From: Pirellulales bacterium | GTDB lineage: Bacteria; Planctomycetota; Planctomycetia; Pirellulales; Thermoguttaceae | Assembly: GCA_016935315.1 (NCBI GenBank) | Contig: JAFGRD010000051.1 | Span: forward strand, 1-64,000 | Reading direction: 5' to 3' | Length of the DNA: 64,000 nucleotides | Shown: positions 1-64,000 of the stretch, piece by piece | Position numbering within the stretch: the first letter of the stretch is position 1 | How the letters are laid out: each line of letters opens with the position of its first letter | The notes under the pieces: model-generated | Databases searched by the model: none | Seen by the model: the letters and a program-made list of their open reading frames with translations, nothing else | Told to the model about the DNA's origin: nothing | Made by a program: the position numbers and the translations under genes

Positions 1-2
1 GC

Positions 3-146
3 GATGCCGCCGCGTCGGCCCAGGTGTCGCCCGAGCCGCCGGGCAAGGCATCCGCGTCGACGTGCAAGATGTGTCCGTCGGGCGGGGCTTCCGCCGCCGG
101 GGTTGCCGACGGTCCGGTCCAACTAAGACATTGGATGAACAAATAA
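3..146 (+). CDS. C-terminal tail of a protein entering from the left edge
   Basis: An open frame runs from the window edge to a TAA stop. It encodes about 47 residues rich in Ala, Ser, Gly and Pro, with a CKMC cysteine pair and the ending RHWMNK. Third codon positions are mostly G or C, as in the neighbouring genes, and this favours a real coding tail. No domain can be named from so short a piece. The start lies outside the window. An alternative is that it is a chance open frame in GC-rich sequence. Confidence 0.35.
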   Translation, partial: DAAASAQVSPEPPGKASASTCKMCPSGGASAAGVADGPVQLRHWMNK

Positions 147-280
147 CTCCGGATTGAATCGTGGCGGGCCAACGCCTGTCCGACCCGGCCGGAAGGAAGT
201 CTGGCCGCAATATGCCCCACTGCCCCAAGGAATGTCAACGGGGTGTCAGGGGATTTCCGCGTATTGGCCCTGTACATCTA

Positions 281-307
281 GTGACATCCGGCCTAATGGC
301 ATATAAT
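281..307 (+). promoter_or_regulatory. Candidate promoter upstream of the zinc-ribbon/hydrolase fusion gene
   Basis: A perfect TATAAT box lies at 302-307, preceded by GTGACA at 281-286 with a short 15-base spacer. It would give a leader of about 200 bases before the start at 509. The -10 is convincing and the -35 is weak. The rest of the gene-free stretch 147-508 holds only this site and a dispersed repeat at 394-490. Confidence 0.35.
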
Positions 308-393
308 GGGGGATCGGTAGAGGGGGTCTGGAGGACGAATCCGAGAGGTGAGGGCTGTTCCAGAAACGCGGCGCATCGGCCGAACGGTGGCTG

Positions 394-490
394 AAGCGAC
401 TTGTCGCTGAGTTCGCAGCAGCCCAGCAAGAATTCAGATTGTCGCGACGCCAAGACGGTCCCAAGTCTGAAGTCTTGCGACTTCAGCGAC
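394..490 (+). repeat. Dispersed intergenic repeat, family C, copy 1
   Basis: This stretch shares three blocks with 63458-63523 in the same order: GCGACTTGTCGCTGA, CAAGAATTCAG and AAGTCTGA. The spacing between blocks differs by insertions. Both copies lie upstream of a plus-strand gene. Because this copy covers most of an upstream extension of the next reading frame, it supports the internal start at 509 for that gene. Confidence 0.4.
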
Positions 491-508
491 CATCCACGCG
501 AAATACCC

Positions 509-3500
509 ATGAGCATCGACGTTCGTTGCAGCGGCTGTTCCGCGCGTTACAAGGCGGCCGAGAAGCTGGCCGGCAAGCGGTTGAAGTGTCAGAAGTGCGG
601 GGCGGTCGTCGAGATTCCGGCCTTGGCCGACGAGCTGGAGATCCTCGACGACGGCGAGCCGGACGCGTTTGCCGCGAAGCGACGGAAAGGCCCCTCGCCG
701 GCATCGACGCCCGCGTTGTCGCCACCCGGCTCGCCGGCCGGGTCGCTCGACGATTTCCTGGAGCAGGAACTCAGCGCCGGCAAGGCGCTGCCGATTGCCC
801 AGGCCGTGCCCGAAGCCAAGCCCACCGTGGCCGCGAAACCGCTGCCGGTGGCCGCGATCCCGGAGGCGCCGGTTCGCCCGCGCCGGGCTCGCGACTCGTA
901 TCCCAATCCCGACAGTCCGGCGGTGACCGTCTGCACGACGATCGGAATGGTCCTCGCGCTGGGCCTCTTCGGCCTGGGGCTTGTAGGCACGATCATGAGC
1001 GGCGAGTACGGCTGGCACACGTTGCTCGGTCTGATTTTCGCAAGCGGCGGTTGCCTGATGATCGTCGCAGTCTTCATCGGCCTGGGGTTGGCGTTCAGCG
1101 AGAGCACAGGCTGTGGACTGGCCGCGATGTTTGTTCCGTTTTTCTGGCACTATTTCGTGTTGTCTCGTTGGCGCGTGGCCGGCAGCGCGTTTCTCTTGTG
1201 GTTGACTGGTCTCGGGTTGCAGATTGCACCGGTCCTGATTGTCCTGATGATCGCAGGCCACCTGGGGGTCCAAGGGCGGCGGGCTGCCGAAAGACAAGCC
1301 GTGCAATCGGCCAATGTACCGCCGCCGCCAAGCGTCTTTCCCGGCTCGTCCGCGCCGCGGGCCGGGCCGTCCGTGTCGAAGCCGCGCGTCGAGACGGCCC
1401 GGCGGTTCATGGTCGACTTCATTCCCCAGCCGCGGTATCCCGAACTCGGCGAGGCGGAGCCCTTGGAGCCGGGCGTCGAGTTCCGCGAGGTCCGACTGGG
1501 CGTGCCGCCGACGCAGCCCGGCTGCGCCGACACGCTCTACGTCTACACGCCGTCGGGCAGGCAGCGCCCCGAGTCGGTCGGCTGTGTGTTGATTGCCGCC
1601 GCCGGCGGGACTTCTTTTTCCGGGGCCCGGCTGCAGGTCGGCGACCGCGACGAGCACATCCCCTACGTGAGACAGGGCCTCGTCGTGGTGGCCTACGAGG
1701 TCGACGGAGCACTGCCCGAAGGCCGCGAGCCCACGCCCGAGGAAATGCGGCAAGCCTACCGGGCGTTCTCCGAGGCCTGTGCCGGGCTGGTCAATGCCCG
1801 CAACGCGGTCGAGTTCGCCACGACCCGTCTGCCGGAGATCGATCCCGACCACATCTACACGGCCGGCCACAGTTCGGCGGGCACGCTGGCGTTGCTGTAT
1901 GCGGCGCACGGCAGCCGGGTGAAGGGCTGCCTGGCCTACGCCCCGGTGGGCGACGTTCCGAAGAACCTCGGCCCGGACCTGGCCGCGCTGGGCAAGCTGC
2001 TGCCGGACAGCGACGATTTCTTTAAGCGATGCTCGCCGCACCTGCACGCCACGCGAATCACCTGCCCCGTGTTCTTGTTCTATGCCAGCGACGACCCCGT
2101 CGTGCCGCCGAAGCAGCAGGTCGATTTCGCCAGCCATCTGCGGTTCGCGTGGGAGAACGCCCCGCGAGACCGGCTGACGGTTCACGTGGCTTCCAGCGGC
2201 GGGCACTACGACGGCATGATTGCCGAGGGCATTCCGAAGGGGATTGAGTGGCTGTTCGACGAGAAGTCGGGCAGCAAGCCGCCGCCGGTGGCCCGACCGC
2301 CGCGGCAATGGGCCTACGAGCCCGACGCCGCGCCGCCGCCGAACGAGAAGGTCGGCAATCGGGCCGTGCAGTTGCAGGTCGAAATCGGCGACGTGGCCCG
2401 CATCCTGTTCTCCTCGCCCGAGGCGGCCCGGACCGTGGCCATCGGCAAAACCTTTCCCGACGGGCACTGGCTGGACCATTACGACCTGGAAACCCGCAAA
2501 CGCCTCGGGCGGATCGAGCTGCCCGACAAGTCGCTGCTGGCCGACGTCAGCCCGGACGGCACGCAGGCCCTGCTGCTGGCCGCCGGGCGGGCCGAAGTCT
2601 GGTCGCTCGACGACGGCGATCGGGTGACCGATTGGCGCTTCGCACCCGAAGCAGACCGCGGCCCTGGCTGGGGATGCCTGATCGGCCCGCAGCGCGTTGC
2701 CACGCTCGACGGGCAGAAGCGTCTGGTCGTCTGGTCACTGCCCGATTGCCAAGAGGTCTACTCGGTCGACGGGGTGAGCTGCGCCGCGCCCAGCCCCGGG
2801 CGGAAGTACCTGGCGGTGTTCACACCCAAGGACAAGCACCACTGGCCGGGCAAGCTGATCGACGCGGCCGACGGTCAGCTCCGCGGAAGTCTGGCCGAGT
2901 TAGGACAGCGGATGACCGTGGCCCGCTGCGCCTTCAACCGGGACGGGTCGCGACTTGCCGCCGTCGACAGCCGCAACGTGGTCGTGTGGGAGCTACGCAA
3001 AGGCGAAGCCGTCGCGATGTTCGAAGACCTTGGCCATCTGTGGTCCGAGCAGATGTGGTTTCTCAGATCGCAGTACGTGTTGGTCGACGGCCATCTGCTG
3101 GACACGGGGCGCAAGGAGGAAGTCTGGAGCTACCAGTTGGGTTCCGACAGGTGGGGTTGGAAAGAGAACAAGGTGGTCGGCAGCCCGGACGGCCGGGTCT
3201 GGCTGGCGGCTTCCGCCTCGGCCAAGGAGCTGCCTTACCTGGCGCCGATCAGGATTCCCGGCGACGAGGAAACCCTGGCGCTCGCCAACCAGGCGGGCCG
3301 TCCGGGGGCGCAACCGCGGAACTCGCAGATCACCTACGCGATGCTTTTCGATGGGCAGCCAATCCCCGCGGCGGTCACGGCGACGCCCCGCGGCCACGGC
3401 CGCAGCCCCGCCTCGGGTTTCCCGGGCGGCCGCTCGCCGTCCGCCGGCCGACCCTCGCCGCTGGCCGGCACCAGTGTGCAGCCCCTCTCGCCGATAGCTT

Positions 3501-4387
3501 CTGGGGGCTATCCGGCCGTTGCCGGAGGGCTGACGTATGCCGACACGAGCCGCCAGTACACGCGTGACGCACACGTCGAACTGATCGTCGGCGACGCCGC
3601 GAAGCTGCAGGAGCGGTTGCGATGGTTTCCCGGGGCGAAACGTCCGGTGATCGGGCTGCGCTGGGCCTTCGGCGTGCCCTGGCTGGGCAGCACGGCGCCG
3701 CCGAGGATCCAATCGCCGGAAGACCTGGTCGGCCTGGTTGGGGCGGCCGGCCCGGGCCTCGGCGCCGCGCTGCAGCAGCGGATCGGCGACGGCAAGTTCG
3801 GCAAGTGGCCCTTTCCCGAAGACGCCCGTTTCGCCCAAGTCGCGTTCCTGGGCGTCGGCCGCCAGGACGATTTGATCGAAGAGGCGCAACGCCAAGGACT
3901 GCACGCGCTGGTGGCCGTCAGTCTGTCGTCTCGGGCGGTCGGACTGACCGGTCGGAGCGAAACGATAATGCGGGCGCGGCTGTTCGACGTGGCCGGCAAG
4001 CAGGCCCTCTGGACCTCCAAATCGCTCAACAGCAGCGAGGTCTTCAAGGCCCAGCTGGCCGGGGACAATCTGGTCGGCGCGCTGGTCCGGGAGGTCCTTG
4101 CCCAGATCGACGACAACTTTGCGCTGAAGCCGATGCCGTCGATGCAGGCGTTGCACGTGCAACGCCGCGTGACGAGTCTTGCCGAGAATCTCTCCCGCAC
4201 CGATCAGGACGCGATGCTACCGGTACTGGCCGAGCTGCGCTACTACCAGGCGGAGCAACTGCTCTCAGCCGCGGACGCCACGCGGCTGTACGATCAGATC
4301 CTCGACGAAGGCCAAGGCCGTCTGCTGGCCACTGGCGACGAAGACCAACGTCGGGCCGTTCTGGAAGCGTGGCTCGCCCGGCCGTAG
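509..4387 (+). CDS. Zinc ribbon / membrane / alpha-beta hydrolase / beta-propeller fusion protein
   Basis: This is a 1292-residue protein. The N-terminus has a zinc ribbon (C7, C10, C27, C30) of a kind common in planctomycete membrane proteins. An Ala/Pro linker follows, then about four hydrophobic segments between residues 139 and 254. Residues ~300-590 look like a dienelactone- or prolyl-oligopeptidase-type hydrolase. Its nucleophile elbow is GHSSAG with S455, the acid is in FYASDDPVVP and the histidine is in SSGGHYDG. Residues ~620-900 contain WD-like beta-propeller segments with repeated VWSL and VVWEL strands. The C-terminal ~350 residues are unrecognised. I chose the start at 509 because the ribbon begins there and upstream codons lie in a repeat. 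It is probably membrane-anchored with an external hydrolase. The substrate is unknown. Confidence 0.85.
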   Translation: MSIDVRCSGCSARYKAAEKLAGKRLKCQKCGAVVEIPALADELEILDDGEPDAFAAKRRKGPSPASTPALSPPGSPAGSLDDFLEQELSAGKALPIAQAVPEAKPTVAAKPLPVAAIPEAPVRPRRARDSYPNPDSPAVTVCTTIGMVLALGLFGLGLVGTIMSGEYGWHTLLGLIFASGGCLMIVAVFIGLGLAFSESTGCGLAAMFVPFFWHYFVLSRWRVAGSAFLLWLTGLGLQIAPVLIVLMIAGHLGVQGRRAAERQAVQSANVPPPPSVFPGSSAPRAGPSVSKPRVETARRFMVDFIPQPRYPELGEAEPLEPGVEFREVRLGVPPTQPGCADTLYVYTPSGRQRPESVGCVLIAAAGGTSFSGARLQVGDRDEHIPYVRQGLVVVAYEVDGALPEGREPTPEEMRQAYRAFSEACAGLVNARNAVEFATTRLPEIDPDHIYTAGHSSAGTLALLYAAHGSRVKGCLAYAPVGDVPKNLGPDLAALGKLLPDSDDFFKRCSPHLHATRITCPVFLFYASDDPVVPPKQQVDFASHLRFAWENAPRDRLTVHVASSGGHYDGMIAEGIPKGIEWLFDEKSGSKPPPVARPPRQWAYEPDAAPPPNEKVGNRAVQLQVEIGDVARILFSSPEAARTVAIGKTFPDGHWLDHYDLETRKRLGRIELPDKSLLADVSPDGTQALLLAAGRAEVWSLDDGDRVTDWRFAPEADRGPGWGCLIGPQRVATLDGQKRLVVWSLPDCQEVYSVDGVSCAAPSPGRKYLAVFTPKDKHHWPGKLIDAADGQLRGSLAELGQRMTVARCAFNRDGSRLAAVDSRNVVVWELRKGEAVAMFEDLGHLWSEQMWFLRSQYVLVDGHLLDTGRKEEVWSYQLGSDRWGWKENKVVGSPDGRVWLAASASAKELPYLAPIRIPGDEETLALANQAGRPGAQPRNSQITYAMLFDGQPIPAAVTATPRGHGRSPASGFPGGRSPSAGRPSPLAGTSVQPLSPIASGGYPAVAGGLTYADTSRQYTRDAHVELIVGDAAKLQERLRWFPGAKRPVIGLRWAFGVPWLGSTAPPRIQSPEDLVGLVGAAGPGLGAALQQRIGDGKFGKWPFPEDARFAQVAFLGVGRQDDLIEEAQRQGLHALVAVSLSSRAVGLTGRSETIMRARLFDVAGKQALWTSKSLNSSEVFKAQLAGDNLVGALVREVLAQIDDNFALKPMPSMQALHVQRRVTSLAENLSRTDQDAMLPVLAELRYYQAEQLLSAADATRLYDQILDEGQGRLLATGDEDQRRAVLEAWLARP

Positions 4388-4683
4388 CCGGTATTTGCGG
4401 CCGGCCCGCGCATTCCTCGCGGCCGGTGCCGCCCCTGCGACCGGAACCCTGCCGCCTATTCGCTCTCTGCGTTACAGGCGGATTCTATTGCCGCGGACGA
4501 ACTTTCTCAGACTCGGCAAGCCGAATCACCGATGCTGCTCGTGGGGATGTGTGCAATGGGGTTGCGCGTTTCGGGGAATCACCCACCGCCTTGGAACTGC
4601 TTCCCGACCGGCGGCGGCCTTGAAGATTTGCCGAATCGCACCAACCGGTTTTGGCTATGGCAGAACGGTCCGCGGAGGGTGCG

Positions 4684-6162
4684 ATGTCGAGCTTAGGCAA
4701 TATTCTGCTGGACAAGGAGATTCTGCTCGAGAGCGGCACCAACGAGCTCGAGTTGCTGGTCTTCAACGTGTCCGACTACACCTTCGGCATCAACGTGGCC
4801 AAGGTCCGCGAGGTTCTCCCCACGGCCGAGATCACCGCCCTGCCGCGCGCCCATCACTCGATCCGCGGCGTCTTCAGGCTCCGCGACAACGTGATCCCCG
4901 TTGTGTCGCTGCTGAAACACCTGGGCATTCAGTCGCAGGGAGAGCACGCCGAGTCGAACATGATCCTGACCGATTTCAACCAGCAGCAGACGGCCTTCCT
5001 GGTCGACGACGTGGAGCGGATCCACCGGCTGAGCTGGGAGAACATCCTCTCTGTGCCGGGGCTGACGGCGCTGTCGCACACGCCGGTGACCGCCTTGGCC
5101 CGGTGCGACGATCGACTGATCGTGATGCTCGACTTCGAGATGATCCTCGACGAGGTCACGGAGCAGTACTTCCGTACCGACTTCGTCGACAACCCCCTGG
5201 GGCTGCCGCGAGAGGAGCTCAGGCTGCTGCTGGCCGAAGATTCCCCCACGGTTCGCGAGGCGATCGGCAACACGCTGCGGGCAAGCGGCTACACGCGGTT
5301 GCAGTTCTTCGAGAACGGCGCCGAAGCGTGGGAGTGGATGGAGCGGACGCTGGGCGAGACCGGGCGGGTCGAAGACGTCGGCGATCTGGTTATCTCCGAC
5401 GTCGAAATGCCCCAGGTCGACGGATTCCACCTCACCAAGCGAATCAAGGGCCACGCCCAACTGAAGCGACTGCCCGTCTTGCTCTACTCCTCGATCGTCA
5501 CGCCCGACAACCGCAAGAAAGGAAACTCCGTGGGGGCCGACGCCCAGGTCTCCAAACCGGAGTTGGCCGAAGTGGTGCGCCTGGCCGACGAGCTGATCTC
5601 GACCGCGCAGCGGGAGAATCGCGCGGCGGCGTTGCGCGAGGTCACCAGCGAAATAGCCCCCCAGGCCCAAGCCGCGCCGGCGGCGCCCCGACCGTGTCCC
5701 CTGCCCGCCGACGAGCCGATCGAGACCGAGGAACCGGGCGGCGAAGCCGTGCAGCAACGTCCCGAGCCGCAAGGCGATGTGCCTTGCCCCCGAGGCATTG
5801 ACCCGAGGTTGTGGCACACTTTTCAGCACGAGCTGATCGGCCGCGCCGCCGACTTGCGCGGGCAGCTTGATCGATGGCGGGCCGGTGATCGCAGCGAAGA
5901 GCGTCTTCGGGTGGTCGCGCGGATTCTGCACACGATCAAATCGGCCTCGATGGTGGTTCCGCTGGACCCGGTCACGCGCTGCACGCACCTGGTCGAGAGC
6001 CGGATGGAAGCAGCCCGCAACGACCTGGACCGCTGGCCCGAGCAAGTCCTGGACCGCTACCTTGGCTGGCTCGACACGTTGCTGGCCCCGCCCGACGACG
6101 TCGAAACGGCGCTGGCCTTCAGCCGCCAGCTTGAGGCCGAATTGGCGCAGTCGACGCGATAG
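4684..6162 (+). CDS. CheV-like chemotaxis protein: CheW, receiver and HPt-like domains
   Basis: This 492-residue cytoplasmic signalling protein has a CheW domain at about residues 15-165, starting ELELLVFNVSDYTFGINV. A receiver domain follows at ~175-310, with LLLAEDSP at its acidic pocket and phosphoacceptor D239 in ISDVEMPQVDG. After an Ala/Pro linker, residues ~380-490 form a helical domain with LHTIKSASM, which reads as a histidine phosphotransfer motif around H416. CheV normally ends after the receiver, so the third domain is extra. The start at 4684 follows GGAGG seven bases upstream, and longer frames lack such a site. No che genes are adjacent. It would couple receptors to a kinase and exchange phosphate. 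The HPt call is weaker than the other two. Confidence 0.85.
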   Translation: MSSLGNILLDKEILLESGTNELELLVFNVSDYTFGINVAKVREVLPTAEITALPRAHHSIRGVFRLRDNVIPVVSLLKHLGIQSQGEHAESNMILTDFNQQQTAFLVDDVERIHRLSWENILSVPGLTALSHTPVTALARCDDRLIVMLDFEMILDEVTEQYFRTDFVDNPLGLPREELRLLLAEDSPTVREAIGNTLRASGYTRLQFFENGAEAWEWMERTLGETGRVEDVGDLVISDVEMPQVDGFHLTKRIKGHAQLKRLPVLLYSSIVTPDNRKKGNSVGADAQVSKPELAEVVRLADELISTAQRENRAAALREVTSEIAPQAQAAPAAPRPCPLPADEPIETEEPGGEAVQQRPEPQGDVPCPRGIDPRLWHTFQHELIGRAADLRGQLDRWRAGDRSEERLRVVARILHTIKSASMVVPLDPVTRCTHLVESRMEAARNDLDRWPEQVLDRYLGWLDTLLAPPDDVETALAFSRQLEAELAQSTR

Positions 6163-6384
6163 GTCCCTGCCGGTCCTTCCCGGGGTGCCTTTGCCTCGGC
6201 CGCCCTCTGCGCGACTCTGTCAACGGGCGATCCGACGAGCCAGATCGTGCGGCCGCGGTCAGGCCACTTCACAGGGGGGGCGCTTGCCAAGACCTGCCAC
6301 CTTCACACCGGCCGGGTGGAGTGGTAAACTTATAGGTTCATCTCAACAGACGGGAAACACTTTCAGAGACAGGAGACCCGCACT

Positions 6385-6483
6385 ATGGCAAAACCTGGAC
6401 GAGTGCTCAAGAAGGCCAATCACGGCAAGCGACCGGCCAACTGCAAGGCCCGCAAGGCCAAACGCCGCTTGGTGCGGACTTGA
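6385..6483 (+). CDS. Very small basic protein, 32 residues
   Basis: This short frame runs ATG to TGA and encodes 32 residues starting MAKPGRVLKKANHGKRP and ending AKRRLVRT. About 13 residues are Lys or Arg and there are no acidic residues. AGGAG lies about ten bases upstream. From memory, nearly identical small proteins occur in other planctomycetes, usually unnamed, but I could not check this. Size and charge recall tiny ribosomal proteins such as bTHX, which would place it on the ribosome or another nucleic acid. This is only an analogy. It stands 51 bases before the FabZ-like gene and may share a transcript with it. Confidence 0.7.
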   Translation: MAKPGRVLKKANHGKRPANCKARKAKRRLVRT

Positions 6484-6534
6484 TCCCGGTGGGGCTACGA
6501 AGCAGGTAACCCTCGATTCGGCAAGGAGTTAGGT

Positions 6535-7047
6535 GTGGTGAAGAAGCCGCTGATCCTCGATTTCTCCGAATACGACCTCGACGACGTGATCGCCGACACC
6601 GAGCAGATCCGTCGCCACAACTCCCAGCGCTTCGAGATGGAGCAGCTCACCGCGATCTGCTACGAAGATCGCCAGCGGAACATCGTTGTTGGGTACAAGG
6701 ATCTGGGGCCGGACGAGTTCTGGGCCCGGGGCCACATGCCGGGTATGCCCCTAATGCCGGGGGTAATCATGTGCGAGGCCGCGGCACAGTTGGCCAGCTA
6801 CTACAGCCAGAAGCACAAGCTGATGGAAGGGCTGATCGGCTTCGGCGGTTTGGAGAAGGTCCGTTTCCGCGGCGTGGTGCGGCCCGGCGAGCGGTTCGTC
6901 ATCGTCAATCGCCTGCTGAAGCTCCGCCGCACCATCATGACCTGCGAATTCCAGTGCTTCGTCAGCAGGAACCTCGTCTGCGAAGGTATCCTCAAAGGGA
7001 TCGCGCTGCCGGTCGATCAACTCACCGACGAGCAGGCCGACCCCTAG
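6535..7047 (+). CDS. FabZ-like 3-hydroxyacyl-ACP dehydratase
   Basis: This 170-residue protein has the single hot-dog fold of FabZ/FabA-type dehydratases, which remove water from 3-hydroxyacyl-ACP in fatty acid elongation. The signature GHMPGMPLMPGVIMCEAAAQ is visible, with catalytic H67 and E81. Canonical FabZ is about 145 residues, so this one has an extended N-terminus (VIADTEQIRRHNSQRF). That makes it a relative, not certainly the housekeeping enzyme. The start is GTG at 6535, or the adjacent GTG at 6538, behind AAGGAG. A rhomboid gene follows after 12 bases, so the two are probably co-transcribed. Confidence 0.85.
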   Translation: MVKKPLILDFSEYDLDDVIADTEQIRRHNSQRFEMEQLTAICYEDRQRNIVVGYKDLGPDEFWARGHMPGMPLMPGVIMCEAAAQLASYYSQKHKLMEGLIGFGGLEKVRFRGVVRPGERFVIVNRLLKLRRTIMTCEFQCFVSRNLVCEGILKGIALPVDQLTDEQADP

Positions 7048-7059
7048 GCCGGTGGCCCG

Positions 7060-7869
7060 ATGTTGTTCCCCTTCCACGACGACAACCCCACCGAGCGCAC
7101 GCCGGTTGTCACCTACGCCCTGATCGCGCTGAACGCGCTGGCGTTTTTGTGGATGCAGCGGTTGCCGCCTTCCCAGCGGCAAATCCTCGCCTATCAGCGC
7201 GGCTTCGTGCCGGCGCGGATCGCTTCCCTGGTTCGCCACCGGCCGATCCAGATCGAGATCCGCCAGGCCGTCCCCCACCCGCTGCACGGCTTTCCCGTCG
7301 TCCGAAAACGCGCCGTGCAGCTCGAGCCGGTGCCGCGCCAAGTCTTCGCCTCGCTGTTTACCTGCATGTTTCTGCACGGCGGCTGGCTCCACTTGATCGG
7401 CAACATGTGGTTCCTCTGGGTCTTCGGCAACAACGTGGAGGACCGGCTGGGGCCGGTGCCGTTTGCCATCCTCTATCTGACCGGAGGCCTGCTGGCCAGC
7501 ACCAGCCATTGGATCGTCGGCCCCGGCAGCATGACGCCGGTGATCGGCGCCAGCGGCGCGGTGGCGACCGTGCTGGGGGCCTACGCCGTTACCTGGCCCT
7601 GGGCCCGCGTCCATACGCTGGTCTTTCTGTTCGTCTTCATCACGATCATCGACCTGCCCGCCCTGTTCGTCCTCGGTCTCTGGTTCGTCTACCAGTTGCT
7701 GGCCGGCCAGGACGCCTTGCAGCAGCAGGCGGCCGGGGGTGTTGCCTGGTGGGCCCATGTCGGCGGCTTCGTGGCCGGATTCCTGCTGATGCCGCTGTTC
7801 AGCGCCGTCGTGGGCGCCGGGCCGCCGACCACGCACCACAAACCGCCGACCGACGACGAGCTCTGGTAG
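7060..7869 (+). CDS. Rhomboid family intramembrane serine protease
   Basis: This 269-residue polytopic membrane protein belongs to the rhomboid family, which cuts substrates within the membrane using a Ser-His pair. The family motifs are in order: HGGWLHLIGNMWFLW (H111, N115), GASGA with nucleophile S165, and AHVGGFVAGF with H233. A loop of about 60 residues rich in basic and aromatic residues lies between the first helix and the HGG motif, as in many planctomycete and cyanobacterial rhomboids. The short soluble tail after the last helix has no domain. All catalytic residues are present, so it should be active. Substrate unknown. Confidence 0.93.
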   Translation: MLFPFHDDNPTERTPVVTYALIALNALAFLWMQRLPPSQRQILAYQRGFVPARIASLVRHRPIQIEIRQAVPHPLHGFPVVRKRAVQLEPVPRQVFASLFTCMFLHGGWLHLIGNMWFLWVFGNNVEDRLGPVPFAILYLTGGLLASTSHWIVGPGSMTPVIGASGAVATVLGAYAVTWPWARVHTLVFLFVFITIIDLPALFVLGLWFVYQLLAGQDALQQQAAGGVAWWAHVGGFVAGFLLMPLFSAVVGAGPPTTHHKPPTDDELW

Positions 7870-7927
7870 CCGGCCGCCATCGCCACGTTCCAACAGCTCC
7901 ACCGACACACCGGAAGGCCGACCGCCG

Positions 7928-8572
7928 ATGGGCCGACGCGCGTTACGAAGAAATGATCCTTCGCTCGATCTGTCGGGCAACCTCAGAACGTTCGACCAGT
8001 TGCCCTGTCCGTGCAGTGCCGAGAGCCTGTTCGGCCGCATGGCTCCGTTGGAGGTCGAGGTGGGCACGGGCAAGGGGCTCTTTCTCAGGACGGCGGCCGC
8101 CGAGCGGCCGGACACCGATTTTCTGGGCGTCGAGGTGGCTGAGAAATACGCACGATTCGCCGCGGCCGCGCTGGCGAAGCGACAGATCAAGAACGCCGTG
8201 GTCGTGGTGGGCGACGCGCCGCGGCTGTTCGCCGAGCTGCTGCCCGACGAGTCCTTGGCGGCGGTACACGTCTACTTCCCCGATCCGTGGTGGAAGAAAC
8301 GCCACAAAAAGCGCCGCGTGATGCGGCCCTCGTTCGCCGCCGACCTCCAACGCACTTTGCGCGCCGGCGGCGCGCTGCACTTCTGGACCGACGTGGAGGA
8401 GTACTTCCGCGCGTCGCTGGCGCTGTTGGCCGAACACACCACACTGCTCGGGCCGTTCGACGTGCCCGAAGCCCCCGCCGAGCACGACCTGGCCTATCGC
8501 ACCCATTTCGAGCGCCGCACGCGTCTGCACGGCGAGCCGGTTTACCGGGCAGAATATCGCAAGCCCGGGTAA
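7928..8572 (+). CDS. trmB: tRNA (guanine-N7)-methyltransferase TrmB
   Basis: This 214-residue SAM-dependent methyltransferase should make 7-methylguanosine at tRNA position 46. The SAM loop is LEVEVGTGKGLFL near residue 42, followed by the acidic strand end FLGVEV. The TrmB-specific signature VYFPDPWWKKRHKKRR spans residues 115-130. Length fits the family (about 210-240). The conserved C-terminal pattern FERRTRLHGEPVYRAEY is also typical. It lies 58 bases after the rhomboid gene on the same strand. Confidence 0.95.
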   Translation: MGRRALRRNDPSLDLSGNLRTFDQLPCPCSAESLFGRMAPLEVEVGTGKGLFLRTAAAERPDTDFLGVEVAEKYARFAAAALAKRQIKNAVVVVGDAPRLFAELLPDESLAAVHVYFPDPWWKKRHKKRRVMRPSFAADLQRTLRAGGALHFWTDVEEYFRASLALLAEHTTLLGPFDVPEAPAEHDLAYRTHFERRTRLHGEPVYRAEYRKPG

Positions 8573-8810
8573 CCATCCGAAGCGTGCCTTCCGGCCGATT
8601 TGGCGGCTCCGATCGGCAGAAACCGCCGCGGGCCGCTCATCGGCGCCGGCGGCCCGAACGGCTCTGGCCGGAAGGTCTTGCCGGCGCAACGCCTTGCCGA
8701 AAAAGGACTTTCGGACGGAAGTCTTGTCCCGCATCGCCCGGCACCGCGTTGCGGCGCGGCATTTGCTCCCCCGCGGCCCTCGACACGTCTACCCATAAGG
8801 AGTGCTATCG

Positions 8811-9305
8811 ATGCAGATCAGTCAAGTCTCGACCGGGTATTCCGACCCGGCGGCCCTCGGCAAGCGGTCCGAAACGCAGCCGGCGGCCGGCAACCGACAG
8901 CCCCAAGGCGTCGAGGCCGCCAGTTTTTCCGGCGTCGAATCTTCGGCGGCTGCGGCCGAAATCCTCGCCCGCTACGACGTCACCGACATTTCGCCCTCCG
9001 AGCTGACCGAGATGATCCAGAAGCTATACGAATCGGGTGCGATCTCCGAGGGCGAGCTGCAGCAGTTGACGGCCATCCGCCACGACCTGGAGCGCGAGGG
9101 GATCGACTCCGACGAGTCGGTCAATCTGCTGGAGTTCTACACCGAGCTGATTGAGAAACAGCATCGCCGGCTTGAGGCGAGTGGAGAGACCGACGAGACC
9201 GCCGGCGACCAACTCCGCCCGCTGCTTCGCCGGCTCGACTGGGTAGAGAAGTTCGCCCTGGTCCAGTCGGCCCCGGATGCCGTCGGCCTGGACGAAATGG
9301 CCTGA
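8811..9305 (+). CDS. Hypothetical protein, mostly helical, 164 residues
   Basis: I do not recognise this protein. AAGGAG eight bases before the ATG at 8811 decides the start over a GTG nine bases upstream. The first ~45 residues are Ser/Ala/Gln-rich and look disordered. The rest is acidic and helical, with a stretch ILARYDVTDISPSELTEMIQ that looks like paired helices, then a charged helix at LIEKQHRRLEASGETDE. There is no signal peptide or membrane segment. It sits between trmB and a coiled-coil gene, which gives no functional hint. The strong ribosome site and codon use make it a real gene. Confidence 0.7.
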   Translation: MQISQVSTGYSDPAALGKRSETQPAAGNRQPQGVEAASFSGVESSAAAAEILARYDVTDISPSELTEMIQKLYESGAISEGELQQLTAIRHDLEREGIDSDESVNLLEFYTELIEKQHRRLEASGETDETAGDQLRPLLRRLDWVEKFALVQSAPDAVGLDEMA

Positions 9306-9481
9306 GACTCCGGGGACTGACGCTGTCAGAATCGGTCTCGTGAGAATCCCTTGGCCTTGCGTCGGGCAAGATCAGGACGACTTGAGGTGGATTTGTCCGC
9401 TTCGTATGCCGATTAAGGTGCTTTGGGGGGACTTTGCCGATTGCGCGGAATCCTCAAACCCTCGCACGAAGACGCGTCAAC

Positions 9482-11050
9482 ATGCCCAAGTCCGATCCGA
9501 AGCCCCCCCAGGGTCAGCCCCCCCGGCCGGCGACCAAGCAGTCGATCGAATCGCGAATCGACCCGCCCCACCCCATCTGCAAACAGGCCCACCTGACCGA
9601 CGAGGTCGCCAAGGGGCCCGCTGCCGGCGAACCAGTGGAGCCGCTGGCCGAGCAGCCAAACCGCCCGGAGCCGCCGGCTCGCCAAAAGCCGGCCGACGCC
9701 CAAACGGCCAAGGAGCCGGACTGCCGAAAAGCGGCGCCCGACGAGACGGACAGCGACGAGTCGGTGGCCGCGCAATTGCGCACGCAAGCCAGCCAACTGG
9801 CGCTCCATCTACGGGCGAGGCAGAAGGAGATTGACCACCGCGAGGCCCAGGTCAATGCGCGGCTGGCCGACCTGGACCGCGATGCCCGCTCGGCCCGGCT
9901 CTGGCTCCGCGAACGTGAGACGGAAATCGACCGTCGCAACGAGGAGCTTGCCACGCAGCAAACCGAGGTGCAGCAGTGCCTTGCCCGTCTGGCGACCGCC
10001 GAGGTCGCCCAGCGCAAGCACGCCGAGGCCGACGACGCGCTGAACCATCGGCAGGCCGAGCTGCAGCTCAGCGCCGAGCAACTGACGCAGCAGGCGGCCG
10101 CATTGCAGGAGGCCCAGCGGAGGCTCGAGGCCGACCGGCGCCAGGCGGCGGCAGGACTGCAATACGACCGGCAGCGGATCGCGGCCGAGCGCGAAGCGGC
10201 CCGCCAGCTCAACCACCAACTGTTGGCTGCCGTGGAACGCCGCCGTCTTGCCGTGGAAGCCCGCGCCGCCGAACTCGCCCGGAAAGCCACCCAGCCCAGC
10301 CAGGAGTTGCTTGCCCGCGAGGAAGTGCTCCGCCGCACGGCCGAGACGCTGCAAGCCCGGAAGCGCCGGCTGACCGAGGCCGAGGCCCGGCTCTGCGAGT
10401 CCCAGGCCGAGACGCAGCGGCTGCAACGCGACTTGCAGCATGCCCGCCGCGAGTTGGAGGGGAACAACAACCGCCAACAGCAGCAGTGGGCGTCGGACCA
10501 CCGCCGGGCGATGTCCGAGGTTCAGCAACAGCGCCAGGCGGTCCAGCGCCGCAGCGACCATGTGGATCAGTGTCGGGCGGCGCTGGAGCAGCTCCGCGCC
10601 GAGCTGGGCCGGATGCACCGCGAGACGCTCGAGATCCGCCTGGCCACCGAAGAGCTTTGGGCACAACTCTCCGGGGCCGCCCCGCCGGCCGCTCTGACGC
10701 AATCTCTTGGCCGCATCCGCTCGAAGCTGGCCGACCACTACCGTCAGGCCAACGCCGAGTTGCACGAGCGGAAGGGCGAGTTGGAGAGCATCCGCAATCA
10801 GCTGGCCGAGCAATACGAAAAGCTTGTCCTCCGCAGGGACGAGTTCGAGCAGTGGGCCACGGCAAAACAGGAAGAGGTCGAAGGGCAAGCCGCCCGCCTG
10901 GTTGCCCGCGAGCAGCAGCTCGACCAACGCGAGGCCGAGTTGGCCGACGACGCCCGCCGTCGGCAAGTCGAGCGGTTGCGGCACGAGGAAGAGATCCGTC
11001 GCCTGCGGGCGGAGATCTCCGAGCGCGACGAGGCCGGAGTCCCGGTCTGA
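9482..11050 (+). CDS. Long coiled-coil protein
   Basis: This 522-residue protein is Glu/Gln/Arg/Ala-rich. It begins with ~100 Pro-rich, probably disordered residues (MPKSDPKPPQGQPPRPATK). It then continues as an almost unbroken coiled coil from about residue 110 to the end, with heptad-like runs such as RQKEIDHREAQVNARLADLD. There is no ATPase head, signal peptide or transmembrane helix, so it is not an SMC protein despite the resemblance. A structural or scaffold role is plausible but unproven. The start at 9482 is the first ATG; the open frame upstream uses only a TTG. A dispersed repeat begins immediately after its stop codon. Confidence 0.7.
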   Translation: MPKSDPKPPQGQPPRPATKQSIESRIDPPHPICKQAHLTDEVAKGPAAGEPVEPLAEQPNRPEPPARQKPADAQTAKEPDCRKAAPDETDSDESVAAQLRTQASQLALHLRARQKEIDHREAQVNARLADLDRDARSARLWLRERETEIDRRNEELATQQTEVQQCLARLATAEVAQRKHAEADDALNHRQAELQLSAEQLTQQAAALQEAQRRLEADRRQAAAGLQYDRQRIAAEREAARQLNHQLLAAVERRRLAVEARAAELARKATQPSQELLAREEVLRRTAETLQARKRRLTEAEARLCESQAETQRLQRDLQHARRELEGNNNRQQQQWASDHRRAMSEVQQQRQAVQRRSDHVDQCRAALEQLRAELGRMHRETLEIRLATEELWAQLSGAAPPAALTQSLGRIRSKLADHYRQANAELHERKGELESIRNQLAEQYEKLVLRRDEFEQWATAKQEEVEGQAARLVAREQQLDQREAELADDARRRQVERLRHEEEIRRLRAEISERDEAGVPV

Positions 11051-11222
11051 GCCGCCTTTTCTACCATAACGCTCGCTTCGTATGGGGCGTCGATCGGGGT
11101 GCCTTCTGATCGGGAAAGAACCAGAAGACTCAAAGGCATCTTCGGTCAACGCGTGATGAAAGAGCAAGGCCGCTGCGCGTCCTTGCACTTTCATGTATGT
11201 CCAACTTACTCTTTTGCGGGTT
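11051..11222 (+). repeat. Dispersed repeat family A, copy 1 (partial MITE-like element)
   Basis: This copy begins right after the stop of the coiled-coil gene. Bases 11151-11207 are identical to the reverse complement of 61191-61247, a 57-base exact match about 50 kb away. Flanking parts match imperfectly, for example CCATAACGCTCGC and TTCTGATCGGGAAAGAACCA. The right end matches the terminal inverted repeat of the copy at 61171-61402, and the left terminal repeat has been lost. No transposase is encoded. Confidence 0.75.
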
Positions 11223-11260
11223 TTCCCGTCCGGCGTCCCACCCGCGGAATACCCGCCCGT

Positions 11261-11289
11261 TTGGAATCTCCGCGCCCGTGCCGTATACT
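11261..11289 (+). promoter_or_regulatory. Sigma70-like promoter for the GH29 fucosidase
   Basis: TTGGAA at 11261-11266, a 17-base spacer and TATACT at 11284-11289 match the vegetative consensus well. Transcription would start near 11296 and give a leader of about 45 bases before the ATG at 11341. Confidence 0.55.
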
Positions 11290-11340
11290 GTGACGGTCCG
11301 GCCGAACAGTCCCGCCTGAACTCACGCTCGGAGAATCGCC

Positions 11341-12825
11341 ATGCGCCGCTGCCGTTTCCTGTTGCTTTCGATGCTGGCCGCCCTGTTGGCCACCCTATTG
11401 GCTGCCCCCGCCAGCCCCGCGGCCGACGATGTCCCGCGGGAAACCCTCCTCAGGGCGGCGCGGGTCACGCCCACGCCGCAACAGGTCGCCTGGCAGGAGC
11501 TGGAGTTCACCTGCTTTGTCCATTTCACGGTCAACACGTTTACCGACCTGGAATGGGGCACGGGCAAGGAGGATCCGCGGATCTTCAACCCCACCGACTT
11601 CGACGCCGACCAGTGGGCCTCGGTCTGCAAGGAGGCGGGCATGAAGCTGCTGATTCTCACCTGCAAACACCACGACGGCTTCTGTCTGTGGCCCTGCGAG
11701 CAGACCGAGCACAGCGTGAAGAACAGTCCCTGGCGGGGCGGCAAGGGCGACATGGTCAAGGAGGTCTCCGACGCCTGCCGGCGCCACGGGATCAAGTTCG
11801 GCGTCTATCTTTCGCCTTGGGACCGCAACGCGGAGTGCTACGGCTCCGACGCCTACAACGACTACTACAAGAACCAGCTTCGCGAGCTGCTGACCGACTA
11901 CGGCGAGATTACCGAGGTCTGGTGGGACGGTGCCTGCGGCGAAGGCCCCAACGGCAAACGCCAGGTCTACGATTGGGATGGCTATATCCGGGTGGTTCGG
12001 CAATGGCAGCCGAAGGCCGTGATCTTCGGCCAGGGTCCCGACGTCCGTTGGGTGGGCAACGAGAACGGCTTGGCGCGCGAGAGCGAATGGAGCGTGCTGC
12101 CCTTCCGGATGGGCGACCGCACCGAACGCGACCTGGGCAACCGCAAGTACCTCCTCGGCGCCGAGCGGCTGATGTGGTATCCGGCCGAGTGCGACGTGTC
12201 GATCCGCCCGGGGTGGTTCTACCATGCCAGCCAGGACGATCAGGTCAAATCGCTCGAGCGCCTGCTGGAGATCTACTACCGCTCGGTCGGCCGCAATTCC
12301 GTGCTGCTGCTGAACGTTCCGCCCGACCGCCGCGGCCGGTTCCACGAGAACGACGTCGCCCGGCTCCGCGAGTTTCGCTCCGTGCTCGACGAGACGTTCC
12401 GGACGAACCTGGCCGCGGGTGCCCAAGTCGCCGCCGAGAACACCCGCGACGGCTTCCACGCCGGAAGCGTCACCGACGGCGACGGCGGCACCTATTGGAC
12501 CACCGAGGACGGCGTCGTTGCGGCCTCGCTGACAATCGATCTGGGCAAACCGGTCACGTTCGACCGCGCGATGCTGCAGGAGATGATCACCACCGGGCAG
12601 CGGGTCGAGCGGTTCCAGCTCCAGGCGGAGGTCGACGGGGCCTGGAAAGACGTCGCCCAGGCCACCACCATCGGCTACAAGCGGCTGCTGCGGTTCTCGC
12701 CGGTGACCGCCTCGAAAGTCCGCCTGGCAATCCTCGACAGCCGCGACTGCCCGACCATTCGCGAGTTCGGGTTGTTCCAGGCCTCGGCCAGAGAAACGAC
12801 GGCAGTTCCAAGGAAACAACCTTGA
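11341..12825 (+). CDS. Exported alpha-L-fucosidase, GH29, with C-terminal carbohydrate-binding-like domain
   Basis: This 494-residue enzyme should release terminal alpha-L-fucose outside the cytoplasm. A signal peptide covers roughly residues 1-28 (LLLSMLAALLATLLAAPASPAA). The GH29 barrel follows, with FTCFVHFTVNTFTDLEWG, LTCKHHDGFCLWP and the nucleophile strand EVWWDGACGEG, where D196 is the expected nucleophile. The last ~130 residues have the pattern of a discoidin (F5/8 type C) domain: DGDGGTYWTTEDG, then TIDLGKPVTFDRAMLQE. The next gene, 22 bases downstream, is a GH95 fucosidase, so the pair is probably one transcript. The general acid is not obvious to me, as is usual in GH29. Confidence 0.92.
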   Translation: MRRCRFLLLSMLAALLATLLAAPASPAADDVPRETLLRAARVTPTPQQVAWQELEFTCFVHFTVNTFTDLEWGTGKEDPRIFNPTDFDADQWASVCKEAGMKLLILTCKHHDGFCLWPCEQTEHSVKNSPWRGGKGDMVKEVSDACRRHGIKFGVYLSPWDRNAECYGSDAYNDYYKNQLRELLTDYGEITEVWWDGACGEGPNGKRQVYDWDGYIRVVRQWQPKAVIFGQGPDVRWVGNENGLARESEWSVLPFRMGDRTERDLGNRKYLLGAERLMWYPAECDVSIRPGWFYHASQDDQVKSLERLLEIYYRSVGRNSVLLLNVPPDRRGRFHENDVARLREFRSVLDETFRTNLAAGAQVAAENTRDGFHAGSVTDGDGGTYWTTEDGVVAASLTIDLGKPVTFDRAMLQEMITTGQRVERFQLQAEVDGAWKDVAQATTIGYKRLLRFSPVTASKVRLAILDSRDCPTIREFGLFQASARETTAVPRKQP

Positions 12826-12847
12826 CACCAGTTTGACGGAGAGAGAC

Positions 12848-15325
12848 ATGATCGACGACAGAATCCCGCGGCTGTTCGTGTTGACTGTTTCCGTGTGGAT
12901 GTCTGCGTGCGTCTCGTGGGCGGCCGCCCCCGAGGCTGCGGCAGATGCGACCGCGCGCGAGGCCGGCCCGCCGGAAGGTGACTGGGTCCTCTGGTATGCC
13001 CAACCCGCCCGAAACTGGCACGAGGCGGTTCCGCTGGGCAACGGGCGGCTCGGCGGTATGGTCTTCGGCGGGACGGACCGCGAACGCATCCAACTGAACG
13101 AGGATACCGTGTGGGCCGGCCATCCGATCGACCGCGATCGCAAGGGGGCCTACCAGCATCTGCCCGCGGCCCGCAAGCTGCTCTTCGCCGGCAAGTACGT
13201 CGAGGCCCAGCGGCTGATGCAACGCGAGTTCATGGGCCCGCGGCTGATCCGCAGCTACCAGACACTGGGCGATTTGCGGCTGGAATTCGAGGCGCTCGAA
13301 GCGCCGTCAGACTACCGCCGCTGGCTCGATCTCGACACGGCCGTGGCCACCACGACCTTCCGCGCCGCCGAGGCGACGTTCACCCGCGAGGTCTTCTCCA
13401 GCCCCGTCGACCAGGTCCTCGTCATGCGGCTTACCGGCGACCGGCCCGGCCGGATCACCTGCCGCGTGGTCCTCGAGCGATCGGAGAACGGCACGACACA
13501 AGGGGCCGGCGCCGGGGACCTGGTGTTGCGCGGCCATGCCGACCAGGACGGCGAGCACCGCGGCGTCGACTTTGTCGCCCGGCTTCGCGCTCTGGCCGAC
13601 GGCGGCCTTGTCCGGGTGGAGGATGCCGCGCTGCGCGTCGCGGGGGCCGATGCCCTGACGCTGCTGCTGACGGCCGAGACCAACTACCCCACGCTCCAGG
13701 GCACGCCCGGCCAGAAGAGCCAGGCCCAGCTCGAAGCGGCGGCCGCGAAACCCTACGATCAGTTGCGCGCCGCCCACGTGGCCGAGCACCAGCGGCTGTT
13801 TCGGCGGGTCGATCTGCGGCTCGAGGGGCCCCCTCAGGAAGCCGCTCCGGCGACCGACCGCCTGCCGACCGACCGCCTGCCGACCGACCGCCTGCCGACC
13901 GACCGGCGCTTGCAGGCCGTCCAACGCGGCGCCCACGACCCGCACCTGGCGGCGCTCTACTTCCAGTTCGGCCGCTACCTGCTGATCAGCTCGTCGCGGC
14001 CCGGCTGCATGCCGGCCAACCTGCAGGGAATCTGGTGCGAACACATCAAGGCCCCCTGGAACAGCGACTATCACGTCAACATCAACAACCAGATGAACTA
14101 CTGGCCGGCCGAGGTCTGCAACCTCTCCGAATGCCACCAGCCGCAGTTCGATCTGGTCGATCATCTCCGCCGTCGCGGGGCCAAAACGGCCCGCGACGTC
14201 TACGACTGCCGCGGCTTCGTCGCCCATCACACGACCGACGCCCAGTGGTTCACCAGCCCCATCGGCAACACGGGCTACGGCCTGTGGCCGACCGGGGCGG
14301 CCTGGTGCACACAGCACCTCATGGAGCACTACCGGTTCACCGGCGACAGGCAATTCCTGGCCCGGCGGGCTTATCCGGCCTTGCAGGAGGCGGCGTTGTT
14401 CTTCTTCGATTTCCTGGTGGAAGATCCCAAGACGGGCGCGCTCGTTTGCGGCCCCTCGATGTCGCCGGAGAACAGCTTCGTTGCGCCCGACGGCAAGCGG
14501 GCGCACGTCGTGATGGGCCCCTCGATGGATCAGCAGATCGTCTGGGACCTGCTGACCAACTGCCTCGAGGCCGCCGAAGTGCTGGGCATCGACGACCCGT
14601 TCGTCCAACAGGCGCGCCAAACCCGCGAGAAACTGGCCGGGCCGAAAATCGGCTCCGACGGGCGGCTGCTGGAATGGCCCGAAGAGTTCCAGGAAGCCGA
14701 GCCGGGGCATCGACACGTCTCGCACCTGTTCGCGCTGCACCCCGGACACCAGATCTCCGTGACCCGAACGCCCGAGCTGGCCAAGGCCTGTCGCAAAACG
14801 CTCGACTTCCGTCTGGCCCACGGCGGCGGTCATACGGGCTGGAGCCGGGCCTGGATGATCAACTTCTTCGCCCGGCTCCAAGACGCCGAGACGGCCTACC
14901 AGAACGTCCACGCCCTGCTGGCCAAGTCGACCGTCCCGAACCTCTTCGACATGCACCCGCCCTTCCAGATCGACGGCAACTTCGGCGGCACAGCCGGCAT
15001 CGCCGAGATGCTCCTGCAAAGCCACGCCGGCGAAATCGCCCTGTTGCCCGCCTGGCCGAACGGCGCGTGGCCGACCGGATACGTCAAAGGCCTCTGCGCC
15101 CGCGGCGCCGTGGAAGTGGACCTCTACTTCCAGGACGGCAAACCGACGCGGGCCGTGCTCCGGGCGAAGCAATCGGGCGAGCACATCGTGCGGCTGCCCC
15201 GGGGCTCGTCGCTGGATCGCGCGATCGTCACCGGCCCGCAGGGCGGTAGCACGGCCCGGGATTCCGAGGGCCGCGTCCGCATCTCGGCCATGCCGGGCCA
15301 GACGTTCGAGCTTTGGCTGAAGTGA
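12848..15325 (+). CDS. Exported GH95 alpha-1,2-L-fucosidase
   Basis: This 825-residue inverting glycosidase of family 95 should cleave alpha-1,2-fucose or related galactose residues. A signal peptide is followed by the family N-terminal signature WHEAVPLGNGRLGGMVFGG. Catalytic residues known in the bifidobacterial AfcA can be matched: N411 and N413 in NINNQMNYWP, E541 in SMSPENSF, and D709 in FQIDGNFGG. ATG 12848 with GGAG upstream is preferred to a TTG five codons earlier. An odd insert around residue 335-353 consists of TDRLP units encoded by a 15-base tandem repeat. Together with the GH29 gene it forms a fucose-releasing pair. Confidence 0.94.
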   Translation: MIDDRIPRLFVLTVSVWMSACVSWAAAPEAAADATAREAGPPEGDWVLWYAQPARNWHEAVPLGNGRLGGMVFGGTDRERIQLNEDTVWAGHPIDRDRKGAYQHLPAARKLLFAGKYVEAQRLMQREFMGPRLIRSYQTLGDLRLEFEALEAPSDYRRWLDLDTAVATTTFRAAEATFTREVFSSPVDQVLVMRLTGDRPGRITCRVVLERSENGTTQGAGAGDLVLRGHADQDGEHRGVDFVARLRALADGGLVRVEDAALRVAGADALTLLLTAETNYPTLQGTPGQKSQAQLEAAAAKPYDQLRAAHVAEHQRLFRRVDLRLEGPPQEAAPATDRLPTDRLPTDRLPTDRRLQAVQRGAHDPHLAALYFQFGRYLLISSSRPGCMPANLQGIWCEHIKAPWNSDYHVNINNQMNYWPAEVCNLSECHQPQFDLVDHLRRRGAKTARDVYDCRGFVAHHTTDAQWFTSPIGNTGYGLWPTGAAWCTQHLMEHYRFTGDRQFLARRAYPALQEAALFFFDFLVEDPKTGALVCGPSMSPENSFVAPDGKRAHVVMGPSMDQQIVWDLLTNCLEAAEVLGIDDPFVQQARQTREKLAGPKIGSDGRLLEWPEEFQEAEPGHRHVSHLFALHPGHQISVTRTPELAKACRKTLDFRLAHGGGHTGWSRAWMINFFARLQDAETAYQNVHALLAKSTVPNLFDMHPPFQIDGNFGGTAGIAEMLLQSHAGEIALLPAWPNGAWPTGYVKGLCARGAVEVDLYFQDGKPTRAVLRAKQSGEHIVRLPRGSSLDRAIVTGPQGGSTARDSEGRVRISAMPGQTFELWLK
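13851..13906 (+). repeat. 15-base tandem repeat inside the GH95 gene
   Basis: The unit CGACCGACCGCCTGC occurs three times with a partial fourth, encoding TDRLP repeats on the surface-loop side of the N-terminal domain. Being a multiple of three, copy-number changes keep the frame. Confidence 0.9.
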
Positions 15326-15337
15326 GGCGGCGAGTCC

Positions 15338-16618
15338 TCAGGACTCGTACGGATGCCGGTACGGCGGACGGTACTCCCGCTTCAGCAGCTTCGCCGCCGC
15401 GTCGTTGCCGGTGATCTGCTCCGACGACGCGTCCCAATCGACCGTCGAGGCCGTCTCGTAGGCAATCATCCCGAGCTGCACCGTGGTCGTCGAGCGAAAC
15501 GCGTCCTCGATCGCGCACGAAGGCGGCTTCCGCGTGCGGACTGCTTCGAGGAACTCGGCCATGTGCTGCGTGCCCATGTCGGTCTTGGCCTCGAACGACT
15601 GCCGCTGGCCGCCGTTGCCCTTGGAGATCACCACCCAGTTCGAATCGCCGGCAAAGATCGTGGCCTTCTCGCCGTAGAAGAAGATCCCGTTGTTGACCTC
15701 CGGCGTGTATTCCCGGGCGCCCCAGAGCCGATGCCGCCAGACGACCGGACAGCGGTCGAACTCGAAGTGCACCGTCAGCGTGTCGGGCGTGGTGATCTTG
15801 CCCTGGTACTGGTAAAGCCCGCCGGCCGCGATTACCCGCTTGGGCATCCCCAGCCCCAGCATCGTCCGCGTGGCGTCGATCAGGTGAATGCCCCAATCGA
15901 CCAGGTGCCCGTGCCCGCTGGTCTGCTCCAGCCGCCAGTTGTGGTGGCCCACCTGCGGGCTGTAGGGAATCTTCGGCCCCGGGCCGCACCAGAGTTCCCA
16001 GTCCAAGGATTCAGGCGGGTCCTGGGGCGTGGGGTCCTTGGTGGCGGCCGTGTAGTGGATCTGGGCGTCGACCTGGACGATGCGGCCCGCCTCGCCGGCG
16101 GCGATGTACTTCGCCGCGTCGCGCAGCGCCTGGCTCTGCCGCCGCTGGAACCCCACCTGGACGATCCGGCCGGCCTTCTTGGCGGCGTCGACCATCGCCC
16201 GGCCCTCGCGGACGTCGTAGGCCAGCGGCTTCTCGCAGTAGACGTCCAGCCCCCGCTGCAGCGCGGCAAGGAAGGGCAGCGCATGCCAGTGCGGCGGCGC
16301 GGCGATCACCACGGCGTCCAGCCCCTTTTCGTCCAGCAGCTCCGCGTAGTGCTTGAACGTCTTGGGGCGTTTCCCCTGAAGCTTCTCGAGCTCTTCGGCG
16401 TTGGCCTGCAGATGCTCGCTGTCGACGTCGCAGATGGCCGCCACCTCCACGCCGCCGACCTTCAGCGCGGCCTTGGCGTCGACCATCCCGTACCAGCCCA
16501 CGCCGATCACGCCCATCTTCAGAGTGCGCTCGGCGGCCGCGCCGTACACCGAGCGGGTCAGGGCCACGGTTCCCGCCGCGGCGGTCCCCAGAAAAGTGCG
16601 TCGATTCGTCTTGGTCAT
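15338..16618 (-). CDS. Gfo/Idh/MocA family oxidoreductase with Tat signal
   Basis: This 426-residue protein begins with a twin-arginine signal (TNRRTFLGTAAAG), so it is probably exported folded with its NAD(P) cofactor. The Rossmann motif is GVIGVGWYG (36-44), and the family signature CEKPLAYDVREG has E129, K130 and P131. The C-terminal half carries the substrate domain, with GHGHLVDWGIHLIDATRTML. Such Tat-type members are numerous in planctomycetes and act on sugars or sugar derivatives. The exact substrate cannot be read from sequence. It converges on the GH95 gene with only 12 bases between stops, which suggests a link with deoxysugar use. Confidence 0.9.
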   Translation of the reverse strand: MTKTNRRTFLGTAAAGTVALTRSVYGAAAERTLKMGVIGVGWYGMVDAKAALKVGGVEVAAICDVDSEHLQANAEELEKLQGKRPKTFKHYAELLDEKGLDAVVIAAPPHWHALPFLAALQRGLDVYCEKPLAYDVREGRAMVDAAKKAGRIVQVGFQRRQSQALRDAAKYIAAGEAGRIVQVDAQIHYTAATKDPTPQDPPESLDWELWCGPGPKIPYSPQVGHHNWRLEQTSGHGHLVDWGIHLIDATRTMLGLGMPKRVIAAGGLYQYQGKITTPDTLTVHFEFDRCPVVWRHRLWGAREYTPEVNNGIFFYGEKATIFAGDSNWVVISKGNGGQRQSFEAKTDMGTQHMAEFLEAVRTRKPPSCAIEDAFRSTTTVQLGMIAYETASTVDWDASSEQITGNDAAAKLLKREYRPPYRHPYES

Positions 16619-17086
16619 GGGAGGTCCCTTTGCCTGTCGTGTCCCGTGGAAACCGCGGCCCGCCGACTCCCGGCCTGGCGCGCGTGCAACCCGTTGTTAC
16701 ATCGGGGTTTCCGCCCAGCGCCGAATCGCAACTCGCCCGCGGCCCGCCGCGTTGCCGAAGCCCCGCCACGCGCCAAACCTAGCCGCCAGGCCGTCGCAAG
16801 TCAAGCAAAAGGGCCCCTCACCACCGCCCATGCCACCATTGCGGCCACCATCCGACAACAGGCCCGAGGGGCCCGTCCAGCCCAGAGTTCGTCCACGCGG
16901 CTACTACCACCGGTGTGGAATCTCGGGTATAATCCGTGGTGGGCGCGGCACGGCAACTTGACTGTCGCGTCAGATCTAGTTTGCGCGGCACAGTTCTCGT
17001 ACACGCGGATCTGGCGCTAGCGTTGTTCTTGTGCAGGTTTTGCAGTACGTAGGCTGTACTCCAGCACAGACACGGCAAGAGAAGGT
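16619..17086. other. Intergenic region at the left edge of the low-GC island
   Basis: No gene is evident. A clean TATAAT box lies at 16928-16933 on the plus strand, about 150 bases before the HNH-like gene, but no good -35 precedes it. GGGCCCCTC at 16811-16819 and GAGGGGCCC at 16868-16876 form a nine-base inverted repeat with a long loop. Base composition drops to lower GC towards the right, and this marks the island edge. Confidence 0.4.
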
Positions 17087-18001
17087 GTGCAATTGCGAGG
17101 CCCAAAACTACACGATACGTGTCCCTGCGGAAGCTCGAAGCTTCTCCGCGACTGCAAGTGCTTGCAGGCGGACGGGAGACTCCTCCCGCCCGACGTCAAG
17201 ATCTCCGTAGCTGTTGGAGAGGCACGCGGATACAAGAATCCCAAATGCTACGCAAACGCCATGGCGGACTGCTCAACTAGGATCTCTCGCGAACACTTCA
17301 TTTCACATAGCCTGATTCGCGAGATCGAGAAGACGTCTTTGCCGGGCGAGCGCATTCGCATCGAAGGCTTCCCTTGGCAAACAGGTGGTCGATTGCACGA
17401 GGTGTCTCCCACGGTTCTAGCTAGCAAAGTGCTCTGCGAACGCCACAACAACCTGTTATCACCACTGGATTCGATCGGCGGTAGTCTCTTCCGCGCGTTC
17501 CACCAAATCCATACCGACTTCCATTCGAATCCAAGACCGCGGCAGTACTATCTCTTCAATGGGCACGACATAGAGAGATGGCTACTGAAGACCCTATTAG
17601 GTGTGATCGCGTCAGGCAACACGACCAACATTCCGCGACAAAGCAGGCCGCCCAAACACTATTTCGATTGTCTATTTCATGCGGAGAGACTCCCTGCTAG
17701 TTGGGGACTATATCTATTGACCAGAGAGGGTAGGTGCCAAGCATCGGGCGGTGTGAAGGTCGCGACGATTGCCAATGGCCAAATCGTCGATGGACTCCTC
17801 GTGGAGATTCTTGCATTGCGATTCATCTTGGCAATTCATGCGGTTCCAGAGAAGTCTGGTTTGTTGGCAGATTCCGTCAACCGACCGGATTGCCTGCATT
17901 TTTGTTCCGCAGAATCCAAGAAACAGGCAGCGATTCTACTTGGATGGGATATACAAAGAGATGGCGGAACCGTGGAGATCACAGCCGGCCTCGATCGTTG
18001 A
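17087..18001 (+). CDS. SEC-C motif plus HNH-nuclease-like protein
   Basis: This 304-residue protein starts with a cysteine knuckle, CPCGSSKLLRDCKC (residues 12-25), of the SEC-C zinc type. It is followed by an HNH-like treble clef: C54 and C62 in CYANAMADCS, then SREHFIS with E69 and H70, then CERHNNLLSPLD (C117, H120, N121, D128). The order Cys pair, EH, Cys-x-x-HN, Asp resembles HNH families found in defence and mobile loci. The C-terminal half has no recognised domain. The start is GTG 17087 or TTG 17093; an AGAAGG at 17080-17085 fits the TTG better. GC content is visibly lower and codon use different from neighbours, so recent transfer is likely. It precedes a 524-residue unknown on the same strand. 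Confidence 0.75.
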   Translation: MQLRGPKLHDTCPCGSSKLLRDCKCLQADGRLLPPDVKISVAVGEARGYKNPKCYANAMADCSTRISREHFISHSLIREIEKTSLPGERIRIEGFPWQTGGRLHEVSPTVLASKVLCERHNNLLSPLDSIGGSLFRAFHQIHTDFHSNPRPRQYYLFNGHDIERWLLKTLLGVIASGNTTNIPRQSRPPKHYFDCLFHAERLPASWGLYLLTREGRCQASGGVKVATIANGQIVDGLLVEILALRFILAIHAVPEKSGLLADSVNRPDCLHFCSAESKKQAAILLGWDIQRDGGTVEITAGLDR

Positions 18002-18138
18002 GTAGGCTGCGTCGCAGGTCCACGCGTGCCGAGATAACGGCAGTTCAATGCCAGGTCGGTGTCGATACGCCTCTCTATTCCGGCGAATTGCGTACGAAGA
18101 GACACAGAAAGATAACCTGCGTGAAAGGCGGAAGTCCG

Positions 18139-19713
18139 ATGAGAACACAGTATCTGGTTCATTCGAGGAGATCAGTCGACATCGCGCTCGCCGCCGGCAG
18201 AACTGGCACGTGTAAATGTGAAGTCAAGACTCAGGATCCCATCAACATCGATGTGTTGGCTGGGCAGTTGGATTTGCCTTCCGGCGATTTGGGCACCAAA
18301 GCCCTCGAGAGATATCTCAAGACGACCGCGCTCTTCTATGAGCACGTACTGATTCCAGACGGGTGGTTGCACTGTCAAGGTCCGATTGCCTTCTATCTCC
18401 AGTCTTGCTTCGCGAGAGCCGCGCGGAAGACAAGAAATCCGGAATGCCATAACGAGTTCAGGCGAAACCTGGTCTTTGGCCTTCTTCGAGAGAAGATACT
18501 GGTTCCTTTGCTTCGGGGTAAGAGGCCGGAGAACCCACAGGATTCACCCATCGGGTTCGACCTTCTTGGGCCCTACGAAGGACGTGACAAGAGACTCCAA
18601 GACCTAGGCGTTTACTTCGACTCGGATGACAATCGCATGATGGTTCTCGACGCAACAGACGCCAACAAGACCATACTGTCTGAGCTTTCAACACGAATAC
18701 GACTGTTTGCTGATTGGACGAGCCCCGATGTGCCCGTGGACGCCGTGGGGTACGACCAGAAGGCAGATCTTCGCGAGTGGGACACCACGTTGTCCCAAAG
18801 GGTATTTCAAGAGATCCTCGAAGGTGAAAACCCGGACGTCGCAATCGATCAGTTGGAGGCAAAAATGGAGTGCATGCGGTTCTGGCACGAGTTTCGCGGC
18901 AGAGTCGAGGATGTGCGATCAGAACTGATACGGCGAGGGACGATTGAGCGACTAGTTGCAGCGGTGCTCAAGTCGGATGCTCAGCGGCTCAAGGCCTACA
19001 CGCAACTTCGATTGGGGAGCGTGAGCCACTTCGTCGCGTCTCTTGCGCTCAACCGAGTGAGCACCGTCCAGGAAGCGATGTTTGCTGATAGATTCAACTG
19101 CCATCGCGGCTACTGTTTGCACTACAGCCCAGAAGCGCTCCCTGAGGCGACACAAATGGGCTTCCCTGATTCAACGCAACGATTTGACCGATTCGTATAT
19201 GGTGACTGTCGGCTCAATGTGGATGCCCTAGGATTTGACGCCATCATGGATCTGCGATGCACGGTCGGAAGACGCTATTTCGAAGCGAAACGGGAGTACT
19301 CCGCTAGACGTGGCAATGACCCCATGATTCGATTCTGGGAAGACCCTGTGTTTTCTCCAGTGCTCCGGGAGTATCTTCACGAAATTCAGAAAAGTGCTCC
19401 GTTAACCCCTACAGAAATGAAACTCATTCAGGGCGTTGCGAATCAGGGGGTGAATAGAGCCTTAGGAGTAATCACTTGCTTTTGCGGTGAGTTTGGCGCA
19501 GGTATCGCATTAGGGGCGCTTGGGCCAGTTATTATCTGGGCTGCAGAGAAGATGTTGGCTCTCCCTGTCGGCTACTTTTCGGATGAAGCATACGACACTC
19601 TTGCAAAAAAAGTACTCGGGCCTTTGGCAGCCAAAAGCCGAAAATGGCGGATTGACGCAGCCTTCAGAAAGGCCAATCTTTGCGATGACCTTGGACGAAC
19701 AGCAAGGCCCTAA
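18139..19713 (+). CDS. Unknown 524-residue protein of the low-GC island
   Basis: I do not recognise this protein. It begins MRTQYLVHSRRSVDIALAAG and is mainly alpha-helical by residue pattern, with many cysteines (for example CKCEVK, FNCHRGYCLHY, CFCGEF). Near residues 440-470 is a hydrophobic stretch, GVITCFCGEF then GAGIALGALGPVIIWAAE, which could be one membrane helix. The ATG at 18139 is chosen because the longer frame upstream overlaps the previous gene; a GTG at 18121 is an alternative. It follows the HNH-like gene by 137 bases and shares its low GC. It may therefore be a partner, for example sensor or effector, in a transferred two-gene unit. That is inference only. Confidence 0.65.
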   Translation: MRTQYLVHSRRSVDIALAAGRTGTCKCEVKTQDPINIDVLAGQLDLPSGDLGTKALERYLKTTALFYEHVLIPDGWLHCQGPIAFYLQSCFARAARKTRNPECHNEFRRNLVFGLLREKILVPLLRGKRPENPQDSPIGFDLLGPYEGRDKRLQDLGVYFDSDDNRMMVLDATDANKTILSELSTRIRLFADWTSPDVPVDAVGYDQKADLREWDTTLSQRVFQEILEGENPDVAIDQLEAKMECMRFWHEFRGRVEDVRSELIRRGTIERLVAAVLKSDAQRLKAYTQLRLGSVSHFVASLALNRVSTVQEAMFADRFNCHRGYCLHYSPEALPEATQMGFPDSTQRFDRFVYGDCRLNVDALGFDAIMDLRCTVGRRYFEAKREYSARRGNDPMIRFWEDPVFSPVLREYLHEIQKSAPLTPTEMKLIQGVANQGVNRALGVITCFCGEFGAGIALGALGPVIIWAAEKMLALPVGYFSDEAYDTLAKKVLGPLAAKSRKWRIDAAFRKANLCDDLGRTARP

Positions 19714-19723
19714 GGGCCGGGGG

Positions 19724-19751
19724 CATGTCGTCGCCTGTCTCGACATGTTTT
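19724..19751 (+). terminator. Candidate intrinsic terminator after the island
   Basis: CATGTCG at 19724-19730 pairs with CGACATG at 19741-19747 around a ten-base loop, followed by TTTT. The stem is short and the T run brief. The stop codon just upstream sits in a separate palindrome, GGCCCTAAGGGCC. Confidence 0.4.
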
Positions 19752-19943
19752 CGCAGTGCCGATCGGTATCGCTCCCCGCGGGTGGCCGCAACAGCTCGAC
19801 TATTGCGGGGCCTTGAGGGCCGGAAGGACTCGACCCGGGCTGCGGGTCGGGCGGTTGCCGACGCGTTGGCCGTCAGCGATGTTCACGTCCACGGCATCGT
19901 CCGGTCTCCCCAGCCTGACCGGTTGAGCCGTTTCATGCAGCCA

Positions 19944-22631
19944 TCAATCGGGCTCTTTCGGCGGCGGGGTGTCGCCCTCGGGCGGCGGCGGGCCGGGCGA
20001 GGAGGTGACCAGCACGTAGTTGCCGAGATACTCGCGGGCGACGCGCACGACGTCGTCGAGCGTGACGGCCTGGATACGGGCGTCGAACTTCTTGTCGTAG
20101 AGGTAGCCGAGACCGTAGAGGTCGTCCAGCGCGGCCTGGCGGGCCTGCCCGCCGATGGTCGTGTTCTCCTGGGCGTGCAGCGCGATGACCATCTGCACGG
20201 CCGTGGCGAACTCCTCCGGGGTGATTTCACCCTGCTTGGCCCGGTCGAGGTTGCGTTGGATCCGGCCGACCACCTCGTCGATCTTCTCCGGCTGGGTCTG
20301 GGCGAGCACGACGAAGAAGCCCGGGGCCGGGCCGGTCAGTTGCAGGGCATGGACGTAGTAGACCAGCCCCTGGCCGCGCAACTCGTTGTGCAGCCACCCA
20401 CCCGGATAACTGTAGCCCGAGACGATCGCGTCCAACAGCGTCAGGGCGGCGTAGTCCTTTTCGTCGCGGACGCTGGTGCCGCGGTAGCCCAACAGGACCA
20501 TGCCGGTCGGCTTGCCCGTCAGCTTGTGGCGGATGATCGTCTCGGGGATGGCGTTGTCGCGGTTGAAGTCGATCGGCGGCAGCTCGGGATCGGGCTTCAG
20601 GCCGCCGAAGTGGCGTTTGACCAGGGCCAGGGCCTCGTCCGGATCGACGTCGCCGAAAACGGTCACGAGCATGTTATTGGGGACGAAGTACTTGGCGTGG
20701 TACGCCCGCAGGTCGTCGGCCGAAAGCCGACCGACCGTCTCGGCCTTGCCGCCCTGGTCGAGGTGATAGGGCGAGCCGGCCGGGAGGTTGTCGTAGAAAA
20801 GCTCGAAGATCTCGGCCTGCGGGTTGTCGGCCCGGCGGGCGATGGCGCCCATCGCCAGGGCTTGGACCTTCTGGAACTGTTCGTCGGGGAAGGTGCTGCG
20901 GGTGAAGCACTCGGCGAACAGGGCGATCGCCTGGGGAAAATCGTCTTGCAGGGTGGTGGCGCTGCCGAAGACCGTGTTGCGACCGGCGCTCATGGCGAGC
21001 TGGCCGCCGATCGAGTCGAAGTACTGGGCGATCTGTTCGGCCGAATGGTCCGCCGTGCCCTTGTCGAGCATCGCCCCGACCAGCGCCGAGCGCCCGGCGG
21101 TCGCCTCGGTATCGACCAGCGAGGCGCCGAGCACGAACGCCTGGACGTTGGCCATGGGCAGATGGGCGTGGCGCTTGATCAGCACGCGCAGCCCGTTGGA
21201 GAGCTTCACGGCGCGGATCTCGCTCTCGCCGCCGCCGGCCGCGTCGTCGGGCGGCTTGGGCGCCCCGCCGGGCGGCGCGATGATCACGCGGTTGAGCCGT
21301 CCGGGCGTAAGGTAGCGCCGGGCCACGTCGCGGATCTGTTCGGCCGTGACCTGCTGGATGCTCTCGACGTAGCGGTGCTCGAAGAGCGGGTCGTCGGCGG
21401 AAAGGAAGTTGCGGCCCAGGCTGTCGGCCGCGCTTTGCACGGTCTGCTGGCCGAAGACCAGCTCGGCCGCCTTCTGCTTCTTGGCCTTGGCCAGCTCGAC
21501 CGGGCTGACCAGCTCGTCGCGCAGCCGGTAGACGTCGCGGAGGATCTCCTCGGAGGCCTGTTGCCACTGGTCGGGCTGGGCGCTGGCGGTGATGGCGAAG
21601 AAGCCGTGGACGAAATGGGGCGTGTAGCTGGCCGAGCCGATCGAGAGCACCAACTGGCGGTCGTATTTCAGCCGCCGTACCAGCCGCGAGCTCTCTCCTT
21701 CGGCCAGGATGTAGGCGGCCACGTCCAGGGCGTACAGGTCGGGGTGCGAGAGCTTGATCGTCGGCCACGCGAAGACCAGGTCGTAGGTGGCGCCGTCCAT
21801 CTCGCGGACCGCTTCGCGCGGCGTGAGCTGCTCGGGCTCGTCGGGCATGGGAACGAACGTCTCGCGAGCCCGGGGCGTGCCGGCCCATTGCCGGGCAACC
21901 GCGTCGAGCACCTGCCGGGTGTCCACGTCGCCCACGACGACGAACACCTGGTTGTTCGGCACGTATCGCTGGCGATAGAAATCGACGATCGTCTCGTTGG
22001 TCGTGCCGTTGAGCACGTCCAGGTAGCCGATGATCGGGTGGCGGACCGGATGGACCGCGTAGACCGTCTGGCTGAGCAGGTTGAACAGCACGCGTTGCCG
22101 GCTGACCTCGCCGTCGGCCAGCTCTCGCCGCACGACGGTCAGCTCGCGGGCGAACTCCGACGGCTCGAACTGGATGTGCTGCATCGAGTCGGCCACCAGG
22201 TCGATGGCCGTGGCAACCTGTTTGGCCGGGCAGTCGATGTAGTAGCCGGTCAGCGAGGTCGAGGTGAACGCGTTGGTCGCCCCGCCAAAGGTGTCGATGA
22301 TCTTCTCGATCTCCTTTTCGGTCCGCCGGCTCGTCGTGCCGCCGGAGACGACGTGCTCGAGCACGTGGCTCAAGCCGGCGCCCAGGTAGCGGCCCTCGAA
22401 CGCGCTGCCCGTGTTGTTCACGTAGCAGCGGACCGTCGCCACCGGGGCCACGTGGTTCTCCTGCACGATCACGGTCAGGCCGTTGGAGAGCGTGGCCAAG
22501 GTGATCGCGTCGGGCAACCGGCGGACGCTGGTATACTGCGGCACGGCCGGTTCCTCGGCCCATGTGGCCGCCGCAAGGCCAAGCCCCAACAACCACAGAG
22601 AAACCCGCGACAAGCTTCCGGCTCTGTTCAT
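19944..22631 (-). CDS. Exported M16 (pitrilysin) family zinc protease
   Basis: This 895-residue protein has a signal peptide (LWLLGLGLAAATWA) and two tandem M16 units. The first holds the inverted zinc site HVLEH with H89, E92 and H93, and a likely third ligand in the following RRELADGE. The second unit, from about residue 450, starts KLSNGLRVLIKRHAHLP but lacks HxxEH at the matching place. This is the usual active-plus-inactive arrangement. Such proteins degrade peptides in the periplasm. ATG 22631 is selected: AAAGGA lies eight bases upstream and the signal peptide begins there. It converges on the island genes. Confidence 0.92.
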   Translation of the reverse strand: MNRAGSLSRVSLWLLGLGLAAATWAEEPAVPQYTSVRRLPDAITLATLSNGLTVIVQENHVAPVATVRCYVNNTGSAFEGRYLGAGLSHVLEHVVSGGTTSRRTEKEIEKIIDTFGGATNAFTSTSLTGYYIDCPAKQVATAIDLVADSMQHIQFEPSEFARELTVVRRELADGEVSRQRVLFNLLSQTVYAVHPVRHPIIGYLDVLNGTTNETIVDFYRQRYVPNNQVFVVVGDVDTRQVLDAVARQWAGTPRARETFVPMPDEPEQLTPREAVREMDGATYDLVFAWPTIKLSHPDLYALDVAAYILAEGESSRLVRRLKYDRQLVLSIGSASYTPHFVHGFFAITASAQPDQWQQASEEILRDVYRLRDELVSPVELAKAKKQKAAELVFGQQTVQSAADSLGRNFLSADDPLFEHRYVESIQQVTAEQIRDVARRYLTPGRLNRVIIAPPGGAPKPPDDAAGGGESEIRAVKLSNGLRVLIKRHAHLPMANVQAFVLGASLVDTEATAGRSALVGAMLDKGTADHSAEQIAQYFDSIGGQLAMSAGRNTVFGSATTLQDDFPQAIALFAECFTRSTFPDEQFQKVQALAMGAIARRADNPQAEIFELFYDNLPAGSPYHLDQGGKAETVGRLSADDLRAYHAKYFVPNNMLVTVFGDVDPDEALALVKRHFGGLKPDPELPPIDFNRDNAIPETIIRHKLTGKPTGMVLLGYRGTSVRDEKDYAALTLLDAIVSGYSYPGGWLHNELRGQGLVYYVHALQLTGPAPGFFVVLAQTQPEKIDEVVGRIQRNLDRAKQGEITPEEFATAVQMVIALHAQENTTIGGQARQAALDDLYGLGYLYDKKFDARIQAVTLDDVVRVAREYLGNYVLVTSSPGPPPPEGDTPPPKEPD

Positions 22632-23029
22632 CCGTCTGTTCCTTTTCTCTGCTACCAGGAAGGCCCCCAACGTGACGTCTGGCGACCGCGGCTACCATTT
22701 GGCTGAAGTATTGCACGGAAGAGAACAACGGTTCACGCTGTTCCCACAGTATTCTGCCATATGGCCGCCGATGACGGTAGGGCGGCGCGGCGAACCCCCG
22801 ACTTTCGGGCTGCACTCGGCGTCCTTTTCGTCACCGCCTGTGCGGTTTGGCGACGAAGATCGCCGATATTGCTCGTCTTTTTTGCGAAAAGGCCGGAATT
22901 GACTTAGGCTTGAGTGTGCCTTGCGAATCCAGGCCCTGTCGCGCGTTCGCGTCGCTGGGGCAAGGGTCGCGATGAGCGTCGGGCGGTCCGGGGAGTTGGC
23001 GGGGTGGATCGGCTGTCAGCGATACGATT
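22632..23029. other. Intergenic region between divergent M16 and PilZ genes
   Basis: No gene, RNA or strong promoter was recognised. A short hairpin-like stretch CTTTTTTGCGAAAAG is present near 22878. The region should hold promoters for both flanking genes, but no pair of boxes stands out. Confidence 0.4.
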
Positions 23030-23413
23030 ATGGCATCGACCGATCAGGCAAAACGCGAGTCGTCGGCTGCTCAGGCGGGCCGTACTGCGGTCGAAAGCAC
23101 GTGCGGCGAGGAGTCCAGGCAGAGCTCGCGGAAAGGGTTCCCCTACGGCCAGATGATCGGGCCGGTCTACGACGGCCAGATGCCGCAGCCGGAGGACTTC
23201 TTTCGAGTCCGGTGTCACGACATCTCACCCGGCGGTCTGTCCTTCTATCTCTCCGGCCGACCGCAATTCGACCAGTTCGTGGTGGCGCTCGGCCAGGAGT
23301 CTCTGCCCATCTACTTCCTCGCCGAGGTGGCCCACATCACGGAAGCCAAGCGTAATGGCGTGGTGATGTTTCGCGTGGGTTGCCGATTTCTGAAGCGGGC
23401 CACCTTCTCTTGA
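23030..23413 (+). CDS. PilZ domain protein
   Basis: This 127-residue protein carries a single PilZ domain after a ~28-residue disordered head. The two cyclic-di-GMP contacts can be seen: RQSSR (R30 and R34), and DISPGG (D64, S66, G68-G69). The ends of the barrel, FFRVRCHDIS and VVMFRVGCRFLKR, are typical. It should bind cyclic-di-GMP and pass the signal to an unknown partner. The pilus-type ATPases lie about 30 kb away, so a link with them is only possible. The start ATG has no obvious ribosome site. Confidence 0.82.
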   Translation: MASTDQAKRESSAAQAGRTAVESTCGEESRQSSRKGFPYGQMIGPVYDGQMPQPEDFFRVRCHDISPGGLSFYLSGRPQFDQFVVALGQESLPIYFLAEVAHITEAKRNGVVMFRVGCRFLKRATFS

Positions 23414-23420
23414 CCTCTGC

Positions 23421-23657
23421 ATGGCTCTCTGCTTCCACGATGGCATGGCTCTCTGCTTCCACGATGGAAGCGGCGCCACATTGGAGGAAGCGGTTGCCCT
23501 GATGGCCGCCGGCGGGAAAGACAATCCGAACCTTTCCGCGATGCTCAAACGGGTGGGCCGCAAGGGCCTCACAGCGCAGGATGACAAGCACGTCGTCGAG
23601 TTTCTCAAGGCACGTTCCGGCGAGCCTCCCATCATCGACTCGCCTGAGTTGCCTTGA
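23421..23657 (+). pseudogene. Remnant of a di-heme cytochrome c peroxidase C-terminus
   Basis: The 78-residue frame begins with a duplicated MALCFHDG and continues FHDGSGATLEEAVALMAAGG, ending DDKHVVEFLKARSGE. This is the C-terminal end of MauG/cytochrome c peroxidase proteins, normally preceded by ~300 residues and two CxxCH heme sites, which are absent here. A 24-base tandem duplication creates the repeated start. It begins seven bases after the PilZ stop. It is most simply a decayed fragment. It could still be translated as a small protein. Confidence 0.6.
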
Positions 23658-23807
23658 ACCGGCGGTGGTGACCTGGCGTATTGCCGACTTCCTGTCGTGA
23701 CGGGCATTCTGTCGCCACACTTGCTTGCCGCTCAGTGACCGCGCGGCGGGCCCCTATCGGCCAGCCACCGCGACCTGCGGTAGGGGGTTTCTGGCCCTGC
23801 CAAACCG

Positions 23808-23836
23808 TTGCACGTTCGGGGGGTGCCAGATATAAT
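23808..23836 (+). promoter_or_regulatory. Promoter of the first giant CotH protein
   Basis: TTGCAC at 23808-23813, a 17-base spacer and TATAAT at 23831-23836 form a strong vegetative-type promoter. The leader would be about 165 bases. The -35 and the following G-rich run recur in front of the paralogous gene. The rest of 23658-24007 holds no gene. Confidence 0.6.
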
Positions 23837-24007
23837 AACTGTATGGATTGCGACGGTCGATCGCGTCGGTCGTCTCGGAAGGGAGCTCGGAACAATTCCC
23901 CCGCCTTTCTTGGGCCATTTGCAGATCGCCGTTCGGCCTCGTGTTGGACTCGACTCCTCGGGCGGCGGCATGGGCATTGGGACGGTGGGCATTGAATGGA
24001 GGTCGTG

Positions 24008-27000
24008 ATGCGCCGCAGTTGGAGCGATAGACCCTTGGTGTTCGGCTCGCGGGATTCGCGGAAACGGGACGCCCGTCAAAAGAAGTCCTTGCGCCCGAGC
24101 CGGCTGACGCTGCAGCTGCTCGAGCCGCGCCTGGTGCTCGACGCGGGACCACTGGTGATCAGCGAATTCATGGCGATCAACGACGACACCTTGGCCGATG
24201 CCGAGGGCGACTACGAGGATTGGATCGAGATCCACAACCCGACCGATGCGGCGGTGAGTCTGGACGGCTGGTACCTGACCGACGACCCCGACGATCTGAC
24301 GCAGTGGCAGTTCCCCGGCGTCTCGCTCGACCCGCACGACTACCTGATCGTATTCGCCTCAGGCAAGGACCCTGCTCCCGGTGGCGAGTTGCACGCCAGC
24401 TTCAAGATCGACGGCGACGGCGAGTACCTGGCCCTGGTCCGTTCCGACGGCACGACGATCGCCGACCAATACGCGCCCGAGTTTCCCCAGCAGATGGAGG
24501 ACGTTTCTTACGGAATCGGCAACTTGACGCTGATCGGAGATACGCTGATCGATGAAGGGGAAGCCGTGCGCGTGCTGGTTCCCCAAGATGGCGGCCTGGG
24601 GTTGAGTTGGACGGAGCCGGGCTTCGACGACTCCCTGTGGATCACCGGCGACGCGGGCGTCGGCTACGACACGGACACGGGCGGTCAGGTGTTCGCGGCG
24701 AAGATCAACTTCCAGCCGGCTGCCTCGCCCGTCCCCGACGGATACGAGCCCGATTCGGGGCTGGTGTTCGGCGACCGGGGCAACGGGTATGCCTACGGCT
24801 GGACCCGTTACGTGGACGAGACGCGCGATCGCGGACAACACGCCGATCAACGCTACGATACGCTCGATCACATGCAGAAGGCGGCAACGCCCGACACGTG
24901 GGAGATCACGGTTCCCAACGGTAACTACGACGTGTTTCTGGTCTGCGGCGATCCCTCCTTCACCGACCAGGTCAACACGATGGACGTGGAGGGTACCGTC
25001 TTCGCCGACCCGGACGGGGAGGACAACTTCGACGAGTATTCCGGCACGGTGACGGTGGCCGACGGCCGCTTGACGGTGACACCGGCGCCCGGAGCGTCCA
25101 ACGCGAAAATCGCGTTCATCGAAATCAGCTCGGCCGACCCGCCGGGCTACCATGCGCTGATCAACACCGACGTGGAAGCGGAGATGCTCGGCCACCAGAC
25201 TTCGGCCTACGTCCGCCAGACGTTCCCGTTGGCCGACGTGCCGGCCTATACGTCGATGACGCTGCGGATGAAGTACGACGACGGCTTCGTCGCGTACCTC
25301 AACGGCCAGCAGATCGCCGAGCGGAACGTGCAGCTTCCGCTGACCTACGACGCGCACGCCAGCACCAGTCATCCCGACGAGCAGGCGATCGTGTTCGAGG
25401 ATATCGACGTGTCGGCCTTCATCGACGCCCTGGTCGTCGGCACGAACGTGTTGGCCATTCACGGGCTGAACAGCTCGGCCACTTCGACCGACTTCCTCAT
25501 CCTGCCCGAGTTGATGGCCAGCGCCACGGTCGCCTACGGCGAACAGTACTTCACCGATCCGACACCGGGTGTCCAGAACACGGAAGGGGCACTGGGCAGA
25601 GTGACCGATACGCAATTCAGCGTCGACCGCGGCTTCTTCGATGCGCCGTTCCAGGTGGCGATCGGCACGGAAACCGACGGGGTGGAAATCCGCTACACCA
25701 CCGACGGTAGCGAACCCACGGCAACCACCGGGCAGGTCTACGCGGGACCGATCAGCGTCAGCACAACTACCACGCTGCGTGCGGCGGCGTACAAGCCGGG
25801 CTTCATTTCGACCAACGTCGACACGCAAACCTATATCTTCCTCGACGACGTGCTGCAACAGGATGGGGCCGGGCTGCCCGACAATTGGGGTCACGACGGC
25901 GCCGACTACGCCATGGACCCTGACGTGGTCAACAGCCTAGCCTATCGCGACACGATCGAGGACGACATGAAGGCCATTCCCACGCTCTCGCTGGTGATGG
26001 ACCAGGACGACTGGTTCGGCGGGGGCGGCCAGGGGATCTACATCAGCGGCAAGGGGATCGAACGCAGCGCCTCGGCCGAGTTGATCTACCCCGACGGCAC
26101 GGAAGGTTTCCAGATCAACAGCGCCGTGCAAATCCAGGGCGGCACCAGCACGAACCGGTGGAAAGTCGACAAGCTGTCGATGCGAGTGAAGTTCAAGGAG
26201 CCCTACGGACCGACGAAGCTCAACTTCCCCCTCTACGGCGACACGACCGTGGAGAGCTTCGATACCTTTCTCGTCGACGCCATGATGAACAACAACTGGC
26301 TCCATCCCGACGCGGGGCAACAGGCCCGGGGCCAGTACACGCGCGACCAGTACGTCTCCGACATCCAGAACGCGATGGGGGGGTACGGAACGCACGGATT
26401 CTACGTCCACCTGTACCTCAACGGGCTCTATTGGGGGCTCTATTGGATTCACGAGCGGCCCGACGAGACCTTCGCTTCCGACTACTTCGGCGGCCAAAAG
26501 GAAGACTACGATGTGCTGAAACACAACAGCGGCGAGATCGTCAACGGGACGAACGCGGACTACAACCAGATGTTCACGATCGCCAACGCCGGACTGTCGA
26601 CCAGCACGCAGTACCAATTGCTCCAGCAGTATCTCGACGTGCCCAACTTCATCGACTACATGATTACCAACTTCTACGTGGGCAACGAGGACTGGGCTCA
26701 CCAGAACTGGTACGCGACGCGCAACGTGAACGATCCGGCCGGGCGCTGGCGATATCACAGTTGGGACGCGGAACACGTGCTGAAAGACAATGCCTATAAC
26801 TCGACCACCAAGGACGACAACGGCGGCCCCTCCCGGCTGCACCAGAAGCTCTCCGCCAACGCCGAGTATCGGATGCTCTTCGCCGACCACGTCCACCGCT
26901 ACTTCTTCAACGACGGGTTGCTGACCCCCGACAGTGCGAAGGCGTTGTACCAGCGGCGGCTGGACGAGATCGACCGGGCCGTCGTGGGCGAATCGGCCCG

Positions 27001-29854
27001 TTGGGGCGACAACCGGCGTTCCACCGATCCCTATACGCGCGACGACGAATGGGTCGCCGAGCGAGACCGTCTGCTGAACAGCTACTTTCCCCAGCGTACC
27101 GACACCGTTCTGAACCAGCTTCGCGGCCGCGGTCTATACCCGAGCGTGACGGCTCCCAGCTTCAACCAGCACGGTGGCGAGGTGCCCGCCGGCTTCGGAC
27201 TGACGATCAGCGCCCCCGCCGGCACGATCTACTACGCGCTCGACGGCACCGACCCGCGGCTCTACGGCGGCGGCATCTCGCCCGATGCCCTGGTCTATCC
27301 CGGCGGCTCGATTCCGATCAGCGACTACGCGTGTGCGAAGGCCCGAGTCTACAGCGGCGGGACCTGGTCGGCGTTGAACGAGGCCGAGTTCTTCGTCGGC
27401 CCGGGAGCGACGGCCGAGAACCTGGTGCTCAGCGAGTTGAACTACAATCCCTACGATCCGACGCCGGTCGAACTGGGCGTCAATCCGCTGCTGAACAACG
27501 ACGACTTCGAGTTCGTCGAGTTGTACAACCGCAGCCTGACGACGATCGACCTGAACGCGGTGCGCTTCAGCCACGGGATCGCGTTCGACTTCACCGGCAG
27601 CAGCGTGACCACCCTCGGGCCACACGAGTCGGTGGTGGTCGTGAAGAACCTCCAGGCCTTTGAAGCCCGCTACGGAACGGGGATCGCGGTGGCCGGCGTG
27701 TATGAGGGCAATCTGGACAACACGGGCGAACGGACCATCTTGCTGGGCCGATTCGACGAGCTGATTGCTGATTTCACGTACAACGACCGCGGCAACTGGC
27801 CGGGACGCGCCGACGGTACGGGAGCTTCGCTGGAGCTGATCGATCCGGACGCCGTGCCGCAGGACGGCCCCGGCCGTACCGCGTATCTCGAAGACGGCGA
27901 TCACTGGCGCAGCAGCAGCGAATACGGCGGCACGCCGGGGTCCCCGGGGAGCGGACCCTTGGGCGACGTGGTGATCAACGAGGTCCTCAGTCACACCGAC
28001 CCGCCCTTGACCGACACCATCGAGCTGCACAACACGACCGGCACGGCGATCGACGTCGGTGGATGGTATCTGAGCGACACGGCCAGCACCTTGATGAAAT
28101 TCCGCATTCCCGACGGCACCACCCTACCCGCCGCCGGCTACGTGGTCTTCGACGAAGACGACTTCAATCCGACGCCCCTGACGCCGGGCCCGAACGACTT
28201 CGCCCTGGACGGCGCTCACGGTGACGACGTCTGGTTGATGGAAGCCGACACGTTGGGGAACCTGACGCGCTTCGTCGATCACGTCGACTTCGGCGCGGCG
28301 GTCAACGGGGAGTCGTTTGGCCGCTGGCCGAACGCCATCGGCGATCTTTATCCGATGCAAACGCGCACCTTGGATCCCGCCATCGGCGAGAACAGCGGTC
28401 CGCGCGTTGGCCCCGTGATCATCAGCGAGATCCAGTACAACCCGGGCGATTTCGTGGGAGCCGACGACTTGGAGTTCGTCGAGATCTACAATCCCACTGA
28501 CCAGACGGTCGACCTGACCGACTGGCGGATTCGCAAGGGGATCGACTTCGACTTTGCCGACGGCACCACGCTTGCCCCGGAGGCCGTGCTGGTCGTGGTG
28601 CCGTTCCGGCCGAGCGAACTGGACAAGTTGGCCGCCTTCCGCGCCTACTACCACATCGACGCCACGGTGGCGATTGTGGGCGGATACTCGGGTCAGATGG
28701 ACGACCTCGATGCGAACGAGGGGACCGAGCGGGTCCAGTTGCAGGCCCCCGACCAGCCGCCGCCGGACGATCCCGACTACATCCCGCGGTTGCTCGAGGA
28801 CGAGGCCCGATACGACGACCAAGGCCTCTGGCCCGCCGAAGCCGACGGCCAGGGCCAATCGCTCCATCGAATCGGCAACGATCGGTGGGGCAACGATCCG
28901 GCGAGTTGGGCCGCCTTCCTGCCGACGCCCGGCACGGTTGCGATGGCGAAAGCGGCGGAGGTCGTCGGCCGATACGTCTTCTACAACCGGTCGGCGTTCG
29001 ACGGGAACAGCATTGCGGCCAACGCGCAAGACGACAACGCCATCGCCACTGACAAGCAGGCGCTGTTGCCCGGCCAGACGGCAACCTTTGCCAACTATAC
29101 GAGCTTCAGCCGTGGCATCAACGGCATCATGATCGACATCGACAGCCTGCCGGCGTTCGCCTCCTTGGGCGACGACGACTTCGAGTTCCGCGTGGGCAAC
29201 AGCAGCGACCCGAGCACCTGGGCCGCCGCGCCCGCTCCGACGGTGATCGCCGTGCGGGCCGGCGACGGCGTGGACGGTTCCGATCGCGTGACGATCCTCT
29301 GGTCCGACTACTCCGTTGTCAAGCAGTGGCTCCAGGTCACCGTGTTGGCCAACGGGCACACGCTGCTGGAGGAAAACGACGTCTTTTACTTCGGCAGCGC
29401 CGTGGGCGAGGCAGGCAACTCGACGATCGATGCGAAGGTCAACGCCAGTGACATGCTCCTGGCACGCAATAACCCGCGCAACTTCCTGAACCCCGCCTCG
29501 GTTGAGTTCGACTACGACTTCAACCGCGACGCCCGCGTCAACGCCACCGACATGCTGATCGCTCGAAACAACCAGACGCATTTTCTCAACGCCTTGAAGC
29601 TGATCAGCGCGCCGGGCGGCAAGGCCGGCGACGCGAAAGCCGCTACACCCCTCGAAAAGGCTGCCACGCTCGACGCGGTGCTGCTGGAGGCCGCCGAAAC
29701 GGCGTCCCCACGCGCGCAACAGGCGATGGCGTGGCTGTACGAGCTGGAAGAGGCGGCTGCCGCACGAGGAAAATCGGACAAGGCGAGCGCGACGGAAAAC
29801 GCGATAGACTGGCTGCTGACCACCGGACCGCAAGCAGTGAGAAACCCGAAATAA
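24008..29854 (+). CDS. Giant exported lamin-tail / CotH / dockerin protein, paralog 1
   Basis: This protein has 1948 residues. The N-terminus carries the planctomycete signature LQLLEPRLVLDAGP, a presumed export-linked motif. Then comes a lamin-tail domain (ISEFMAINDDTL to FASGKD). A chitobiase-C-terminal-like domain follows near 540-600 (IRYTTDGSEPTATTG). A CotH-type region at ~640-1000 contains LNGLYWGLYWIHERPDE and WRYHSWDAEH. A second chitobiase-like unit and three further lamin-tail-like units (LSELNYNPYD, INEVLSHTDP, ISEIQYNPGD) come next. The C-terminal dockerin-like calcium loops end with DFNRDARVNATDMLIARNN. GGAGG five bases before ATG 24008 decides the start. It is probably a surface or polysaccharide-associated protein. 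CotH relatives can be protein kinases, but activity here is unproven. Confidence 0.85.
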   Translation: MRRSWSDRPLVFGSRDSRKRDARQKKSLRPSRLTLQLLEPRLVLDAGPLVISEFMAINDDTLADAEGDYEDWIEIHNPTDAAVSLDGWYLTDDPDDLTQWQFPGVSLDPHDYLIVFASGKDPAPGGELHASFKIDGDGEYLALVRSDGTTIADQYAPEFPQQMEDVSYGIGNLTLIGDTLIDEGEAVRVLVPQDGGLGLSWTEPGFDDSLWITGDAGVGYDTDTGGQVFAAKINFQPAASPVPDGYEPDSGLVFGDRGNGYAYGWTRYVDETRDRGQHADQRYDTLDHMQKAATPDTWEITVPNGNYDVFLVCGDPSFTDQVNTMDVEGTVFADPDGEDNFDEYSGTVTVADGRLTVTPAPGASNAKIAFIEISSADPPGYHALINTDVEAEMLGHQTSAYVRQTFPLADVPAYTSMTLRMKYDDGFVAYLNGQQIAERNVQLPLTYDAHASTSHPDEQAIVFEDIDVSAFIDALVVGTNVLAIHGLNSSATSTDFLILPELMASATVAYGEQYFTDPTPGVQNTEGALGRVTDTQFSVDRGFFDAPFQVAIGTETDGVEIRYTTDGSEPTATTGQVYAGPISVSTTTTLRAAAYKPGFISTNVDTQTYIFLDDVLQQDGAGLPDNWGHDGADYAMDPDVVNSLAYRDTIEDDMKAIPTLSLVMDQDDWFGGGGQGIYISGKGIERSASAELIYPDGTEGFQINSAVQIQGGTSTNRWKVDKLSMRVKFKEPYGPTKLNFPLYGDTTVESFDTFLVDAMMNNNWLHPDAGQQARGQYTRDQYVSDIQNAMGGYGTHGFYVHLYLNGLYWGLYWIHERPDETFASDYFGGQKEDYDVLKHNSGEIVNGTNADYNQMFTIANAGLSTSTQYQLLQQYLDVPNFIDYMITNFYVGNEDWAHQNWYATRNVNDPAGRWRYHSWDAEHVLKDNAYNSTTKDDNGGPSRLHQKLSANAEYRMLFADHVHRYFFNDGLLTPDSAKALYQRRLDEIDRAVVGESARWGDNRRSTDPYTRDDEWVAERDRLLNSYFPQRTDTVLNQLRGRGLYPSVTAPSFNQHGGEVPAGFGLTISAPAGTIYYALDGTDPRLYGGGISPDALVYPGGSIPISDYACAKARVYSGGTWSALNEAEFFVGPGATAENLVLSELNYNPYDPTPVELGVNPLLNNDDFEFVELYNRSLTTIDLNAVRFSHGIAFDFTGSSVTTLGPHESVVVVKNLQAFEARYGTGIAVAGVYEGNLDNTGERTILLGRFDELIADFTYNDRGNWPGRADGTGASLELIDPDAVPQDGPGRTAYLEDGDHWRSSSEYGGTPGSPGSGPLGDVVINEVLSHTDPPLTDTIELHNTTGTAIDVGGWYLSDTASTLMKFRIPDGTTLPAAGYVVFDEDDFNPTPLTPGPNDFALDGAHGDDVWLMEADTLGNLTRFVDHVDFGAAVNGESFGRWPNAIGDLYPMQTRTLDPAIGENSGPRVGPVIISEIQYNPGDFVGADDLEFVEIYNPTDQTVDLTDWRIRKGIDFDFADGTTLAPEAVLVVVPFRPSELDKLAAFRAYYHIDATVAIVGGYSGQMDDLDANEGTERVQLQAPDQPPPDDPDYIPRLLEDEARYDDQGLWPAEADGQGQSLHRIGNDRWGNDPASWAAFLPTPGTVAMAKAAEVVGRYVFYNRSAFDGNSIAANAQDDNAIATDKQALLPGQTATFANYTSFSRGINGIMIDIDSLPAFASLGDDDFEFRVGNSSDPSTWAAAPAPTVIAVRAGDGVDGSDRVTILWSDYSVVKQWLQVTVLANGHTLLEENDVFYFGSAVGEAGNSTIDAKVNASDMLLARNNPRNFLNPASVEFDYDFNRDARVNATDMLIARNNQTHFLNALKLISAPGGKAGDAKAATPLEKAATLDAVLLEAAETASPRAQQAMAWLYELEEAAAARGKSDKASATENAIDWLLTTGPQAVRNPK

Positions 29855-29856
29855 AG

Positions 29857-29885
29857 TTGCACGTCGGGGGCGCATTTGCCATAAT
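29857..29885 (+). promoter_or_regulatory. Promoter of the second giant CotH protein
   Basis: TTGCAC at 29857-29862, a 17-base spacer and CATAAT at 29880-29885. It lies directly after the stop of paralog 1, so paralog 2 can be expressed on its own. The GTTGCACG start and the following G run match the promoter at 23808, and this suggests duplication together with the gene or a shared regulator. Confidence 0.55.
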
Positions 29886-30015
29886 GAGGAGGATTTGTCG
29901 GGGTGCCGGGACGGATGCGGTTCGACGTCTCTTGTCATAACTCCCTTGGCTACTCCAGACTGAACTCGGGCCCTCGTTCCCCTGACCGGAGAGCGAAAAC
30001 TCATCGGAGGTTGCC

Positions 30016-33000
30016 GTGCTACGCAGCGTGAAGGACACTCTCTCGGTCTGTGCCCAACCGGCGGGTCGCCGGAGGTTGGCAGCCGGGTCGCGCAGGCTTG
30101 CGTGTGAACCGCTCGAACCCCGACTGGTGCTCGACGCCGGTCCGCTGCTGATCAGCGAGTTCATGGCGGTCAACGACACCGTGCTGGCCGACGCCGATGG
30201 GCAGTATTCGGACTGGATCGAAATCCACAACCCGACCACTTCGGCGGTCAACCTGGACGGCTGGTACCTGACCGACGATGACGGCGATCTGACGAAATGG
30301 CAGTTGCCGGCCATGTCGCTCGATCCGAACGACTACCTGGTGGTGTTCGCCTCCGGCAAGGACGTTACCAACCCGGCCGAACTGCACACGAACTTCCGGC
30401 TCAGTGGCGGCGGCGAATACCTCGCCCTGGTGCAACCCGACGGCAGCACGATCTCCCATCAGTACGCGCCCGAGTTTCCCGAGCAGTACGCCGATATGTC
30501 TTACGGCATGACGAAGGACATCCAGTCGCTCGTGCCGGCGGGGGCCAAGGTCACGTATCACGTGCCGACCAGCGGCGACGCGGCCTTGGGGGCGGACTGG
30601 ACGGAGATCGATTTCGACAACACGGGCTGGGTGGGCACCGACCCGCCGCCGCCCTTGCAGATCACCGAAGTCAGCACGGATTCGGACGACTGGGTCGAGA
30701 TTCAGAACGTTTCCGACGAAGTGCTCGACACGTCGGGTTGGGCCGTGGCCGCAAACTACCCGAGCGGAGGTGTTAGCGGTGTCACGTCCGTGCTGTGGAT
30801 GTTGCCCGACGCGCTCGATCCGGGCGAGGTCCTCTACCAAACCGATGATACTGATGACGCGGACAACTACTGGGGAGCGAACCTTTCTTGGTCGACGTCT
30901 GGTGCGGGTTGGGTCATGGTCGTCGACGACGTGGGCAGCGTGGTGGACTTCGTTGCCTGGCGCTACAACGAGGCCCAACTGGCGCCTTTGTCGGTGGACG
31001 TCAACGGATTCACGATTACCATCGAAGACATCTGGGAGGGAGCGGGCGCACCGGCGAACACCGGCCCTTCGCAGTCCCTGCAGCGCAGCGGCGCCGCCGA
31101 TCACGACAACGCGTCCGACTGGGTTTTTGCGCCCGCGCCGACCATGGGTGAGCCCAACCCCGATTTGGTGACCCCTTTCCCCAGCGGACCTTCGACGGGA
31201 TTGGGATTCGGGCCAGACCCGCAGGGCGTTGCCGGGGCCGTGCGCACCGACGTCGGCATCGACATGCGCGGCGAGAACGCCTCCTTGTGGACACGGATTC
31301 CCTTCGAGGTCGACGACCTGACGATGCTCACCGGATTGCACCTGTGGATGAAGTACGAGGACGGCTTCGTGGCGTACATCAACGGGGTCGAAGTTGCCTC
31401 GCGCAACGCACCCGATTCACCGGTGTGGAACTCGGCCGCCACCACCGACCGCGACGCCCGGGATGCCGTGCTGTACGAAGACATCGATCTGACCGACCAA
31501 TTGGGAGTTCTCCAAGTGGGTCAGAACCTCCTGGCCATTCACGGGCTCAACGACAGTGCGGCGGACGACGAGTTTCTGATCCTGCCCCGGATGCTCGCCT
31601 CCAGCGACGAAGACGTGATGCGCTACATGGCGGTGCCCACGCCGTGGCAGCCCAACGAGACCGCCACGGCGGGGGCCGGGCCGTCGTTCTCCCGCACCGG
31701 CGGGACATTTACCGATCCGTTCACGTTGGAGCTATCGACCGATTCGGCCTCGGGCACGATCCGTTACACGCTCGATGGAACGAACCCCACGGCTACCTCG
31801 CCCATCTACAATCTGCCCATTCCGGTCGACACCTCCACCCAGGTTCGCGCGGTGGTGTACGAAGACAGCACGGGCCCCAGTCCGGTGGTCATCGAGAGTT
31901 ACATTCAACTGGGCCCCGATGTGCTGAGCTTCAGTTCCCAGTTGCCGCTGGTGATTGTCGACACGTTTGGCCGGGGCATTGGCGCCGGTATATTTCAGTC
32001 GGCCTACATGGCGATCTTCGAGCAGATCGACGGCGTTGCCACCCTGACCCAACTGACGGACCTCGACACCCGAATCGGCATCAAAACCCGCGGCTCCAGC
32101 TCGGGCAGTTGGCCCAAGCACCACTACGGCGTCGAGGCGTGGAATTCTCTCGACCAGGACCAGGACATCTCGCCGTTCGGGCTGCCTGACGAGTCGGACT
32201 GGATCCTCAGCTCCTTCTATCAGTTCGACCGGGCTTTGATGCGCAATCCGCTGATTTACGAGTTGAGCCGTCAGGCGGGCAGTTGGGCTTCCAGAACCCA
32301 GTATTGCGAGGTCTTCGTCAACACGGGGACCGGACCGGTGTCCTATGCCGACTACCACGGCGTCTACGCCTTTATGGAAAAAATCAAGCGGGATCCGGAA
32401 CGCGTCGACATCGAGGGGCTCGATCCGATCCCCGAGCACAACGTCGAGCCCGACGTGACCGGCGGATACATCTTGAAGATCGACCGCGCCGATCCGGGCG
32501 ACTCGGGGTTCAGCGTCGGCGGACTGACGTACATGTACGTCGAGCCGAAAGAGGCGGAAATCGAGATGGCCAACCGGAGCGGGCAGGCGAGCTACATCCG
32601 AAACTTCATCAACCGGTTCAATACGGCGGCGTACAGCGGGTATTTCGCCGACCCCGAGATCGGCTTCCGCGCCTACATTGACGTTGAGTCGTGGATCGAC
32701 CATTGGTGGCTCAACACGATGCCCAAGAACGCCGACGCCTTTCGCCTCAGCGGCTACATGTACAAGGATCGCAACGGGCTGCTGATGGGTGGACCACTCT
32801 GGGATTTCGATCGCTCCATGGAATCGACCGACGACCGGGACAATACGTGGAACAACTGGGTGGGAGGCACCGACTATTTCACCTTCGGCTGGTGGGACCG
32901 GCTGTTCCTCGATCCCGACTTCTCACAGCGCTGGGTCGATCGGTGGTTTGAGCTCAGGCAGGAAGTGCTCAGCACCGAGAACATCCACGCGGTGATGGAC

Positions 33001-35811
33001 TCCTACGTCGCCGAGATCGGCCTGGTTGCCGCCGCCCGCAATTTCGCCCGCTGGCCCGAAGTTTCTCCCCGTTACGGCTCCTGGATGGGCGAGGTCAACC
33101 ACTTGAGAGACTGGCTGGACAACCGGGTCGTTTGGATCGACGGCCGGTTTCTGCATCCGGTCGTGTTCGGCCAGTACGGCGGTCCGATCGACGCGGGCTT
33201 CCAGTTGTCCTTGAGTGCCCCGGTGGGGACCGTCTACTACACGCTCGACGGCTCCGACCCTCGGGCCCCGGGGGGCAGCGTCGCGCCGAACGCCCTGGTC
33301 TACGACGGCACCCCGATCACGCTGGACGAATCCGTCCGCATCAAGGCCCGCGCATGGAACGGTGTTCCCCTGGTGGTCAACAGCAGCGGGCCCAGCGGCG
33401 GGTGGTCCGCGCCGGTCGAGGCCGAGTTCTTCGTGGGTGAGGCCGCCAGCGCGGCGAACCTGGTGATCACCGAGTTGAACTACGATCCCTACGATGCCAC
33501 GCCCGACGAGCGCACCGCCGGATTCGTCGATAACGACGACTTCGAGTTCATCGAGCTGCGCAACATGGCCGACGCGCCGATTTACCTGGGCGGCGCGCGA
33601 TTCACCAGCGGAATCGAATTCGACTTCAGCCAGGGCGGCGTCGAGATGCTTGATCCCGGCCAATACGTGATCGTGGCGAAAGACCTGGCCGCGTTCGAGG
33701 CCCGCTATGGGGCCGCATCGAACGTCGTCGGCGGCTACGACCAGAACCTCAGCAACGGCGGCGAGCAGGTCACGCTTCTGGACTATCTCGACCGGCCGAT
33801 TGTCGATTTCACGTACGACAACGGCGGAGCCTGGCCCGGCCGGGCCGCCGGCAAGGGGGCCTCGCTCGAACTGATCGACCCCGACGCGGTCCCGCATGTC
33901 GAGCCCCAGCGCAGCGATTACCTTGGCGACGCCGACGCCTGGCGCTCCAGCAGCGAATACGGGGGCACACCGGGGTCCGCCGGCCTCGGACCGCTGGGCA
34001 GCGTGGTTATCAACGAGGTCCTCAGCCACACGGACGCCCCCTGGACCGATACCCTTGAGTTGCACAACCTCACCGACGCGGCCATCGACTTGGGCGGCTG
34101 GTTCCTCAGCGATTCCGACGGGAACTTCCAGAAGTTCCGCATTCCCGACGGCACCCTCATTCCGGCCGGCGGGTATGTTGCCTTCGACGAGGACGATTTC
34201 AACCCGACTCCGCTAAACCCGGGCCCGAACGACTTCGCGCTGAACGGGGCGCACGGCGACGACGTTTGGCTGATGAAAGGCGACGCGCTGGGCAAGCTGA
34301 CCCACTTCGCCGACCACGTCGATTTTCCGGCACAGGGAAACGGCGAATCGTGGGGCCGCTGGCCCAACGGTTCGGGCGACTTCTGCCCGATGAGCGTGAA
34401 GACCTTCGATCCGGAGCACGGTGAGAATAGCAGCCCGCGCGTCGGCCCCGTTCTGCTCAGCGAAGTACACTACAACCCCGGCAACTTCGTAGGCGCCAAC
34501 GAACTGGAGTTCGTCGAGGTCCACAATTCGTCGGGCGAAGCGGTCGACCTGACCAACTGGCGGATTCGCAGGGGGATCGACTTCGATTTTGCCGAGGGCA
34601 CGCTGCTGGCGCCCGGCGCGACGGCGGTTGTGGTTGCGTTCGATCCCGAGGACGGCGACGCATTGGACTCCTTCCGGGCGTATCATGGCGTGGAAGAGCC
34701 CGTGGCCATCTTCGGCCCCTACAGCGGCCAATTGAACAACGGGGGAGACGTCGTTCAGTTGCAGCGCCCCGATCTCCCGCCGCTCGATGAGCCGGATTTC
34801 ATCCCCTATCTGCTGGAAGACGAAATCGACTACGATGACGAAGGCCCCTGGCCGCCGGGAGCCGACGGAAATGGGCAGTCGCTCAATCGGACGGCCGTCA
34901 ATGTCTGGGGGAATGATCCTGCCAGTTGGAACGACTATCCGCCGACCCCCGGAATGGCGCCGTTGTTGAGCAGCGCCGGTGTTGTCGACCGTCACATCTT
35001 CTACAACGAATCGGTCTTCGACGGCAACACCGCAGCGGTCAATGCACAAGACGATGGGGCCATCGCCGCCGACAAGCAGGCCCTGCTGCCCGGCGAGACC
35101 GCCACGTTCGCCAACTATACCAGCTACGACCGTGGAATCAACGGCATCATGGTCGACATCGCCGGATTGCCCAATCCGGTCGCGTTGGGCGTCGACGATT
35201 TCCGGTTCCACGCGGGCAACGACGGCAATCCGGAAGCCTGGGGCGTTGCACCGGCGCCCAGCCTTGTTGCCGTGCGACCCGGCGAAGGCACGGGGGGCAC
35301 CGATCGGGTGACGATCGTCTGGAGCGACAACGCCGTTGCCGGGCAGTGGCTGCAAGTCACCGTGCTGGCCAACGCCGACACGGCCTTGCCCACCGACGAC
35401 GTCTTCTACTTCGGCAATGCGGTCGGCGAGGCGGGCAACAGCCCGGCGGATGCGAGAGTCAACGCCACCGACATGCTTCTGGCGCGCAACAACCCCCGCG
35501 ATTTCCTGAACCCGGCGCCGATCGACTTCGCTTGCGACTTCAATCGCGATGCCCGAGTCAACGCCACGGACATGCTCATCGCGCGGAATCACGTCACACA
35601 TTTTCTCAACGCGCTGAGCCTGATCACGGTGCCCGGCGCCAAGGCCGCGGAGAGGGAGACGTCGCTCTATCCGGCGACGGCCCCGCAGGAGGCGTTGTCG
35701 AAGGCTTGGCTGTACGAACTGGAGCGGATGGCCACCTCGCAGCCGTCACCCCGAAGTGACGACTCGGCTGCCGACATCGTGGACGAGTTGATGGCCACCG
35801 ATTGGCCCTGA
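30016..35811 (+). CDS. Giant exported lamin-tail / CotH / dockerin protein, paralog 2
   Basis: This protein has 1931 residues and a domain order close to the upstream giant. It has LEPRLVLDAGP and a lamin-tail unit, and then an additional lamin-tail-like insert near 215-400 (LQITEVSTDSDDWVEIQN) absent from paralog 1. A chitobiase-like unit (IRYTLDGTNPTATSP) is followed by a CotH region with YHGVYAFMEKIKRDPERVD and GGPLWDFDRSMEST. Further lamin-tail units and dockerin-like loops (DFNRDARVNATDMLIARNH) complete it. The two CotH regions differ more than the flanking modules. The start is GTG 30016, with GGAGG five bases upstream. Tandem position and shared modules show an old duplication. Export and surface location are inferred. 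Confidence 0.85.
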   Translation: MLRSVKDTLSVCAQPAGRRRLAAGSRRLACEPLEPRLVLDAGPLLISEFMAVNDTVLADADGQYSDWIEIHNPTTSAVNLDGWYLTDDDGDLTKWQLPAMSLDPNDYLVVFASGKDVTNPAELHTNFRLSGGGEYLALVQPDGSTISHQYAPEFPEQYADMSYGMTKDIQSLVPAGAKVTYHVPTSGDAALGADWTEIDFDNTGWVGTDPPPPLQITEVSTDSDDWVEIQNVSDEVLDTSGWAVAANYPSGGVSGVTSVLWMLPDALDPGEVLYQTDDTDDADNYWGANLSWSTSGAGWVMVVDDVGSVVDFVAWRYNEAQLAPLSVDVNGFTITIEDIWEGAGAPANTGPSQSLQRSGAADHDNASDWVFAPAPTMGEPNPDLVTPFPSGPSTGLGFGPDPQGVAGAVRTDVGIDMRGENASLWTRIPFEVDDLTMLTGLHLWMKYEDGFVAYINGVEVASRNAPDSPVWNSAATTDRDARDAVLYEDIDLTDQLGVLQVGQNLLAIHGLNDSAADDEFLILPRMLASSDEDVMRYMAVPTPWQPNETATAGAGPSFSRTGGTFTDPFTLELSTDSASGTIRYTLDGTNPTATSPIYNLPIPVDTSTQVRAVVYEDSTGPSPVVIESYIQLGPDVLSFSSQLPLVIVDTFGRGIGAGIFQSAYMAIFEQIDGVATLTQLTDLDTRIGIKTRGSSSGSWPKHHYGVEAWNSLDQDQDISPFGLPDESDWILSSFYQFDRALMRNPLIYELSRQAGSWASRTQYCEVFVNTGTGPVSYADYHGVYAFMEKIKRDPERVDIEGLDPIPEHNVEPDVTGGYILKIDRADPGDSGFSVGGLTYMYVEPKEAEIEMANRSGQASYIRNFINRFNTAAYSGYFADPEIGFRAYIDVESWIDHWWLNTMPKNADAFRLSGYMYKDRNGLLMGGPLWDFDRSMESTDDRDNTWNNWVGGTDYFTFGWWDRLFLDPDFSQRWVDRWFELRQEVLSTENIHAVMDSYVAEIGLVAAARNFARWPEVSPRYGSWMGEVNHLRDWLDNRVVWIDGRFLHPVVFGQYGGPIDAGFQLSLSAPVGTVYYTLDGSDPRAPGGSVAPNALVYDGTPITLDESVRIKARAWNGVPLVVNSSGPSGGWSAPVEAEFFVGEAASAANLVITELNYDPYDATPDERTAGFVDNDDFEFIELRNMADAPIYLGGARFTSGIEFDFSQGGVEMLDPGQYVIVAKDLAAFEARYGAASNVVGGYDQNLSNGGEQVTLLDYLDRPIVDFTYDNGGAWPGRAAGKGASLELIDPDAVPHVEPQRSDYLGDADAWRSSSEYGGTPGSAGLGPLGSVVINEVLSHTDAPWTDTLELHNLTDAAIDLGGWFLSDSDGNFQKFRIPDGTLIPAGGYVAFDEDDFNPTPLNPGPNDFALNGAHGDDVWLMKGDALGKLTHFADHVDFPAQGNGESWGRWPNGSGDFCPMSVKTFDPEHGENSSPRVGPVLLSEVHYNPGNFVGANELEFVEVHNSSGEAVDLTNWRIRRGIDFDFAEGTLLAPGATAVVVAFDPEDGDALDSFRAYHGVEEPVAIFGPYSGQLNNGGDVVQLQRPDLPPLDEPDFIPYLLEDEIDYDDEGPWPPGADGNGQSLNRTAVNVWGNDPASWNDYPPTPGMAPLLSSAGVVDRHIFYNESVFDGNTAAVNAQDDGAIAADKQALLPGETATFANYTSYDRGINGIMVDIAGLPNPVALGVDDFRFHAGNDGNPEAWGVAPAPSLVAVRPGEGTGGTDRVTIVWSDNAVAGQWLQVTVLANADTALPTDDVFYFGNAVGEAGNSPADARVNATDMLLARNNPRDFLNPAPIDFACDFNRDARVNATDMLIARNHVTHFLNALSLITVPGAKAAERETSLYPATAPQEALSKAWLYELERMATSQPSPRSDDSAADIVDELMATDWP

Positions 35812-35921
35812 TCCGGCGGGTCGATCGCCACCGATCGCGGCTTGGGCCGTCGTGCATGAAGGCCGATACCCCTCCGCCGTGGGCCGGGGATACAGCCCCT
35901 TGCTTCTGATTACGCCGCATA

Positions 35922-35978
35922 GTGTCCTGGATCCTCGTGTCTGGATCCTTGTGTCTGGGTCCTTGTGTCTGATCCGCG
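35922..35978 (+). repeat. Tandem 14-base repeats upstream of the ArsR promoter
   Basis: Four units of the type GTGTCTGGATCCTT, with small differences, stand head to tail. They end about 20 bases before the -35 box of the arsR promoter. They could be binding sites for an activator or a neutral tandem repeat. Confidence 0.7.
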
Positions 35979-35998
35979 TGACCGCAACGGCCGATATC

Positions 35999-36026
35999 TT
36001 GACATATCGAGATATCTCGATATAGT
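35999..36026 (+). promoter_or_regulatory. Promoter with palindromic operator in its spacer, for the arsR-type gene
   Basis: TTGACA at 35999-36004 and TATAGT at 36021-36026 are separated by 16 bases. A perfect 20-base palindrome, ATATCGAGATATCTCGATAT (36004-36023), fills the spacer and touches both boxes. A dimeric repressor bound here would block polymerase. The ATG at 36033 falls where transcription should start, so the mRNA may be leaderless. Confidence 0.75.
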
Positions 36027-36032
36027 GACTAT

Positions 36033-36359
36033 ATGCACCCTGCCACGAAAGAGCCCTTGACGATGCTGCCGCTGGAGTCTCTCGCCGAAGCGGCCGAGTG
36101 TCTGAAGACGCTGGGACATCCGGTTCGGCTGCGGATAGTGGAGATTCTGATGCAGGGGGAATACGCGGTCAACGAAATCGCCCGACTGTGTGGACTACCC
36201 CCCCATCAGGCGTGTCAGCATCTGAGGCTGCTGAAGAGCCATGGGCTGCTGGGAAGCGCGCGTCGCGGGCGGGCCGTTTTCTATGCGATCACCGACCCGC
36301 GACTACCGCGATTGCTGGGCTGTATTCGGGCTACCTGCAATCCGGGTGAGCAACTTTAA
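36033..36359 (+). CDS. ArsR/SmtB family repressor
   Basis: This 108-residue winged-helix protein has LKTLGHPVRLRIVEILM at residues 24-40 and recognition helix PPHQACQHLRLLKSHGLL at 56-73. The wing is GRAVFYAI. The classical ELCVCDL metal site is missing. Cysteines are C23, C53, C61, C97 and C102, so a thiol or persulfide switch as in SqrR/BigR relatives is plausible. The next gene is a sulfur-transfer fusion 27 bases downstream, which supports that reading. It probably represses its own promoter through the palindrome at 36004-36023. The start is ATG 36033; ATG 36063 is possible if the message is not leaderless. Confidence 0.88.
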   Translation: MHPATKEPLTMLPLESLAEAAECLKTLGHPVRLRIVEILMQGEYAVNEIARLCGLPPHQACQHLRLLKSHGLLGSARRGRAVFYAITDPRLPRLLGCIRATCNPGEQL

Positions 36360-36386
36360 CGGCCCGAACATGCGGATGGGAGCCAG

Positions 36387-38894
36387 ATGAACATGTCGCC
36401 GCGAAAACGAATTCTGATTGTCGGTGGTGTGGCGGGCGGCGCTTCGGCGGCTGCCCGGGCACGGCGTCTCTCGGAAGAAGCCGAAATCGTCTTGTTTGAA
36501 CGGGGCGAACACGTTTCCTTCGCCAATTGCGGATTGCCTTACCACATCGGCGGCACCATCACCGACCGTGATCGGTTGTTGGTGCAAACGCCCAAGGGCA
36601 TGAGGGAGCGTTTCCGGATCGACGTGAGGACCCGAAGCGAGGTCACCCGCATCAGTCGCGACCAGCGGCGGGTGACGGTCCGCAGTCTGGAGACGGGCGA
36701 AGAGAGTCGCGAGCCGTACGACGTGCTGATTCTCAGCCCGGGAGCAGAACCGCTCCGCCCACCGATCCCGGGGGCCGACCATCAACGGGTCTTCACGCTT
36801 CGCAACCTCCACGACATGGATGCGATCAAGCGGGTCGTCGACGAGTCGAGTCCTGACCGTGCAGTCGTTGTCGGCGGCGGATACATCGGTCTGGAGATGG
36901 CAGAAGCCTTGCGCCATCGTGACGTCGGCGTCACGCTGGTGGAGATGGCCGATCAGGTCTTCGTGGCGGCCGATCCGGAAATGGTCACACCGATCCACCA
37001 GCAGTTGCAGTCCCACGGCGTGGACCTTCGTCTGGGCACCTCGATCACGGCCATCCACGAAGAGAACGGTCAACTGAAGACGGTATTAAGCAGTGGCCAG
37101 GCGGTGGAATGCCAATTGGTGATTCTGGCCGTGGGTGTCCGCCCCGAGGTTGCCTTGGCCCGCGAAGCGGGGATCGAGATCGGCCCGACGGGCGGCATCG
37201 TCGTCGATGCGCACCAGCGCACCAGCGATCCGAACGTATACGCCGTGGGCGATGCCGTCGAAGTCACGCATCTGGTGGACGGCCGGAAGACGCTGCTCCC
37301 GCTGGCCGGGCCCGCCAACCGGCAAGGGCGGATTGCGGCCGACAATGCCTTGGGGCGGGCCAGCCAGTATACGGGGAGCCAAGGCACGGCCATCTGCAAG
37401 GTCTTCGATCTGGCCATCGGCATGACCGGGATGAGCGAGAAGGCGCTGAAGCAGGCCGATATCGAGTGCGAGAAGGTCTACGTCCATCCGGCCAACCACG
37501 CCGGCTACTATCCCGGCGCCGTTCAGATCAGCCTGAAGTTGCTGTTCGATCCGGGCAGTGGCAGGATTCTGGGGGCCCAAGCGGTCGGCGCCGCTGGCGT
37601 AGACAAGCGGATTGACGTGTTGGCGGTGGCGCTGCGGGCGGGCCTGACGGTTCACGATCTGGCCCAGCAGGAGCTCTCGTACGCCCCGCCGTACGGTTCG
37701 GCCAAGGACCCGATCAACTACGCTGGTTTCGTCGCCGCCAATGTACTCGACGGCGACGCAAAGCTCTGCCACGTGGAGGACGTGCTGCACCCCGACCAAA
37801 GCCAAATGCTGCTGGACGTTCGCACCCCGGCGGAGACGGAGGCCGGCACGATCCCGGGGGCCAAGAGTGTCCCGGTGGACGAGCTCCGCGAGCGTCTCGA
37901 CGAGTTGCCCCGCGATCGAGAGCTGCTGGTATTCTGCCATGTGGGGCTGCGGGGCTACATCGCCTGCCGCATCCTTGCGCAACACGGATTCGCCTGCCGC
38001 AATCTCAGCGGCGGCTACAAGACCTATCGAGCCGCCACGACCGTCAAGGTGGCGGCGGAACGAACGGAGTTGGAGGCCGTTGGAACGGAGGAGATCGCCG
38101 ACGACACGGGCGAGCGTACGCCGATCTCGACATCCGAGGAGCGAGTGCGGCCCGAGATCGTCAAGGAGATCGACGCCCGATCGCTGCAATGTCCCGGACC
38201 CATTGTGAAGTTGAAAGCGGAACTCGATGCGGTTGCCGAAGGCCAAGCCGTAGCGATCGTCGCCAGCGACCCCGGTTTTCCAAGCGATGTGGCGGCCTGG
38301 TGCGAAAGCACGGGAAACCGGCTCCTGGACATTTCGACCGACAACGGGGCTTGCCGAGCGACGATCGTCCGGCTCAGCCGCCCCGCCCCGGCGGTGTCGG
38401 CGGAGGCGACTCTTGGCGTGTCCTCCAAGAACAAGACGATTGTGGTCTTCAGCGGCGATCTGGACAAGGCCCTGGCCGGGTTCGTCATCGCCAACGGCGC
38501 CGCCGCCATGGGCAGCCGCGTGACGATGTTCTTCACGTTTTGGGGCATCAACGTGCTCCGCAAGTCCCGGGGAATGCGCGTGAAGAAGAACCCGATCGAA
38601 CGCGTGTTCGGCTGGATGATGCCTCGCGGCGCCGATCGGTTGAAGCTCTCGAAGATGAACATGGGCGGCATGGGGGCGGCGATGATCAAGGGTATCATGC
38701 AACGAAAGAACGTCGACTCGTTGCCTGAGATGATCCGTTCGGCCCAAGCGGCCGGAGTCCGTCTGATCGCCTGTTCGATGAGCATGGGCCTGATGGGGAT
38801 CCACCGTGAGGAGCTCATCGACGGCGTGGAAGAAGGCGGCGTGGCCCTGTACCTCAACCAGGCCGAGGCGGGAAACGTGAATCTGTTCATCTGA
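36387..38894 (+). CDS. CoA-disulfide reductase / rhodanese / TusA / DsrE fusion
   Basis: This 835-residue protein joins four sulfur-handling modules. Residues ~5-450 are an FAD/NAD(P)H reductase of the CoA-disulfide reductase group: GGVAGGASAAARARR for FAD and single active Cys48 in FANCGLPYHIGG. Residues ~465-555 are a rhodanese with Cys517 in FCHVGLRG. Residues ~595-665 are a TusA/SirA carrier with Cys602 in LQCPGPIVKLK. Residues ~680-835 are a DsrE/F-like domain with Cys796 in IACSMSMGLMG. All four thiols are present, so sulfur could pass along one chain. It probably reduces or relays persulfide. The preceding arsR gene is its likely regulator and the two should share a transcript. Confidence 0.92.
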   Translation: MNMSPRKRILIVGGVAGGASAAARARRLSEEAEIVLFERGEHVSFANCGLPYHIGGTITDRDRLLVQTPKGMRERFRIDVRTRSEVTRISRDQRRVTVRSLETGEESREPYDVLILSPGAEPLRPPIPGADHQRVFTLRNLHDMDAIKRVVDESSPDRAVVVGGGYIGLEMAEALRHRDVGVTLVEMADQVFVAADPEMVTPIHQQLQSHGVDLRLGTSITAIHEENGQLKTVLSSGQAVECQLVILAVGVRPEVALAREAGIEIGPTGGIVVDAHQRTSDPNVYAVGDAVEVTHLVDGRKTLLPLAGPANRQGRIAADNALGRASQYTGSQGTAICKVFDLAIGMTGMSEKALKQADIECEKVYVHPANHAGYYPGAVQISLKLLFDPGSGRILGAQAVGAAGVDKRIDVLAVALRAGLTVHDLAQQELSYAPPYGSAKDPINYAGFVAANVLDGDAKLCHVEDVLHPDQSQMLLDVRTPAETEAGTIPGAKSVPVDELRERLDELPRDRELLVFCHVGLRGYIACRILAQHGFACRNLSGGYKTYRAATTVKVAAERTELEAVGTEEIADDTGERTPISTSEERVRPEIVKEIDARSLQCPGPIVKLKAELDAVAEGQAVAIVASDPGFPSDVAAWCESTGNRLLDISTDNGACRATIVRLSRPAPAVSAEATLGVSSKNKTIVVFSGDLDKALAGFVIANGAAAMGSRVTMFFTFWGINVLRKSRGMRVKKNPIERVFGWMMPRGADRLKLSKMNMGGMGAAMIKGIMQRKNVDSLPEMIRSAQAAGVRLIACSMSMGLMGIHREELIDGVEEGGVALYLNQAEAGNVNLFI

Positions 38895-38985
38895 TGGATC
38901 GCCGCCACCTCACCGGCAAGCGGCGACCCGCCAGGCAGCCACCGGCGGCCGTGAATTCGGGGCCTCGCCCCCCGGATAGGCCCCC

Positions 38986-39015
38986 TGCCACAAATCGGCG
39001 GGATTCTGCTACAAT
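38986..39015 (+). promoter_or_regulatory. Candidate promoter of tyrA
   Basis: TACAAT at 39010-39015 with a weak TGCCAC at 38986-38991 (18-base spacer). The -10 overlaps the beginning of the repeat-end motif at 39014-39042. The leader would be about 50 bases. Confidence 0.35.
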
Positions 39016-39042
39016 GCCCAACTTGTTCTTTTACGAGTCCTT
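39014..39042 (+). repeat. Solo terminal motif of repeat family A
   Basis: The 29 bases starting ATGCCCAACTTGTTCTTTTA closely match the terminal inverted repeats at 61171-61201 and 61372-61402 and the end of the copy at 11051-11222. The body of the element is absent here. It lies between the sulfur fusion gene and tyrA. Confidence 0.6.
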
Positions 39043-39071
39043 GGCTTGCGGAGAGCTGCTCGGGGATACTC

Positions 39072-39917
39072 ATGAATCGCCTGGAAAACGTGGCCATCGT
39101 TGGGGTGGGTCTGATTGGGGGATCGATTGGATTGGCCTTGCGGCAGCGCGGGCTGGCCGAGAAGGTGACCGGTATCGGACGGCGGCAAGTCAGTCTGCGG
39201 ATCGCCCGGCGCGTCGGGGCAGTGACCAACACCTCGATCGATCTGGCCAAGGGCGTTGCCGGAGCCGACCTGGTCGTCGTCTGCACGCCCGTGGGGCGAA
39301 TCGTCGAGGATGTCCGACGCGCGGCCGAGTATTGCCCCAAGGGGACGCTGATCACCGACACCGGCAGCACCAAGCGGACGATTGTCGAAGCCCTGGATAC
39401 CGGGCTCCCGCGGAAGTGCCGTTTCCTGGGCGGCCACCCGTTGGCCGGTGGCGAAAGGGGCGGCCCGGTCAATGCCCAGCCGGAGCTGTTCAACGGCCAC
39501 GTGGCCGTCATTACCCCGACGATGAACACCCGAGCCGAGGATTTCGACCTGCTCGAAGAGTTTTGGATGAGCCTGGGGTCGATGGTCGTTCAGATGCCGG
39601 CCGCCGAGCACGATCGGGCCTTGGCGATGACCAGCCACCTGCCGCATGTCGCCGCCACGGCGTTGGCGGCAATCATTCCGGAGCAACTCTTCCGGCTGAC
39701 CGGCACGGGGTTTTGGGACACCACGCGCCTGGCCTGCGGCGATCCGTCTCTCTGGATGCAAATCCTCGAGCTCAACCGCGATCATGTGCTCTCGGCGCTG
39801 GAGGAGTATGGAGGCACATTGGCCGCCTTGCACGCCGCCATCCGCGACGGCAATCAGGCCGAACTGGAACGAATCCTCACTACAGCCAAGAAGAACCGCG
39901 ATGCTTTGGGAAGTTGA
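39072..39917 (+). CDS. tyrA: Prephenate dehydrogenase
   Basis: This 281-residue enzyme should convert prephenate to 4-hydroxyphenylpyruvate with NAD in tyrosine synthesis. The Rossmann motif [10 protein letters not shown] lies at residues 11-20. The catalytic-region motifs [13 protein letters not shown] and [12 protein letters not shown] follow, the latter with the conserved histidine, and the helical C-terminus has [14 protein letters not shown]. Arogenate specificity cannot be excluded. Its last 17 bases overlap the start of the purSL gene, so the two are probably translated from one message. There is no ACT regulatory domain, so length is at the short end of the family. Confidence 0.93.
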
Positions 39918-42870
39918 CATCTATCCGGCCCACGGCCAGCCGGACTTGATCGCCGGCCGGGTGGCCGCGTCGGCCGCCGAGTTGGGATTGACGGAAGACC
40001 TGACCGTTCGCTCGGGCCGCGGATACCTGATCCAGGGAGACCTCGACCGAGACCAGGTGACGCGAATTGCACACGAGCTGTTGGCGGATCGGGTCGTCGA
40101 GCGCACGGTCGTGGCTCCGGTGGGGGATGCGGCGTTGGCCGAGGCGCCGGAGGGTCACCCTCGCCTGATTCACGTGTTGGCCAAACCCGGTGTGATGGAC
40201 CCGGTGGCCCAGAGCGCGCTGCAGGCCATCGCCGATTTCGACATCGACGCCGAAGCGGTCCGTACGCTGAAGAAGTACTGGATCGGCCCGCTGGCCGACG
40301 ACCGACTCGACCTGCTCTGCTCGAAAGTCCTGGCCAACGACGCCATTGAGCAGGTGATCGTGGGGCCGCTGGACTTCGAGCGCCTCGAGTTCGGCTCGCC
40401 CTATGTGCTCAAGCCGGTGACCGTGCCGATCCGCAACATGGACGACGCGACCCTGCGGCGGTTCAGCCTTGAAGGACAACTCTACCTCTCGCTGACCGAA
40501 ATGCAGACGATCCGCGCCCACTTCGACTCTCTGGGCCGCGAGCCGACCGACGTCGAATTGGAGACCATCGCACAAACCTGGAGCGAGCATTGCAGCCACA
40601 AGACGCTGGCCGGGCGGATCCGTTACCGAGATTCGCGGGGCGAGCGGCAGTTCGACAACATGCTCAAGGAGACGATCTTCGCCGCCACCGTGAGAATCCG
40701 CCAATCGCTCGGCGAGGACGACTGGTGCGTGAGCGTCTTCGAGGACAACGCGGGCGTGATCCGGTTCGACGAGAAGTACAACGTCGTTTTCAAGGTGGAA
40801 ACGCACAACCACCCCTCGGCCTTGGAGCCGTACGGCGGAGCCAATACGGGCATCGGCGGCGTGATCCGCGATCCGATGGGCACCGGCATGGGCGCCAAGC
40901 CGATCTGCAACACCGATGTCTTCTGCTTCGCGCCGCCGGATACGCCGTTCGGAGAGATCCCCCCCGGCGTACTCCACCCGCGGCGGGTCATGCAGGGGGT
41001 CGTCGCCGGTGTCCGCGACTACGGCAATCGCATGGGCATCCCCACAGTCAACGGCGCGATCTACTTCGACCCACGATATCTGGGCAATCCGCTGGTCTAT
41101 TGCGGCAACATCGGCCTGATTCCCCGCGAGAAGTCCTTTAAGGAGGCCAAACCGGGCGACCTGATCGTCGCGCTGGGAGGACGCACCGGACGCGACGGCA
41201 TCCACGGTGCCACGTTCAGCTCGGCCGAGTTGACCAGCCAGAGCGAGACCGTCTCCGGCGGGGCCGTGCAGATCGGCAACGCGATCACCGAGAAGATGCT
41301 GCTGGATGTACTCCTGGTCGCTCGTGACCGGGGGCTTTACCACGCCGTGACCGATTGCGGGGCCGGCGGGTTCTCCAGTGCCGTAGGCGAGATGGGCGAG
41401 AAAATCGGTGCCGAAGTCTGGTTGGAACGCGCACCGGTGAAATACGAAGGGCTCTCGTACACCGAGATCTGGATTTCCGAGGCCCAGGAACGCATGGTGG
41501 TCGCCGTGCCGGAATGGCGCTGGGAGGAACTGTCGCAGTTGTGTGAATCCGAAGGTGTCGAGGCTACGGTGATCGGCAAGTTCGTGCCGACGGGCCGCTT
41601 GGTGCTGAAGTACGCCGACCACCAGGTGGCCGACCTGTCCATGGAGTTTTTGCACGACGGCCGCCCGCCGGTCGTTCGCGACGCGGTATACACGCCGCCC
41701 GCCGTCGAGGCGGAGACGCCACCGCAGAAGGCAACCTGGGACTATACGGATGAGCTGCTCCGCATCCTCGGCTCGTTGAACGTGTGCTCGAAGGAATGGG
41801 TGGTCCGCCAGTACGACCACGAGGTGCAGGGCGGCAGCGCGATCAAGCCGCTGGTGGGCGTGCGGAACGACGGTCCGGGGGACGCCGCCGTGTTGCGGCC
41901 GGTGCTCGATTCGCGACGCGGCATCGTCATCGCCTGCGGCATGAATCCGCTCTACGGCGACTTCGACACGTACTGGATGGCCGCCAGTGCGATCGACGAG
42001 GCAGTCCGCAACTGCGTGGCCGTGGGGGCCGACCCGAGCCGCATTGCCATCCTCGACAATTTCTGTTGGGGCAACACCGATCGGCCCGAGACGCTCGGCT
42101 CGCTGGTGCGGGCGGCCTTGGCCTGCTACGACGTGGCCACGGTGCTGGGCACGCCGTTCGTCAGCGGCAAAGACAGCCTCAACAACGAGTTCCGACCCGA
42201 GGGCGCCGAGGAACCGATCTCGATCCCGCCGTCGCTGTTGATCAGTGCGTTAGGCCAGGTCGACGACGTGGGCCGCTGTGTGACGATGGACCTGAAGCAG
42301 CCGGGGAACCATCTTTACCAGGTCGGCCTGACGCGAAGAGAAATGGGCGGGTCGCACTACGCATGGATCGGGCGACGTGCCGGCGGTCAAGTGCCCAAGG
42401 TCGATGCCGAGTCGGCCAAGAGAACCTTCGCCGCGCTGCATCGTGCGATCGATGCCGGGCTGGTCCGCGCGTGCCACGATTTGAGCGAGGGGGGCTTGGC
42501 CGCGGCGGCGGCGGAAATGGCGTTTGCAGGAGGTCTGGGGGCGAGGATCGCCCTGGGCACCGTGCCTCATGAGATCGACTTGCAGGAGCAGGCCGACGAC
42601 GTGGCCGTGCTGTTGTTCAGCGAATCGAACACCCGTTTTCTCGTTGAGATATCGCCCGAGAATGCCGAGGCATTTGAGGCGATGCTCGGCGAGGCGGCCC
42701 ATGCGATGATCGGCGAGGTAGTCGACAGCGGCAAACTGGAGATTCTCGGTCCCGCCCGGCCGATTCCCGACGGCGAGCCGGGAGAGACCGGCACGCCGCT
42801 GGTCGTCGAAGCCAACTTGGAGACCTTGAAGGAGGCGTGGCAGAAGCCGTTGCGGTGGCCCGCCTATTGA
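39901..42870 (+). CDS. purL: Phosphoribosylformylglycinamidine synthase, PurS-PurL fusion
   Basis: This 989-residue enzyme carries out the ATP-dependent amidation of FGAR in purine synthesis, using ammonia from PurQ. Two PurS-like units come first: residues 1-80 ([16 protein letters not shown]) and about 85-170 ([17 protein letters not shown]). The PurL synthetase follows, with [36 protein letters not shown] and the second-half motif GKDSLNNEF. Small PurL is about 740 residues, so the N-terminal addition is real. The start at ATG 39901 is fixed by homology and overlaps tyrA. purQ follows after 33 bases, making a functional complex in one operon. Confidence 0.94.
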
Positions 42871-42903
42871 CGTCTGACGATCCCTTGACAACCGACCAGC
42901 ACC

Positions 42904-43734
42904 ATGCCCCAGCCGAACGTCCTTATTCTTCGTGCCCCCGGCACAAACTGTGACCTGGAAACTGCCTTCGCCTTCGAGAAAGCCGGCGGCAAGGCGGAAC
43001 TGCTGCACATCAACCGGCTCTTGGAGAACCCCGGCCTGTTCGAACGGTTCCAGATCCTCTGCATTCCCGGCGGTTTCAGCTACGGCGACGACGTGGCTGC
43101 CGGTCGCATTCTCGGCAACCAGATCCAGCACCACCTCGCCGAACAGATGACCCGATTCCAGGCGGAAGGGAAGTTGATCCTCGGCATCTGCAACGGCTTC
43201 CAGGTGCTGATCAGGCTGGGAGTGCTGCTCGACCGCGATCCGCCACAGGCCCCGCCGGTCACGCTGACTTGTAACGGCTCGGGCAAGTTCGAAGATCGCT
43301 GGGTGCGGCTCGACGTCCAGGGAGCCAAGTGTGTATTCCTGTCCGGTATCGACTCGATGTACCTGCCGGTAGCGCATGCGGAAGGGAAGTTTGTGGCCCG
43401 CGACGAGGACGTGCTCTCCCGATTGGGCGACAACGGGCAACTCGTGCTGCGCTACCTGCCGCTGGATGGGCAGGATCGGCGCGGGGAGAAGGCCCGCAGT
43501 TCATGCGACCGTGATTTCGGGGTCTCGTGCCAAGTGCCGTATCCCGACAATCCAAACGGTTCGGTGGCCGACGTGGCGGGCATCTGTGATGCCACGGGCC
43601 GCGTGTTGGGACTGATGCCGCACCCCGAACGGCACGTCGATCCGACGCATCATCCCCGCTGGACCCGCGGCGAAGCCGGCCAACTCGGCGACGGTCTGCA
43701 AGTATTCGTCAACGCGGTGCGATATTTCGCCTGA
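42904..43734 (+). CDS. purQ: Phosphoribosylformylglycinamidine synthase glutaminase subunit
   Basis: This 276-residue class I glutamine amidotransferase supplies ammonia to PurL. The nucleophile Cys96 lies in LILGICNGFQVL, the oxyanion region is IPGGFSYGDD, and the His-Glu end of the triad is in LMPHPERHVDP. The conserved start VLILRAPGTNCD is present. It is longer than the ~225-residue Gram-positive PurQ, with an insert around residues 190-215. This matches its pairing with a PurS-fused PurL. Confidence 0.95.
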   Translation: MPQPNVLILRAPGTNCDLETAFAFEKAGGKAELLHINRLLENPGLFERFQILCIPGGFSYGDDVAAGRILGNQIQHHLAEQMTRFQAEGKLILGICNGFQVLIRLGVLLDRDPPQAPPVTLTCNGSGKFEDRWVRLDVQGAKCVFLSGIDSMYLPVAHAEGKFVARDEDVLSRLGDNGQLVLRYLPLDGQDRRGEKARSSCDRDFGVSCQVPYPDNPNGSVADVAGICDATGRVLGLMPHPERHVDPTHHPRWTRGEAGQLGDGLQVFVNAVRYFA

Positions 43735-43758
43735 CTGGCCCTCGGGGTCTCCGGGGCC

Positions 43759-43764
43759 TATAAT
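43759..43764 (+). promoter_or_regulatory. -10 box for the 62-residue protein
   Basis: A perfect TATAAT lies 28 bases before the start at 43792. No good -35 box is present at the usual distance. Confidence 0.35.
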
Positions 43765-43791
43765 TGGCTGGGTTCCCGAAGGAGGTGTGTC

Positions 43792-43980
43792 ATGACCGAT
43801 CAGCCGACGTTGTCGGAAGCGGAATGGTCCTTGGTGGCCGATCTGCTGGAGCGCGAACGGGGCGAGTTGTCGGTGGAGATCCGCCACACGCGCACGAGCA
43901 CCGTTCGAGAGGAACTGCGTCAACGAGAGAAAACGGTCAAGGGGATGCTGAACCGTCTGCATCAGCCGACGGAAACCTGA
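43792..43980 (+). CDS. Small helical protein, 62 residues
   Basis: I do not recognise a named family. The gene has a very strong ribosome site (AAGGAGGTG) seven bases before ATG and its own -10 box, so it is real. The protein is one long charged helix pair: LSEAEWSLVADLLERERGEL, then EIRHTRTSTVREELRQREKT. There is no membrane segment or cysteine. Proteins of this size and pattern are common but unnamed in planctomycetes, to my memory. It may be a small binding partner. It stands alone between purQ and the convergent spoVG gene. Confidence 0.75.
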   Translation: MTDQPTLSEAEWSLVADLLERERGELSVEIRHTRTSTVREELRQREKTVKGMLNRLHQPTET

Positions 43981-44092
43981 CCACAGCACACGTGTGCTGC
44001 CGCGGCCCCCGGCTTGGGCCACGCTCCGAGAAAGCCGGAGAAGTGAGCGCTCCTGTCTGGGGCGCCTCTGTGCAGGACTGGTCTGTCCGGAA

Positions 44093-44677
44093 TTACTCGA
44101 AGATTCCGGATCCAAACCCCTCGTTGGACGTCTGCTTGGGCTGCGGCTGCTGTGCGGGAACTCGGTGAGGACCACGGGGCTTTTCCGCGCCCTGGATCTG
44201 CCTTGGTTCGACCGGCTGCGGCTCGGTCGACGCGGGCGATGACGACGCGACCGCCGGCTGGGCGTGGTCGAAGTCGTCGTAGCTGGGGATATATCCGGGC
44301 TGACTCGCCCGGTCCTTCTCCTCAAGGAAGGCCTTGATGACCCGTTCTTGGATCATTTCCCGACACATCGAGTTAATCGGATGCGCGATGTCGGCATACA
44401 GCTTGGCACGACCTTCCTCGTCCTTGATTGCTAGCTGCTCCTTCAACCGTGCGCCGCACTGGTTGCAGAAGGCCGAGCGCAGATGATTCTTGCAACCGCA
44501 CTGGGGACAGTGGGCGGTCAACTTGCGACTGGGCATCGCGACAAAGGGCCCCGTGGCCCCTTCGATGATCTTCAGATCGCGGACGACGAACGCATCGTCG
44601 AAGGTGATCGAACAGAATGCCTGGAGTCGCTCTCCCGGCTCGTCCATGAGCTTGACGCGAACCTCGGTGATTTCCAC
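44093..44677 (-). CDS. spoVG: SpoVG-like nucleic acid-binding protein with an inserted zinc ribbon
   Basis: This 194-residue protein starts [11 protein letters not shown] from GTG 44677, with AAGGAG seven bases before. The SpoVG core is clear: ASITLDHEFVV-like [17 protein letters not shown] and FVAMPSRKL, then [19 protein letters not shown]. In ordinary SpoVG these last two blocks are only ~8 residues apart. Here about 42 residues separate them, holding a four-cysteine zinc ribbon (C57, C60, C71, C74). After the core comes a ~60-residue Pro/Gln-rich tail. SpoVG binds DNA or RNA as a site-specific regulator; the ribbon could add a contact. It is 28 bases behind ispE, a pairing also seen in Firmicutes. 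Confidence 0.88.
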
Positions 44678-44705
44678 GGCCGTTCTCCTTACGTTTGCGG
44701 GCGAT

Positions 44706-45629
44706 TTAACGGCAACTTCGCACTGCAAAGACGTTACCCACGCCGTTTGCCTGTAAACGTCTCGCGATGCGTTGCGCATGCCTCGCGTGACGGCAAAGCC
44801 CAAAGTAGGATGTTCCGCTTCCGCTCATTCCGTGCCCCCAAAAGTCCTCGTCTGCAAACCGCTGCTGCAAACGGCAGATCCAGGGTGATAATGTCTCGGC
44901 AGCCGGCCGCAACCGGTTGAACAGAAGCCGGCCGACTTCTTTTGTGTCTCCTGCAGAAAGGGCCTTACGAAGCGGTTCGACGGCTTTCGGTTTCCCGGCG
45001 GGCCGACAGACATCGTATACGGCGGCCGTCGACAAACCGACCGGAGGGCGCACCAACACAAAGCTCAGGTTCACTGCCCGCGCGATCGGCACAACCTGCT
45101 CACCTCGGCCCCGGCAAATGGCCGGACCACCGACAAGGAAGAACGGTACGTCGCTGCCCAGCTCGGCAGCCATCCGCGCCAACTCGCCGGGCGCCCGACC
45201 CAGACCCCACCCTTCGTTGGCGGCCACCAACGCGGCCGCCGCGTCGCTCGATCCTCCGCCGAGCCCCGCTTCCGTAGGGATTCGTTTGACGAGCCGCAAT
45301 CTTGCCCCACGACCAGTGCCCACGCGATGCCGAAGCAACTCGACCGCCCGCACTACCAGGTTGTCGCTTCCCTCGGGCAACGTATCCGGCCCGGTGTCGT
45401 CCGACTCAGGGCCGCAACTGCCGCCCGATTCCAGAAGCCTCTCGCACTCCAGTTTGATCTGCCCGCTTGGCTCCTCTCGGAAATACAAAGTGTCGTACAA
45501 ATCCACGGGACACATGAGCGTTTCAATCTCATGGTATCCGTCAGCACGTTGGGCCAGCACCTCGAAAAACAGGTTCAACTTTGCCGGTGCATTCACCACG
45601 ATGTCAACCGCGGACCGACGGACGTACAT
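44706..45629 (-). CDS. ispE: 4-diphosphocytidyl-2-C-methyl-D-erythritol kinase
   Basis: This 307-residue GHMP-family kinase phosphorylates CDP-methylerythritol in the MEP isoprenoid pathway. [22 protein letters not shown] near the N-terminus includes the substrate Lys and the family start. The ATP loop [17 protein letters not shown] is at about residues 117-133. [20 protein letters not shown] and the C-terminal [11 protein letters not shown] complete the three GHMP motifs. An acidic insert around residues 65-85 is unusual. It leads the ispE-spoVG transcript. Confidence 0.95.
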
Positions 45630-46115
45630 GTGCTAAGATCTCTCTCGGCAAACGCCCCCAAACAAACCGGCAGTTATCCCAACCTCATCACCCGAAGACA
45701 CCAACCCTAGAGTACCAATCACACCCGGGATTCTATCGCCCGAGTGGTCGCCCGTCAACCTGGAAGAAGGGTGATCTAGCAAAAAAAGGGAAAAGGCCAC
45801 CATTTCTGTAGATGTTGAAACGTCTGCCGTGACCGTGCCGAAGTGACAAAGTAGAGACAAAGAGCAAGTCGCGCAGACTTCCGGAGGCCGCAGCACCTTC
45901 GCGGACCCATGCGTGAGCGACTTTGCGGACTTGACCTGTTGACGTTTGCACCGTCCGCGCGTGAGGGCAACCAACCGGAGCCGGTTTTCTTGGCCTCCCG
46001 TTGGTCGTCCTTGACGATTCGCCGTGCAGACATCGTTAATCGCCGTTCCTTCCCGACCCAACGCTCACTACAATGCCCATCGCGCCAATTGCTGTTCCCA
46101 ACTCAAGAGGCCTCT
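45630..46115. other. Intergenic region between divergent ispE and VTT-domain genes
   Basis: About 490 bases hold no convincing gene; the open frames present have no ribosome sites or recognisable content. TACAAT at 46069-46074 with weak TTCCTT at 46046-46051 (17-base spacer) may be the promoter of the membrane protein gene at 46116. No tRNA or terminator was seen. Confidence 0.4.
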
Positions 46116-46775
46116 ATGGCAGACATACCCCCCTTCGGCCCGTGCCCCACACGCGATTCCTCGAGCGAGCCCGCGAGGCGTCCAGGAATGATGCGGTCGC
46201 TGTATCGCTGGGTTTTGCATTGGGCGGAGACCCCGTATGGCACGCCGGCGCTGTTCGGGCTCTCTTTCGCCGAGAGTTCGTTCTTCCCCATCCCGCCCGA
46301 CGTGCTCCAGATCGCGCTGTCGATTTCCAAGCCGCGGCGGTCGTTCTACTATGCGCTGGTAAGCGGGCTGGGATCGGTGACCGGCGCCTTGTTGGGCTGG
46401 TTCGTCGGATACGCCCTGTGGGCCGCCTTGGGAGGCTTCTTCGTCCACTACGTGCCGGGCTGCTCGCAAGACAACATCGACTACGTTGGGAAGCTCTACA
46501 GCGAGAACGCGTTTTTGGCCATTCTGGGCGCGGCGTTCACGCCGATTCCCTTCAAGGTATTCACGATCACGGCCGGAATCTTCCACATCTCGCTGGCCGT
46601 GCTCCTGGTGGCCTCGTTCCTGGGCCGATTCGCGCGGTTCTTTGCCGTGGCCGTGTGCATCTACTTTTTCGGCCCCAGTGTCAAGGCGTTGCTCGACAAG
46701 TACTTCGGGCTGGCCACGTTCGTGTTCTTCGTGTTGTTGGTCGCCGGGTTCGTGCTGATCAGGTATCTGCTCTGA
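46116..46775 (+). CDS. VTT-domain (DedA/YqaA-like) membrane protein
   Basis: This 219-residue polytopic membrane protein of the VTT (SNARE-associated/DedA) superfamily is closest in pattern to YqaA. FAESSFFPIPPDVLQIAL carries the conserved Pro-rich re-entrant motif. GALLGWFVGYALW and the second re-entrant motif FTPIPFKVFTITAGI follow, with a C-terminal helix after that. Members are thought to move lipids such as undecaprenyl phosphate or phosphatidylethanolamine between leaflets. The start at 46116 follows AAGAGG, and the ~25-residue head before the first helix is hydrophilic. It converges on bioA. Confidence 0.9.
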   Translation: MADIPPFGPCPTRDSSSEPARRPGMMRSLYRWVLHWAETPYGTPALFGLSFAESSFFPIPPDVLQIALSISKPRRSFYYALVSGLGSVTGALLGWFVGYALWAALGGFFVHYVPGCSQDNIDYVGKLYSENAFLAILGAAFTPIPFKVFTITAGIFHISLAVLLVASFLGRFARFFAVAVCIYFFGPSVKALLDKYFGLATFVFFVLLVAGFVLIRYLL

Positions 46776-46844
46776 GGCCGCCCCAGGCGAGGGTCGCAGA
46801 CACCTTGCGTGTTCCCTGACGAGTCCTTGGCGGACCAAGGGGAG

Positions 46845-48197
46845 TCAGGCGGTCGCCGAGATGATGCCGTGCGCGACGGCCTCGGCGATCCGGTCGAGTT
46901 GGTCCATCGCAATCACCAGCGGCGGCATGATTACGATGACGTTACCCAGCGGGCGCAGCAGGACGCCCTCGGTACGGGCGTGGTCGCAGACGCGGATGCC
47001 GCGCTTTTCGGCCCAGGGAAACGGCTCTTTGGTCGCCTTGTCGCGGACCAGCTCGATGCCGGCGATCAGGCCGCGCTGGCGGACGTGGCCGACATGGGGC
47101 AACTGGATCATCCGTTCGAGATGCTCTCGGAGCCGGGCGATCTTGGCCGGCAAGTGCGCCAGCGTCTGCTCCTGCTCGAACAGGTCCAGGTTGGCCAGCG
47201 CCGCGGCCGCGCCCAGCGGATTGCCGCCGTAGGTGTGACCGTGGAAGAAGCTCTTGCTCTCGGCGTAGTCGCCCAGAAAGGCCTGCCAGACGGCGTCGGT
47301 GGTCAGCGTGGCGGCCATGGGCAGGTAGCCGCCGGTGAGCCCCTTGGCCAGGCAGAGAAAATCGGGCGAGACGCCTTCGTGCTCGCACGCGAACATGCGG
47401 CCCGTGCGACCGAAACCCACGGCCACCTCGTCGGCGATCAGCAGCACGTCGTACTGGCGGGTCAACCGCCGCACGCCCCGCAGATAGCCGGGCGGGTGGA
47501 CGATCATGCCGGCGGCCGCTTGTACCAGTGGTTCGATCACCAACGCGGCGATCCGCTCGTGGTGCTGCGCCAGCACGTCGCGGAGCACGTCGAGGTGGTG
47601 TTGCAGCAGGTTCTCCGGCGCGACTCCCGTCGGCGTTCGATACGGATCGGGCGCCGGAACGCGGAGCGTCTCGAACAACAGCGGACCGAACATCGCGTGA
47701 AAACGCTCGACGCCGCCGACGCTCACGCTTCCCAGCGTGTCGCCATGATAGGCCTCGCCCAAGGCCACGTAGCGGGTCTTCTGCGGCCGCGGATCGTCAC
47801 GCTGTTGCCAATATTGGAACGCCATTTTGACGGCGACTTCCACAGCCGTGGCGCCGTCGTCGGAAAAGAAGACGTGCTTCAGTCCCGGCGGGCTTAGGTC
47901 CACCAGACGCCTGGCCAGCTCGATCGTGGTGGGATTCGAGCTGCCCAACGAGGTGACGTGGGCGACGCGGTCGAGCTGCCGGCGGATGGCCGCGTCGATG
48001 TGCGGATGGCGGTGCCCGTGGACGTTGCACCAGAGGCTGCTGATGCCGTCGAGGTACTCGTTGCCGTCGATATCCTCCAGCACGCAACCTTCGGCCCGCT
48101 CGATGATCAGCGGCTCATGCTCGGCCATCTGGGTGAAGGCATGCCAGACGAGCGTGCGGTCCCAGGATGAGAGCTGATCGGCGGACGGTTCGTGCAT
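46845..48197 (-). CDS. bioA: Adenosylmethionine-8-amino-7-oxononanoate aminotransferase
   Basis: This 450-residue PLP enzyme of the class III aminotransferases makes 7,8-diaminononanoate in biotin synthesis using SAM as amino donor. The BioA hallmark LVWHAFTQM near residue 17 and [13 protein letters not shown] separate it from other class III enzymes. PLP contacts are D256 in [15 protein letters not shown] and the Schiff-base K285 in [30 protein letters not shown] is typical. No other bio gene is adjacent. A dispersed repeat starts 42 bases upstream of its start. Confidence 0.94.
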
Positions 48198-48239
48198 CGT
48201 GAAATCCGGCTTTGCCTCTCCCCCGACCTCAGAGCTGCC

Positions 48240-48344
48240 TTATTGATGTTCGCATTGTGAATGATCCAGGCCGACCAACGGGAGGCCGGACAGGTCGGGC
48301 TCCCGTGGGTCACCCTCGCGCATTGAGTGTGCAAGCGTCAATAG
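48240..48344 (-). repeat. Dispersed repeat family B, copy 1 (105 bases)
   Basis: This stretch and 63287-63391 are inverted copies of the same 105-base sequence, with about nine mismatches by hand alignment and no gaps. The ends form short imperfect inverted repeats (TATTGATGTTCGCA against TATTGACGCTTGCA). The middle holds a hairpin, CGGGAG pairing with CTCCCG. It lies between bioA and the SAM hydrolase-type gene. No coding function is apparent. Confidence 0.8.
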
Positions 48345-48377
48345 ACTCGCCGCGCCCACGTAGACCCCACGCATCGA

Positions 48378-49163
48378 TCATTCCCAACTGACGACCACCG
48401 GCGTGCCGACCTGAATGCCCAGTCGCCGGGCCGCATTGTCGCCGACCACGGCCAGTTCCAACCGGCCGCCGGAACCGATCACGGCGACCAGCGTTCCCCG
48501 CAACTGCTCCGCGTACGTCCGGTAGATCCCCCAAGTGTCGTAGATGTTGCAGACAACGCAGGCGCGTTCGTCGGTAGGCCGGCTACCGATCATCTCGGCC
48601 GTGATGTTGGTGATCAGGTTCCCGAAGGAGTCGACCTCGATGACGGTCCCGTCGATCCGCCCGCCCGCCTGGCGGACTTCCGGCCAGTCGAGCTCGGCGA
48701 GTGCCCGGTGTGGAAGTCCCAGCCGGTCGGGATCGATTCCCAAGCTGAGATGGGCGGCCACCGGGGCCATGATGTCGCGGCCGTGGAAGGTTCTGGAGAC
48801 TTCCGCGAGCCAGTATTCGGGATTGGTCAGGCGGATCAGCATCGAGGGCGCGATCCGCGAGGCCAAACGGCTCAGCAGCCCGTTGTCCGGGGCGACGTAC
48901 TGCTGCCGGCCGATCCGCGCGTACACGATTGCCCGATCGGTCCCCACGCCGGGATCGACCACCGCCACATGGACCGTGTCCTCGGGGAACCGTTCGGCCA
49001 CTTGGTCCAGCACCAGGGCCCCCTGGCGAATGTCTTGGGCCGGCACGTCGTGCGTCAGGTCGACCAGCGTGACTGCGGGGTTGATCGCGAGGATCACCCC
49101 TTTCATCGCGGCCACATAGGGGCTGCCGGTGCCAAAGTCGGTGGTCAGGGTAATCACGCTCAC
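48378..49163 (-). CDS. SAM hydroxide adenosyltransferase (DUF62 family)
   Basis: This 261-residue protein belongs to the family that cleaves S-adenosylmethionine with water to adenosine and methionine, related to fluorinase and chlorinase. Visible motifs are TLTTDFGTGSPYVAAMKG at the start, DLTHDVPAQDI, VDPGVGTDRAIV, APDNGLLS and TFHGRDIMAP. The Asp-Arg-His set used to activate water is represented by these. Halogenases have a characteristic extra loop that is not evident here, so hydrolysis is the better call. The physiological role of the family remains unclear. Confidence 0.9.
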   Translation of the reverse strand: MSVITLTTDFGTGSPYVAAMKGVILAINPAVTLVDLTHDVPAQDIRQGALVLDQVAERFPEDTVHVAVVDPGVGTDRAIVYARIGRQQYVAPDNGLLSRLASRIAPSMLIRLTNPEYWLAEVSRTFHGRDIMAPVAAHLSLGIDPDRLGLPHRALAELDWPEVRQAGGRIDGTVIEVDSFGNLITNITAEMIGSRPTDERACVVCNIYDTWGIYRTYAEQLRGTLVAVIGSGGRLELAVVGDNAARRLGIQVGTPVVVSWE

Positions 49164-49197
49164 GGTGTGCGTTCCGTGGAAATCATTGCCGACGGGC

Positions 49198-50676
49198 TCA
49201 GTACGCCTTCTCGATCCAATGCAGGCAAATCTCCCGCACGCGACCCGGATTCACATTGGGATTCCTCTTCTTGGCCTGGCCGATCAGGGCCCCGATAGCC
49301 TTGGTCTTGCCCTCTTTCACCTCGGCCACAACCTCGGGGTTGGCCTGGAGCAGTTTCCGGCAGAGGTCCTCCAACGCCGACTCGTCGACCTCCTCGATGC
49401 CCAGAGCCTTCATCGCCTCGGCAGCCGGCGTGCCCGAGGCGAGCATTTCCGCCAGCACTTCACGGCCGCGGCTGGTGGTGATCTTACCAGCCTGGACCAT
49501 CTTGAGCAATTCGGCCAATGCCCCCGCCGAGACGGGGAATGCCGCAATCGCGATCTGCCGTTCGTTGAGGGTGCGCAGCACGTCCTGTTGTACCCAATTG
49601 CCGGCCAACCTGCCGTCGCCACAGGCCTCGGCCAGCTCGACGTAGTAATCGACCAAGGGGCGGCCCTGGTTGACCAGCACGTCGCTGTCGTAAGGTGCGA
49701 TCCCGTAAGTCTGTTCCAGCCGAACCCGCAGGGCGGCCGGCAACTCCCCCAACGACTCGCGCACCCGTTGCACCTCCTCCTCGGTCGTGGTAACCGGGAC
49801 CAGGTCGGGGTCGGGAAAATACCGATAGTCGCTCGATTCCTCCTTGGTGCGTTGCTCGCGAGTGATCTGCGCGTCTTCGTCCCAGCCGCGGGTCGTCTTG
49901 TGACCACCCGGACCGCCCAGCACCCGCCCTGTTTCCTTCCAGACCTCGTATTGCCGCTGGGCCTCGTAGGTCAGTGCGCGTTCCACGGCCCGGAAGCTGT
50001 TCATGTTCTTCACTTCGACGATCGGAGTGGCAAGCGTTCCCTCGGGCGTGTCGATGTGCAGATTGATGTTGGCGTCGACCCGCAGGCTGCCTTCCTGCAT
50101 GTTGCAGTCGGAGACGCCCAGGTAGTTCAGAAGCAGCTTCAGCTCGGTCAGATAGGCCTTGGCTTCGGCGGGAGAGCGCATGTCGGGCTCGCTGACGATC
50201 TCCAGCAGAGGCGTCCCGCAACGGTTCAGGTCGATGCGGCTGTCGGCCTTGCCGGCCGCTTCGTCGTGCATGCTCTTGCCAGCGTCTTCCTCAAGGTGGG
50301 CCCGAATGATGCCTATCCGCTTCGGACTGAACTGCCCTTTCGTATCGCTGATCGGCAGGTAGCCGTTGCGGCTCATGGGCAGGTCGAACTGGCTGATTTG
50401 ATACCCCTTCGGGAGGTCTGGGTAATAGTACTGCTTTCGGTCCCACTTGGTGTATCGCGGGATCTCGCAATTCAACGCCACGGCCGTCTTCAGCGCCAAG
50501 TCGAACGCTCTGCGATTCATCACCGGCAGCGTGCCCGGCATACCGATACACAACGGGCAAGTCTGTGTGTTCGGCGGAGCCCCGAATTCAGTGCTACAGC
50601 CGCAGAACATCTTGCTGCGGGTGTCCAACTGGACATGGACTTCCAGGCCTATGACGACGATGTACGATTCGCTCAC
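49198..50676 (-). CDS. gatB: Aspartyl/glutamyl-tRNA amidotransferase subunit B
   Basis: This 492-residue GatB converts misacylated Glu-tRNA-Gln (and Asp-tRNA-Asn) to the correct amide with GatA and GatC. The hallmark VIGLEVHVQLDTRSKMFCGC opens the protein. FDLPMSRNGYLPI, LEEDAGKSMHD, NRCGTPLLEIVSEPD and SSDYRYFPDPDLVP follow, and the YqeY-like tail domain covers the last ~140 residues. The start is GTG 50676 by homology; the upstream extension has no family match and no ribosome site stands out. gatA and gatC are not in the window. Confidence 0.95.
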   Translation of the reverse strand: MSESYIVVIGLEVHVQLDTRSKMFCGCSTEFGAPPNTQTCPLCIGMPGTLPVMNRRAFDLALKTAVALNCEIPRYTKWDRKQYYYPDLPKGYQISQFDLPMSRNGYLPISDTKGQFSPKRIGIIRAHLEEDAGKSMHDEAAGKADSRIDLNRCGTPLLEIVSEPDMRSPAEAKAYLTELKLLLNYLGVSDCNMQEGSLRVDANINLHIDTPEGTLATPIVEVKNMNSFRAVERALTYEAQRQYEVWKETGRVLGGPGGHKTTRGWDEDAQITREQRTKEESSDYRYFPDPDLVPVTTTEEEVQRVRESLGELPAALRVRLEQTYGIAPYDSDVLVNQGRPLVDYYVELAEACGDGRLAGNWVQQDVLRTLNERQIAIAAFPVSAGALAELLKMVQAGKITTSRGREVLAEMLASGTPAAEAMKALGIEEVDESALEDLCRKLLQANPEVVAEVKEGKTKAIGALIGQAKKRNPNVNPGRVREICLHWIEKAY

Positions 50677-50823
50677 GGCAATCTGGGGGGGCAGGGAAAA
50701 ATGGATGTAAAGCGGCCTGGTGTCCCACCACCGGGCCAACCAGTATTTCAATACTACCGTGTGCCGCGCCCATTGAAAACGGTGAAACCTGCATATCTGG
50801 CACAGGTTGGATCGCCGCACCAC

Positions 50824-50852
50824 TTTTCATCGGGCCCAAAGACGGCTATAAC
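50824..50852 (+). promoter_or_regulatory. Candidate promoter of the fucose-isomerase-like gene
   Basis: TTTTCA at 50824-50829, a 17-base spacer and TATAAC at 50847-50852. The leader would be about 45 bases before ATG 50903. Confidence 0.45.
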
Positions 50853-50902
50853 GACTGCTAATCCTACACGATACGAGGTAGCAAACACGAGGAGAGCTTG
50901 TG

Positions 50903-52567
50903 ATGGCAAAGTACAAGGTTCCGAAGCTCGCCAAGCCCGCGAGGGTCAAGAAGAAGCAGGTCTTGCTGGTCAGCAGTGGCGATCTGCGCGACTCGGCCAA
51001 CGAGGTCTGCTGGGCCAATCAGGAGCAGATGGAGGGAGACTTGGCCCAGGCCGTCGGCGAGGCCGGGTACGAGCTGGTTCGGGCACATCCGTACAAGCGC
51101 GACGTGAAGCACGGTTTCATCAGCTCGCAGAAGGAGGGCATGAGCGTTTTTGCGGGCATCGACCCGACCGCCAAGCTCATCGTGGCCGAGACTGTCTGGC
51201 AATACTCCCATCACGTCCTGGCCGGATTGATCGACCACCAGGGACCGATCCTTACGTTGGCCAACTGGTCGGGCACCTGGCCGGGGCTGGTGGGCATGCT
51301 CAACCTCAACGCCTCCCTGACCAAGGCCGGTGCCAAGTACTCGACGCTCTGGAGCGAGAGCTTCGGCGATCCGGCGTTTGTCAAGAAGCTCAGGCGGTGG
51401 CTCGACAAGGGATCGGTTAAGCACCCCACGAAGCACGTGATCCCGTGGAAGAAAGTCAAAGTCCCGGCCGCGGAGCAGCGTTTGGGCAAGGCCCTGGCCG
51501 AGCAGCTTCGCCACGAGAAGGCCATTATGGGCATCTTCGATGAGGGGTGCATGGGCATGTACAACGCCATCATCCCGGATGAGTTGCTCAACCCCGCCGG
51601 CGTCTATAAGGAGCGGCTCAGCCAGTCAGCGCTCTGCTACGAAACTTCGTTGGTCAGCGACCAGGAAGCCCAAGCCGTCCGCCGCTGGATGGAAGATCGC
51701 GGCATGACGTTCGTGACCGGGCCCAACGAGAGCCGGGACCTGACCGACGGACAGATCCTCACTCAGTGCAAGATGTACATCGCCGCCATGCGGATCGCCG
51801 ACGATTTCGGCTGCGACCTGATCGGCATCCAGTATCAACAGGGCCTGAAGGACATGCTGCCGGCCAGCGACCTGGTCGAAGGCATGCTCAACAACGGCGA
51901 CCGCCCGCCGGTGAAAAGCCGCGACGGCAAACGGGTGCTCCGCAACGGCGAGCCGTTGGTCCACTTCAACGAGGTCGACGAATGCGCGGGCCTTGACGGG
52001 CTGATGACCTATCGCGTCCACAAGGCGATGGGCCAGCCGGTGGAAAACACGCTGCACGACGTCCGCTGGGGCGATTGGGACCAGTCGGGCACGGTGGACG
52101 ACTATGTGTGGGTGTTCCTGATCAGCGGCTCGGCCCCGCCGGCCCACTTCATCGACGGCTGGAAAGGCGCTTCCAGCGAGCGGCAGCCGGACATGTACTT
52201 CCGGCTCGGCGGTGGCACGCTCAAGGGCATCTCCAAGCCGGGGGAAATCGTCTGGTCGCGCGTGTTCATCGAAAACAATCGGCTGAAGATGGACCTTGGC
52301 CGGGCAGGCGTCGTCGAGCTGCCGCCGGAAGAGACCCAACGCCGCTGGGACCTGACCACGTCACAATGGCCGATCATGCACGCCGTGACCTACGGTGTCT
52401 CGCGCGATCAGTTCATGGCCCGACACAAGGCCAATCACATTCAGGTCGCCTACGCCAACAGCGCCAAAGAGGCCGACCGGGCTCTGCTGGCCAAGGCCGC
52501 CATGGCCGAAGCGATGGGCATGCAGGTGGCCCTCTGCGGCACGCGGAAAAACGGAAAAGCGTGGTAG
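50903..52567 (+). CDS. L-fucose/L-arabinose isomerase-like protein
   Basis: This 554-residue protein has the layout of the L-fucose isomerase superfamily. A Rossmann-like N-terminal half covers [18 protein letters not shown] and [20 protein letters not shown] metal-binding C-terminal half carries [29 protein letters not shown] and [12 protein letters not shown]. The acidic residues in the first two of these are candidates for the metal site. It begins at ATG 50903 behind GGAGAG. The fucosidases at 11-15 kb would supply L-fucose, so use in deoxysugar breakdown is plausible. Specificity cannot be told, and many planctomycete members are uncharacterised. Confidence 0.8.
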
Positions 52568-52582
52568 CGACAACCTGTCGAA

Positions 52583-52638
52583 AAGGGAGCCTGGGCATCG
52601 CCCGCCTTCCGGCACGTTCCGGGCGGGCGCGGCTCCTT
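52583..52638. terminator. Bidirectional hairpin between convergent genes
   Basis: AAGGGAGCC at 52583-52591 pairs with GGCTCCTT at 52631-52638 with one bulge. Inside it, GCCCGCC at 52600-52606 pairs with GGCGGGC at 52622-52628. The fucose-isomerase-like gene and the minus-strand membrane gene converge on it. There is no clear T run, so it may only stop exonucleases. Confidence 0.35.
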
Positions 52639-52656
52639 CGGTGGGTGGTGTGCGCC

Positions 52657-53397
52657 CTACAGCTCTCGTGAGCCGTCGGGCACCGTGTCCATTTCGGCCT
52701 GCGTGATGCGCCAGTTGGCCCACTTGGTGCCGAGTCTCGTGCGCAGCAGTTTGATGGCGACGAAGAAGGCCCTTCTCTTGCCGTCCTCGTCGTACGTCAC
52801 CGTGTACCGCTGATCCACCATGTCGTGCCCTGCGACTTGCTTCTGCGCGGTGGTGTCGTAATACCGCACCTGGGCCTTTTCACCCAAGTCCAACAACCTT
52901 CGCACCAGCGGCCTGGCGACGTACGACTTCAGTTCCTCGGCCCAGTTGGGATCGTCGCGATAGAGGTCCGAGAGCTGATCTCCCAGCGGCGGGCGGTAGA
53001 CGGGATTGGTGAGCAGTTGCCGGGCCTTGTGCGGCTCGTCGTGGCGGAGGAATCCGAACCACGCCAAGGCGAACTGTCGGGCCTCGCGGCGAATCAACCA
53101 GCGATAGCCGGCCCAACCCGTCGGACCGGCCGTGGCGAAGACCAGCGAAAGGACCAGGCCCGTCAAGGCCGCGCGGCGGCCGGACAGCACGGGGGCATTT
53201 CGGGCGATTCGCCAGAGTGCCGAGCCGCTGACGAACGTTCCCACCAGCGGCACGATCCAGAGCAACGGGTCGATCATCGCCAGCGGCGCCAGCAGCCCCA
53301 GCATCAAGCCGGCCACGGCCGGCGCGCTCAGCGCCCGGTATTCGGCAATCTGGGCGTCGCGAAAACCGGTCCGTTCAGAAGGGACTTCGTTGCACAT
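52657..53397 (-). CDS. Small membrane protein, 246 residues, DUF4190-like head
   Basis: Residues ~25-95 form two or three membrane helices with the short motif order SAPAVAGLMLGLLAPLAMID, LWIVPLVGTFVSGSALWRIAR and ALTGLVLSLVFATA. This is the pattern of DUF4190-like membrane heads. The soluble C-terminal ~145 residues include QFALAWFGFLRHDEPHKARQ, a Cys-free region that looks like a small alpha/beta domain. No enzyme motif is visible. It begins two bases after the cvpA stop, so it is the last gene of the pilT-gspE-like-cvpA transcript and may work with them. Confidence 0.7.
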   Translation of the reverse strand: MCNEVPSERTGFRDAQIAEYRALSAPAVAGLMLGLLAPLAMIDPLLWIVPLVGTFVSGSALWRIARNAPVLSGRRAALTGLVLSLVFATAGPTGWAGYRWLIRREARQFALAWFGFLRHDEPHKARQLLTNPVYRPPLGDQLSDLYRDDPNWAEELKSYVARPLVRRLLDLGEKAQVRYYDTTAQKQVAGHDMVDQRYTVTYDEDGKRRAFFVAIKLLRTRLGTKWANWRITQAEMDTVPDGSREL

Positions 53398-53399
53398 GC

Positions 53400-54023
53400 C
53401 TATCGAACGCGCATGGTTCCCGAGGTTTCGATGCTGGTTTCCGCCTTGGCGCGCCGGGTGGCGTACTTCAACATGAACTCGCCCTTGGGGTCGAACACGT
53501 ACTTCTCCTGCTTCCGCTGCGACTCGGAGGCCGATCGGGCGAAGCTGCCCCGCGATATCTTCTGCGTGAACGCCAGCCACTGCCGATCGGGGGCCAGTCC
53601 GAAGAACATCCGCTGCTCGGGGTTGAACGAGCCCCACAGCGGATTCCGCGCCAAGGGGGCCGTGTGCATCGTGGTGGCGGTGAAGCAGACCATCACCCAG
53701 CCGATCCAGATGGCCAACACCGCGCTGCCGATCTGATCGGCGATCTTCAGGAAACGGACTTTCACGCGGGAAAGGCGGTCCGTGGCCAGGCGAAAGACGA
53801 CCATGCAGACTCCGAACACGCCCCACAACGCCAGAAAGTCCCAGAAGTACGTATAGCTGGGACCCCATCCGTCGAGCATGTCCGCCACCGGTTCGTAGAA
53901 GTTCATCGCCAGAAGCGCCGACGTGACCACGTTGATCAACCGGAGCGCGTTGCCCCAGATGCCCTCCGTGTAGAGGCACGCAACGCAGGCGAACAGCACG
54001 ACGAACATCAGAACGGTGAACAT
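53400..54023 (-). CDS. CvpA family membrane protein
   Basis: This 207-residue protein has four hydrophobic segments in the first ~125 residues (MFTVLMFVVLFACVACLY, INVVTSALLAMNFYEPV, YFWDFLALWGVFGVCMVVF, AVLAIWIGWVMVCFTATT), the arrangement of CvpA/colicin V production proteins. The C-terminal ~80 residues are soluble and basic, without a known domain. CvpA proteins influence envelope functions in ways still debated. It follows the GspE-like gene after 15 bases and precedes the 246-residue membrane protein, in one transcript. Confidence 0.75.
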   Translation of the reverse strand: MFTVLMFVVLFACVACLYTEGIWGNALRLINVVTSALLAMNFYEPVADMLDGWGPSYTYFWDFLALWGVFGVCMVVFRLATDRLSRVKVRFLKIADQIGSAVLAIWIGWVMVCFTATTMHTAPLARNPLWGSFNPEQRMFFGLAPDRQWLAFTQKISRGSFARSASESQRKQEKYVFDPKGEFMLKYATRRAKAETSIETSGTMRVR

Positions 54024-54038
54024 GGCACGATTACCTGT

Positions 54039-55790
54039 CTATTGCTTCAACACCCGCATCAATTCCGGCAGCGAGGTCACCCCCTTGGCGACCAGCAGAA
54101 TGCCTTCCTCTTGAAGACTCCGCATCCCGTCCTTTCGGCCGGCCTGGCGGAGCAATTCGATCTTCGGGTCGGCTTTCAGCACGTGGCGGACCGTATCGCC
54201 GACGACCAGCAGCTCGAACACGGCGGTTCGGCCGAGGTAGCCGATGCCGTTGCACACCTCGCAGACCTCCTCGGGTTCCTGCGGCGGCCGGTAGAACGCC
54301 TTGACGCGGCCTTCCGGAATGCCGAGTTGCTGGAGCACCTGGGGCGTCGGCGTATAGGCCTCTTTGCATTCGGCGCACAGCTTGCGGACCAGCCGCTGGC
54401 TGACCACCGCCGAGACGGCCTTGGCGAGTTTCTTCCGGTCGGCCCCCAGCGCCAAGACTCGCAGCAGCGCCTCCGCGCTGTCCTTGGCCCGAATCGTGCT
54501 GACGATCAACCGCTTCTCGTCGGCGATCTCGTCGCACACGAGGTCGACCGTCTCGCCGTCGACCAGGTCGCGAATCACGACCACTTCCGGTTCTTCACGA
54601 AAGACCTTGGGCAGCACGTCGACCGGTGTTTGGCCGTCGGCCGCCTTATAGGTCCGCACCGGACAGTTTTCGATTTTCTCGTAGGGGTTGGTGACCTCCT
54701 CGACGGCCATGAACTCCCGCGTGTATCGGTCGGTGTGGCGGATCACCACGTCGGCCGTGCTTCGCAACCCGCCGCCCGGCATGGCCGAGAACAGCAGCAA
54801 ACCCTTCTCCAGGTAAAACAGCTCGCGGATCTGCTCCTGGATCTTTTCTCGCATTCCCAGCTCGCCCATGTCGTCGAAGGCGATCTTCTTGTCTTCGAAC
54901 TGGATCACGGCGCGTTCGCCCGACTTGGTTCCTTGCGCGGTCAGGGTGGTGGCGTACTTGACCGAACTATATTCGGCGCTGAATCTGCCCGACTGCCGGT
55001 TCTGCCGGTCCTGCGAGTTCATGCCGCAGAGGACCTTCAGCGATTCCAAGGCCGGATCGCCCGCGTCGCGTTCGATCGGCTCTTGATTGAGCCACACGCC
55101 GTCGACCAGGTAGCGCAAGCCGACTGCCTGCTGGGAGTAGTCGAGCATGATGGCCGACGCCCGCATCGTCAGGCCGTCGTAGAGGATTTTCCGTGCGGGC
55201 AAGAGGCCGGGCGTCTGTCGCGCCAGCAACAGGCGGGCGTTGTTTTCGCGTTCGTCGGCGCCGCCGAGTCCGGCGACTCTCACCGGCGGCCCCTTCTCGT
55301 GGGGATCCATGGCTTCGGCCGCGATCTTGACACCCACCTTGGCCAGACGCACCGCGAGCCAATAGCGGATATGGGCCGGGGTAAAGACCCGCAAATCGTT
55401 GGTAACCCGCCGATTGCGTTGCACGACGTACGTGGAAAAAGGGGCCACGTAGGCGATCGCCAGCAGCGGAAACGCCAGCCAGAAGTACGGGATGATCCAG
55501 ACCAGCACGAACGTCGCGAAGAACGGCCCGCAGATGATCGGATTCCAGCGCACGTAGTTGAGCTTCAACTCTTGGGCGTCCTGGCTGGCCCAGTCGGCGG
55601 AATGCACCCACATGGCGAACACCACCCAGCAGGCGAGGATCTGGATCCAGCCCAGGTAGAAACCCGACCCGCGCCAGCTCGATCTCAACTCCATCGACGG
55701 CCAATCGGCGCCCGATTGGGCGAGCAGCTCGCCCGAGCCCACCGTGAGGATCAGGACCATGATGGTCACGATGAACGAGAAACGCAACAT
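54039..55790 (-). CDS. Membrane-anchored GspE/PilB-like protein with degenerate P-loop
   Basis: This is a 583-residue protein. A signal-like helix at 5-24 and hydrophobic stretches at ~45-62, 86-104 and 105-125 anchor it to the membrane, unlike soluble GspE. From ~150 on it follows the secretion ATPase plan, but the P-loop position reads AMPGGGLRST (336-345) in place of GxTGSGKTT, with no lysine. The Walker B region is FREEPEVVVIRDLVDGETVD. The zinc-type cysteines are kept (C472, C475, C510, C513), with GYLGRTAVFELL after them. It overlaps pilT by one base. It is therefore probably an inactive, regulatory or structural relative that pairs with the active PilT. Confidence 0.85.
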   Translation of the reverse strand: MLRFSFIVTIMVLILTVGSGELLAQSGADWPSMELRSSWRGSGFYLGWIQILACWVVFAMWVHSADWASQDAQELKLNYVRWNPIICGPFFATFVLVWIIPYFWLAFPLLAIAYVAPFSTYVVQRNRRVTNDLRVFTPAHIRYWLAVRLAKVGVKIAAEAMDPHEKGPPVRVAGLGGADERENNARLLLARQTPGLLPARKILYDGLTMRASAIMLDYSQQAVGLRYLVDGVWLNQEPIERDAGDPALESLKVLCGMNSQDRQNRQSGRFSAEYSSVKYATTLTAQGTKSGERAVIQFEDKKIAFDDMGELGMREKIQEQIRELFYLEKGLLLFSAMPGGGLRSTADVVIRHTDRYTREFMAVEEVTNPYEKIENCPVRTYKAADGQTPVDVLPKVFREEPEVVVIRDLVDGETVDLVCDEIADEKRLIVSTIRAKDSAEALLRVLALGADRKKLAKAVSAVVSQRLVRKLCAECKEAYTPTPQVLQQLGIPEGRVKAFYRPPQEPEEVCEVCNGIGYLGRTAVFELLVVGDTVRHVLKADPKIELLRQAGRKDGMRSLQEEGILLVAKGVTSLPELMRVLKQ

Positions 55791-57037
55791 CAGAGCATTC
55801 CGGATTGGCTGACGTCGATGCCTTTGAGGGCCATTTTAAGTGCTTCGGGATTAGGGGCCACCTCGAACGCCGTCGCCCGATCGATCATGTCGCGATTGAC
55901 CAGATCCTTGAGGCTCTGTGTGAAGTCCTGCATGCCTTCCTCCTTGGCCAGGCGGATGGCGTCGGCGAGCTTCTGGTCCTCTTCATCTTCGATCAGCTTG
56001 CGGACCGTGGGGTTGAAGAACATGATCTCGACGGTGGGCACGCGGCCGACCCCCTCCTTGATCGAGGGAATCAGCTTCTGGGCGATGATCCCCTTCATGT
56101 TGAAGATCAACGCGCTGCGGATCGCCGTGTGCATGCTTCGGGGAAACAGATCCAACAGCCGGCCGACCGTGCTGGGTGCCGTCGAGGCGTGGATCGTCCC
56201 GAACACGAGATGGCCCGTCTCGGCCGCCTGCAATGCCGTCTCGAACGTCTCCCGGTCGCGCATTTCCCCCACCAGCATCACGTCCGGATCTTCCCGCACG
56301 GCGTGCTTCATGCCGGTCATGAAGTTCTTCACGTCCATGCCGATCTCGCGCTGGTTGATCAGGCACTTGTCTTCGGTGAAGGTGAATTCGATCGGGTCTT
56401 CCAGCGTGAGGATGTGCTTGCGGTAGTTGCGATTGACATAGTCGAGCATCGAGGCGATCGTGGTCGTCTTCCCCGATCCGGTAATCCCGGCCAACAAGAT
56501 CATGCCCTGGCTGTAGTGGCAGAGCTTCTCCAGGCTGGGCGGCAGGTGGAGCTGTTCGAAGCTGGGGATCCAGTTGCTCACCCGACGCGCGACCAGCCCC
56601 ACGTGCCCCATCTGCTGCAGCACGTTGACGCGAAAGCGCCACGACTTGTCGTCCACTTCCAGGGAATAGGCGAAGTCCACGCCGCCGTCTTCCTCGAAAA
56701 CCAGCACGCGCCGCTTGTCGAGCTTGATCATGGGGAAGATCAGCCGAACCATCTCCTCGTCGTTGATCGGAGGCCGGTTCAGCGGGCGCAGCGAGCCGTT
56801 GACACGAACGAACGGCGGGCAATCGACCTTCAGGTGAAGGTCGCTGCCTTCCAGCTTCACCAGCGCACGAAACACCTTGTCGATCTCCAGCCCCTCGCGG
56901 ATACCAACGAATCGTTCTTTGCTGAGTTCGCCCGTCACCTGCATATTCGGCTCCTGATCGCTTTGGTGTTCAGTCGCCTCGGGTCGTCTCTGTTCTGTCT
57001 TCGCTTCCTTCTGTCTCGGCTCCACGTCCGTAGCCAT
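55790..57037 (-). CDS. pilT: PilT-like twitching/retraction ATPase
   Basis: This 415-residue hexameric AAA-type ATPase of the PilT family powers pilus retraction or a related secretion step. Walker A GITGSGKT lies at 184-191, the Asp box is ILTLEDPIEF, the His/Walker B region is AVREDPDVMLVGEMRDRETF, and AETGHLVFGTIHAS is the His box. About 45 N-terminal residues are polar and variable. AAGGAGG precedes ATG 57037. Neighbours are a P-loop-less GspE relative, CvpA and a small membrane protein. No pilin or PilC gene is present, so an envelope-secretion role other than classical twitching is possible. Confidence 0.93.
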   Translation of the reverse strand: MATDVEPRQKEAKTEQRRPEATEHQSDQEPNMQVTGELSKERFVGIREGLEIDKVFRALVKLEGSDLHLKVDCPPFVRVNGSLRPLNRPPINDEEMVRLIFPMIKLDKRRVLVFEEDGGVDFAYSLEVDDKSWRFRVNVLQQMGHVGLVARRVSNWIPSFEQLHLPPSLEKLCHYSQGMILLAGITGSGKTTTIASMLDYVNRNYRKHILTLEDPIEFTFTEDKCLINQREIGMDVKNFMTGMKHAVREDPDVMLVGEMRDRETFETALQAAETGHLVFGTIHASTAPSTVGRLLDLFPRSMHTAIRSALIFNMKGIIAQKLIPSIKEGVGRVPTVEIMFFNPTVRKLIEDEEDQKLADAIRLAKEEGMQDFTQSLKDLVNRDMIDRATAFEVAPNPEALKMALKGIDVSQSGML

Positions 57038-57124
57038 CGTGCCTCCTTCGATCGATTCTCTGTTCCAAGGCGCCCCTGTTCCGATAGGGACAAGGTCCCG
57101 AATGAGACGCCTTTCTACTACTAT

Positions 57125-57910
57125 TTACCGAGTGACGCCGTTTTGCAACCTCACGGGGACCCCGCGACGCTGCATAATGCGTTTGGTTTCTTCAATGGTG
57201 TACTCGCCGTAATGGAAAATGCTGGCGGCCAGGGCGGCTTCCGCCCCGCCCAACAGGATGGCATCGGCCAGGTGATCAGGGCACCCGGCTCCGCCGCTGG
57301 CGACCACCGGAATCCTCACAGCCTTGGTCACCGCCGAGGTCATTTCCAGATCATAGCCGTCTTTTGTCCCGTCGGCGTCCATGCTGGTCAGCACGATCTC
57401 GCCGGCCCCGAGTTGCTCGACCGTACGGGCCCAGGCAACAGCCTCCAATCCGGTGCCGATACGCCCCCCGTTGATGTGTACTTCCCAGAACTCTTTGCCG
57501 TCTTGGATCACACGCTTCGGGTCGATATTGACCACGATACACTGGCTGCCGAAGCGCCGGGCGGCCTCGCGGACGAACTCGGGATTCCGACAGGCGGCCG
57601 AGTTGATCGAGACCTTGTCGCTGCCCGCATTGAGCAAGGCCCGAATATCCTCCATCAAGCGTATGCCGCCTCCGACCGTGAGTGGCATGAAGATCACCTC
57701 GGCGGTCCTTCGGACCACATCGAGGATAATGTCGCGGCCCTCGTGACTGGCAGTGATGTCCAGGAAGACCAATTCGTCGGCCCCCTCCTGCTCGTAGCGC
57801 GCCGCCACTTCGACCGGATCTCCGGCGTCGCGGAGATTCAGGAAATTCGTGCCCTTGACCACCCGGCCCCGGTTCACGTCGAGACAGGGAATTACCCGTT
57901 TAGCGAACAT
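57125..57910 (-). CDS. hisF: Imidazole glycerol phosphate synthase, cyclase subunit
   Basis: This 261-residue (beta-alpha)8 barrel forms imidazole glycerol phosphate and AICAR in histidine synthesis, with ammonia from HisH. The N-terminal catalytic Asp is in [16 protein letters not shown]. The second catalytic Asp is in [14 protein letters not shown], and the phosphate sites are PLTVGGGIR and [15 protein letters not shown]. Length is standard. hisH is not adjacent. It precedes pilT by 87 bases on the same strand. Confidence 0.96.
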
Positions 57911-57922
57911 GGGCAGCCGCCC

Positions 57923-57970
57923 GAAGAGGCCTCTTCCAGTCGCAGCGGCCGGCAGCGGCCGGCAGCGGCC
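57923..57970 (-). repeat. Palindrome and 10-base repeats in the hisF leader
   Basis: Between the promoter and the hisF start lie a perfect palindrome, GAAGAGGCCTCTTC (57923-57936), and three near-identical ten-base units of GGCAGCGGCC type (57941-57970). Transcribed, they give strong GC hairpins 10-60 bases before the start codon, which could affect translation or elongation. Confidence 0.6.
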
Positions 57971-57978
57971 AAACCCTT

Positions 57979-58007
57979 ACTGTAGTATGTCGCCCGCACG
58001 CGGTCAA
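57979..58007 (-). promoter_or_regulatory. Promoter of hisF
   Basis: Reading the minus strand: TTGACC (58007-58002), a 17-base spacer and TACAGT (57984-57979). This is a good vegetative match, with a predicted leader of about 60 bases. Confidence 0.6.
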
Positions 58008-58028
58008 CACCCTGATCGATCGGGTGGT

Positions 58029-61000
58029 TTATTCCCCGCCGGCAGTCCATCTCGCGGCGGCGCGCATGTCCACCCGCGGCGTCGCAAGCATCTTCCGCCG
58101 GCCCTCCCGAATCGCTTCGAGCATGGTGGCGTAGTCGGGATCGCCGGGGTCCTGGAAGAGCGGCCTGCCCTGGCCGCCTTCCTCGGTACCCAGGCCGCGA
58201 CCGCCGGCCGCCTTGGCCAAATGGGCCACCAGCAGGGCGCTGTGTTCCGGGTGGGTGAAATTGACCCACGCGTAGCGGCCGTCCCAGATGTTGCCGTGGT
58301 CGTTCGGGTGCGGAAATCCGCCGTGACAGGAGTGGCAGCGGCGACCGTAAACGCCCAGCAGTCGCTTCGCATACCATGGCGACTCCTGGCCGGTTTCCAC
58401 GTCCGTACAAAGGTCGCGATAGCCGGGCGAATGGGGGCGGCTGTGCTCGTAGGTGCCGTAGTACGGCACGTTGGCGTCGATCCAAAGGTAAATCCGTCGG
58501 CGGTCGGCAAGCGGAATCATCCGGCCGCAGTGGTCCGTCTCGATATACTCCAGCAACCGGCTGGCGTGCGAACCGGTCCACAAGGGCCGATTGACGGCCG
58601 TGGGCGTCCGCAACAGCCAGAAGAAATGGACCAGCGGCTTGCCGCGGGCCGCCTCTTCGGGCAACATCTGCCCGGCGGCCATGTCGTGCTGCCGGTACGA
58701 CCGGCTACGCCCCAGCAAGTTGTCGTAAGCCATGTTGAAGATCCGCGTCTTGTCGCCCGAAAGGTCGTAGCCGGCGTCGGGATCCGGGCCGCTGTGGCAC
58801 TCCACACAATACGTGTCCAGGACGGGTTGGACGACCTTGACGAAATCGACGATTCCGCCGTTGCCCCAGACGGGCGGCGTCGGCCGCCGCGGCGGCCGGT
58901 GCGAAGCGATCGGGCTGGCCGCCGACCGGGCCGGCGGGGCCGTGTTCCGCGGCTCGTGACAGCCGATACAGCTCAGCGTTTCGCCCGGCATCAGTTGCAC
59001 GGCCGAGGTCATCCGCTGCAGCTCGCGTCCTTCCGCGTCGAGCACCTGGAAGTAGACCTCTCGCAGAGCCGGCACCAGGAAATGGGCCGAACCGTCGGCC
59101 TCGACCGGCACGCAGCCCCAGCAGCGCTTGGCGTAATACGTGCCATAGCTCATCACGGGCGACTGGTCGTAAGCCCGATGGCTGAGGTCGGCCATCTTGC
59201 GCATCTGCTCCATGAGTTGGATCTGCTTGACCCGGCCCCGCTCGATGCCCGGCAAACCGCGATAGACGTCGGCTAACAAGACCGATCCCCAGGCGGTGGT
59301 GTCTTGGGCCGACGGCTCTCGACGTTCCCCCGAGGCGACCATCGGAATCGCGCCTTGCGGCCGCAGAGACAAGGGGCCATAGCAGCCCATCTCCGGGTCG
59401 GCATGGACCGGCACCTTGTTGTCGCAGAGATCCAAGAGGTAAACAGCGAAGCGGCCCACGCCGCCCTCGCCCCCGCCGTAGGCGACCAGGAACTGATAGT
59501 CGTTGACGGGAAACGGATCGCGATAGGACCAGCGGTACGAGCGGTCTTCGATGATCGGAAATTCCTCCGTGATCCAGGCAAAGCCCTGGTCTCGGGGTGC
59601 CTCCAGGCCGAGTTGGTTCTGAATCAGCCCGATCGCCCCATGGGGCCATCCGTGGTGCGGAGCGAACGTGGCCACCACCAGGTTGCCTTGGCCGGGAACG
59701 GGCCGGGCCTGCCAGAACGTGCCCACCGCTCGGATCGTGTTGCCGAAGAAGAGCTGGTAGCGACGCCCGTCCGGGCTCTGCGTCCAAAGACTCTGCCGGT
59801 AGGTCAGGTCGCGGTCGACGTATTCCCAGCGGGTGAACAGCACGCGGCCGTCGGGCAGCATCTGCGGCGAAAAGTCGGAAAGCGTGTTTTGGCTCACGCA
59901 CCGCACGTCGCCGCCGTCGCGCCGCATGACGTGCAAGTTGGAGCTTGGGCCCGGTTGGCATACCGTGAAGCCGCCGCGCCGCGTCGAGACAAACAGTAAA
60001 TCGCCGTCGGGCAGTTCGATCGCACTGACCTCGTGGTATTGCGGGTCGCGGCTGACCCTCTTGAGGCCTTGTCCGTCCACGCCGATCTCGTAGATCTGCC
60101 AGCACGGCTCCTCCCGTCTTCTGAACGAGAAAAACAGCGTCTGGGCGTCGCGAGAAAGGTTCATGTCGAAGATGCAGCCTTCCGGGTCGCTGAAGATCAC
60201 CTGCGGCGGTGTGCCGGGCGTGGCCGGGTCGCAGACGGCGATCCGACAGCCCCAACGTTCCGGGACGCTCTGCCAGAGGTAACAGTTGGCGGCGTTGGGG
60301 CGCGCCAGCGGGTGCCGCATGAAGAAGGCAATCCGGCCGAGTTGGCCGACCTGCTCGGACAGCAGCCCTCGCAACCCTTCGAGGTGCTTCGCGACCGTCG
60401 CGTCGTCAACGGCCTCGCCGGCTTCCATGCTCTCCAACAGCCGCTTTCGTTGCCTTTGGAAGTCGGCCAATCGGGCCAGATAGCGTTGACCTTGGAGTGA
60501 AAGGCCTTCCGTGCGAAGCATCAGGTCACCGAGGACCGTTCGCCGCGGCTCGAACCGGATATTCCGCAAGTCACCCAGCCGCCGCCGAAACTCTCGGGCA
60601 CGCACCAGTCGCGGGTCGTCGCGGATGTCCCATTCGATGATCCCGCTGCCGAAGCCGGGGCGCGACTGGACCTCGATCCGCAAGGCCGCCGTCTCGACCG
60701 GCCGGAACGTGACCCGGTTGAACACGCCCTTTTCGACGCCGAACGGGCAGGTGTTTTCCACCGGCAACCAGCGATCGCCGCGGCGATGGAAGAGCCGCCA
60801 CGACTCGGGCAGGGGGCAGTCGCCGCCGGGCGTGTCGTCGAGCCAGTAGACCTCGGTGGCCGAGACCTTGCGCGGCCCGTCCAAATGATATTCGACCCAT
60901 TCCTTGGTTCCCTGGTGTGGCCAGAAGGAATGTCGCGGGCGGTCGGTGGGGCTCTGCGGCTCGACGCGATCGTTGATCGCCGCGACCGTGTCGCCGGGGA

Positions 61001-61091
61001 AGCAGTGCGAGACGCGCACCTCCTCGGCGGCCACCGGCCCGGCAAGCACGGCGGCGGACAGAAGCAGAAGCGACCGGATCGTGAAACCCAT
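58029..61091 (-). CDS. Exported three-heme protein of the hydrazine-synthase-alpha-like family
   Basis: This protein has about 1020 residues. A signal peptide (LLLLSAAVLAGPVAA) is followed by a discoidin-like region to ~160, and residues ~270-640 contain TolB-type propeller strands (LPDGDLLFVSTRRGG, LPDGRVLFTRWEYVD). The C-terminal third carries three CxxCH heme-c sites: CIGCH (~707), CVECH (~761) and CHSCH (~918). This order resembles the middle-domain family named after the hydrazine synthase alpha subunit and widespread in planctomycetes that do not do anammox. Electron transfer or sugar oxidation is plausible, but hydrazine synthesis is not implied. ATG 61091 fits the GGAAGG site better than ATG 61097. 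Confidence 0.85.
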   Translation of the reverse strand: MGFTIRSLLLLSAAVLAGPVAAEEVRVSHCFPGDTVAAINDRVEPQSPTDRPRHSFWPHQGTKEWVEYHLDGPRKVSATEVYWLDDTPGGDCPLPESWRLFHRRGDRWLPVENTCPFGVEKGVFNRVTFRPVETAALRIEVQSRPGFGSGIIEWDIRDDPRLVRAREFRRRLGDLRNIRFEPRRTVLGDLMLRTEGLSLQGQRYLARLADFQRQRKRLLESMEAGEAVDDATVAKHLEGLRGLLSEQVGQLGRIAFFMRHPLARPNAANCYLWQSVPERWGCRIAVCDPATPGTPPQVIFSDPEGCIFDMNLSRDAQTLFFSFRRREEPCWQIYEIGVDGQGLKRVSRDPQYHEVSAIELPDGDLLFVSTRRGGFTVCQPGPSSNLHVMRRDGGDVRCVSQNTLSDFSPQMLPDGRVLFTRWEYVDRDLTYRQSLWTQSPDGRRYQLFFGNTIRAVGTFWQARPVPGQGNLVVATFAPHHGWPHGAIGLIQNQLGLEAPRDQGFAWITEEFPIIEDRSYRWSYRDPFPVNDYQFLVAYGGGEGGVGRFAVYLLDLCDNKVPVHADPEMGCYGPLSLRPQGAIPMVASGERREPSAQDTTAWGSVLLADVYRGLPGIERGRVKQIQLMEQMRKMADLSHRAYDQSPVMSYGTYYAKRCWGCVPVEADGSAHFLVPALREVYFQVLDAEGRELQRMTSAVQLMPGETLSCIGCHEPRNTAPPARSAASPIASHRPPRRPTPPVWGNGGIVDFVKVVQPVLDTYCVECHSGPDPDAGYDLSGDKTRIFNMAYDNLLGRSRSYRQHDMAAGQMLPEEAARGKPLVHFFWLLRTPTAVNRPLWTGSHASRLLEYIETDHCGRMIPLADRRRIYLWIDANVPYYGTYEHSRPHSPGYRDLCTDVETGQESPWYAKRLLGVYGRRCHSCHGGFPHPNDHGNIWDGRYAWVNFTHPEHSALLVAHLAKAAGGRGLGTEEGGQGRPLFQDPGDPDYATMLEAIREGRRKMLATPRVDMRAAARWTAGGE

Positions 61092-61170
61092 GAGCATATC
61101 CTTCCTGAGGGCAGGTGCAGGCAGGAGCCGAAGACTATTCTATCTGCCGAGGGGGTGAGATCGCAAGCGG

Positions 61171-61402
61171 CTAAGAACTCGTAGAAGAACAAGTTGGACA
61201 TACATGAAAGTGCAAGGACGCGCAGCGGCCTTGCTCTTTCATCACGCCCTGACGGAACGTGCCTTGGACTTTCGTGGTTCTTTCCCGATCAGAAGTCACC
61301 GGAATCGACGTTTCACACAGGGCGAGCGTTATGGCTGAAAGGGCGTTTGCGCCGCCTTTCCAGCCATGAGAATGCCCAACTTGTTCTTTTGCGAGTCCTA
61401 AG
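61171..61402. mobile_element. MITE-like element with 31-base terminal inverted repeats (family A)
   Basis: This 232-base stretch is bounded by imperfect inverted repeats of about 31 bases (61171-61201 and 61372-61402). Inside is a further hairpin near 61334-61366. The body recurs inverted at 11051-11222, where 57 bases are identical. No transposase frame is present, so movement would need one elsewhere. The right end contains the stop codon of the adjacent homocysteine methyltransferase/MTHFR gene. Together with flanking bases it fills the gap 61092-61397. A non-mobile palindromic repeat is the alternative. Confidence 0.6.
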
Positions 61403-63248
61403 GACTCACCTCGATCACCGCCAGGGCCGTGGCGATCTTGCCGAACGGCGCACTGACCTGGATGCCGGCCACGCGATCGCGGACCCGTTCGGCCGATTCG
61501 CGGGCGATCTCCACGCCCATGCTCAACTGGTCCTCGCGGCTTTCGACCGACGCCATCCGCCGCATGGCCGATTCGGGGACCTCGACGCCGGGAACCTCGT
61601 TGTTCATGAACAGTGCATTGCGATAGCTGGCCAGCGGCCAGATGCCGGCGACGATCGGAATCGGGCAATCTCGCACGCGATCCAGAAACCTCAACAGCGC
61701 GTCCGGATCGAAAACCGGTTGGGTGATGGCAAACTCGGCGCCGGCCGCGATCTTGCGGCGGAAGCGATCCAACTCGTGCTGCTGGTCGAGCGCGGTCGGG
61801 TCGAGGCCGACGCCGATGACCGCCCGGGTGGGCGGATCCAGCGGCTGCCCGCCCAGATCGCTGCCGCCGTTCATCCGCCGTTGCACCGCCACCATGCCGA
61901 TCGAGTCCGTATCGAACACGCCGGTTGCCTGGGGGTAATTGCCCAGTTTCGGCGGATCACCGGTTACGAAGAGGATGTTGTGGATCTCGCAGGCGGCGCA
62001 AGCCAGCAAATCGGCCTGCATCCCGATCAGATTCCGGTCGCGACAGCAGAAGTGCAGAATCGGCTCGATTTGCGTCTCTTGCCTGATCCGCTCGCAGGTG
62101 AAAAGCGGCGAGATGCGCGAGCTCGCCCGGGGGCCGTCGGGAATGTTCACGGCCAGCACGCCGTGTTCAAAGAGCGTTTTGCACTTCTGGATCGTGACGC
62201 TGAGATCGTAGCCTCGCGGCGGGAGCAGCTCGACCGTGGTGACCCACTGACCGGCGGCCAGGTGGGCCGCCCATCGCGACCGTTGGGCAAGGGGCACGGG
62301 CTCCTGCTCTTCGGCCGTCTCGACCGCGGGGCCGACGACCGATACTGTCTCGATCCGCGCCAGCGGCTTGACGGCCAGGGCCACCTCGCGGATATGCTCG
62401 GGCGTGGTGCCGCAGCAACCGCCCACGGCCGACGCCCCCAGGCTCACGTAGCGTTTGGCGTAGCTGGTCAGATACGCGGGCGAACAGAGGTAGATGTTCC
62501 GGTTGCCGACCTCCTTGGGCTGCCCGGCATTGGGCTGCACGATCAGCGGCAGTGTCGTGAGTCGTGCCGCCCGCTGCACCGCACCGAGCAAACCGTCCGG
62601 CCCGCTGCCGCAGTTCAGCCCCCAGGCGACCGGTTGCGGCCAATCGTCGGGCAACGGGGCCATCAGGCTCTCGATTGGCTCGCCGAACTTCGATTCCGCT
62701 TCATGGACGATGGCGAACGAGAGTACATACGGTACGTGGGGAAGCCGTCGCATGGCGGCGGCGCAGTCTTCGAGTGCCCTGCGGCTGGGCTGCGTTTCAA
62801 AAAGGACGAAGTCGGCCCCGCCCTCGAAGAGGTTCTCAGCCTGCTCGACGATCATCGATTCCAGCCGGTCTTCGTACTGCGGCTGATTGGGCAGCGGGCC
62901 GATGGAGCCCGCCACGAACACGGGGTGGTCGGCCGCGTCGGCCACTCCCCGGGCGAGCCGGGCGGCGGCCTGGTGGATTTCCGCAAGCCGGTCGGCCAGC
63001 CCGAATTGCCCCAACGCCACGCGGTTGGCGCCGAAGGTGTTCGTGGTCAACACATCGGCCCCGGCGTCACGATACTCCGTGTGGATCCGCCGGATCAGCT
63101 TCTCGTCGGAAAGACAGAGCTCGTCGAAACAGCGGTTCGTGAAGACGTGGTGCCGGTAGATCTCGGTGCCCATGGCCCCGTCGAACACGAGCACGCCGCC
63201 GGCCAGCGCCTCTGCGAAGGTTGGCAAATCGGGTATCATACGAATCAT
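61398..63248 (-). CDS. Bifunctional homocysteine S-methyltransferase / methylenetetrahydrofolate reductase
   Basis: This 616-residue protein has the layout of YitJ-type proteins. Residues ~10-295 are the homocysteine-binding barrel with VFDGAMGTEIYRHH at the start. Zinc thiolates are expected from GLNCGSG and ASAVGGCCGTTPEH. Residues ~320-610 are an MTHFR-type flavin barrel with TVELLPPRGYDLS, FVTGDPPKLGNYPQATGVFD and AITQPVFD. It would make methyl-THF and methylate homocysteine to methionine, independent of cobalamin activation domains. The start at 63248 is chosen because earlier codons lie in a dispersed repeat; ATG 63239 is also possible. Confidence 0.92.
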   Translation of the reverse strand: MIRMIPDLPTFAEALAGGVLVFDGAMGTEIYRHHVFTNRCFDELCLSDEKLIRRIHTEYRDAGADVLTTNTFGANRVALGQFGLADRLAEIHQAAARLARGVADAADHPVFVAGSIGPLPNQPQYEDRLESMIVEQAENLFEGGADFVLFETQPSRRALEDCAAAMRRLPHVPYVLSFAIVHEAESKFGEPIESLMAPLPDDWPQPVAWGLNCGSGPDGLLGAVQRAARLTTLPLIVQPNAGQPKEVGNRNIYLCSPAYLTSYAKRYVSLGASAVGGCCGTTPEHIREVALAVKPLARIETVSVVGPAVETAEEQEPVPLAQRSRWAAHLAAGQWVTTVELLPPRGYDLSVTIQKCKTLFEHGVLAVNIPDGPRASSRISPLFTCERIRQETQIEPILHFCCRDRNLIGMQADLLACAACEIHNILFVTGDPPKLGNYPQATGVFDTDSIGMVAVQRRMNGGSDLGGQPLDPPTRAVIGVGLDPTALDQQHELDRFRRKIAAGAEFAITQPVFDPDALLRFLDRVRDCPIPIVAGIWPLASYRNALFMNNEVPGVEVPESAMRRMASVESREDQLSMGVEIARESAERVRDRVAGIQVSAPFGKIATALAVIEVSP

Positions 63249-63286
63249 CCGGTCGGTTGGGCGCGGCCTTCGCGGTTCGAAACGGC

Positions 63287-63391
63287 CTATTGACGCTTGC
63301 GCCCTCAATGCACGAGGGCGCCCCACGGGAGCCCGACTTGTCCGGCCTCCCGTGGGTCGGCCTGGATCATTCACAATGCAAACATCAACAA
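63287..63391 (+). repeat. Dispersed repeat family B, copy 2
   Basis: This is an inverted partner of 48240-48344, the same length and about 91% identical. It lies just upstream of the homocysteine methyltransferase/MTHFR gene (minus strand) and falsely extends its open frame. The central inverted repeat CGGGAG/CTCCCG is conserved in both copies. Confidence 0.8.
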
Positions 63392-63457
63392 GCGCGAGTT
63401 GCCGTGCCCCTGCACCTCTATATACAATACTCGCAACACTTCGGCCAAGTGGCGGCC

Positions 63458-63523
63458 CGGGCGACTTGTCGCTGAATTCTCAAGAATTCAGCTTGTTGCG
63501 TTGCGGAGAGATTTCAAGTCTGA
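63458..63523 (+). repeat. Dispersed intergenic repeat, family C, copy 2
   Basis: Blocks GCGACTTGTCGCTGA, CAAGAATTCAG and AAGTCTGA match those at 394-490 in order, with shorter spacing. It lies upstream of the gene at 63595. The gap 63249-63594 otherwise holds only the family B repeat. Confidence 0.4.
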
Positions 63524-63594
63524 TCTGCCGTCTTTGGCGGCTTTAGCTACCATTCGGCCCAATACCGGCAAGCCCGAAGAACAGGTTGCGCATC

Positions 63595-64000
63595 ATGTTC
63601 CACCCGAAAAGCCTCCGGTCGAGTTTCGCGATCCTCCTTCTGCCGATCCTGCCGGCGCTGTGGGCCACGGACCCCGCCGCATATTGGACCGTCGGCGCGG
63701 CGATGGCCGCACCGGCCGAGACGGACAAGGCCCAATGGGTCGCGCCGCCCGGCGCTGCGGCAGGGGAGAAATCGGATCCGCAGAGTGCTCGAAACCGCTT
63801 CCACTACTTCCGCAAGGTGGTACAATTGGCGGCGATTCCCGAGGATGCCACGCTGCGCTTCGCGGCCGACAGCAACGCCCGGCTGTGGATCAACGGCCAG
63901 GTCGTTCGCCGCAAAGTGGCCCGATACCACATGGAGAGGATCACCGCCGAGGTGGTCAACGCGGCCCCGTATCTTCGCGCGGGAGCGAACGTCATTGTGG
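63595..64000 (+). CDS. Exported GH78-like (alpha-L-rhamnosidase type) protein, N-terminal part
   Basis: The frame opens at ATG 63595 and continues past the window edge, 135 residues visible. A signal peptide with hydrophobic core AILLLPILPALWA is followed by a linker. Then comes a beta-sandwich pattern, FHYFRKVVQLAAIPEDATLR, FAADSNARLWINGQVVRR. This pattern is typical of the N-terminal domain of family 78 rhamnosidases and related sugar hydrolases. The catalytic barrel is outside the window, so the enzyme assignment is provisional. It fits the deoxysugar theme of the window. Confidence 0.65.
   Translation, partial: MFHPKSLRSSFAILLLPILPALWATDPAAYWTVGAAMAAPAETDKAQWVAPPGAAAGEKSDPQSARNRFHYFRKVVQLAAIPEDATLRFAADSNARLWINGQVVRRKVARYHMERITAEVVNAAPYLRAGANVIV

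Follow-up and report, generated by a model that had tools for sequence, protein, structure and literature searches.

Secretion and pilus ATPases are usually described as soluble, active homohexamers. The locus analyzed here raises the question of what a membrane-anchored relative of these ATPases does beside an intact PilT when its own ATP site has been dismantled. The locus lies in a window of 64,000 nucleotides from contig JAFGRD010000051.1 of a Pirellulales bacterium, within Planctomycetota, and comprises the following genes, where gspE* denotes the gene of the inactive protein:

hisF, 57125..57910 (-), conserved upstream neighbor of pilT (PF00977, E=7.6e-83)
pilT, 55790..57037 (-), PilT/PilU-family ATPase, 415 aa
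gspE*, 54039..55790 (-), membrane-anchored GspE/PilB-family pseudo-ATPase, 583 aa, identified from its PF00437 match and orthologs
cvpA, 53400..54023 (-), Colicin V production-family membrane protein, 207 aa (PF02674, E=2e-10)
g4, 52657..53397 (-), membrane protein, 246 aa, with a sub-threshold match to DUF4190

An initial annotation had read 55790-57037 as pilT and 54039-55790 as a GspE relative overlapping by one base. Both open reading frames were found at these coordinates, and base 55790 (TGATG) is common to the two genes. The annotation had also described cvpA and another membrane protein downstream and no platform gene nearby. This description holds, as the neighbors are hisF, pilT, cvpA, and g4, and the T2SSF matches in the same genome, among the matches listed, are on other contigs. 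A Pfam search of the contig found PF00437 in the pilT and gspE* products only.

The PilT protein of the window is intact, as had been claimed. It retains the Walker A motif (GITGSGKTT), the Walker B motif (VGEMRD), the Asp box, and the HIS box (TIHA), scores 391.5 bits against TIGR01420 (cut-off 319.1), and has PilT 2ewv as its best PDB match (E=3.7e-86). PilT was present in 145 of 148 genomes of the class, and the commonest variants of its motifs across the aligned loci are all intact.

The gspE* product matches Pfam T2SSE (PF00437) over residues 201-579 (E=2.6e-40), and its best NCBIfam and PDB matches are GspE/PilB/PilF. Its structure was predicted as a monomer with AlphaFold2 from 20 sequences (mean pLDDT 85). 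In Foldseek comparisons the model resembled PilB, PilF, and GspE, with E values down to 1e-36 and TM-scores by target of up to 0.89, so that the T2SSE fold (N2D and CTD) is present. Four helices were predicted ahead of the N2D, the first of them weakly, in agreement with the hydrophobic N-terminal segments first noticed in the sequence:

residues 1-24, 55719..55790 (-), signal-peptide-like hydrophobic helix, predicted at 2-23 with pLDDT 50-60
residues 48-74, 55569..55649 (-), predicted membrane helix 1, W61 invariant, W67 and D71 nearly so
residues 79-99, 55494..55556 (-), predicted membrane helix 2, W82 invariant
residues 103-128, 55407..55484 (-), predicted membrane helix 3, leading into a conserved RN motif

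In the RN motif, R125 is nearly invariant and N126 invariant across orthologs. The hydropathy of the ortholog N-termini and their small-residue ending fit a signal-like segment. From this model, the topology is probably a signal-like segment followed by three membrane helices. The closest named relative is a Pirellulales bacterium (57% identity), and in one pattern-limited scan the membrane N-domain seemed to be limited to Planctomycetota.

We then compared the ATP-site residues of gspE* with those of PilB, whose positions R271, R286, and R455 were mapped onto gspE*. In PilB, R271 and R286 are N2D arginine fingers lent to the neighbor's ATP site and R455 is an inter-chain contact arginine (PMC5424180). 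The corresponding features of gspE* are:

former Walker A, residues 334-345, 54756..54791 (-), FSAMPGGGLRST, Leu342 in place of Lys
former Walker B and catalytic Glu, residues 401-414, 54549..54590 (-), PEVVVIRDLVDGET
former HIS box, residues 431-442, 54465..54500 (-), STIRAKDSAEAL
lost arginine finger, residue 282 (PilB R271), 54945..54947 (-), now Thr by column comparison
lost arginine finger, residue 297 (PilB R286), 54900..54902 (-), now Gln by column comparison
retained inter-chain arginine, R469 (PilB R455), 54384..54386 (-), invariant in intact and lost sets
tetracysteine zinc module, C472, C475, C510, and C513, 54252..54377 (-), invariant columns

The P-loop reads SAMPGGGLRST and does not fit GxxxxGK[ST], which confirms the lysine-less Walker A of the initial annotation, and the loss extends well beyond it. 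The catalytic Glu is replaced by Asp (Asp408; VVIRD for VGEIRD, outside the pattern GE[IVM]RD) and the HIS-box His by Arg (TLHT to TIRA). Neither arginine finger remains; among Pirellulales, Arg is found in 16% at position 282 and 24% at position 297, compared with 100% in intact and canonical proteins at both. The Asp-box Glu (PilB E357) is Y370 in gspE*; just 44% of Pirellulales retain the Glu. R469 is kept in 100%, and the four zinc cysteines are kept in 100% of the Pirellulales and Phycisphaerae sets, in line with the earlier view that the secretion ATPase plan and zinc cysteines survive. Practically all of the order thus has a dismantled ATP site but has kept the fold, the zinc module, and the predicted membrane anchor. 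Judged by these residues, gspE* is nearly certainly catalytically dead. A derived motif, P-x-x-G-L, is conserved at the former Walker A in Pirellulales. Across 31 members of the order, conservation at the dead site was 100% for G341, 94% for P338, 94% for L342, 87% for R407, and 84% for R434, against a mean of 56%. By this measure the dead site is under constraint.

A sequencing or assembly error was considered as the source of the motif loss and was rejected, because dozens of independent orthologs agree on it. Orthologs were found in 20 families when 60 relatives were searched, and the reading frame is open in 75 genomes of the same order, which also span 20 families. GK[ST] was absent from every copy in 74 of these 75 genomes. 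A sequencing correction or GKT in close relatives, either of which had been named as grounds for withdrawing the claim, therefore finds little footing. The exception is G385, where GK[ST] is confined to a tandem second copy that has neither the membrane domain nor the catalytic Glu. At this locus (G385:C37:113965-117097, L273), a membrane-anchored and a short GspE* follow pilT in tandem, and the short one reads GDGKST. In Rhodopirellula relatives, G329, and G404, the membrane domain is also absent, yet the gene remains beside pilT. Loci L113-L117, L274, and L275 (Rhodopirellula-type, some of family f16) are of this kind, with both the membrane domain and the ATP site lost next to pilT.

The usual order in Pirellulales is hisF-pilT-gspE*-cvpA, with g4 next in many loci, and the four-gene order recurs across Planctomycetota. 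The gene cvpA follows gspE in most loci and hisF precedes pilT in most. Of the 45 same-order loci compared, 24 have the 1-base overlap of pilT and gspE* and 4 have a 4-base overlap; these counts are an estimate, since gspE* was taken to begin at whichever start codon lies closest to the pilT stop. Such overlaps imply translational coupling. The four-gene order suggested in the annotation, pilT to the second membrane protein, stands in part: hisF and pilT form a deeply conserved core and cvpA is a usual member, but gspE has been lost outright several times and g4 was detected mainly in Pirellulales loci.

The membrane N-domain and the locus are shared with other Planctomycetota outside Pirellulales. 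Orthologs in f21 (of the same class, probably Planctomycetales), f105, f107, Gemmataceae, f51, and f65 have intact ATP-site motifs (GPTGxGKST, GEIRD, and HxND). The intact Gemmataceae ortholog, L110, shares a contig with G343 of f106. Since intact orthologs occur in sister orders, inactivity is a trait of lineages and not of the family at large. In Phycisphaerae, the motifs have been lost by other substitutions (GPKxxGxTST, GPAGSGRTTT). Intermediate states were also found: G341 lacks only the HIS-box His, G306 keeps the Lys plus a Glu (DELRD), and G307, G318, and G333 keep the Lys and have lost the catalytic Glu and the His. The gspE of G307 (L263) is degenerate and has lost the zinc cysteines as well (RLLEEDIKEPW, MIPPGSNGYLGR).

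At the pilT locus of G304, G311, G316, G322, G309, G312, G352, G355, G366, and others, gspE was not found. In such loci (including L322-L332) pilT is kept, mostly with hisF beside it, so that hisF stays upstream of pilT even where gspE is gone. A replacement gene beside pilT was sought in these lineages, and nothing was common to all ten loci compared. Several f21 genomes have pilT and gspE at separate, unlinked sites.

A short, membrane-less GspE paralog without the Walker A lysine was observed as a second copy in f21 genomes, at G083:C1:987656-988903 (L217), G295:C1:3828715-3829995 (L215), and G362:C1:1742284-1743549 (L277). The G083 paralog adjoins several T2SSF (GspF-type) matches. We considered this paralog as the true counterpart of gspE* and rejected it, as it has no membrane domain and neither pilT nor hisF was found beside it. 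G362 is presumably Planctopirus limnophila.

To date the loss, we constructed a careful PilT tree of 82 rows with ultrafast bootstrap. The fully lost state required three changes on this tree (bootstrap range 3-3), in Pirellulales, in Phycisphaerae, and in one member of the small family f109, and the whole-gene absence of gspE required five. Intact f21 was sister to Pirellulales (98/99). A quick GspE protein tree, in contrast, grouped the dead forms together. This grouping is probably long-branch attraction, as the likelihood of the GspE tree rose when clades were constrained: by 13 lnL for Pirellulales with intact f21 (p-AU 0.66), and by 4 lnL for the class (p-AU 0.56). With three losses on the PilT tree and the likelier constrained GspE tree, we prefer repeated loss, as read from these trees, to a single old dead paralog that was differentially retained. 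Tree changes alone cannot tell loss from gain, and the direction is read as loss because the canonical outgroups are intact.

We infer, with a probability of about 0.5, that gspE* is a membrane-anchored pseudo-ATPase that is kept on to serve an active PilT ring as its adaptor or docking platform. Its ancestor would have been a working membrane-anchored secretion ATPase. The three membrane helices would hold the cytoplasmic, GspE-like portion at the inner membrane, where the protein would probably form a homo-oligomeric ring, since R469 is kept. This ring could dock, position, or stabilize a separate, ATP-hydrolyzing PilT hexamer and would replace the platform contacts usually supplied to soluble PilT by PilC, with all mechanical work done by PilT. 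The module could act on a type IV pilus whose genes lie elsewhere in the genome or on another envelope process. A precedent is found in PilU, which keeps retraction going when PilT carries Walker A/B mutations but not when pilT is deleted, PilT and PilU being separate homohexamers (PMC6821130). A catalytically dead ring can thus still be a required partner. Loss of the ATP site at least three times in the phylum suggests that gspE* is now a mount or adaptor for PilT and not a motor. Counting against this reading, several lineages keep PilT with no gspE beside it, so PilT does not strictly need the partner; the unlinked genes of f21 also count against it. We hold only tentatively the fuller picture of an active PilT ring on a membrane-integral dead GspE ring, a phylum-specific arrangement in which two motors repeatedly became one.

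The initial annotation had envisaged an envelope machine with an active and an inactive ATPase subunit. The pairing of PilT with a dead membrane GspE in a conserved order survives from this proposal, and the mixed hexamer does not fare as well. Co-assembly of both proteins in one ring would draw on the co-translation implied by the overlapping genes and on their common N2D-CTD plan, but gspE* lacks both arginine fingers that one subunit supplies to the next (PMC5424180), which would leave mixed interfaces dead. The two proteins also belong to different clades, and the related PilT/PilU pair does not share a ring, which makes a mixed hexamer very unlikely. It is a little less improbable, but still quite unlikely, that gspE* is a decaying relic of little function heading for gene loss. 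The graded decay from G341 (His), through G307, G318, and G333 (Glu and His), to Pirellulales (all), together with the whole-gene losses, would fit such a course. However, the open frames across 20 families point to long-term purifying selection, and so do the invariance of the zinc cysteines, the conservation of the replacement motif in the dead site, and the upkeep of the membrane helices.

The protein might instead occupy the platform of canonical type IV pilus or type II secretion ATPases elsewhere in the genome, regulating or blocking them, and not be a partner of PilT. In favor of this, the genome carries numerous active T2SSE ATPases along with 24 T2SSF matches, and the two genes are unlinked in several f21 genomes; the long conservation of the pilT-gspE pairing and overlap leaves it unlikely on balance. 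The slimmest chance falls to ATP binding in an unusual pocket, as in a pseudokinase-like nucleotide sensor. The P-loop G341 and a Ser/Thr after it are largely kept and new Arg residues are conserved at 407 and 434, but the Lys, catalytic Glu, HIS-box His, and both arginine fingers were lost together, and fewer than half of Pirellulales keep the Asp-box Glu.

Compared with known systems, gspE* shares the N2D-CTD fold, tetracysteines, and inter-chain arginine of the PilB/GspE clade (Geobacter PilB, Thermus PilF, and Vibrio GspE). It differs in lacking the Walker A Lys, catalytic Glu, HIS-box His, and arginine fingers, and in having its own membrane helices where that clade has a soluble N-terminal domain. 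Canonical GspE/PilB come with a GspF/PilC platform gene, whereas gspE* has none among its neighbors. The likeness to PilT/PilU of Vibrio and Acinetobacter is that two related ATPase-fold proteins occur together and a dead ring can support its partner; however, both of those are PilT-type, soluble, and naturally active, while gspE* is GspE-type, membrane-anchored, and naturally dead. The orthologs of f21 (e.g., G362), Gemmataceae (L110), and others have the same membrane N-domain, often in the order hisF-pilT-gspE-cvpA, and differ from gspE* in their intact ATPase motifs. Searches of the openly available literature turned up nothing specific on planctomycete PilT/GspE pseudo-ATPases or degenerate Walker A motifs in pilus ATPases.

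The genome of the window also has a separate pilB-pilT-pilB'-pilC-prepilin locus (G000:C25), so PilT has a pilus on which it could act; gspE* could also serve that locus instead. Its ATPases are related to gspE* but are soluble, motif-intact, and linked to a platform gene and prepilins, and its PilT is 40% identical to the window PilT. In planctomycetes, appendages that look like type IV pili have been described, as have crateriform structures that may take part in polysaccharide uptake (PMC8303584, PMC11958385); a link between these and the pilT-gspE* locus is speculation.

The series from intact through partly decayed and dead to lost, with the membrane-anchored member usually beside an intact PilT, is a natural experiment on what an ATPase fold does besides hydrolyzing ATP and offers a way to ask which motor of a coupled pair is required. 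The intact form appears to be present in Planctopirus limnophila, a species with established gene deletion and a transposon essentiality map (PMC11958385, PMC10632474), which would allow the two states to be studied side by side in culture.

Two further genes were observed in the window. A 1022-aa protein (58029-61097, -) matches PF18582, the hydrazine-synthase-alpha middle domain, and has heme-binding-like CxxCH motifs. The gene at 50900-52567 (+) encodes a divergent L-fucose isomerase-like protein with sub-threshold Pfam matches.
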